From the IMG/VR virus record IMGVR_UViG_3300020185_002459, positions 1 to 35,336 of that record: a DNA stretch of 35,336 nucleotides; one strand, given 5' to 3'. The notes under the pieces are model-generated. The model was given only the letters and a program-made list of their open reading frames with translations, did not search any database and had not been told where the DNA came from. The stretch is from a virus. A program made the position numbers and the translations under genes. Shown here in pieces: positions 1 through 35,336 of this stretch. The number at the start of each line of letters is the position of its first letter. Positions within the stretch are counted from its first letter, which is position 1.

Positions 1-26
1 CCGTGGAAAGGAATCAAAGTTTAGTA

Positions 27-37
27 GATATATAATA
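27..37 (+). promoter_or_regulatory. GATATATAATA box, candidate phage promoter
   Basis: GATATATAATA lies 25 bases before the S1-like gene. The same core (GATATATA followed by A or C) sits in the leaders at 1379, 15566, 28932 and 30056. It resembles the T4 late promoter box TATAAATA in being a lone AT-rich -10-type element without a clear -35. It does not fit the Bacteroidota housekeeping TAnnTTTG element. One copy of the longer form also occurs inside a coding region at 9218, so chance occurrence is not excluded. Confidence 0.4.
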
Positions 38-62
38 TGTTACACCTTTAATATAAAAATAG

Positions 63-1358
63 ATGACACAAAAAAACAAAAGGACTAGAATTCAAAGCAA
101 GTCCATCGAGGGAGTTGAAGTAACTCAAACAGAGTCAACACAGTCTGAAAAGACCGAGGTTAAAATCGAGAATGAAAGAGATAAGTGGACTTTAGACAAT
201 GGTGAGTTTGATTGGGACGGATATGGCGCAACATGTCCAACTAAAATGAGAAAACCTAATCCTCATATTAAAACACAAGAAGGAGATAAAGTTTTTTCTA
301 GAGAGCCATACGCTCAGGACTTTTATGACCAACTTGTAAATGCGCATAAAGAAAATGAATTTGTACATAAACTTAAAGTAGGAGAAATCTACGACGGTAA
401 AGTTTACGGTGTAAATGAAAAGTTTGCTACAATCGACGTTAATTATAGACAACTTGTGTTTATTCATCTTTCTAAAGAAGATCCTCAATACAGGAATGTT
501 ACACCAGGCGAAGAAGTTTCGGTTTTGATTACTGAAGGTACAAATGACGATACTCGAGCTCATATTACTGGAACTATTTCAGGTGGAATGAAGCAACGTA
601 TCTTTAAAGATCTAAGAGCCGGTATTGATTCTGCAGACACAGCATGGACTGGAGTTGTTAAAGAAATGATCTCTGCTGGAGGATATGTTGTTAATGTTCA
701 AGGTGTAGATTGCTTTATGCCAGGTTCTTTAGCCGGTATAAATAAATTGCATAATTTTGAATCAATTGTTGGTACAGAAATGTATGTTGTGCCGGTATCG
801 TTCTCACAGGAACGCGGCACACTAGTGGTCTCGCATAGAAAATATTTACAGGCTATGATACCTGTTGAAATATCTAAACTACGCGAGAATATCACTGAAA
901 GAGTTACTGGTACGGTTACTGGAACTGCTAAATATGGCGTATTCTGTGAGTTTAATACTTGTTTAACTGGCATGATCCACGTGAATGATCTAGATCAGGA
1001 AACTTTTAAAAGACATAAGTCACAAAGTATTAAACCAGGTGAAGAAGTAGAATTCTTAATTAAAGAAATTGTTTCTAATACTAAAATCACTTTGACACAA
1101 AAGACTTTAGAAGAAGCAAATCCATGGATTAATATCAATGAAAGATATAAAGTTCCAAGCACTGTTAAGGCAAAGGTTAAAGCAGTTAAAGATTATGGTA
1201 TTTTTGTAACGCTTGAAGAAGGTATAGTCGGTCTACTACATATTAGTGAAGTTGGCGAAGATTTAATTAAGGTGTTTAAGAACGGAGATGACATCACTGT
1301 TCAAATAACCAGAATAGACGCAGAGACTAGAAAAGTTTTTCTTAAGCTACCATCATAA
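63..1358 (+). CDS. Ribosomal protein S1-like RNA-binding protein, four S1 domains
   Basis: A 431-residue protein with four consecutive S1 (OB-fold) RNA-binding domains at about residues 105-170, 193-260, 280-348 and 362-430. Domains 3 and 4 show the classic pattern, with KYGVFCEF and DYGIFVTL followed by GLLHISEVG. Domain 2 has FMPGSLAGI and ends in LVVSHRKYL, as in domain 2 of bacterial bS1. The first 100 residues are charged and linker-like and include FDWDGYG, which recalls the FDW or FNW start of Bacteroidota S1. Host S1 usually has six domains, so this is a shortened form. S1 binds the 30S subunit and unstructured leader RNA to promote initiation. I infer that the phage protein steers host ribosomes to phage mRNA or acts as an RNA chaperone. 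The start ATG follows an A-rich leader with no Shine-Dalgarno site. S1 domains are certain; the role is inferred. Confidence 0.85.
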   Translation: MTQKNKRTRIQSKSIEGVEVTQTESTQSEKTEVKIENERDKWTLDNGEFDWDGYGATCPTKMRKPNPHIKTQEGDKVFSREPYAQDFYDQLVNAHKENEFVHKLKVGEIYDGKVYGVNEKFATIDVNYRQLVFIHLSKEDPQYRNVTPGEEVSVLITEGTNDDTRAHITGTISGGMKQRIFKDLRAGIDSADTAWTGVVKEMISAGGYVVNVQGVDCFMPGSLAGINKLHNFESIVGTEMYVVPVSFSQERGTLVVSHRKYLQAMIPVEISKLRENITERVTGTVTGTAKYGVFCEFNTCLTGMIHVNDLDQETFKRHKSQSIKPGEEVEFLIKEIVSNTKITLTQKTLEEANPWININERYKVPSTVKAKVKAVKDYGIFVTLEEGIVGLLHISEVGEDLIKVFKNGDDITVQITRIDAETRKVFLKLPS

Positions 1359-1378
1359 TATCATGACATATTAAGATT

Positions 1379-1389
1379 GATATATACTA
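1379..1389 (+). promoter_or_regulatory. GATATATACTA box, candidate phage promoter
   Basis: GATATATACTA lies 22 bases before the amidoligase-like gene, in the 53-base gap after the S1-like gene. It is identical over 11 bases to the box at 15566-15576. Confidence 0.4.
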
Positions 1390-1399
1390 AAAGAAAGTT
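1388..1399 (+). promoter_or_regulatory. TAAAAGAAAGTT leader element, copy 1
   Basis: This 12-base sequence ends 12 bases before the ATG at 1412. An identical copy at 3567-3578 ends 13 bases before the ATG at 3592. The matched spacing suggests a leader element for translation or transcription start. Two copies are too few to be sure. Confidence 0.3.
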
Positions 1400-1411
1400 A
1401 TATCGGTCTAC

Positions 1412-2722
1412 ATGAACAAACTTCATAAAAATTCTAATAGAGCAGAGATACTTAACGCTTCTCTTTGCGGAGTAGAGTTTGAGTTTTACTCAAAATTGGG
1501 CCTAAAAGAAACTACCAAGCAATTGGAGGATCTTTTAGGCCGCTCTATTAAGATAGAAGACAAAGCGCACTCTGATTTTGAACCAACTGACAAAGAGTTC
1601 AAGATAGAACCTGACATGTCAGGTGGTAAAGGACTTATGGAGCTAGTAACTGGTGCTATGCCTTATAGAAATGCTAGAATCTTAATGATTAAAGTCTTAG
1701 GTTGGATTAGAAAAAACGGTTATACGACTGAAAGGTCTGGTATTCATTTAAATATTTCGTTTGATAAAGATTTCTTAGAAGAAAAGAATATGATTTCTAG
1801 AATGAATACTCTTAAATTTATTCTAGATTTTAACGAAAAACAAGTCTATAAGCTTTTTCCAGACAGAGAAACTTCAGTTTATGCTAAAAGTATTAAATGG
1901 GTCATGCCAAAAGTTGACGCGTTTCACTTTAATTCTGCAAATACTTCTGTACATAATTACGATTTCCCGAACACTAAATATTACGGGATAAACTTTGAGA
2001 AAAAGCTTAAGAATTATCTTGAGTTTAGGTATTTAGGTGGTAAAGATTATGAAAATAAACAAGAATCTATTTTCTATTTATGGGAGATGTTTATCTATCA
2101 AATGTGGAAGTCTTGTAATAATCCTGATTTTACAGAAGAAAATAAGCTAGAACTTCGTCGTATTTTGCACAAGAACGAGCCAGTTGCAGATTCACTCAGA
2201 GACTTTAGGAATGTAAACAAAAATTGGTCTAAAATAGAAATTTTAGTAGATCTTAAAGACCATGGAGAGACTATAGATATGTATTGGGATCGTATGAAGC
2301 ATAAAGTTATGAATCTTATAACACAGGGAGGCATGACTGAAGGTATTGTTAATTATGATTCAGATATAGGTCATATACAAATCAAAGACGGTAAATTTCC
2401 AGTGTGTTTTGGTTTAGAAGGCTATGACTTTATAGACTGCGACATTAGGGGTAATATTGAAAAATCAAATCTTTTTGGCTGTAAAGTAGAAGGTTCTATG
2501 TTATTAAGGTGTGATTTATATCAAAATACTGAGGTTAAAGAATCAAAGATAGAATCATGCTATGTACATGGTAGTTGCAATCTTACTAATAGTTATGTAT
2601 TTGGCAGGGACGGTGTTTTTAAAGGTAAAATGACAGGCGGTATCTTTAGAGAAGGCATGATGAGTGATAATGCTAGATTTGAAGATGTAGAAATAGTAGT
2701 AAGTAAAAAAATAAAATCGTAA
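1412..2722 (+). CDS. Amidoligase-like protein with C-terminal beta-helix-like repeats
   Basis: A 436-residue protein. Residues 20-25 (GVEFEF), 66-68 (EPD), 76-85 (MELVTGAMPY), 109-116 (SGIHLNIS) and 203-214 (LEFRYLGGKDYE) match the pattern of the phage and bacterial amidoligase_2 family, carboxylate-amine ligases of the glutamine synthetase fold. In that family the acidic residues bind metal and ATP, and the SG.H motif is conserved. From about residue 336 to 430 the chain changes to short hydrophobic turns with repeated C, S and N steps (FIDCDIRGN, LFGCKVEG, LLRCDLYQN, IESCYVHG), like a pentapeptide-repeat or bactofilin-type beta-helix. The substrate is unknown. The place between S1 and neck genes suggests a late virion or virion-modifying role, which is inference. 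The start follows a GATATATACTA box. The stop is one base before the next ATG. Confidence 0.6.
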   Translation: MNKLHKNSNRAEILNASLCGVEFEFYSKLGLKETTKQLEDLLGRSIKIEDKAHSDFEPTDKEFKIEPDMSGGKGLMELVTGAMPYRNARILMIKVLGWIRKNGYTTERSGIHLNISFDKDFLEEKNMISRMNTLKFILDFNEKQVYKLFPDRETSVYAKSIKWVMPKVDAFHFNSANTSVHNYDFPNTKYYGINFEKKLKNYLEFRYLGGKDYENKQESIFYLWEMFIYQMWKSCNNPDFTEENKLELRRILHKNEPVADSLRDFRNVNKNWSKIEILVDLKDHGETIDMYWDRMKHKVMNLITQGGMTEGIVNYDSDIGHIQIKDGKFPVCFGLEGYDFIDCDIRGNIEKSNLFGCKVEGSMLLRCDLYQNTEVKESKIESCYVHGSCNLTNSYVFGRDGVFKGKMTGGIFREGMMSDNARFEDVEIVVSKKIKS

Positions 2723-2723
2723 G

Positions 2724-3566
2724 ATGAGCGAAATTAGAAGCGGAAATAATGAAAGCTTAGGGACTCCGAGAGAATTTAGTAATGAGTGTGAAAACTTGTT
2801 TTTAGATGAGATCGCAGATGAGTTAACAGGTGCATGTATGATTCCTATAAATTTGCCTAAGAAAGAAGTTCTCAATATTATGAAAAGAGCTAAAAAATGG
2901 TTCTATAAAAATTATGAGTATTCCGTAAAAGAAAACTATTATAGAATTCCTGTTTCGGTTTTTGATACTACGTATTTTAAACAACACAGGGCTCTTCATT
3001 TACCAGATGCTAGCATAGATGGCGGTGGAATGGTTTATTCTGTTTATGGTCTTTACGATTTAGCGAGCGGCTGGAATTCACCTGGAAGTGGAATGGATTT
3101 GAGATTTGAAAGTGGGGCTGATTTTGCGCTTGAACGTATGTTATTTAGAAACGTATATGACGGTGACGGAGGAGCTAGAGGCGCAGAAGAATTACAATAT
3201 TATGTAATTAACCAATCTTTAGTAGATCTTTCTAGACAAATCATGGAGAATCCAATATCGTTTCATTACTCACAATTAACAGGAGAACTTAAATTTATGG
3301 GAGATACCCCTAAAGGAGATGTTGTTTTAGAAGTATACGAAACTATACCTGATTGTGCTTTGTACTCAGATGAAATTTTCTTTAGATATGTTTCGGCTAA
3401 AGTCAAACAGTCATTAGGCGCTAAATTAGGAGTATTTAAGTTTTCTTTACCTGGTAATGTTGAATTTGACTACTCTGAAATTAAGTCTATGGGAGACGAA
3501 GAGTTGTCCGAAGTAATAGAAGAAATTAAAGGAGATGAAGGTGTAGATTGGATGATGCACTCATAA
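2724..3566 (+). CDS. Neck protein, gp13-like (head completion)
   Basis: A 280-residue protein. The C-terminal third reads as in T4-like neck proteins: a LYSDEIFFRYVSAKVKQSLG segment, then GVFKFSLPGNVEFD and an acidic helix with EELSEVIEEIKGDE, ending at the chain end. In marine T4-like phages gp13 has the equivalent order of a helix reading Y-L-K-K-Q-W-G, an LPGG-type turn, then an acidic helix. The N-terminal part (GACMIPINLPKKEVLNIMKRAKKWFYKNY) also has the helical pattern of a connector protein. T4 gp13 has 309 residues, close to this one. It would sit between portal and tail and close the filled head. It is followed by gp25 and gp6 homologues, which supports a virion role. The assignment rests on recalled family patterns, so a different connector or adaptor is possible. 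The ATG lies one base after the previous stop, with no Shine-Dalgarno site. Confidence 0.55.
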   Translation: MSEIRSGNNESLGTPREFSNECENLFLDEIADELTGACMIPINLPKKEVLNIMKRAKKWFYKNYEYSVKENYYRIPVSVFDTTYFKQHRALHLPDASIDGGGMVYSVYGLYDLASGWNSPGSGMDLRFESGADFALERMLFRNVYDGDGGARGAEELQYYVINQSLVDLSRQIMENPISFHYSQLTGELKFMGDTPKGDVVLEVYETIPDCALYSDEIFFRYVSAKVKQSLGAKLGVFKFSLPGNVEFDYSEIKSMGDEELSEVIEEIKGDEGVDWMMHS

Positions 3567-3578
3567 TAAAAGAAAGTT
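3567..3578 (+). promoter_or_regulatory. TAAAAGAAAGTT leader element, copy 2
   Basis: Identical to 1388-1399 and placed 13 bases before the gp25-like start. No GATATATA box is seen here, so if the element is real it is more likely a leader than a promoter signal. Confidence 0.3.
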
Positions 3579-3591
3579 GAATAGATACTAG

Positions 3592-3948
3592 ATGGAACTT
3601 TACATTAAAACAATAGGTGATCCTAATTTTGACCCGCTTAAGGTTCATAGTAATGGAGAAATTGCACAGCTTATTACACAAATAGAAACTGTACTATTTA
3701 CTAATAAGCGTGAAGTTTTAGGTAAGCCTAATTTTGGATGTAATTTAGAAGATTTAGTATATTCTTTAAATTATAATAATTATCAGATTAAAGAAAGAGT
3801 AGACCAACAAATCAACGCTTATTGCCCTTTAGCAAAAAAATATAGAGTATCGGCAGAAGTAAATTTCGTAAAAGGTACAGTTAGAGATATTGCATATATA
3901 GATATAACAATAGACTCTAAATACTTATTACAAGTTTACATCAACTAA
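3592..3948 (+). CDS. 25: Baseplate wedge protein, gp25/gpW-like
   Basis: A 118-residue protein of the gpW/gp25 family, the small wedge protein shared by contractile injection systems (T4 gp25 has 132 residues). The segment LITQIETVLFTNKREVLGKP followed by NFGCNLEDLVYSL matches the family signature: a helix, then a turn with a conserved R and a P-x-FG step. In T4, gp25 forms the wedge core with gp6 and gp53. Here it lies just before the gp6-like gene, as expected for this family pair. There are 15 bases between its stop and the gp6 start. Confidence 0.8.
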   Translation: MELYIKTIGDPNFDPLKVHSNGEIAQLITQIETVLFTNKREVLGKPNFGCNLEDLVYSLNYNNYQIKERVDQQINAYCPLAKKYRVSAEVNFVKGTVRDIAYIDITIDSKYLLQVYIN

Positions 3949-3963
3949 ACAAACAACCATAAA

Positions 3964-5805
3964 ATGGCAGAGTTTAAATTTTTAAATACAACTAGAGCTG
4001 TAGCTTCAGATATTATAACCGATGCGAAAACGTATATTGGAAGGGTTTATAGCAGAGCTGGAACTTTATTTACTACTGCATCTCCATTTTCACAAATCCT
4101 CGAGGTTATGGGTGAAATTGGAGAAATGCTATTGTTCTATGTAGAAGACGCTACAGTTGAACAAAACATATATACTGCTCAACAGCCTGAATCTATTTAT
4201 GGTCTTTCTAGAATTGCAGGACATGATCCAACTAGAGGCTTTGCTGCTTTTGGAGAGATTACATTTAGATGGGCCGCTGGTGTTGATTTAAGTAAAGTAG
4301 CAGGTGATGCTATAAACATACCAGCTAATACTGAAATTAAATTTGATGCAAATGGTTTAAGTTATATGATTAGAACCAATAAAGATCAATTTAGAATAGA
4401 AAAAACTAACAACAGTACGTTTACTGCTTCAATTATACAAGGTAAAATAGAATCACAAACAGTAACAGGCACTGGGGAAAAACTTCAATCTTTTAATATA
4501 CAGCCAGGTGGCCTTACAGATCATAACTTAGTCTCAGTATCTGTAAACGGAGAACTTTGGACTAAGTTTAGTTCTTTATATGATATGTTACCTTCTGATA
4601 AAGGATATATCATTAAAACGGGCATCGGCGGCGGATTAGATGTTTATTTTGGAAATAATAATTTTGGAATGATACCAGTGACAGGGTCTTCTATAGAAAT
4701 AGAATACATTAAACACGATGGCGCTAAAGGCAACTTAGATGACGCAACTGAATTAACATTTAAGTGGGTTGATGAAGGTTCTGATGCTTTAGGTAACTCA
4801 TATGACTTAAACAAATTTTTACAAGCTAATGTTACATCTTCTCCTAAGATGGGAGGAGAAAGAGAATCAACAGAGTTTACCAAATTAATTGCACCAATGG
4901 CTTCAAAAAGCTTTGTACTAGCAACACCAGATCATTACGAATACTTTCTAAGTAGATATGGTATATTCTCATATATAGATGCGTATAATACAGTAGATGA
5001 TGAGTATTTAGACGACGATAACGTTATTTATATTTTCGCTATTCCAGATGTTAAGAAAAAGTTAGCTAAAAATATGGATTATTTCTCGTTGCCTATTAAT
5101 GAGATGTTCTTCGATACCAATGAATATTCGGCTATGGCTGGCGTTTTACAAGAGTCTGGTCAACAAATGGTTACTACAGAAGTTAAATTTGTAGAGCCTA
5201 AAGCTAGATATTATTCTATGGATATATCTATTAGATATTTCGAAGGTTTTAGAAAGGAAGATATATTTAACGATATAAGAGGAGTTGTTTCTAATTATCT
5301 ACTTAATGTAACTAGAAGAGATAAACTACCTAAGTCCGACATCATTTATATATTAGAAGAAGTTGAAGGCGTTGATGCTGTAAATGTGACGTTTATATCT
5401 GAAACTGAAGAGAAGGCAAGAAGACTTGGTTACTATGAATCTATTACAACAAAAGTAGTTCCAAGTCAGCCTGTTGTTTTAGAAGACATAGGAAATGGAA
5501 AACAAAAATTTGTATTCTTTAAAAAGATAGAAGAAAAATCATTGGTTAATATTAATTCTGGAGATCCTATACCAGCTGATGTTGCAGGTTTAGATGAGTA
5601 TGGTGATATTATAATGGAAAAAGAAGAAGTTGCAGTATTTAGAGGAGGTTGGTTAGACAGAGAAGGCGAAACAGTTATGGATATTCCTGCAATTAATGAA
5701 GACGCTGCATTGACCGTTACGTTTGACGATGTGCCCGTGCCTAGAACAGTTTACACTAGATTGCAGGCAACTGATAGAAAATCAATAGTTAGAAGATCAT
5801 CATGA
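3964..5805 (+). CDS. 6: Baseplate wedge protein, gp6-like (baseplate J family)
   Basis: A 613-residue protein; T4 gp6 has 660. The N-terminal half contains IPANTEIKFDANGLSYMIRT, the strand-turn pattern of baseplate J and gp6 proteins. An early helical part with ASPFSQILEVMGEIGEMLLF is typical of the wedge-dimer region. A later segment (residues about 420-480) with DISIRYFEGFRKEDIFNDIR and LPKSDIIYILEEVEGVDAVN matches the C-terminal ring-forming domain of these proteins. gp6 makes the continuous baseplate ring that changes shape at infection. The upstream neighbour gp25 is its direct partner. The start ATG follows an A-rich leader and the stop overlaps the next start as ATGA. Confidence 0.8.
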   Translation: MAEFKFLNTTRAVASDIITDAKTYIGRVYSRAGTLFTTASPFSQILEVMGEIGEMLLFYVEDATVEQNIYTAQQPESIYGLSRIAGHDPTRGFAAFGEITFRWAAGVDLSKVAGDAINIPANTEIKFDANGLSYMIRTNKDQFRIEKTNNSTFTASIIQGKIESQTVTGTGEKLQSFNIQPGGLTDHNLVSVSVNGELWTKFSSLYDMLPSDKGYIIKTGIGGGLDVYFGNNNFGMIPVTGSSIEIEYIKHDGAKGNLDDATELTFKWVDEGSDALGNSYDLNKFLQANVTSSPKMGGERESTEFTKLIAPMASKSFVLATPDHYEYFLSRYGIFSYIDAYNTVDDEYLDDDNVIYIFAIPDVKKKLAKNMDYFSLPINEMFFDTNEYSAMAGVLQESGQQMVTTEVKFVEPKARYYSMDISIRYFEGFRKEDIFNDIRGVVSNYLLNVTRRDKLPKSDIIYILEEVEGVDAVNVTFISETEEKARRLGYYESITTKVVPSQPVVLEDIGNGKQKFVFFKKIEEKSLVNINSGDPIPADVAGLDEYGDIIMEKEEVAVFRGGWLDREGETVMDIPAINEDAALTVTFDDVPVPRTVYTRLQATDRKSIVRRSS

Positions 5806-6071
5806 ATTTATTCCAAGATTTATTTAAATATAAGCTTGTAAAGTTATATGACTATAAGAAAACTAGAAAGGATAAAAGACTTAATCTAGGATACAAATAT
5901 AGCGATAAGTTATTTAATGATAATTTATCTCAACATATTCAAAGAAATGATATAATCTATACATTCTTAGTATTTTTAAATGACTTTTTTTACAGAGTAA
6001 TTAAATCTATAAAAACGCTACAGGGTTATAAGAACTATACTATTAAAAAAGACGATACTAATATACGATAA
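5802..6071 (+). CDS. Small basic protein of unknown function
   Basis: An 89-residue protein rich in lysine, tyrosine and asparagine. The start overlaps the gp6-like stop as ATGA and the stop overlaps the next start as TAATG, so it is translationally locked between two baseplate genes. A hydrophobic stretch at about residues 52-67 (IIYTFLVFLNDFFYRVI) could be a short membrane helix or a buried core helix. I recognise no family. The position suggests a small wedge or assembly factor, perhaps filling the place of T4 gp53, but nothing in the sequence shows this. Confidence 0.7.
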   Translation: MNLFQDLFKYKLVKLYDYKKTRKDKRLNLGYKYSDKLFNDNLSQHIQRNDIIYTFLVFLNDFFYRVIKSIKTLQGYKNYTIKKDDTNIR

Positions 6072-9000
6072 TGTTTCAGAAGCTCAGATTTTTTAGAGGT
6101 ACTGAACATGACCTCAATTTTACTCAAGATGAAAATGGAGTTTATAAAGGTACAATTCATATAGACCCTGTTTCGTCGGGTCTATATGAAACTGTAAACT
6201 TATTTATGCTCGAAGAGGTAGAAAAAGATGATCAAATATGGTTAAATTATCCTACTTCTAATTTTCCATATGGTAGTACTTTAGAGTTTAAATGGCTTAA
6301 TGACTTCGATACTTCGAAAGATATTATCATGTATGGTACTAAGCTTGAAAATGGTATTATTAATATTGATCAAAAGAAAAATCAATCGTTTGATTTAATT
6401 GATATTACTGATAACGAACAAGTAGAAACTTATTTCTTTGTAAGTACGGCGCTTGACGATGGCATTAACTTTAAGTTAGATTTTACAGGAGATGGAGCCG
6501 CTGCCGATGGAATATTTGCACCTGAATTAACTCTTAAAAGAGGATTCACTTATATTTTTGATCAAAGTGATTTGACTAATTTACAATATATTATGGCGTT
6601 CTCTGAGGTTGAAGATGGTGAAACTTCCCAAGGCGTTGCGGCTGATACATACACCAACGGCGTAGAATATACTGGAAATCCAGGATCAAATGGAATTTTA
6701 ACATTCACAGTTCCACTCGATGCACCTGATACGTTATACTATTTTTCCCCAGGCGGCGTCATATTTAACGAATCTTTAGGAAATGTTATTAACATCATTG
6801 ATGCAGATTTAGATCTAAACGATAACGGATATAAAGAAGTTGAAGATCTTAATAATTCAGCAATAAGCGTTAATATAGCATTAATGTCGTTAGATGAAGG
6901 CCGCCATCATCGTACATTACAAATATACGAAAAAAATTCTATATTTGAAAATATTATTGCTGAAATTAAATTTTATGGTGAAGTAGAGGCCGAGGATGAA
7001 AGACTTAAAGTGCTTTTAGGCAACTTAGGTGCTAGGTTAGAAGATACTGATTTCTTATTATTTAAAGATCATGACATTTCAGAGATGGCGCCTGACCATA
7101 TACTCTTAAATAGAAAAAGAAAAGAGTTACTTTTAGAGTTACACGATATTAAACCGTTTGTTGGAACATATAAAGCTATATTAAACGCTATTGATTTCTT
7201 TGGCTATAATAATATTACACTTAAGGAATATTGGATGAACATTGACGATTCTAGTGATAGATTCGGAAAACTAAAAGCAATTCCAGTGCCTAACTCTTCA
7301 AAATACGGTGAGATACAGAGAAAAGCAATGTCAATCCAATTGCCTTCTAGTACATTAAAGAAAACTAGTCGTTTTAGCTTAGTATACAAGATAAACGTAC
7401 CTAACGGTGAGTTTGATTACTGGGACATCCCAGAAGTTGATGAGGTGTTCGACTTTACGCCAGAGGAAGTTCTTATAAAGTTATACGGCTTAAAGGATAA
7501 GTTGCAAAGAGAGTACTTGCCACTTAACGCCAAGATAGTTGATATAACCGGAGAAGGTGACTTCTTTGCACAAAAAAGCATGAACTTTTGGAACAACCAA
7601 AATACAATTGCTTTCTTTAGCGAGGGACACGACATAAAATTCGATGTCTTGCCTAAAGACAGAAATTTATATGTTGAAGATTTTGCATTAGTTCTTAAAA
7701 ACATATATGACGAAAACGATATTTCGTTAACCGATGAATATAATACGCTATTAAACGTATCATTTGATGGATATGGAGATTTAAGTGGAGATATAAGAGA
7801 TGCTAACGGAGAAGTGGTAACACATGGTCTTATTTCTATTTTAAGAGATCAGCATAAATCATTTTACAAAGAATATCTTAATAAACCTTTAGACACGTTT
7901 AACCAAGATATACCAGTTGGTTGCCCAATAACACTAGACGGTTCTGAAACATTTACATATACGTGGGATGATGCTGAATTTAACTGGAATGATGCGATTG
8001 ATCCTAATGGTAGTTTATTAATTACTTGGAAAGATTGGTGGAAGCGCTGGGTTTATGAAATAGAATGGGTAATTAAAGGTCCTAGAGGATATGATAAAGC
8101 ATTTAGAGGACTTATAGATGACTTCTTAGTTTTTCCGCTTGCATTACCATATAATGGTAAATATAGTGTTGAAATGAGAACATATGATCTTTTTGGACAT
8201 AGATCTTATGAGTATAGACCAGAAGAAATAGACGTTAAATTAAAGGATGTTGAAATATATGGACTATATAAGTGGATGGAGGAGATGAAGTGGATGAATA
8301 ATGATTATGATTGGGATTCTACAGGTGGAGTTTGGGAAATGCCATTAAATAACTCTCAATATACTAGCGATATTTTATCTACGTTTTACTTGAGCATGGA
8401 CAGAGCTAATTATTTACATGATGATTCACATAGCGTAAACACTTCTATGGTTAGAAGATATTTAGACATATATTCAGAAACCGGTTATTCTAAAACTGCT
8501 GGTCCATATCAATGGGATAACTGTTCATTTAGATGGAATGATGGTAAACATAATTGGTGGAATGCTACTGAAGTTGGCATGGACCTTACCGCTTCTTTCA
8601 AAATCATGGAACTAGATGCCGGAACTACATTAAATATAATACATACCGATCCAACATCAAAAGAAGTTTTAATAGGAGAATATACATCATCTGTTACACC
8701 AACTGGTCCTCAAGATTTAGCAGCTTGGCAACAAATAACAAATGAACTTAATTCTTCCAGCGATTTAATTATTAGTAAATTTAATTACAACATTATATAT
8801 GTAGACGCTAACGGAGACGGCTCATTTAATTATACAGGTGAATGGCTTCCAGTTGACGGAGACGGTGATGGAAACGTTGCAGACGGCGGCGGACCAGCAC
8901 AGGATGATCAAGATGATATACCTTTACAAAATATTTTAGCTGCTAATATTTTAGCAGTTGGTAAAAATTATTCCAGGTCTAATGATTTTGATGACGTATA

Positions 9001-9349
9001 TGTTACAAATACGAACGGCATTAATATAGTTAATGCGATACGCGGTAAATTACATTGCGAACATAATAATCCTACTTTTGATAATGTTAGAGTATTTAGA
9101 GACTTTGCTGAAGTAGAAAGATCAACTCATTTGACTATATCTTCTGATATAACTAAAATGCCAGGTGTTAAAAAACACACTTGGAAAATAAACAATAGCA
9201 TTAGCTCGGAAGAGGATGATATATACTATGATGATATGTGGTTAACATACATCTTTCAACGCCCAGGTTATTATAACATAAAACTGGACGTGGAAGATAC
9301 AAATGGTAACATAAACTCTATCGAAAGAAATATGCTAAAAGTAAAATAA
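6071..9349 (+). CDS. 7: Large baseplate wedge protein, gp7-like, with inserted modules
   Basis: A 1092-residue protein; T4 gp7 has 1032. The region around residues 345-385 (HILLNRKRKELLLELHDIKP, then FVGTYKAI, FFGYNNITLKEYW) is a pattern I associate with the gp7-type wedge protein of marine T4-like phages. Residues about 120-245 form an inserted beta-rich module (LTLKRGFTYIFDQSDL, then GVEYTGNPGSNG and LYYFSPGG) that looks like the cupredoxin-like module of marine phage virion proteins. Residues about 910-940 hold two acidic DxNxDG-type loops (DANGDGSF and DGDGDGNV), likely calcium sites. Tryptophan-rich steps recur (YTWDDAEFNWNDA, YDWDSTGGVW, YQWDNCSFRWNDG). It would join the wedge to the outer baseplate and fibres. 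It is a virion protein with good confidence and gp7 with moderate confidence. Confidence 0.6.
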   Translation: MFQKLRFFRGTEHDLNFTQDENGVYKGTIHIDPVSSGLYETVNLFMLEEVEKDDQIWLNYPTSNFPYGSTLEFKWLNDFDTSKDIIMYGTKLENGIINIDQKKNQSFDLIDITDNEQVETYFFVSTALDDGINFKLDFTGDGAAADGIFAPELTLKRGFTYIFDQSDLTNLQYIMAFSEVEDGETSQGVAADTYTNGVEYTGNPGSNGILTFTVPLDAPDTLYYFSPGGVIFNESLGNVINIIDADLDLNDNGYKEVEDLNNSAISVNIALMSLDEGRHHRTLQIYEKNSIFENIIAEIKFYGEVEAEDERLKVLLGNLGARLEDTDFLLFKDHDISEMAPDHILLNRKRKELLLELHDIKPFVGTYKAILNAIDFFGYNNITLKEYWMNIDDSSDRFGKLKAIPVPNSSKYGEIQRKAMSIQLPSSTLKKTSRFSLVYKINVPNGEFDYWDIPEVDEVFDFTPEEVLIKLYGLKDKLQREYLPLNAKIVDITGEGDFFAQKSMNFWNNQNTIAFFSEGHDIKFDVLPKDRNLYVEDFALVLKNIYDENDISLTDEYNTLLNVSFDGYGDLSGDIRDANGEVVTHGLISILRDQHKSFYKEYLNKPLDTFNQDIPVGCPITLDGSETFTYTWDDAEFNWNDAIDPNGSLLITWKDWWKRWVYEIEWVIKGPRGYDKAFRGLIDDFLVFPLALPYNGKYSVEMRTYDLFGHRSYEYRPEEIDVKLKDVEIYGLYKWMEEMKWMNNDYDWDSTGGVWEMPLNNSQYTSDILSTFYLSMDRANYLHDDSHSVNTSMVRRYLDIYSETGYSKTAGPYQWDNCSFRWNDGKHNWWNATEVGMDLTASFKIMELDAGTTLNIIHTDPTSKEVLIGEYTSSVTPTGPQDLAAWQQITNELNSSSDLIISKFNYNIIYVDANGDGSFNYTGEWLPVDGDGDGNVADGGGPAQDDQDDIPLQNILAANILAVGKNYSRSNDFDDVYVTNTNGINIVNAIRGKLHCEHNNPTFDNVRVFRDFAEVERSTHLTISSDITKMPGVKKHTWKINNSISSEEDDIYYDDMWLTYIFQRPGYYNIKLDVEDTNGNINSIERNMLKVK

Positions 9350-9356
9350 AGTAAAA

Positions 9357-9926
9357 ATGGCTAATATTACTGAAATCTTGGGAACTGATTCCCTATCTTC
9401 GTCTAGAATTACTATTAATGGTAACTTCTCTTCGTTAAATAACGAACTTGCAGATGTTACTACACTGCTAGACACAACAACATCTACTATAACTAACTTA
9501 AGTAGTGTTCAAACAGAGGCTATCACTATTCAAAATGGAGGTACTCTAATTACTGAAGCTAACGCTAATGTTTTTCAAATAGGAGTTAGCGCACAGCTTG
9601 ATAAAGAAGTGACTATAGGAGGTAGAATACTTAAAAACGGTACTAACGGTACTGCCGCAAGTCCATTAAACACAGGCTCTATAGATCCAACATCGGGAGA
9701 ATATACGACATATATTGTTGGAGGTGATTTTACTTTGCAAGCTGGACTAGAAGGTCAAGAAATTACTATAGTAAATGAAGCATCTGGTTCTATATCAATA
9801 AACGGAGCAGGTAGCTTAGGTGCACAATCACTGTCTTTAGATAATATTAATTCAACTGTTACATTAAGATATGTTGGCCAAAAATGGTACATCATATCGC
9901 ACGTTGGAGCATCAATAACGCTTTAA
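9357..9926 (+). CDS. Short fibre-like virion protein
   Basis: A 189-residue protein rich in T, S, N and G, with few charged residues after the start. The N-terminus (ITEILGTDSLSSSRITINGN) is the typical opening of small trimeric fibre or whisker proteins of T4-like phages: an IL-x-x-D-S step, then IN-x-NF-x-x-L. The collagen-like fibre at 23385 opens in a similar way (LKEILVNDTNQIRIDKINYN), so the two may attach to the virion by related N-termini. The rest is beta-structured and ends in WYIISHVGASITL, like a compact beta head. Its place after the gp7-like gene suggests a short fibre or baseplate decoration. Confidence 0.6.
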   Translation: MANITEILGTDSLSSSRITINGNFSSLNNELADVTTLLDTTTSTITNLSSVQTEAITIQNGGTLITEANANVFQIGVSAQLDKEVTIGGRILKNGTNGTAASPLNTGSIDPTSGEYTTYIVGGDFTLQAGLEGQEITIVNEASGSISINGAGSLGAQSLSLDNINSTVTLRYVGQKWYIISHVGASITL

Positions 9927-9941
9927 TTAAAACTAACCTAA

Positions 9942-11906
9942 ATGGCGACATCTCTAATTAGGATACCACAGCCACAAGGTGGCACTATGTATGCTTTTGC
10001 TTCAGCAGCAAAGGATATAACTCGTGCGTTTAATAATCCAGATATCAAATTTGAGTTTAGTAAATTTGCTTTGCTAGACTTACCGGATTTTACGACACCT
10101 GTTAATGGCTTAAATACTATTAATTTAACTAATCAAGTAGCTGCTTCAGGAAGTCAATACTTAGCCGATTCTGAAGCTAACGTAGAATTTGCACAATCTT
10201 TTCAAAGCTACGTATTAAACTTAGAAGAACTTCTTTTACAAGACGATGATCATGATCCGGTTTTATTACAATCAGATGCTGAAAAGATACTTTTTAAATG
10301 GCTATCTGGTTTAGGAGCTATTCGCTTTAAAACAAGTGATTCATCTGAATCTACTTCAGGAACACACTATACTGAATCACTAGATGCTAACAATACAGGT
10401 CAAGACTATGAAAGAGTAGTTAAATATTTAGGTTCAATTGATGCAGAAAACGATATAGCATATAAGGGTAATACTTATCATGAAGTCTACATCAATGTAC
10501 CGTCTGCTGTAGGAAATACTCCAACTGTTTTATTTAGTCCTAGAGATTATAATACAACAGCTACTAAAATGTATGCTGAAAATACATTATCTGGTAGAGG
10601 AGGTCAATCGCATCCCGATCCTAATTTAACGTTAGATTCTATAATTGACGTTGGTTCAAATGCAGGAGGACCTTACTATGATGTAAATACAAATGCAACC
10701 GATAGCGTACACATCGATTTTGAACCGTTATCATATCATGGAATATCTAGCGATACTAAAGTTAGTACATTAAATGATTATGCTAAAAAGGGCCAAGACT
10801 TTAGATTTAATGCTGTTTTAGTTTACTATGATTTATTTAGCACATCTACCCCGGTAAATAGAGCTACAAACTTATACGGTATATTAATTTTAGATAATAT
10901 TGGAGGTAACTTCGGTATAGGCTCTAAAATACACGAACAGCTTAAGTTTAAACCAAACGAAGTTACAGGTCTTAACGGTAACGCATTCTCTTTAAAACTT
11001 AATTTAAAGTTTAACACATCATTAGATAACGTAGGTGTTGAAACTAATATTAATGATTTTACAACATTCTCAATGGACTTGTTCTTGGATACTACAACAG
11101 CCCTTGAACATGCAACTGATCTATTACTGAGAGCTAATAATCTATATGGAGGATTAGCTAATAGGCTTGAGGATTTAGAAAAAATAGTGTTAGCCGGAGA
11201 AGAAAGAGATGAGATAGTAACTAGAATTAATGACTTAGAAAATAGTTTTAACAATGCTTCTATTGCGTTACAAGATTCAGATTCTCTTTTAAAACTAATA
11301 ACAAAAGCACATACCAAACTCAATACAATATTAGATGGTACAGTACCTGTTGAATTACAGTACAATACTGACGTAGTATTCAACGGTATGGGTACAGAGG
11401 TAGATAAGAGCGTACCCAATAGAATTAAAGTAAACAACACAGTTTACGGATATCATAACAATCCGTTATTTAAGTGGGATATAAATACAGGTGAAAGAAT
11501 AGGAGAAGTTTTAAGCTCTACTAATACGTTTAACCCAGGAGAATCAGGTGCTGGAGCTGCTCAATTCGGAGTATGTGCTACATTAAAGGGATATACTAAT
11601 AGAATTAGCCTAGTTGATAAATTAGAAGGTAATTCTTCTGATAACCCTGAACTAAATGCAGATTTGAATATATACATTGACGACAGCAAAGTAGCTTGGA
11701 AAACAGGACAAGTTGTAAAAATTACATTTGAAACACTAAACGTTTCTGAAAGTGATATTTATATTAGAACTGATAAAGCAGCTGGTTTTGATAAAATAGT
11801 TGGACAAGTAATAAGACCTTCTATGCTTATCTCTAATAAACCATACTTCGAAGTCACTTGTATAGACCCTATAAATTATATTTTCGAAGTAGATATTTTA
11901 CGATGA
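9942..11906 (+). CDS. Virion structural protein, probably baseplate
   Basis: A 654-residue protein without a recognised domain. The start MATSLIRIPQPQGGTMYAFA is distinctive. A short helical stretch at about residues 400-450 (LLLRANNLYGGLANRLEDLE and on) is coiled-coil-like and divides a beta-rich N-terminal part from a beta-rich C-terminal part. This is compatible with a trimeric baseplate or fibre protein in the position of T4 gp8, gp9 or gp10. The sequence does not allow a choice among these. It follows the short fibre gene after 15 bases and its stop overlaps the next start as ATGA, so it is probably made together with the 1217-residue protein. Confidence 0.6.
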   Translation: MATSLIRIPQPQGGTMYAFASAAKDITRAFNNPDIKFEFSKFALLDLPDFTTPVNGLNTINLTNQVAASGSQYLADSEANVEFAQSFQSYVLNLEELLLQDDDHDPVLLQSDAEKILFKWLSGLGAIRFKTSDSSESTSGTHYTESLDANNTGQDYERVVKYLGSIDAENDIAYKGNTYHEVYINVPSAVGNTPTVLFSPRDYNTTATKMYAENTLSGRGGQSHPDPNLTLDSIIDVGSNAGGPYYDVNTNATDSVHIDFEPLSYHGISSDTKVSTLNDYAKKGQDFRFNAVLVYYDLFSTSTPVNRATNLYGILILDNIGGNFGIGSKIHEQLKFKPNEVTGLNGNAFSLKLNLKFNTSLDNVGVETNINDFTTFSMDLFLDTTTALEHATDLLLRANNLYGGLANRLEDLEKIVLAGEERDEIVTRINDLENSFNNASIALQDSDSLLKLITKAHTKLNTILDGTVPVELQYNTDVVFNGMGTEVDKSVPNRIKVNNTVYGYHNNPLFKWDINTGERIGEVLSSTNTFNPGESGAGAAQFGVCATLKGYTNRISLVDKLEGNSSDNPELNADLNIYIDDSKVAWKTGQVVKITFETLNVSESDIYIRTDKAAGFDKIVGQVIRPSMLISNKPYFEVTCIDPINYIFEVDILR

Positions 11907-14900
11907 ATACGAACAACTCACTTTCTACAATAATTAAGCAGTTTTTAGAGATTAATACTAATACTCTAAACGCTTTCGAGCGCATAAACGAAGCGGTAAT
12001 CTCAGATAGAGAAACAGTACCACTAGATATCTTAACAGAAGAAGGTAATACTAAAACAGTCTATGTTCCTGCGTTTGGTTATATGAACCGTGAGTTAAAA
12101 AGATTAGATCTTAACATTAAAGCTCTTTCTGGTCTAACCGACGGTACTGCTAAAGTTAGACTAGCAGATGGAAGCTATCAAAGAATTTTAAAGTCAAGCC
12201 TTAAAACACCGGCTTCTGATATTACAAACATTAATAGGCCCTTTGAGTTTAACACAAAGTCTAATAACTTCTTTGAAGATTATTTAACGCCTTTACTAAC
12301 AACCTCATTTGATGTTAGTAATCAAATCCCTACAGATACTGAAAGGGTTTTGGTTAAAAGAATAGTTATTGATGGTTCTTTTGATTTTGCTGCTCAATTC
12401 TTTGATGAAAATTATAAGGGGTTAGATGATATTAGCCATAATAATTTAATTAACGCAATAGCGTTTGATAATATTCCGTTTTATGTTGATGAAGAAGTTA
12501 GAGATATGCCATACAGAAATACTTTGTATTATGGCAAATTTGACGTTACTTCTATTGATACAATTCAAAAGACAATTATTGTAGAAGGTGAAGAAACAAG
12601 AAAGACAATAAAACTATACACCTTAGATAAACTAACGTATACTGATTCTGATAAAGATTTAAACGATACTGAGTTTATGAAGGTCGGAGATGAGTTAATA
12701 GTTAATACTTCTAGAAAAAGCACTAAATATAAGGTCAAAACAATCTACACTGAAACTAGACAGGTTGAGTTGGACATTGTAGAAGGATATGAAGCTATTA
12801 AAATAGGTGTAGACATTCTTTCAATCTATAAAGCAAACGATACTCAAGTAAATATAGAGATAAATGTAGGGTTTGATGAAAGGTTTATAGTTTTCTTTAA
12901 GCCGATTGATCCTAATTCTAAGATCATTGCTGAAAACTGGTCACCTGGCGCTGGTGTTTATTCTAATGAGTTGACTATGACTATGGATTCAGGTGAAACA
13001 ACAACGCTTGCTAATTATTATAGTCAAAATGTTGCTGACTTTGGTCAATTTATCAAGTCACTTAAGGATGATCCAATACCGCCGTCAACGTTAGGAGTTG
13101 CTCCTAATATTCCTGAAATTTTTGAAGAAAACTTCAGTGTAGTTCAGATTAATAAGCATTTGACCGAAAACGACGCAGCTCTTAAGATTAAAAAACTTAC
13201 AGCTGATAAGGTAAGTGCAGACTCTACCGTTAAAAAATTAGACGATACTATTGCTAAAAAGAGATCATTAGTTTCTACTAAAAAGTATAAATCGACGATT
13301 GAAAGAGACAGAGATAAAAACGAATTAACGTCATTAATTAATGAAAGAGCATCTGAGGCTAAATTATACAGTTCTATTGTAAGTCAGATTCAATCATCTG
13401 CATCTGACTCTCAACTAACTAAGATAGAGCCTAAGTATAGAATCAGAGGTTTTTGGTCTATACCTGAGGCTAAATTAGTGGCTGAGACTATACCACAGGA
13501 AGTTGTAAAATTTAGAGTTCAATACAGATACTTGTCTACTTCTGGAAAAACTTCTGAAATTGCTCAAATTTCATTTGACGAAAATGGCAATAAGAAAACA
13601 GGAGTATTTAGTAATTGGAATGAATATGAAACTCCGGTTAGAGCTAGGCTAAGAAACGAAGAAGGTAAATTTTATTGGTCTGATAGTGCTGTTGAAGATG
13701 GACAAGAGGTTAACTTTAATCAGCTAGACATTCCTATAACTTCGGGTGAAGTTGTAGAATTTAAGATTAAATCTATTTCAGAAGCAGGATGGCCAAGCAA
13801 TCCACTAGAATCGGATTGGTCAGACATTATTAGAGTTTCTTTTCCAGAAGGAGAACTTGATGATGTTAGTATAACGAACTTAGTAGAAGAAAACGCAAAT
13901 GAAGTCGCAAGAGTAAAACTACTTGAAGAACTTGAGGCCGCTGGAGTTTACTCTCATATTACAGATGCTTTCTCATCTAATGAAAAATACTTTGCACATA
14001 CTTCAAATACTATTGCTTCAGGGTTCTTATCGCCTGAACAAAATCCGGTTTCATTATTTGATAAACTAAGTGAAATGCAATCCAAATTAAGTGGATTAGA
14101 AGAAACTATAGCTAATATACGAGGGGATTTATCGGTAAACTTAGTTGCCGAAGATGGTACAACAACTGAAATTAAGAAGAATACTAATAATCAGGTATTT
14201 GCAGGTTACTATAAAGATGAAGTAGCAGATTTATCTATAAAGAAGGGTCATATTGTTACCAAGACATTTAAACTAGTTCTTAATAATACACGTTCTACCA
14301 CACTGGAACTTATTGCCAGAATAATAGGGGATAGAACTTTACCAGCATATAAATCTACTGATTCACTTGGAGATAACGGGTTTGGATTTAATCCTTCTGG
14401 AGAAATAGACGCTAAGGTTCTCGATGATAATTATTATAGAACAGAAGGTAAATATGATATGTCCCCGATTCAATATCAGTCTTTAGGTGAAGAAAATGCT
14501 ACGCAATTCACCAGTGCTGCACCATATCAATCTATTCAAAGAAAAGGCCAATTCATTTACTCACGCTATATGGACGTAGCCAATGAGTCTCCACTGTATC
14601 TAAAAGAGTCAGTTATAGGAAATGAAACAAACGATAAATTTTCTGATTATGAATATGAGTTAGGTTATTCCACGTATGACTCTGGTGTAGATGATGTTAG
14701 TTTTATGCAAGTAAACGGAAATGCAGGTTCGAATGGATTTATTTGGTCAGGCACGTTTGGAAGATTTATTAAGATTAATGGAGATGTTCAAATACCAGGG
14801 GTTGAAGCTGTGTTTACGACTAATAACATCGCAGCAGGTGGACAAAGCACAGAACACATTGATGTAACTGAAACAGATAGCATTGATCCTAGTTTATATG

Positions 14901-15556
14901 ATAACGGTTTATTTTTACATAAATCTCATCCTGATTTACCTAATTTATTTAGCGGTTATATTTCTAATATGGAAGGTCTAGACCTAAATGCTCCTACGAT
15001 TACAGTTACTGATACTAATTTAAAATCAGCTATCACTACTTTGGTTGATAATATGACATATTCTATGCCTAAAACTGCTATATTAAATGACGCTAATGTA
15101 AATAACTTAAAACAATTAGCATATAGATACGATGAAGAGGTAGATAGAACTATTAAAATGTCATTTGATGCTAATGATCAATTTACACTGGGTGGTAAAT
15201 CATGTGGGTCTTTCTTGTTCATGTCTCCTATAAACTCACAGTCTCTTACGGTAGACGGAGATAATAAATTTGGAGCTGCTAGAATTTTTGAAGGTGAAAA
15301 TAATGCAATATCGATTGATATTGTTTTTCAATATAGAATGACCGACTATGCTGGTAATAACCCAAATAGTGACATTGGCAGAATAGGTGGAATTTTAACT
15401 CAAAATGTAACTAACTTAACTTATTCTAAAAAGATAGGCTTAGATATCTTTGATTCTAATGATAATCAATTTTCGTTTGACCTAGAAGTTTTTGCTAAAT
15501 ATAAAGCACAGGGTACTAATCAAAATTCTTCAAAAGCGGTTACTCTATCCTCGTAA
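11903..15556 (+). CDS. Large virion protein with coiled coil and fibronectin-like region
   Basis: A 1217-residue protein. I start it at ATG 11903, which overlaps the previous stop as ATGA, rather than at the in-frame ATG at 11858, which would extend it by 15 residues into the upstream gene. Residues about 425-510 are a long charged coiled coil (LTADKVSADSTVKKLDDTIA to SIVSQIQ). Then comes a fibronectin type III-like part (about 515-655) with VVKFRVQYRYLSTSG, VFSNWNEYETPVRARL, VEFKIKSISEAGWPS and SDWSDIIRVSFP. A second helical region (about 705-735) precedes a beta-rich C-terminal half. This layout fits a baseplate-attached fibre or spike-surrounding protein. Function in detail is unknown. Confidence 0.65.
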   Translation: MNTNNSLSTIIKQFLEINTNTLNAFERINEAVISDRETVPLDILTEEGNTKTVYVPAFGYMNRELKRLDLNIKALSGLTDGTAKVRLADGSYQRILKSSLKTPASDITNINRPFEFNTKSNNFFEDYLTPLLTTSFDVSNQIPTDTERVLVKRIVIDGSFDFAAQFFDENYKGLDDISHNNLINAIAFDNIPFYVDEEVRDMPYRNTLYYGKFDVTSIDTIQKTIIVEGEETRKTIKLYTLDKLTYTDSDKDLNDTEFMKVGDELIVNTSRKSTKYKVKTIYTETRQVELDIVEGYEAIKIGVDILSIYKANDTQVNIEINVGFDERFIVFFKPIDPNSKIIAENWSPGAGVYSNELTMTMDSGETTTLANYYSQNVADFGQFIKSLKDDPIPPSTLGVAPNIPEIFEENFSVVQINKHLTENDAALKIKKLTADKVSADSTVKKLDDTIAKKRSLVSTKKYKSTIERDRDKNELTSLINERASEAKLYSSIVSQIQSSASDSQLTKIEPKYRIRGFWSIPEAKLVAETIPQEVVKFRVQYRYLSTSGKTSEIAQISFDENGNKKTGVFSNWNEYETPVRARLRNEEGKFYWSDSAVEDGQEVNFNQLDIPITSGEVVEFKIKSISEAGWPSNPLESDWSDIIRVSFPEGELDDVSITNLVEENANEVARVKLLEELEAAGVYSHITDAFSSNEKYFAHTSNTIASGFLSPEQNPVSLFDKLSEMQSKLSGLEETIANIRGDLSVNLVAEDGTTTEIKKNTNNQVFAGYYKDEVADLSIKKGHIVTKTFKLVLNNTRSTTLELIARIIGDRTLPAYKSTDSLGDNGFGFNPSGEIDAKVLDDNYYRTEGKYDMSPIQYQSLGEENATQFTSAAPYQSIQRKGQFIYSRYMDVANESPLYLKESVIGNETNDKFSDYEYELGYSTYDSGVDDVSFMQVNGNAGSNGFIWSGTFGRFIKINGDVQIPGVEAVFTTNNIAAGGQSTEHIDVTETDSIDPSLYDNGLFLHKSHPDLPNLFSGYISNMEGLDLNAPTITVTDTNLKSAITTLVDNMTYSMPKTAILNDANVNNLKQLAYRYDEEVDRTIKMSFDANDQFTLGGKSCGSFLFMSPINSQSLTVDGDNKFGAARIFEGENNAISIDIVFQYRMTDYAGNNPNSDIGRIGGILTQNVTNLTYSKKIGLDIFDSNDNQFSFDLEVFAKYKAQGTNQNSSKAVTLSS

Positions 15557-15565
15557 AATAGGTTA

Positions 15566-15590
15566 GATATATACTATGAGATTAGTATAT
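15566..15590 (+). promoter_or_regulatory. GATATATACTA box overlapping an 8-bp inverted repeat
   Basis: GATATATACTA (15566-15576) lies 34 bases before the 2590-residue gene. Its last eight bases ATATACTA (15569-15576) form a perfect inverted repeat with TAGTATAT (15583-15590), separated by six bases. This could be an operator at a promoter or a weak hairpin in the RNA. There is no U-tract after it, so an intrinsic terminator is unlikely. Confidence 0.4.
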
Positions 15591-15610
15591 TAAAATAGTC
15601 TATTTACAGG

Positions 15611-18600
15611 ATGCCAAATTTCGTTACTAAAAGTATATCACTTTATTATAAGCCTCACGATGGCTTGGGTTTAAACCAGGGAAATGCGAATCAATTACCT
15701 ACATCAGTAGGTCCAATTTCGTATTACTATAAATTAGATACGGGTAATGTTAACCCTAACGATGTAGATTGCTCTACTACGTATACTACTATTTTAAATC
15801 TTTCTACTACAGCTGGTATAGAAATGCCTGCCCCGTTAGATGCAGATGGAGGTCCAGGTGGACCTGGATGTTCTAATCCAATATACAGTTTAAGTCAACT
15901 TGTAACTGCAGGCATAAGATTGTATTATAATAGCGCATGTACTGACGAAGCAGATCCTGGTAAATATAGCAGTAATGCATTCCCTGCTAAAATATTTGAT
16001 CCAAACGACGCTGAAGATAGTATAGTTTATAGTTATAAACCACCGTCTTCTGTAAATTTTCATAATATTTTATTTGACTGGGAAACTTATACAATTCCAG
16101 CACCGGGCGGAGGAAATCAAAATGTTTTGCAACAACTTGTAGTTTATCCTATATTTCCGGTATTGGTCGATTTTTTACCAACATTAGGACAAGTAAGGTA
16201 CAAACCGTATGGAGTAGAACCTTGTAATTTTTTAGTTTCTACTAGTATTTTGTCTGGAGTTTCTTATTTCCCGACCGAAGATGTCCCAGCTGGATCTTCG
16301 CTATCCGAGATTGCAGAAGCTGGTATTTCTATTTTAAATTCTGATGGAGAAACATTATCAGGCTTTTTTGCAATATCTAGTTTTCCAAGCAATCTCAATG
16401 ACGTTACCGTTTATAAAGCCTTAAGTATTACCATCTCTTCTACTAATTGGGAAAGCTTTATATGTACACAAGTCGTTGCTCCTAATGAAACTGTTAGAGA
16501 ATTTACAGTGCCTTTTGCGGAAGAAGCAATAGCACAACCGCTAAACACCACTGATTATGGAGAGTTTATAGATTCAAGTTTATATTGTTCTAGTAATACA
16601 AATAAAAGAATATTTTACTGTAACGATTCTACTGAATATGCAAGTTTTTATGATCTTGTGCTGGCAAATGAGACAATTTACTTTAGTAATGTAAATTTAC
16701 CGGCTAACGTGATTCCACAATATTGGCAGCTTGTCGACGCAAATTCAGCTTCTTATGGTATTAATGAAAATAGTTATTTTTATTTTTTACAACAAGAGTT
16801 ATCTGGTACTACAATAGCTAATACATGGGATGGTCCAGGGTGGTATAGAGTAACTTCTATAGTTACACTTAATTCATATATAAATATAGATACAGATACT
16901 GATCCTTATAGCTGTAGCATTGCAGGATTAGATGTAAACGGTATAAGGACTATTACTTTAAATTATGCTGATAGTTTATCTAATTATTGCAACATTACGT
17001 CTACTAATTCTAGTAATTCAGAAATAGTTTGTCAATATTATAATCCATTAGGTGCATATGATTTAACATTAGATCAAATAATTGAGAATCAAATTTTTAT
17101 TTACACCGATTCTATTGAATACGCATCATATTACGAAATAAATAATCTTTTATTAGACTCGGGTTTTTATGGAGAACAACCAGGTATATGTTATAATTTT
17201 AATAACAATATAGCTGAAGAAAATGGAAGCCCATGGAAAGGAAAAGACATGGTGACTACTTCTAGTGAATATAGTTTACCATTTGTATGTGAAGGCACCT
17301 TATCTCAAATTTCTTTAATTAGTATAGGAGGACAAACTGTCAACAACTCTTTAGGTATTTGGAATATTTTATATCCAGAGTATGACTTTAGTGATGAATG
17401 GTGTTTTAGACAAAAAGCAAATTCTATAAATTATTACTATAGCTTACATGCTGACTTAAATTTTGATATACATCAAATTGTTCAATATGGCATAACTTTA
17501 TATAAAGACATTAATCTGTCAATACCAATAAGTAATGATTCATATTCAGATGATACGGCTTATTATTATAAGTGGTTAAATAATGTAGATGAAACAGGTG
17601 GAAACTGGATAGGTCTTAATGAAGAAGGCCAAGAATCATCTGCGTTTATAACTGATTATATTGAATGTAATTTAACACCTAATTCTAATTTATTTCCTGA
17701 TCCTAGCTTTGAAATTATTAATCAAACGGGCATAAGTAACGATGGAGAACTATTAGCTTTTTATGTATTTACATCATGTATACCGGTAAATGGAGTTTAT
17801 TCTAACTATATAGTATTCGGTTCGCATACTAATCAGGTCACGTCGGGCCACATGTTTGAATTTGCTGAAGAAATAGGGTTTAACTCTACATTCTTTAGTT
17901 TTGATTCAACAGACTTAAAATATGGTTGTAAAAAGTTATTAGGTAGAATATATGCGTCTTCTCCAGCTGAAGCTGCAGTTTCAATGGCTACTCTAGGTTA
18001 TTTTCAAGGAAATACACAATACGTTAGCCCAAATACCATTGGTATACTAAGCGAAGGTACTGTATATTATTTTAACGATGAGCCATATTGCCAAGACTGT
18101 ATAGATTTTGCTAACAGTAACCCTTATACATTCTCTTCATTTGCTGAAGAATCTCAAAATGCAGATCCTTTACCTAAATTTAATTTAGAAGAAAACTACA
18201 ATTTACATAACGTATCTAAACCACTATTAAGGACTAATCCTAGGCTTACTGGAAATGTAAAACTAGTTACTTCATCAGTTGGAGAAATATATTTAGAGTC
18301 TATAAATGCTAATAAAGAGTTAGCAGATTCTAGATATAAACGATATGGCGTAAGTTCAGATAGTTCATATGTGTATGATGTTTCTAGATTCTTTAACGAT
18401 AATAGAACACCATATGATATGGTTTATGAAACTAAAAGAACCGCTTCTGATTTCTCTGTTTTAGAGTCTTATGATTTACAGTTTGAAGATGAATATCAAT
18501 ATGGCGTAAGATTTAATAAATCAAAATTGTATGATGAAAATTTTAGAATATTTGCACCTATTAAACTAGATTTAAACATACCTAAATCATTTGTAATATA

Positions 18601-21600
18601 TCGAATATCTTCTCCTAAACAGAATCGTAGTTTAAACGACAACGCATCTGATAAACGAGATAGAATTAGCGATATGTTATCTAATGCAACTATAATTAAA
18701 ACATTTGATTTAAGCGAGACTTCAAAATTAGGAACATACATAAGACATCATGTATTTAGTGAAGATTTTAATAGCTCTCCTCTTACTGTATCTTTTGAAA
18801 AAAATGAACAAACGTTTTATAATGGAATAGATCTTGTAAAGGGAGGTTTTACCAATAAGGGTGAGTATGTTTATGATGATTATGTAGCAACTGATAAGCC
18901 ACTTATTGAAGCTAATGATTTTATTACTGATGGCTTTAAGAGGAATAGAGTTATATCAGGTGATATTATCAATTTAGAATTTATGTTTGATGATATAGAA
19001 GCTGAAGATTATTCCGTAAATAGATACTTTGGTCTTTACGTGGATGAAATTCCTTCAGGAAAGGGTAAAATAGAAAGAGTTAGTAAAGGTTTAATTAAGT
19101 TCAAGGATTTAACTTCTAACATGTACTATGACAATTTAGAAGGATCTTTGTTTGATAAAAATACGTTTGCTATACCTTCTAGTCAAATGATGAGTGACAT
19201 ACCTGTATTAGGATATGTTAAGTGTGATTCACATTATCACAATATATTAAATGGAGCTTCATGGGACGCTGAAAATTATACTTTAAAAATAAGTGATAAT
19301 AACGATTCAATAAATCGTTATGTAGGTATAAAAGACACTAACCGTACGGTCGGTCTATTAGAAAAACAGGGTATAGGATATGACTTTGTAAAAGTAAGCA
19401 TTAATGATATACCTGAAAACGGATCTAGAATAGCATTTCCAGAAATAAAACAACAATCATATTGTGTAGAATTTATTAATCATATACCGAATACTACAAT
19501 ATTTATTAATATTTCATATCCTACTGTTCAAACCATAGCTGTTTCTACAGGATCAAACACTGAAGAAGCATTGAATAATATAAAGAATGTTCTTCATCCT
19601 AATCTTTTTGATCAAAGCACAGGTGAACCAGTACTTAATAACTCTACTTATTTTATAGTTGATATAGAAAATAATGTTGCGTTTATAAAAGAACGAAACA
19701 GAGCAATTTCAAATCACGATATAAATATTACGACATCCAATCCAGCTTGTGTTGTTAAAGTTATTGAAAACTATTCACATTTTAATTTATTAGAGAATAT
19801 ATTAACGGCTGATGATTCTATACCTAAGGGTAGATTTAGCGGTTCTAGATTCTCAAACGTAGGTAATATAAACGATGTATTAATAGCTTTATCTTCTGCA
19901 ATTAAGAATAAAGATGGTTTAGGTGTTGTTAATTCTAAAGGTGTGATTTATGTATATTCTAAAAATAACATAGGATATGATAGAAGACAATTTGGCGTAT
20001 TAATAAAGAAAGATAATCCTAATGTGTTCTGTGATATAGATAATTTAGATGAATCCAACAGATTAGACATAATAGATGATATAAAAAATGATTGGAATGT
20101 CCATTATATGATTGGAGGTCATTCAGATGGTAAATCTGTTTTGATTTCTAAAGATTCATTAGGCGGAATAAAAGCAGGTGAGTATATTAATACAAAATCT
20201 ACCTCTACATATAACGAAGTCATAGATATAGTAGAAAATATAGATGATATAACAGGCGATTATTTAAAAATAGTTCTTAAAAATAGGCATAATTTAGGAA
20301 GTGGAGAATTTAAAGTCTTTTCAGAATATGAAGCAGAGATAGGCCTTTTATCTGCATATGATATGTATGATATGGGTTATGATTTTTATGATACTTCTAA
20401 TTCTGATCTTAAAGAACTTAAATATGAAACTTATGAAAATACTAATTATGTTCCAGCTAACGAAGCTATATTTAATTCAACGTCTGACGAAGAATCTATT
20501 ACAAATGCGTTAGAAGGTATCATAGAATATGATTATTATCTTACACCTGATGAATTTTTTACTAATTTAATACCGGTACTAAACCCTGAATCTCCAACGG
20601 AAGAGAGCCAACTTAAGATTTATTCAGAGTATGATAGATTGAAAGAAAATCAACTTAAAGAATTTTCTACCGAATCTAGAATAGTACCAAATATAAATAA
20701 GTGGGTATTAAAAGATACTAAAACAGTCAGGGACCAACCATATTATTTAAATGTAAACGAAGCTTTTGGTAGAACTAACTTCTCACCAGATGTCACAATA
20801 GAAGGTAGGGACGTGGCTGCATTTACGCATGAATGGTTTTATATAGCTAATAAACCAGAGTATCTAAAACATTATATGCTAAATGAAACGTTTAGTTATA
20901 TTAATTATATAAATGGATTTAAACTAGATAAGGATTTATTTAAATCAATAGATGACGATTATTTTAATAGCTTTATGGTTAGCGAAGGATTTGATGTGGT
21001 TGTAGATCCAGATGGGTTGAAAGAATATGTAGTTACTAAATCTTTAAACGTATTGTTTATCAATGATGAACCAGGAGCTTCTTTAAGTTTAGTAGTAGGT
21101 AATACCTATTTATTTAATTTAGCAGATTTAGAAAATCCTTCACTATTTAACATTAGCGAAGACACAGTTGGCACGTATGTTTACGAAGTTATAGGTGGAG
21201 TACCATATGGTAAATATACTACTATCTCGTCCGGTTTTGTACAATATTCATATGATTCTATAGAATATGGAAATATATCTATATCTAATGAAGACCTAAA
21301 CAAATTCGAGGCATTTATAAAAACTAATCGTAATATTAAATACACTATCAGTCGTAACGGTAACGAAAAAAGATTCTCTTCTACTATATTCAAAGGCCTC
21401 AAATTTACATTTAAGAATAGAAAGGAGTTTGAAGAAAATATACCTTCTAAATTTGTAAAGGACGGTTCTTTTAATAATTATAAATTTTCAACAATAGTAG
21501 ACTTTGTTACTGGACAAAATAATAATTCTATAGATTATGAGGTCATAAAAAACGATAAATTTGAATTTATTATTTTTTATATTACTATTAATTTAGATGA

Positions 21601-23383
21601 AGTATATGTTGGCAATACTTTAAATAGAAAACTAGCATATTTGCTTTCAAATCAAGTACAGTTATCCGGAGAAGAGTATATCGCAGATGACGTTAAAATA
21701 AACGGAGCATTGGATCTTAGTAATATTGATTTTAATCAATTGGGGCCATATGTTGTATCTGGTATAAATCATTTTGATGGTACTTCTCCTAATTTTATAA
21801 CTCAAATTGTTCCAGGACTGGACGGTACATTTGGACAATTAGAAATAGATTATCAAGTAGAAGATTCCAACGGAGATCCAGTGATTTATTATTTACAACC
21901 AATTAGTATATTATCTAATAGTCAAATAATAGTAGAAGGACCTCCTGTAGATGCACAAGGAGATCCTATAAATCCAATATACTTACCTCTTTCTTTACAA
22001 GAAATAGCGACATATGTATATGTTGGAGGAGGATCTAATAATCATAATGTTTTACTTTCAAATCTATCTATTAATAATATAGTTGATTTAGTTAATGAAT
22101 ACAGCCCATTGGTTAAGTATGTCACTATAACGGAAGATGGTCAAATACTAAACAATAGGTTCGCTATGACAATCGACGACGGAAAAGAAATAATTAGAAA
22201 GTCCGAGTTAATAACTAAAGCTGATACTAAAAAACCTAAAAGTTATAGGTTATTTAATGAGAATATAGGGTATGTTTTAGAAAAAGGTAATTCTTATTAT
22301 CCTTTCTTAATTAGACACTCCGGTGAATATGAATATGATCTTACCCCTGTAATTACGTTTACTGACGTATATACTCATTTTAAAGTTGATAGAAATTATG
22401 TAAAAAATGCATTTTTAGATGAGAAATTATTTAAGAATAAATTTTATAGGCATCCTTCTTCTGAATCAGATGAATTCTCTATGTTTGGGCCCCGTAACGT
22501 ACATAAAGCTGAGTCATATTATAATAAATATAATAGAACTAACGTAGCCTTTAATTTAGGTTTTATATCAGATGATGACACACACGACGCTAAATGGGGA
22601 ATGATTAAAAATCATTTTTATCATAAAGTAAATGAAGATAATTCAACAGGAGTAACTAAACTTAGTGAAAGTAGTGAATTCTTACCAAAATATCCATTAA
22701 TAGGCGAAACGGCTATTGATAAAAGAGATGTTAACGTATTTAGGTCTTCATGGGAAAAAGATTATTATAGAACATCTTTGGCTGGTGGAGAATTTATATC
22801 TGCACCTGGAACTTTATCCACTGTTGAATCAAGATCATATTTAGCTTCTACTGTTATGAAATTAAAAGAATCATACACTATTACGTTATTTGATGTTAGA
22901 AATGCTAATACTGTTGAAAATCTAAATAATATCTTAAAACTAAATTCTGATTCTAAGAAAAAAAATGTTGTTTTTTCTGAAGATAAAAATAAAATTTATG
23001 TAGATTTTTATATGTCTGATATTATAGTAGATGTACTATCAGACTCTGGAGTTGCAGATGAAATTAAAAAATATGTTTCTGCAGATATTTCATTTCAGGA
23101 TAAGACTGATTTATTAGATGATGTAAGATCATATATAGAGAATAATTTAGTAAATTTGTTTTCAGTAGATGAGGTAGAACTTTATGTTAGAAAGACGCAA
23201 AGCGAATCTACTCAAATAAACCCAGTTGAATCTTTAGATCAAATAGATAATGGTGGTTTTAAACTAGATATAAATTATACATTGGAACCTCACAGAAAAA
23301 GACCTATTAATTTTAGATTGATATATAACAAGGGTTTAGGATATTCTTATGTTATGAGACCAGTTATAAAAATAAAACAGTGA
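15611..23383 (+). CDS. Giant virion protein (2590 residues) with cysteine-containing repeat region
   Basis: The longest gene in the window. Residues 1 to about 870 hold degenerate modules with a cysteine, a YY step and a GI-x-LY-x-D/N step (AGIRLYYNSACTDE, AGISILNSDGE, NQIFIYTDSIEYAS, YGITLYKDINLS), reminiscent of adhesion-type modules in Bacteroidota proteins. I count about 18 cysteines there and only about 4 in the remaining 1720 residues. From about residue 875 (KPLLRTNPRLTGNVKL) the chain becomes a beta-rich structural protein. Residues about 1808-1890 (LSLVVGNTYLFNLADLENPS) repeat a cupredoxin-like module also found in the genes at 6071 and 26292. It is probably a tail-associated fibre or baseplate giant. 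The repeat region may contact the host; this is inference. Confidence 0.7.
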   Translation: MPNFVTKSISLYYKPHDGLGLNQGNANQLPTSVGPISYYYKLDTGNVNPNDVDCSTTYTTILNLSTTAGIEMPAPLDADGGPGGPGCSNPIYSLSQLVTAGIRLYYNSACTDEADPGKYSSNAFPAKIFDPNDAEDSIVYSYKPPSSVNFHNILFDWETYTIPAPGGGNQNVLQQLVVYPIFPVLVDFLPTLGQVRYKPYGVEPCNFLVSTSILSGVSYFPTEDVPAGSSLSEIAEAGISILNSDGETLSGFFAISSFPSNLNDVTVYKALSITISSTNWESFICTQVVAPNETVREFTVPFAEEAIAQPLNTTDYGEFIDSSLYCSSNTNKRIFYCNDSTEYASFYDLVLANETIYFSNVNLPANVIPQYWQLVDANSASYGINENSYFYFLQQELSGTTIANTWDGPGWYRVTSIVTLNSYINIDTDTDPYSCSIAGLDVNGIRTITLNYADSLSNYCNITSTNSSNSEIVCQYYNPLGAYDLTLDQIIENQIFIYTDSIEYASYYEINNLLLDSGFYGEQPGICYNFNNNIAEENGSPWKGKDMVTTSSEYSLPFVCEGTLSQISLISIGGQTVNNSLGIWNILYPEYDFSDEWCFRQKANSINYYYSLHADLNFDIHQIVQYGITLYKDINLSIPISNDSYSDDTAYYYKWLNNVDETGGNWIGLNEEGQESSAFITDYIECNLTPNSNLFPDPSFEIINQTGISNDGELLAFYVFTSCIPVNGVYSNYIVFGSHTNQVTSGHMFEFAEEIGFNSTFFSFDSTDLKYGCKKLLGRIYASSPAEAAVSMATLGYFQGNTQYVSPNTIGILSEGTVYYFNDEPYCQDCIDFANSNPYTFSSFAEESQNADPLPKFNLEENYNLHNVSKPLLRTNPRLTGNVKLVTSSVGEIYLESINANKELADSRYKRYGVSSDSSYVYDVSRFFNDNRTPYDMVYETKRTASDFSVLESYDLQFEDEYQYGVRFNKSKLYDENFRIFAPIKLDLNIPKSFVIYRISSPKQNRSLNDNASDKRDRISDMLSNATIIKTFDLSETSKLGTYIRHHVFSEDFNSSPLTVSFEKNEQTFYNGIDLVKGGFTNKGEYVYDDYVATDKPLIEANDFITDGFKRNRVISGDIINLEFMFDDIEAEDYSVNRYFGLYVDEIPSGKGKIERVSKGLIKFKDLTSNMYYDNLEGSLFDKNTFAIPSSQMMSDIPVLGYVKCDSHYHNILNGASWDAENYTLKISDNNDSINRYVGIKDTNRTVGLLEKQGIGYDFVKVSINDIPENGSRIAFPEIKQQSYCVEFINHIPNTTIFINISYPTVQTIAVSTGSNTEEALNNIKNVLHPNLFDQSTGEPVLNNSTYFIVDIENNVAFIKERNRAISNHDINITTSNPACVVKVIENYSHFNLLENILTADDSIPKGRFSGSRFSNVGNINDVLIALSSAIKNKDGLGVVNSKGVIYVYSKNNIGYDRRQFGVLIKKDNPNVFCDIDNLDESNRLDIIDDIKNDWNVHYMIGGHSDGKSVLISKDSLGGIKAGEYINTKSTSTYNEVIDIVENIDDITGDYLKIVLKNRHNLGSGEFKVFSEYEAEIGLLSAYDMYDMGYDFYDTSNSDLKELKYETYENTNYVPANEAIFNSTSDEESITNALEGIIEYDYYLTPDEFFTNLIPVLNPESPTEESQLKIYSEYDRLKENQLKEFSTESRIVPNINKWVLKDTKTVRDQPYYLNVNEAFGRTNFSPDVTIEGRDVAAFTHEWFYIANKPEYLKHYMLNETFSYINYINGFKLDKDLFKSIDDDYFNSFMVSEGFDVVVDPDGLKEYVVTKSLNVLFINDEPGASLSLVVGNTYLFNLADLENPSLFNISEDTVGTYVYEVIGGVPYGKYTTISSGFVQYSYDSIEYGNISISNEDLNKFEAFIKTNRNIKYTISRNGNEKRFSSTIFKGLKFTFKNRKEFEENIPSKFVKDGSFNNYKFSTIVDFVTGQNNNSIDYEVIKNDKFEFIIFYITINLDEVYVGNTLNRKLAYLLSNQVQLSGEEYIADDVKINGALDLSNIDFNQLGPYVVSGINHFDGTSPNFITQIVPGLDGTFGQLEIDYQVEDSNGDPVIYYLQPISILSNSQIIVEGPPVDAQGDPINPIYLPLSLQEIATYVYVGGGSNNHNVLLSNLSINNIVDLVNEYSPLVKYVTITEDGQILNNRFAMTIDDGKEIIRKSELITKADTKKPKSYRLFNENIGYVLEKGNSYYPFLIRHSGEYEYDLTPVITFTDVYTHFKVDRNYVKNAFLDEKLFKNKFYRHPSSESDEFSMFGPRNVHKAESYYNKYNRTNVAFNLGFISDDDTHDAKWGMIKNHFYHKVNEDNSTGVTKLSESSEFLPKYPLIGETAIDKRDVNVFRSSWEKDYYRTSLAGGEFISAPGTLSTVESRSYLASTVMKLKESYTITLFDVRNANTVENLNNILKLNSDSKKKNVVFSEDKNKIYVDFYMSDIIVDVLSDSGVADEIKKYVSADISFQDKTDLLDDVRSYIENNLVNLFSVDEVELYVRKTQSESTQINPVESLDQIDNGGFKLDINYTLEPHRKRPINFRLIYNKGLGYSYVMRPVIKIKQ

Positions 23384-23384
23384 A

Positions 23385-25451
23385 ATGCCTATAAATTTAA
23401 AGGAAATATTAGTAAACGATACTAATCAAATTAGGATAGACAAGATTAACTATAATTTTGATCAAATTATAGCATTGGGCGGTCAAAAGGGACCAATTGG
23501 GGTTCAAGGTGTTATAGGACCTGCTGGACCAACTGGTGCACAAGGAGTTCAAGGACCTATCGGGCCTTCGGGTTCTAATGGTGCAGATGGACAGGCCGCG
23601 CCTGGACAATGGACTGCTATTGATCACGCAACAGTAACTGGAGAAGTTAACGATTATGATGTTAAAATAATTAAGCCTAACTTGTTTGGTAAAGATCAGC
23701 CTACTTCTGTGTATATAGGAGATCCTGTATTTAATGATGCTACACCCACTGATGGTGACGATACAACTAGAGCTTCGTTAGTTGTAGGTAAAAGTGACCC
23801 ATTCGAAAATAACATTAAGCTTACCACCGACGGTAGTCCACATACACTAGTTATAAGAGGTGATGAAAACACTATATATGGAGTAATTTATCATATACAA
23901 AAAGGAGACATAACAGATTCTTTGCGTACTAAACTAGAAGTTAGTTTTGATGATGTTGATATAAACGCTACTTCAAATGATAATGCAAGTGGAATAATAA
24001 CAATGTCTTCTAAGAAAACGTTAATCGTTGCTCCAGATTTAGGTTTTAATACAAATGTTGGGACAAAGTCTTATTTTAACGATAGAGTAGAAGTTATAGA
24101 AGCTGATTTATTAGTAAATGGTTCTGGATTTACTAGAATTTCTAGAGGAACTACAGATGATAAAGATAATATAGCCGAGTCAGATTTATCAGGAGGTAAT
24201 ATAAGATATAATTCTACTACAAATCAATACGAAGTATATTATGAAAATACAGCAGACGGCTCAAAATGGTTAGATCTTAGAAGGATTACAGACGCAGATG
24301 AAGATACTTATATCTCTTTACCGCTGAATAATGATAATGATTCAATCGAATTTGTTTCCAAAGATATTAGATTTTTAAGAATAGGAGGTGATCAACTTTC
24401 TTTAAAGGCACAATCGGATGCTAGTACAACAGTACCTACTATTGAAGCTGATAAAACTATTTTTACTAAAGAAAATTTACATATCATAGGAGATGGTAAA
24501 GGTCTTTCATTTAAAGAAGGGCCTGCGGTTACTAATGCTACTAGTAGCACTGGAGGATCTGCTATTAATTTTGACACTCCTATCTCTGATAGAACAATGA
24601 GTGACTTCTTTTATAGAGCTCCTGGATTTTTTGAATTAGAGAATGTTGTAGAACCTGGTGATATTTTAACGGATAATGTTAATGATCAAACCCAATTTCC
24701 AGGTATTACATCAGACGATGATCCTATTCTAACTAATGAAATTTTTATGTATAATATTGATGACATTTCTGGTTTAGTAGAAGGAGGAGATGAAACGTCT
24801 GGATTACAGCTAGCTGCTTCAGCCGCAGATGAAGGTGCGGTATCTAGTGACCCTGCTGGCAGACTAATAACCGTAATAAATAGATCATCTGAAGTTTCTT
24901 ATCAAAAAGTAGGAAATATGGTTCATGTAAATGTTAGGTTAGTTTGGAAACCTTTTATATTTAACGACCAGACAGACGGTAGTAATTACGATCCTTATCC
25001 TGGTACTTATTTCCAAACTACATTTGGCGTTTCCGAAGACCAGTCAAAATATTGGAATGATTCCAATATACAAGATGCTCCTATTTATTTAAATATACCC
25101 GAAATGTATAGAAGATTACCTTCCGCTAATAGCGAAGCCATCAGCGATTTTTTACATGCTGGATTAGATTTATCTAATATTTCAGGCGCTACTGATCGAC
25201 AAACTAAAATTAGTCTTAAAAAGGGTAATGGATATTGTCAAATATTAAGTAGACCTATTACGGGTGGAGGTACTGCAATAAAAGTAAGTGATGTTGCAGA
25301 TAATACGCCTGATGTTGGAAATTGGATATATTCTAATTTTAATTTTACTTATTTATGTGAAGATAAAAAAACTTGGCAAGCTAATATTCCATTTAATGAA
25401 AACGCGTCATCTGGCGGCGGTATAATTCCTGGAGGGTTAATTAGAGAATAA
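23385..25451 (+). CDS. Collagen-like tail fibre protein
   Basis: A 688-residue protein. Residues 33-71 are 13 consecutive Gly-X-Y triplets (GQKGPIGVQGVIGPAGPTG and on), a collagen-like triple-helix stretch common in phage fibres. It is preceded by a short N-terminal attachment segment (LKEILVNDTNQIRIDKINYN) similar to the start of the 189-residue protein at 9357. The long C-terminal part is beta-rich. Near the end (about 500-640) the chain has patterns like a distal fibre head (VGNMVHVNVRLVWKPF and YLNIPEMYRRLPS). It is a likely receptor-binding or accessory fibre. The ATG lies one base after the previous stop. No separate chaperone gene is seen. Confidence 0.75.
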   Translation: MPINLKEILVNDTNQIRIDKINYNFDQIIALGGQKGPIGVQGVIGPAGPTGAQGVQGPIGPSGSNGADGQAAPGQWTAIDHATVTGEVNDYDVKIIKPNLFGKDQPTSVYIGDPVFNDATPTDGDDTTRASLVVGKSDPFENNIKLTTDGSPHTLVIRGDENTIYGVIYHIQKGDITDSLRTKLEVSFDDVDINATSNDNASGIITMSSKKTLIVAPDLGFNTNVGTKSYFNDRVEVIEADLLVNGSGFTRISRGTTDDKDNIAESDLSGGNIRYNSTTNQYEVYYENTADGSKWLDLRRITDADEDTYISLPLNNDNDSIEFVSKDIRFLRIGGDQLSLKAQSDASTTVPTIEADKTIFTKENLHIIGDGKGLSFKEGPAVTNATSSTGGSAINFDTPISDRTMSDFFYRAPGFFELENVVEPGDILTDNVNDQTQFPGITSDDDPILTNEIFMYNIDDISGLVEGGDETSGLQLAASAADEGAVSSDPAGRLITVINRSSEVSYQKVGNMVHVNVRLVWKPFIFNDQTDGSNYDPYPGTYFQTTFGVSEDQSKYWNDSNIQDAPIYLNIPEMYRRLPSANSEAISDFLHAGLDLSNISGATDRQTKISLKKGNGYCQILSRPITGGGTAIKVSDVADNTPDVGNWIYSNFNFTYLCEDKKTWQANIPFNENASSGGGIIPGGLIRE

Positions 25452-25485
25452 ATACTACAAATATAATAGATATTTTAAATAACTA

Positions 25486-26292
25486 ATGAATAAAAAAAAG
25501 GACAAATATGGTTTATTGGCTATATTAGCTCTTATTGTAATGTTAATGTTACAGTGTAATTCATCTCGTCGTTTAAAAAGAGATCTTCAACTTGAAAAAG
25601 AAAAGGTAGAAAGAGAAATTAATAACAGACAGGCTTCTGAAGATAGTTTAAGAACTATTAAATTTGATAATGGTACTTTAGTATCTACTGTAAGATCATA
25701 TGAGTTTGATATTAGAAACTTAAAAGAAGTCGAACGTGAGCTTCTTAAAAAGTATGAAGATCTGACTACTAACTATAAGAAATTAAGGGGTATTAACTCT
25801 ATTCTAAAGGCTGATTTAGATTTAACCGAAGATTTATTGGCAAGATCAGAAGCTAAACAACTTAACGATACTACATTTGAAGTTAGTTTTGCTAAATATA
25901 ATTTATATAGTGAAGGTAACTCAAGGTTTATATCAGGTAAAAATACTCTATTTATAGGAGAAGGTAAACCTAAAGTCACTGATACCGAAATCAATTTAGA
26001 TCAAACTATTAGATTGCGGGCAATATTAGATGATATAGATGGAGAAGGTCCAAGTTTACTTATTTCTACAGAATATCCAGGTATTACAATATCAGATATA
26101 GAAAATATAAACCTAATAAATTCAAAATTAAGAGCTAAAGAAATAGATAGTTATGTATCTAATAGCGGATCTTTAGGATTTGGATTAGGTTTAGGATATG
26201 GCTTAAATTATATAGGCGAAGGAACTTTTAGAGCTGGACCAACTCTAAGTGTAGGTATGTATTGGACACCAAAAAAATTAAGACTAAAGTAA
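25486..26292 (+). CDS. Membrane-anchored coiled-coil protein, putative spanin-like lysis protein
   Basis: A 268-residue protein. A lysine-rich start is followed by a hydrophobic segment at residues 9-23 (GLLAILALIVMLMLQ) and then a cysteine at 24 that could be lipidated, although Q before C is not a standard lipobox. Residues about 30-125 are a charged coiled coil. The C-terminus (LGFGLGLGYGLNYIGEG, then GPTLSVGMYW) is a small glycine-rich beta motif. This architecture (inner-membrane anchor, periplasmic coiled coil, C-terminal beta tip) is seen in Rz-like proteins of Bacteroidota phages and suggests a spanin that disrupts the outer membrane at lysis. No endolysin or holin is recognisable nearby, so a structural or transport role remains possible. 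The stop overlaps the next start as TAATG. Confidence 0.5.
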   Translation: MNKKKDKYGLLAILALIVMLMLQCNSSRRLKRDLQLEKEKVEREINNRQASEDSLRTIKFDNGTLVSTVRSYEFDIRNLKEVERELLKKYEDLTTNYKKLRGINSILKADLDLTEDLLARSEAKQLNDTTFEVSFAKYNLYSEGNSRFISGKNTLFIGEGKPKVTDTEINLDQTIRLRAILDDIDGEGPSLLISTEYPGITISDIENINLINSKLRAKEIDSYVSNSGSLGFGLGLGYGLNYIGEGTFRAGPTLSVGMYWTPKKLRLK

Positions 26293-28382
26293 TGGCTCAA
26301 TCTTCTAGATATTTTAGAATAGATGACGATGTATTGTTAGAGTTTATCTACCACGATCAAAGTAACCCCTCTGATTATGAGATAGAAGTTGATGATAATG
26401 GTAGTGAAATCAAAAAACTAACTGTAAACCCAAACGACCAATATGGAGAACATATTAATCATTTAATATGTGAATTAGGTAGCGATGTTGTTAACTTTGA
26501 TGTTACTATTACAGGCTCATATCTTTCAGTTGAAAACTTTGCAGGTAGAACATTATTATTAGAAGCTGGCAAAACATATAAGTTTAATCTTTCTAATTTA
26601 CCAGATCCTTCTCTATTTACCATTGATTCTAACTTTGGAACATATAGTTTAAGTACTGTAGGTATTGGTACATTTATTCCAACTATATATGGCACTATAA
26701 ATTATTCATATCAAGATTTAATAGGCGGAAAAATAGTAATAGCAGATAAGGCCAATCCCTTATTTTCAACACCAGATGAAGATACTGGAAATGATATTAA
26801 TCACCTAATAGGTAGATTTCATGCTATACCACACGTGGACGATTCTGTTAAGTATGCTCTTTTAGGATATGACGTTACTGGCTTATATGATCAACCGTTA
26901 AATTATATTAATTCTTATTCAGGCTGGAGCGGATCCAATGAGGCTGATTTATTATCTTCACAAACATATGCAACTGCTGAAATTAATAAAATTAAATATG
27001 ATTCTATTAGGTTACATTTAAGATCTGGTTTTTCTTTTGCATCTAGAGGTTATGAAGGTTTCTTATTCGAAGTTAAGACAGAACGAGATAATGGTATTAA
27101 AAACTACCTAACTCAATTGGTTTATTTAAATCAAAGTAACTATGAAGTTTCTAATCCTAAGCCTTTCCTTTTAGGTGAAACGTTATTTACCAAGTTTGTA
27201 AATTTAAAAGTACCGACTTTAGTAGATCAAAATTATGAGTTTGAAGATTTCTTCTATGGAAGCGGTACAGTTGATAATCCTTCTAACCAAACTTCTAACT
27301 TAAGTGCAACTTCTAATTATGAAATTAGTTTTAAACTTATAGATAGATTAGAGAATATAGACGACTATAATTATTTTTATGTAGCTGAGACTAATACGTT
27401 TAGTATTAGTAGAGAAGACGAATATACTGATTTTACAGTAGTTGTAGAAGAAGCAGAAGATGGAGATTATTTTAAGATATACGGAGAAAAAGACAATAAT
27501 GCTGCTGCATTTGAAGCTTATATTTTAAATAGAATAAATACTTCGTCTGACGATATTATAGTTTCATATGATGTAGAAGTGTATGAACAGGTCGGTGTTT
27601 CTCAAATTAAAACATACGATACTACGTTTACTCAAGTTTTTGATTTTGATACTCCTATCTGGTTTAGGCCTGTTATTGTTAATGGTAATGTAGCTGTTAA
27701 CTTTTCAATAGACGTTGTTATGAAAATTATCAACGAGACTGATAACACTCAAATAGTAAAAAGAGCTAGTTTAACATTTGACAGAGCTGCTAAATATGCA
27801 AAGCGAATGCAAAGTGTTAATATAAACTCAGCTACTAAATTAACAGAAGTATATAATACTTTACCTAATTTATCAGCTAATAGAGCAGTTAGGGGATTAA
27901 TCAATAATTCTTTACCTAAATCAACTAGATATGTACCTACGTTTATAGAAACTTCTAATATAGTAGTAGCAAATGTACCCGTGTCAATTACGAGTAATAA
28001 TAATACTGAATTGCCACCAGATGAAGTAGAAGATTTAGAAACTCCTAAGTATGAAGCAAGTGGAGACGCTAAAATATATGTTCCTCCTTTTACAACATAT
28101 TTTAAATTTTATGTAGCTAAACAAAATGGAGACGAACTAGATCAAGTGTCTTTAACTGGATCTGACGACATTGTATTATCATTCGAAGACGGAGGTTCTA
28201 AAAAGATCTTTAATCATCAAAGAAGTAAAGATATAGATTTAGGTAAAGGTGAAGTGTTGTTTAAAATAGATTCAGCTAATGCTATTTCTATTAGAGGTAT
28301 GCAAAATAAGCAATTTTACATTTCGTCTAAGAGTGGTTCCGATGATACTGTTATTGCTCACGGAAAATTTACTATTGAATAA
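26292..28382 (+). CDS. Virion structural protein with cupredoxin-like module
   Basis: A 696-residue protein. I start it at ATG 26292, overlapping the previous stop as TAATG; the in-frame ATG at 26262 would add ten residues inside the upstream gene. Residues about 68-152 (LLLEAGKTYKFNLSNLPDPS, then GTINYSYQDLIGGKIVI) closely parallel a segment of the 2590-residue protein. The rest is beta-rich, with a middle part (YDSIRLHLRSGFSFASRGYE) that recalls baseplate proteins. It lies between the spanin-like gene and a tail-tube-like gene and its stop overlaps the latter's start as TAATG. I would place it in the baseplate or tail, without a firm T4 counterpart. Confidence 0.6.
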   Translation: MAQSSRYFRIDDDVLLEFIYHDQSNPSDYEIEVDDNGSEIKKLTVNPNDQYGEHINHLICELGSDVVNFDVTITGSYLSVENFAGRTLLLEAGKTYKFNLSNLPDPSLFTIDSNFGTYSLSTVGIGTFIPTIYGTINYSYQDLIGGKIVIADKANPLFSTPDEDTGNDINHLIGRFHAIPHVDDSVKYALLGYDVTGLYDQPLNYINSYSGWSGSNEADLLSSQTYATAEINKIKYDSIRLHLRSGFSFASRGYEGFLFEVKTERDNGIKNYLTQLVYLNQSNYEVSNPKPFLLGETLFTKFVNLKVPTLVDQNYEFEDFFYGSGTVDNPSNQTSNLSATSNYEISFKLIDRLENIDDYNYFYVAETNTFSISREDEYTDFTVVVEEAEDGDYFKIYGEKDNNAAAFEAYILNRINTSSDDIIVSYDVEVYEQVGVSQIKTYDTTFTQVFDFDTPIWFRPVIVNGNVAVNFSIDVVMKIINETDNTQIVKRASLTFDRAAKYAKRMQSVNINSATKLTEVYNTLPNLSANRAVRGLINNSLPKSTRYVPTFIETSNIVVANVPVSITSNNNTELPPDEVEDLETPKYEASGDAKIYVPPFTTYFKFYVAKQNGDELDQVSLTGSDDIVLSFEDGGSKKIFNHQRSKDIDLGKGEVLFKIDSANAISIRGMQNKQFYISSKSGSDDTVIAHGKFTIE

Positions 28383-28933
28383 TGATTTTAAATTCTAGAA
28401 ATAATTTATTTTCTTTTAGGTTTCCTAGGAATTTTATACCTGAAGAAGTTGCTAACAAATACGTTAAGTATTTAAATAGAATGCCAGGTAATTTAATGCA
28501 AAGGCCTATAGATTTTGTAAATTACTCTATTCAAGGTCTTAATGTTCCAGGTGTTTCATTTGATCCTATATCTCAGGCGGATAATGATGGTACTACTAGA
28601 TATCACAGAGGAGCTGTTCCAATACAAAATACGGTTGAACGACAATTTACAGTTACTATGCAACTTTTAGATGGTTATGTAAATTATTGGATAATGATGG
28701 ATACTCTATTATATTATTATGCTAGATCAACGGAAGATCCATTTACAGATAATTTAACTATGAGGATTATGGATGCTGAAGGAATAGGTATGGCATCGAT
28801 GGTATTCGAACAACCTATTATGAATTCAATTAACGAACTTAATTTAAATTTTGCAGAAAACGTAGCAGAATTTAGTACATTTGAGGTTACTTTCTTTTAT
28901 AATAAGTTAAATCTCAAGATTGAAATAGATTGA
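28382..28933 (+). CDS. Tail tube-like protein (gp19 / tube-initiator fold)
   Basis: A 183-residue protein. The pattern VNYSIQGLNVPGVSFDPI, then a strand with VERQFTVTMQLLDGYVNYWI, and a final ELNLNFAENVAEFSTFEVTF fits the tail-tube fold shared by T4 gp19 (163 residues), gp48 and gp54: a Y-x-V-x-G-L-x-x-P start, a central strand followed by a Y-x-N-Y-W helix, and a closing FxVTFxY strand. Because it lies next to baseplate genes rather than near a sheath gene, it may be a tube initiator rather than the main tube protein. The start overlaps the previous stop as TAATG. Confidence 0.5.
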   Translation: MILNSRNNLFSFRFPRNFIPEEVANKYVKYLNRMPGNLMQRPIDFVNYSIQGLNVPGVSFDPISQADNDGTTRYHRGAVPIQNTVERQFTVTMQLLDGYVNYWIMMDTLLYYYARSTEDPFTDNLTMRIMDAEGIGMASMVFEQPIMNSINELNLNFAENVAEFSTFEVTFFYNKLNLKIEID

Positions 28934-28942
28934 TATATAAGA
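28932..28942 (+). promoter_or_regulatory. GATATATAAGA box directly before a start codon
   Basis: GATATATAAGA ends one base before the ATG at 28944 and overlaps the stop codon of the upstream gene. If it is a -10 element, transcription would begin inside or after the first codons, which argues that it is either leaderless at a later start or a chance match. Confidence 0.25.
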
Positions 28943-28943
28943 C

Positions 28944-29312
28944 ATGAAAACATTTTTAGAATACCTTAAAGAACAGGACATTACTGTTGAAGAAATGAAG
29001 ATACTAAATGAAGGTCTTCAAAGCGAATGGTCAGATGAATTAGAATCTAAAGTAGATGAAGCTATAGAAGATTTTGTTTCTGAATATAAATTAGAAGATG
29101 GTAGTTATGACATTGATAGATTCAATGAAGAAATGACTAATGAAGGTATACTTGGAAGTATTCTAGGCGGTTTAACTGGATTTGCATTAGGTAAATCAGT
29201 TGGTAAAGTTATAGCTAGAGTATTAGGTATAAATAAAGGTATTTTATATGATCTACTAACTTCTAGATTAGTAGGAGCTGCGTTAGGTGCTGCAATCGGT
29301 AAAAAGTTCTAA
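28944..29312 (+). CDS. Putative internal head protein with glycine-zipper C-terminus
   Basis: A 122-residue protein. It opens with MKTFLEYLKE, close to the capsid-targeting start of T4 internal proteins (MKTYQEFI-type). At residues 20-24 ILNEG fits the T4 prohead-protease consensus (L or I, any, E, cut before G or A), and TNEGILG near residue 70 may be a second site. The C-terminal 55 residues are hydrophobic with repeated small residues (GSILGGLTGFALGKSVGK, VGAALGAAIGKKF), a glycine-zipper pattern that could insert in membranes. A role as an ejected internal protein is plausible but inferred. It could instead be a holin-like or inhibitor membrane protein. The gene begins the transition zone between virion and replication genes. 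Confidence 0.45.
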   Translation: MKTFLEYLKEQDITVEEMKILNEGLQSEWSDELESKVDEAIEDFVSEYKLEDGSYDIDRFNEEMTNEGILGSILGGLTGFALGKSVGKVIARVLGINKGILYDLLTSRLVGAALGAAIGKKF

Positions 29313-29313
29313 A

Positions 29314-29985
29314 GTGAATTACGTAGCAATAGACTTTTCTCTTAATTCTCCAGGCATTTGTATTTATAATGATAAAAGCAAAAGATATCATTTTATAAGT
29401 TACATTAAACCTAAGACTGGAACTAAAGCTGAGCAAGCATTTCAAGAAGAGATATCTACACTAAAAGATGTAACATTAATTTATCAACCCGACTTTACTT
29501 TAAGTAGCGAGTATTCTAGTCAAGAATTACAAAAGATAAAGAGATATGATAAAATGGCCGATGATATCATTAATCTTATTTTACAAGACTCTCATCAAAG
29601 TGATGGTTATGTAGTAGCTTTTGAAGGGTCTTCTTATGGATCTAAAAGAAGTACTAATAATATTATTGACATGGCCTCCGGAGCTTCTATACTTAAACTT
29701 AAAATATTAAAAGCCCTTAAACCAGAAGATATTCAGACTATAGCACCTACTACAATTAAGAAATTTGCAGGTAAAGGTAATATGAATAAAGTTCAATTAT
29801 GTCAGGCCTTTTTAGCAAATGTAAATAATGATAAATATCTACTTAAAGGAAATTTCTTTCATGCCTGTAAAGATATAGATGCAGAGAAGAAGATTCCTAA
29901 ACCAGTGGATGATTTGATAGATGCTTACTTTCTTTCAGCCCTTTTAGCATTTAAGGAAAGAACCAATTCTTCTCCTTCAACCTAA
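29314..29985 (+). CDS. RuvC-like Holliday junction resolvase (RNase H fold)
   Basis: I start it at GTG 29314, just after the upstream stop; the ATG at 29287 would add nine residues inside the upstream gene. That gives 223 residues. The N-terminus YVAIDFSLNSPGICIY has the RuvC first-strand motif with catalytic D7. VVAFEGSSYGS contributes E104. The C-terminal KPVDDLIDAYFLSALLAF contributes D199/D200 and D203. All four acids expected for a two-metal RNase H-type nuclease are present. The segment TIAPTTIKKFAGKGNMNK with a lysine-rich helix matches RuvC-type DNA binding. T4 uses endonuclease VII (gp49), an unrelated fold, to resolve branched DNA before packaging. I infer this protein is its replacement. 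Another branch-cutting RNase H-like nuclease is possible. Confidence 0.7.
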   Translation: MNYVAIDFSLNSPGICIYNDKSKRYHFISYIKPKTGTKAEQAFQEEISTLKDVTLIYQPDFTLSSEYSSQELQKIKRYDKMADDIINLILQDSHQSDGYVVAFEGSSYGSKRSTNNIIDMASGASILKLKILKALKPEDIQTIAPTTIKKFAGKGNMNKVQLCQAFLANVNNDKYLLKGNFFHACKDIDAEKKIPKPVDDLIDAYFLSALLAFKERTNSSPST

Positions 29986-30011
29986 AACCAATTATTGTAT
30001 GCTAGTTGCCA

Positions 30012-30041
30012 CATTTAGTTTCATTTAGTTTCATTTAGAAA
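30012..30041 (+). repeat. Three tandem 10-bp repeats upstream of a small gene
   Basis: CATTTAGTTT at 30012-30021 and 30022-30031, followed by CATTTAGAAA at 30032-30041. The unit length is close to one DNA helical turn, so protein copies would bind the same face. It lies 14 bases before the GATATATAATA box at 30056, in the gap between the resolvase and the small gene. This fits an operator or activator site (as for middle-gene control), but replication slippage could produce the same pattern. Confidence 0.5.
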
Positions 30042-30055
30042 CTTATTTAAATATG

Positions 30056-30066
30056 GATATATAATA
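30056..30066 (+). promoter_or_regulatory. GATATATAATA box, candidate phage promoter
   Basis: GATATATAATA is identical to the box at 27-37. It lies 14 bases after the 10-bp tandem repeats and just before the small gene that precedes gp32. It may drive the small gene and the gp32-primase-UvsY-UvsW block. Confidence 0.4.
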
Positions 30067-30073
30067 CATGTTG

Positions 30074-30283
30074 ATGAAAAGTTATAAAAATTTCGACATG
30101 GACTTATGTACTTATGAGTTCTTTCAGCTCAATAAGATCCTCAATAAAATGGTGTCAAGTAGCGCTATATCTCTTGAAGATAAAGAAGAATTACTACACA
30201 AATCAGGGCTGATTAAGCTAGAGGATGGCAGCTGGAAACAAGTAAGTACAAATGGACATGGAGAATCTAGATTATTTTTCTGA
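30074..30283 (+). CDS. Small protein of unknown function
   Basis: With the ATG at 30074 it has 69 residues and begins MKSYKNFDMDL; the ATG at 30068 would add two residues (ML). I prefer 30074 because it lies further from the GATATATAATA box and gives the MKSY/MKTF-type opening used by other small proteins here (28944, 35161). The middle is helical and charged (SLEDKEELLHKSGLIKLEDG) and the chain ends GHGESRLFF. No family is recognised. It is the first gene downstream of a candidate promoter and tandem repeats, and gp32 follows after 80 bases. It may be a small regulator or an internal protein. Confidence 0.6.
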   Translation: MKSYKNFDMDLCTYEFFQLNKILNKMVSSSAISLEDKEELLHKSGLIKLEDGSWKQVSTNGHGESRLFF

Positions 30284-30289
30284 AACACT

Positions 30290-30360
30290 TTAAAGTATTA
30301 AAGGTATAACAGACAACTTAAAGATAATTTTAAGGTATTAACAAATTAAAAGGTTTAATT
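30290..30360 (+). promoter_or_regulatory. gp32 leader with TTAAAG-type repeats, candidate autoregulatory operator
   Basis: The leader contains TTAAAG (30290-30295), TTAAAGG (30298-30304), TTAAAG (30318-30323), TTTTAAGG (30328-30335) and TTAAAAGG (30346-30353), then TTTAATT up to the start codon. In T4, gp32 represses its own translation by binding an AU-rich leader with UUAAA-type repeats next to a pseudoknot. The same kind of repeat here suggests the same control. The first element is part of a 10-bp palindrome ACTTTAAAGT (30287-30296). AAAAGG is also the nearest thing to a Shine-Dalgarno site, 10 bases from ATG. I could not work out a pseudoknot by eye. Confidence 0.5.
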
Positions 30361-30363
30361 ATT

Positions 30364-31284
30364 ATGGCAGATTTTGACATTTTCAATCTCGGTGTAGAGG
30401 ACGTAGAAACTCACACACAACAAGTAAGCACCTCAGCTAATGAGGTCTACAAGCCTACCGCAGATGACGGTAAGGACGGAACGTATAAAGCACTAGTTCG
30501 CTTTGTTCCAAATCCAACTAACCCACGTAACTCTCTGGTTCAGAAGTATGTACATTGGTTGGTTGATTCAAACGGTGATGGTAAGATCGTAGACTCACCA
30601 TCTTCAGTCGGAGAAAAGTGCCCAATTGCAGATGTATTTTGGAAGCTTCGTAAATCCGATTCAGCTGTTGAACGTAAAGCGTCAGATAAGCTTAAGCGTC
30701 GTCAACAGTACTACGCACTAATCAAGATCATTAAGGATCCTCAGAATCCAGATCTTGAAGGTCAATACAAAGTATTCAAATTCGGATACAAGATCAAGGA
30801 AAAGATCGATGCAGAGTTGAAGCCAGACTTTGGCGAACCAACACAGGTATTTGATTTGTTCGAAGGCAAAAACTTCGAGTTGATTATTACACGTCAAGGT
30901 GAATATAACAACTACGATAAGTCTAAGTTCTCTGCTTCTCGTTCTTCAATCATCGTGGCAGGTGAACCAGCTGAACGTAGTAAAGAAACAATGGAAACCA
31001 TCAAGACAGAACTAGAGTCTGCGCCTGATCTTTCTATGTATGACTACAACGCATGGGACGAAGATACTCGAGAATTCGTTAACAACGTACTTCGTATGTA
31101 TTTGAATCCAGGAGATTCTATCGAGCATGTCACCCCTTCTGCAGCACCTAAGAAAGAAGCTAAGAAGACGACTCCCGCTCCAGTCACAGCTGAAGCTACT
31201 AAAACCGAGTCAGCATCTACAGACACATCAGCTGTCAACACAGATGATGACCTTGACTCTTTCTTGAATGACCTCGATATCTAA
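30364..31284 (+). CDS. 32: Single-stranded DNA-binding protein, gp32-like
   Basis: A 306-residue protein; T4 gp32 has 301. The core order fits gp32: ALVRFVPNPTNPRNSLVQKY, then VFWKLRKSDSAVERKASDKL, YYALIKIIKDPQNPDLEGQY, VFKFGYKIKEKIDAEL and FELIITRQGEYNNYDKSKFS. The C-terminus is acidic and ends DDDLDSFLNDLDI, like the T4 tail that binds replication partners. T4 has a zinc site (H64, C77, C87, C90). Here H64 and C86 remain but the two other cysteines are absent; a DSNGDGKIVD loop lies at 68-77. All 11 arginines use CGN codons. gp32 coats single strands in replication, recombination and repair. Its leader carries candidate operator repeats, and its 3' end overlaps the primase start by 17 bases. 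Confidence 0.9.
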   Translation: MADFDIFNLGVEDVETHTQQVSTSANEVYKPTADDGKDGTYKALVRFVPNPTNPRNSLVQKYVHWLVDSNGDGKIVDSPSSVGEKCPIADVFWKLRKSDSAVERKASDKLKRRQQYYALIKIIKDPQNPDLEGQYKVFKFGYKIKEKIDAELKPDFGEPTQVFDLFEGKNFELIITRQGEYNNYDKSKFSASRSSIIVAGEPAERSKETMETIKTELESAPDLSMYDYNAWDEDTREFVNNVLRMYLNPGDSIEHVTPSAAPKKEAKKTTPAPVTAEATKTESASTDTSAVNTDDDLDSFLNDLDI

Positions 31285-32338
31285 TCTTACAGAGGATCTA
31301 AAACACAAGATAAAGTCAGCGCTTAAAGAAGTAGTAGTACAAGAGCACTCGGCTTCTAATAAGCAAACACTACGGGACATGCATGGGCGAATAACCCTTG
31401 CATGTCCTTATTGTGGTGATTCACATACCGATGATACTAAAAAGAGAGGTAACATTTATTGGGACACTCTTCAATATCATTGCTATAATTGTAGTCACCA
31501 CACTAATTTATATTCTTTCTTAAGAGATCATGATGTTAGGATGCCTAATACTGGCGATTCATTCGATGTTATAGATTATATAAAAACTAATGAACGAAGT
31601 GTTAAGAAAATAGAAACAATTAAACATAGTGTATTTTCTAAGGCAGATGAATTGGCTATTCCTATAGATAAATTTAAATCTTTCTTTAAAGCAAAAGAAA
31701 TTACACCGGGCGATTGGATTTGGTTCAAGCTAAAAGAAAGATTATTACACCATATGTCAGATCAATTTCTGTATTCTGAAAGAGATCAAAAACTTTGGAT
31801 ATTAAATTTGACACCAACTGGTAATATTTTATCTGTACAAAGTAGAAGAATGAAAGGTAAAGGATCTAGGTATTTGACATATGATCTACCTAAACTGTAC
31901 CAAGAAATGAATATAGAGATTAATATAGATGAAGACATTTTAGTAAGCATAAGTAAAGTATCAACTTTATTCGGTATTATGCAAGTTAATTTTCAAAGAG
32001 ATGTAACTATATTTGAAGGTCCACTAGATTCTAAGTTTATGACTAACTCTTTAGCGTTAGCAACCGCAGGTCGGTCAACTAATGAATTTGATGAAATGGC
32101 CACAGTTCGGTATATGTTTGATAATGATAAAACTGGAAAAGAAAAGATGGCAGAAAAACTTAAAAAGGGCAGACCGGTTTTTATGTGGTCTAAATTCCTT
32201 AAAGAAAATGAGCTAGATACATATAACATAAAAGATTTAAACGATCTTATGATTGTTTGTTACCGAGAGGGATCTAAGGCTTATAAGCGTATAAATGAAT
32301 ATTTCACTACAAGCCAATTAGATCTATGGTACGTATAG
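31268..32338 (+). CDS. 61: DNA primase, gp61-like
   Basis: A 356-residue protein; T4 gp61 has 342. The N-terminal zinc ribbon is CPYC at 46-49 and HCYNC at 71-75, with four metal cysteines. The TOPRIM catalytic part has FEGPLDSKF with E250, and FDNDKTGKEK with D285 and D287 for metal binding. It makes RNA primers for lagging-strand synthesis with a gp41-type helicase, which is not in this window. The start overlaps the gp32 stop by 17 bases, so expression is probably coupled to gp32. The first few arginine codons are CGG and CGA, then AGA as in the rest of the genome. A 13-base overlap joins the next small gene. Confidence 0.85.
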   Translation: MTSISNLTEDLKHKIKSALKEVVVQEHSASNKQTLRDMHGRITLACPYCGDSHTDDTKKRGNIYWDTLQYHCYNCSHHTNLYSFLRDHDVRMPNTGDSFDVIDYIKTNERSVKKIETIKHSVFSKADELAIPIDKFKSFFKAKEITPGDWIWFKLKERLLHHMSDQFLYSERDQKLWILNLTPTGNILSVQSRRMKGKGSRYLTYDLPKLYQEMNIEINIDEDILVSISKVSTLFGIMQVNFQRDVTIFEGPLDSKFMTNSLALATAGRSTNEFDEMATVRYMFDNDKTGKEKMAEKLKKGRPVFMWSKFLKENELDTYNIKDLNDLMIVCYREGSKAYKRINEYFTTSQLDLWYV

Positions 32339-32547
32339 AAGATATAACTAGAATGGTTGAAGAAGATTTAGATAATTTCTACGAAGACGGCAAGAGATTT
32401 AAAGGACATAAGTTATTACTTGACTTTGAAAGCGCCGAATATGACGTTGAGTTACCTGAAACTAAAAAAATTGAACCTAAGTTTAAAAAGAAAAAGAAGG
32501 CAAGCGTTTTTGTAAAACCAAATTCAAATAAAAAATCATTATTCTAA
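32326..32547 (+). CDS. Small protein with basic tail, unknown function
   Basis: A 73-residue protein overlapping the primase stop by 13 bases and ending directly before the UvsY start (TAA then ATG). The N-terminal half is acidic (MVEEDLDNFYEDGKRF), and the C-terminal half is strongly basic (KIEPKFKKKKKASVFV, then NSNKKSLF). This split charge could suit a small adaptor that touches nucleic acid or an acidic protein tail such as that of gp32. I recognise no family. Its lock between primase and UvsY suggests a role in replication or recombination. Confidence 0.7.
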   Translation: MVRIEDITRMVEEDLDNFYEDGKRFKGHKLLLDFESAEYDVELPETKKIEPKFKKKKKASVFVKPNSNKKSLF

Positions 32548-32973
32548 ATGAGTGGTAAATCTAAAATATTAGAAATAGACGAGAGATTGGGTAAGCAAAG
32601 AGCCGAATGGTCCAATAACATCAAAGAGCTTGCGGCTAGTTTGAAATATATTAATGGTATGGAAGAAACTATAGCAAACGTGCTTTCTTCTAGACAACAA
32701 TTAATTGATCAAGTTGCATATATAAACACCAAAATTAGAGATCAAAAAGCTAGGTTAGCTAATAGAAGCAGAGAGGCTTATATTAAATACTATGAATATG
32801 ATTACAAATTAGGTGAAAAACAAAAAGTAATGTTTATGGAAGCAGACCTTGCTGACGAAAACACAATACTTGCACACTTAGAGAATCAACTTGAATTCTT
32901 AAAAGAATCGGTAAAAACCCTAGATAATATGGGATTTGCCATCCGAAACAGATTAGCATTAAAGGATCTGTAA
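32548..32973 (+). CDS. uvsY: UvsY-like recombination mediator
   Basis: A 141-residue protein; T4 UvsY has 137. It is almost entirely helical. The C-terminal ending is the clearest match: ESVKTLDNMGFAIRNRLALK corresponds to the T4 ending in which a helix of the form L-D-x-I-K-S precedes GFAIK and a final short helix. The preceding segment with ADLADENTILAHLENQLEFL also lines up with the T4 segment before it. UvsY loads the UvsX recombinase on gp32-coated DNA. The gene next to it is UvsW, as in T4, which supports the call. UvsX is not in this window. Confidence 0.75.
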   Translation: MSGKSKILEIDERLGKQRAEWSNNIKELAASLKYINGMEETIANVLSSRQQLIDQVAYINTKIRDQKARLANRSREAYIKYYEYDYKLGEKQKVMFMEADLADENTILAHLENQLEFLKESVKTLDNMGFAIRNRLALKDL

Positions 32974-32998
32974 GGTAAATAAAAAAACTGTGCCATGA

Positions 32999-34507
32999 AT
33001 GGAGCTCAGTTTAACAGAAAATAATCAGTTTCTCAGAGTAGATTCAGCTACTGAATTAGAAATCGAGCAACTGAACATATCGCTTACTAAAAGGATCGAA
33101 TCGTGGAGATTTAATCCTTTAGTTAAGAAGGGCATATGGGATGGTTACGTGTCATATATTAAAGATGACAAATGGATCCCATCTGGCCTTTGGAAAGAGA
33201 TTATGGATATGTGTAAAGAATATTCATATGATCTTAAACTTAATGGCGTTACAGAACTTTTTGATAAAAGCGTCGACGTTGATGAATTTGAAAAATGGGC
33301 ATTAGATTTCTTTGAAAAATCTGATATTACGCCGAGAGACTATCAAATAGAAGCGGCATATAATATCCTTAAATTTAGAAGATGTTTAGCTGAGCTTGCG
33401 ACATCTGCAGGTAAGACGCTTATTAGTTTTTTAGTAGTTGCTTATATGCTTGAAAAGAAAAAAGCAAATAAGATTTTATTTATAGTGCCTAACGTTTCTC
33501 TCGTAGTTCAAGCAAGTGAAGACTTTATGGATTATAACTATAGAAATCAAGTTAACGTTAAGATACAACAAATATATTCTGGTCAAAAAATAAGATCAGG
33601 TAGAAATGTCGTCATAGGAACATATCAGTCACTTGTTAAAAAAAATAAAGAGTATTTTGAACAGTTTGATGCTGTTGTTATTGACGAGACACACAAAGCT
33701 AAGTCTAACTCTATTAAGACTATCTTACAAAAATGTATATCAGCTAAATATCGTTTTGGTTTGTCAGGAACTATTCCTAAAAGAGGCAAGTTAGATAGGC
33801 TAACGTTAATGGCTTACACAGGCCCAGTTATTACAGAAGTTAGCGCTAACTTCTTACAGAAACAAGGTCACATTGCAGGATGTAAGGTTAAAGTCATTGA
33901 GATGGATTATGCACCTGATTCTACAAAACAAGCTTTCATGGAAATGGCTATGAATAAATACGAAAGTAAGGATGTATTTAAGTTTGAACAAAACTACGTA
34001 ATAAATTCCCCCGGTAGACTAAACTTTATCACAAACGTTATTTCCAAAATTCCTAGAAACTCCCTTGTTTTATTTCATCGTATAGAACATGGCAAAAAGA
34101 TTTATGAAAAGCTTAGACAAGATAGCGATAAAGTTGTTTATTATGTAGACGGCGGTACTGATAAAGATATAAGAGAAGAGTACAAGAAAAAGATGGAGGA
34201 TGGAGAGGAAGTAGTTATTGTAGCATCATATGGTACTTTTTCAACCGGAATTTCTATTAAGAAAATACACAATATCTTTTTTACCGAATCGTTTAAATCA
34301 GAGGTGATAATTAGACAATCAATAGGTCGAGGGCTTAGACAACACAAGTCAAAGGACGAAGTTATTATTGTAGATTTTGTTGATGATCTATCGTCTGAAG
34401 AGTGGTTTAATTACCTAATGAGACATGCTAGAGCTAGACAAAGTATTTATAAGGAACAAAAGTTTAGTTATAGTGTGAAAAAGGTTCAATTTGAAGGAGA
34501 TATATAG
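32999..34507 (+). CDS. uvsW: UvsW-like superfamily 2 helicase
   Basis: A 502-residue protein; T4 UvsW has 503. Motifs in order: Q-type TPRDYQIEAA at 111-120, Walker A ATSAGKT at 134-140, DETH at 229-232, SGT at 256-258, and motif VI QSIGRGLRQHK at about 438-448. The first 100 residues form the UvsW N-terminal DNA-binding part (RIESWRFNPLVKKGIWDGYV). UvsW unwinds R-loops, reverses forks and moves branches, and switches replication from origin-dependent to recombination-dependent. The first ATG, at 32999, is preceded by an A-rich leader. It follows UvsY after 25 bases. Confidence 0.9.
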   Translation: MELSLTENNQFLRVDSATELEIEQLNISLTKRIESWRFNPLVKKGIWDGYVSYIKDDKWIPSGLWKEIMDMCKEYSYDLKLNGVTELFDKSVDVDEFEKWALDFFEKSDITPRDYQIEAAYNILKFRRCLAELATSAGKTLISFLVVAYMLEKKKANKILFIVPNVSLVVQASEDFMDYNYRNQVNVKIQQIYSGQKIRSGRNVVIGTYQSLVKKNKEYFEQFDAVVIDETHKAKSNSIKTILQKCISAKYRFGLSGTIPKRGKLDRLTLMAYTGPVITEVSANFLQKQGHIAGCKVKVIEMDYAPDSTKQAFMEMAMNKYESKDVFKFEQNYVINSPGRLNFITNVISKIPRNSLVLFHRIEHGKKIYEKLRQDSDKVVYYVDGGTDKDIREEYKKKMEDGEEVVIVASYGTFSTGISIKKIHNIFFTESFKSEVIIRQSIGRGLRQHKSKDEVIIVDFVDDLSSEEWFNYLMRHARARQSIYKEQKFSYSVKKVQFEGDI

Positions 34508-34531
34508 AAAAAGCAAAAAATTTACAATATT

Positions 34532-35161
34532 ATGGATAAATTACAAGACTTTAACAGCTTCGCTGCTGCTAGAAAACAACAAGTTCAACTTGAACTAGAA
34601 CAGGTACAAGACGCTAAAAGATCTTCTAGCGCTGAAACGTTTAAATCTCTTCTTGCAGAATACGGTGTCACTGACCTAAATGAACTCGATGAGGAGCAAA
34701 GAACTTCATTCTTTGATAAATTAAAAGGTACAGAAGTAAACGAAGACATCGATTATATAATTAATAAACTAAAGGATGTATATTCTGTAAATGAGGCTGA
34801 AGTCACTTCAGATGAAGAGTTTAAAGAATATGCCTTTTCTGTTTTACAAAAAGCATTTGGAGATAATTTTGATGAAGCTAAGGCACAGGAAACAGTAGAT
34901 GGTATTTTAAGCAAAGCTGATGGAGATTATGGCGCTGCAATCGGTATGTTAACCGCTGGACTAGGCGAGTCTGTTGACGTAAATGAGGCGGAAGTAAATT
35001 CTGAAGAAGAGTTTAGAGAATATGCTGAAACCGTTTTAAAAAATGCGTTTGGCGACGAATATGATGAAGCCAAAGCAGGTGAAGTCATAGACGGTATAAT
35101 TGGTAAAGTAGATGGAGACTTTGGTGAAGCTGTAGGTATGCTACAAAGCTCATTAGGATAA
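34532..35161 (+). CDS. Protein with a 64-residue tandem duplication, unknown function
   Basis: A 209-residue acidic protein. Residues 1-85 are helical, with a start of DKLQDFNSFAAARKQQVQLE. Residues 86-149 and 150-209 are two copies of one module: VNEAEV, then S-D/E-EEF-K/R-EYA, VL, AFGD, a DEAKA step, and a D-G-D-Y/F-G-x-A-x-G-M-L end. This kind of module occurs repeatedly in T4-like phage proteins of marine hosts, in my recollection, without known function. The VNE step before A could fit the T4 prohead-protease consensus (E, cut before A), so an internal head protein is possible. The stop overlaps the next start as TAATG. Confidence 0.65.
   Translation: MDKLQDFNSFAAARKQQVQLELEQVQDAKRSSSAETFKSLLAEYGVTDLNELDEEQRTSFFDKLKGTEVNEDIDYIINKLKDVYSVNEAEVTSDEEFKEYAFSVLQKAFGDNFDEAKAQETVDGILSKADGDYGAAIGMLTAGLGESVDVNEAEVNSEEEFREYAETVLKNAFGDEYDEAKAGEVIDGIIGKVDGDFGEAVGMLQSSLG
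34787..35158 (+). repeat. Tandem duplication inside a gene, period 192 bases
   Basis: Copy 1 is 34787-34978 and copy 2 is 34979-35158. GTAAATGAGGC begins both copies. The repeat is in frame (64 residues), and the two copies differ at many third positions, so the duplication is not recent. Confidence 0.8.
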
Positions 35162-35336
35162 TGAAACAAATAGCATCATATAAAAAATTCTTATTAGAGA
35201 AAAGTAAGCCTATTGAAATAGGCTATTCTCTTGTTATGGAGGGTGGTGCAGCTGGTCACATGTCTCATCCCTTTGATGAAAAAGATTTAACATTTGCAGA
35301 TTTTAAAAAGATAGTAACATCAGGCCTTCAAGGAGA
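35161..35336 (+). CDS. Start of a conserved phage protein, truncated by the window end
   Basis: Only the first 58 codons are present. The ATG overlaps the previous stop as TAATG. The start MKQIASYKKFLLEKS resembles a capsid-targeting start. The next segment is VMEGGAAGHMSHPFDEKDLT, followed by FADFKKIVTSG. In it VMEGG fits a possible prohead-protease cut. The GGAAGHM-HPFD pattern with LTF-x-D-x-K-x-I-V recalls a conserved T4-like phage family of unknown function, possibly nucleotide-handling, but I cannot assign it from this part. Confidence 0.55.
   Translation, partial: MKQIASYKKFLLEKSKPIEIGYSLVMEGGAAGHMSHPFDEKDLTFADFKKIVTSGLQG

Follow-up and report, generated by a model that had tools for sequence, protein, structure and literature searches.

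The stretch of DNA analysed here, hereafter the window, is a virus record of 35.3 kb (35,336 nucleotides) with T4-like neck, baseplate and tail-fibre genes as well as RuvC-like, ssDNA-binding, primase and UvsW-type helicase genes. Its first gene encodes a homologue of bS1, the ribosomal protein that supplies the ribosome with messenger RNA, and the features of this locus that are considered below are the following:

27-34, + strand: late-promoter-like box GATATATA, 36 nt ahead of the S1 start
44-51, + strand: S1-leader motif ACCTTTAA, within the predicted leader of ~24 nt
63-1358, + strand: phage S1 gene, ATG start, 431 aa, four OB (S1) domains
207-227, + strand: FDWDGYG codons (residues 49-55), an F-x-W-x-x-[YF] motif at the start of a predicted short helix (51-57, AlphaFold2)
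387-575, + strand: OB1 (residues 109-171), matching bS1 OB1; Arg129, at nt 447-449, aligns with E. coli Lys43
645-833, + strand: OB2 (residues 195-257), matching bS1 OB2 only and bearing the phage signature FMPGSLAGINKL
903-1097, + strand: third OB (residues 281-345), of RNA-binding type, with Tyr291, Phe294 and His306 kept and the signature EFxxCLTGMI
1158-1346, + strand: fourth OB (residues 366-428), of RNA-binding type, with Tyr378, Phe381 and His393 kept
1412-2722, + strand: protein of 436 aa with an amidoligase-like domain and a pentapeptide-type C-terminal beta helix, with its own GATATATA box at 1379-1386; 3' of S1 in 70/70 loci
2724-3566, + strand: head-tail adaptor (T4 gp13-like neck protein, phrog_211); fixed neighbour in 70/70 loci
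3592-3948, + strand: baseplate wedge gp25-like protein, Pfam GPW_gp25 just below its cut-off; fixed neighbour in 70/70 loci

The S1 protein and its gene neighbourhood

Pfam recognises three S1 domains in the ORF at 63-1358, together with a weak cold-shock-type OB match over the first, and AlphaFold2, run with 48 phage homologues, predicts four OB barrels at the residues listed above (mean pLDDT 77), in agreement with the four S1 domains counted in a sequence-only reading of this DNA. No PHROGs family was found for this ORF, and its best score against the NCBIfam rpsA equivalog, 174 bits, lies below the cut-off of 524. Values of dN/dS of 0.05-0.08 versus close relatives indicate that the gene is under purifying selection; the in-frame TAA flagged in some S1 matches was the ordinary terminal stop.

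When domain profiles were compared, OB2 of the phage proteins matched OB2 of bS1 with a mean of 34 bits and stayed below 8 bits against any other domain, OB1 found its best bS1 match in OB1, with the PNPase S1 domain scoring almost as high, and the last two domains fell with the RNA-binding OB3-OB5 type. A strict assignment of OB3 to OB3 and OB4 to OB4 was unsupported, the third phage OB being closer to OB4/OB5 than to OB3, and the assignment proposed from these profiles is OB1, OB2 and two OBs of probable RNA-binding type, nothing finer. The best solved structures retrieved by Foldseek were those of bS1 on 30S mRNA-delivery complexes (E 2e-27), RNase R following at 3e-6. An identity as an RNase-type S1 protein (PNPase, RNase R, NusA, Tex) was ruled out, whole-chain fold and domain scores favouring bS1 and only OB1 being near-equal with PNPase. 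A grouping with RNase-associated S1 proteins, the alternative weighed in the sequence-only reading, appeared neither in the profiles nor in the structure comparison. Judged from its sequence, the phage S1 is built like a bS1 while scoring below the NCBIfam cut-offs. The FMPGSLAG of OB2 is invariant across the 48-sequence phage S1 alignment, and the same site reads FLPGSQIDV in Bacteroidota bS1 and FLPGSLVDV in E. coli; a search with FMPGSLAG in 84,980 genomes led only to the weak Tex-type match described below. FMPGSLAGI, one of the two features that had been taken as Bacteroidota-like, instead marks the phage family.

The order S1 / amidoligase-like / gp13-like / gp25-like is kept in 70/70 loci with room for it, and a tail-lysozyme gene lies upstream of S1 in 59/59 loci. 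LR756500 has the same order of S1, amidoligase-like and neck genes, and in the huge Mahaphages the neck-protein homologue is found 46-144 kb away from S1. Cellular contamination of the contig was ruled out, the S1 gene sitting among T4-like genes in all 70 loci. Regarding the protein encoded at 1412-2722, Pfam Amidoligase_2 was detected in 7 of 27 homologues (best 1e-6), and its AlphaFold2 model (pLDDT 89) led Foldseek to a glutamine-synthetase-type fold. Further along the window, two giant tail-region ORFs at 11858-15556 (1232 aa, TTG start) and 15611-23383 (2590 aa) gave only PHROG matches of unknown function.

Anchor residues, relatives and host

The S1 of E. coli holds to uS2 with its OB1 and N-terminal helix, the contact residues including Phe5, Phe9, Lys43 and Phe79, of which Lys43 inserts into the uS2 Zn pocket (PMC10123108). 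The Lys43 position (Arg129 here) is R/K in 23/23 sampled relatives, with K in 5/7 huge phages, and the Asp39 position is D in 21/23. Phe79 was not conserved in the alignment of these relatives, and the N-terminal aromatics of the phage S1s are present, their alignment with Phe5/Phe9 being unreliable. Near the N-terminus, F-x-W-x-x-[YF] is found in 65 of 71 distinct phage S1s, with 0.2 expected from shuffled N-termini. It also occurs in 4/4 Bacteroidota bS1 sequences, drawn from plasmid-collection records and from PDB 9zcd (F. johnsoniae, an entry that also contains bS21 of this species), where it reads F-N-W-x-x-[FY], and in 0/6 other bacterial S1s examined, so that FDWDGYG, the other feature previously described as Bacteroidota-like, does deserve the name. 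The motif was absent from five huge-phage S1s (LR756500 and four Mahaphages), and within the huge-phage set only the Lak members carry it. From these alignments we infer that FxWxx[YF] may be the Bacteroidota counterpart of the E. coli S1 anchor helix.

The RNA-binding Y/F/H residues of the third and fourth OBs are nearly invariant in the sampled relatives. Bacteroidota bS1 has six OBs (PMC6705787), and the C-terminal domains missing from the phage S1 would correspond to OB5-6 in number; in E. coli, the delta56 S1 that lacks these two still associates with 30S, yields initiation complexes and sustains growth (PMC3858243). The earlier suggestion of a shortened form that could bind RNA while lacking the host contacts is at odds with the sequence, which keeps the anchoring part and appears to lose the C-terminal domains that are dispensable in E. 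coli.

One protein query matched 51 viral loci and an alignment query 493. An alignment search of 84,980 bacterial and archaeal species gave only one weak, unrelated match (a Tex-type protein), homologues without the exact patterns used escaping such a search. A 42-sequence tree unites phage and huge-phage S1s in one clade (30 phage rows, support 100/100), set apart on a long branch from all bacterial bS1, Bacteroidota included (97/96). The phage S1 is part of a deep and apparently phage-only clade of ~490 viral contigs, whose viruses are mostly marine and which takes in S1s of 460-735 kb huge phages and of Lak phages, the largest contig of the smaller class having 205 kb. The S1 of Microcystis phage PhiMa05 groups with bacterial S1s, outside this clade. 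Recent acquisition from a Bacteroidota host is ruled out by the tree, in which no position within Bacteroidota bS1 was recovered.

Huge phages of 462-735 kb and Lak phages supply the nearest relatives among phage records. The closest UvsW helicase to that of the window is also in LR756500 (57.6%), and the neck protein two genes downstream of S1 has relatives only in huge/Lak phages, in Tenacibaculum and Chryseobacterium phages and in phage PAU. Considering these neck-protein relatives, the SD-less A-rich starts and the Bacteroidota-type bS21 of related contigs, the host of the window phage is very likely one of the Bacteroidota.

Start regions, the late box and bS21

With gene starts taken from a simple longest-ORF, first-ATG caller, Shine-Dalgarno (SD)-like 4-mers were found at 0/22 window starts (~5% in shuffled sequences), at 3% of starts in each of two large relatives (115 and 137 starts), and at 2.5% of 320 pooled starts (shuffled, 6-7%). 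The same script found them at 55% of starts in T4, used as control, and the claim of a genome devoid of SD sites is thereby upheld. At positions -14 to -11 and -3 of the phage starts A is over-represented, the same pattern as reported for F. johnsoniae (PMC6847099), with whose ribosomes extra bS1 doubled initiation on one SD-less mRNA (PMC9976891).

The box GATATATA lies within 60 nt upstream of 66/72 S1 genes, and also precedes many other genes, that of the head maturation protease among them (45 upstream matches in three genomes, where shuffled words averaged 1.6). Read by analogy as a T4-type late promoter, the box would make S1 a late gene whose leader measures ~24 nt; for the majority of boxed genes, S1 among them, the predicted leader is ~13-50 nt long and the start region A-rich. 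In 11 of the 45 cases (positions 28932 and 30056 of the window; contigs G002 and G004) the box stands exactly 12 nt before the ATG, a spacing that is conserved between orthologues and that, on the same analogy, would yield leaderless late mRNAs.

The S1 leader itself carries the motif AC[CT]nTT(T)AA, present in 69/72 S1 genes versus 24/648 other genes, and over 92 orthologue pairs no other upstream region is as well conserved between two phages, the leaders being 96% identical and the proteins 55%. A regulatory role of the motif, for instance in autogenous control, may be hypothesised. A structured leader was discarded, the predicted leader and first codons folding to only -1.2 kcal/mol, as was mimicry of the 16S 3' tail, a match that by eye is not kept in variants.

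The neighbour of S1 on the 30S platform, bS21, is encoded by 10/12 S1-bearing contigs above 73 kb, and phage S1 by 13/15 bS21-bearing contigs above 73 kb (22/31 over all sizes), although these contigs are related, partly near-identical, and the counts are not independent. Both proteins are encoded in 4/7 huge/Lak records with a clade S1, and neither was found in four complete cultivated relatives, the same S1 search having matched 16/16 S1-bearing records. No bS21 was found in the window itself; in the close relative G002 it lies 24 kb upstream of S1, beyond the stretch that the window would cover. The best match of the phage bS21s is to F. johnsoniae bS21, and at the Tyr54 position they have retained an aromatic residue, His standing there in one of them. 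A Tyr54-type residue of bS21 blocks the anti-SD in Bacteroidota, and other Bacteroidota phages express their bS21 late (PMC9723584). The two genes are 17-34 kb apart and the late box was not found in the 30 nt upstream of the phage bS21 genes looked at, so that S1 and bS21 may or may not be co-expressed, a point against the reading favoured below.

An SD-like sequence stands just upstream of two phage bS21 genes (aaaggaggtagagtcATG in contig G005, the other in G002 around 13139) in genomes that are otherwise SD-less; an SD-like site before host rpsU, with autoregulation, is reported in Flavobacteriales (PMC9976891). The huge relatives LR756500, LR756504 and LR756501 also encode IF3. As further parts of the same kit, IF3 was set aside, being confined to huge phages (3/4, against 0/14 smaller S1-bearing contigs), and so was tRNA supply, no tRNA being found in two large contigs.

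Function of the phage S1 and comparison with known systems

Set beside the established homology and domain order, the conserved anchor and RNA-binding residues, the SD-less starts, the late-cluster position and the co-occurrence with bS21, the reading that we favour, with a probability of roughly 55%, is that of a late, 30S-bound, four-OB analogue of bS1 that with the phage bS21 re-equips the SD-blind Bacteroidota ribosome. The phage S1 would be made late in infection, and its N-terminal FxWxx[YF] segment together with OB1/OB2 would anchor it on the host 30S, the partner in E. coli being uS2, so as to displace or top up the loosely bound host S1. The last two OBs would then be offered to phage late mRNAs at their unstructured A-rich leaders, possibly with some preference for these mRNAs. 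Phage bS21 would be placed in the same platform, where bS21 helps to hide the anti-SD in Bacteroidota, and the two might act jointly; S1- and A-driven starting would in this way continue or rise when very many structural proteins are needed. The rpsA score below the cut-off and the long branch outside bacterial bS1 suggest that the function may have drifted, which counts against this reading, as do the loss of the uS2 contact Phe79 and the lack of FxWxx[YF] in five huge-phage S1s, and since phage start contexts look host-like, a preference for phage mRNA is not evident. Of the earlier proposal that the S1 homologue redirects ribosomes to the phage's own leaders, initiation on unstructured A-rich leaders fits the data, while redirection understood as discrimination against host mRNAs has no direct support. 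More tentatively, and on the whole rather doubtfully, S1 and bS21 might be handed down together and jointly take the place of the host proteins surrounding the mRNA-docking/anti-SD pocket; SD-less late mRNAs would then be served by a ribosome of phage type, and S1 would limit its own output by binding to the conserved leader pyrimidine motif (~-18 to -14), next to the expected host S1-mRNA contact (-12 to -15).

The protein could also work off the ribosome, binding RNA so as to protect, unfold or route phage mRNAs, or assisting an RNase of phage or host origin, or the RNA polymerase, in the way that host S1 assists T4 RegB and Q-beta replicase. Extraribosomal roles of S1 are numerous, T4 exploiting host S1 for RegB and through RIII (PMC9409239; PMC3877843), the phage protein is particularly well conserved at the RNA-binding residues of its last two OBs, and the authors of the huge-phage study left "on or off the ribosome" undecided (PMC7162821). 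Nonetheless, we hold such a role to be unlikely, considering that (i) it needs no OB1/OB2, Lys43-type basic residue or Bacteroidota-type N-terminal motif, yet all are conserved, (ii) in T4, RegB depends on OB4 and OB5 for its activation and OB5 is the domain bound by RIII (PMC9409239), whereas only two RNA-binding OBs remain here, and (iii) the bS21 linkage points to the 30S.

Quite unlikely, in turn, is a decoy or shut-off factor that sits in the S1 site or on host mRNA and depresses translation in the host, phage translation being sustained by, for example, leaderless late mRNAs or phage bS21. A truncated S1 that anchors with fewer mRNA-binding domains could indeed compete, and the 12-nt spacing of some boxes suggests leaderless mRNAs, which depend least on S1; however, most boxed genes have predicted leaders with A-rich starts, expression with the late cluster would be rather late for host shut-off, and E. 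coli S1 without OB5-6 is functional (PMC3858243). The fixed position of S1, with a tail-lysozyme gene on one side and neck genes on the other in all loci with room, would suit a virion-associated or assembly protein, an S1 fold recruited to the neck/baseplate cluster and packaged or injected with the DNA, but the whole of the sequence resembles bS1 and no tail or head domain has been added to it, and the distances in Mahaphages indicate that the neck link is not obligatory, making this option very improbable. Finally, phages often acquire host genes, and a piece of host rpsA might be carried as ordinary cargo with no specific role; against a deep phage-only clade, hundreds of contigs, purifying selection, a fixed gene order and a conserved leader, this explanation is scarcely credible.

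In the choice of start codons without SD pairing in Bacteroidota, S1 is the usual suspect. The reading as a late, 30S-bound bS1 analogue bears on this choice in that a compact phage S1, under purifying selection and with a bS21 partner, names FxWxx[YF], Arg129 and one leader as directly testable in F. johnsoniae. That S1 and bS21 belong to the same ribosome site would fit a virus refitting that site for its own messages. Their pairing also gives genomic context to a puzzle of 2013, when S1 and S21 were among the few ribosomal protein genes recurring in cleaned viromes (PMC3877843).

A structure library already lists marine phage proteins under the label "30S ribosomal protein S1", and Al-Shayeb et al. 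proposed in 2020 a phage rpS1, on or off the ribosome, in SD-less huge phages (PMC7162821). With respect to the open-licence literature, what appears to be new is the extent of the clade in smaller contigs, the OB1-OB2 anchor analysis, the motif shared with Bacteroidota, the S1-bS21 linkage and the leader motif. The rpS1-like proteins of huge phages (Mahaphages) and Lak phages (PMC7162821) resemble those studied here in belonging to the same clade (100/100) and in their SD-poor genomes and Bacteroidota hosts. They differ in that our contigs are smaller and carry FxWxx[YF], a motif that within the huge set is confined to Lak members; the available sections of that report do not describe for them a link with bS21, a leader motif or an assignment of the OBs. 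Compared with Bacteroidota bS1 (rpsA), the phage S1 shares the OB1-OB2 order, the FxWxx[YF] N-terminus, the basic residue at the Lys43 position and the RNA-binding residues of the last two OBs, and departs from it in having four OBs instead of six, a separate long-branch clade, scores below the NCBIfam equivalog cut-offs, and the FMPGSLAG and CLTGMI signatures. The bS1 of Microcystis phage PhiMa05 (PMC13157829) is likewise phage-borne, but its grouping with bacterial S1s marks a separate acquisition. Phage-encoded bS21 (Mizuno 2019, PMC6375957; Chen 2022, PMC9723584) offers a parallel in the supply of an exchangeable 30S platform protein by Bacteroidota phages, with a late-cluster logic. It is nonetheless a different protein, and while the bS21 phages of 2022 were reported without other ribosomal protein genes (PMC9723584), those found here mostly carry S1.
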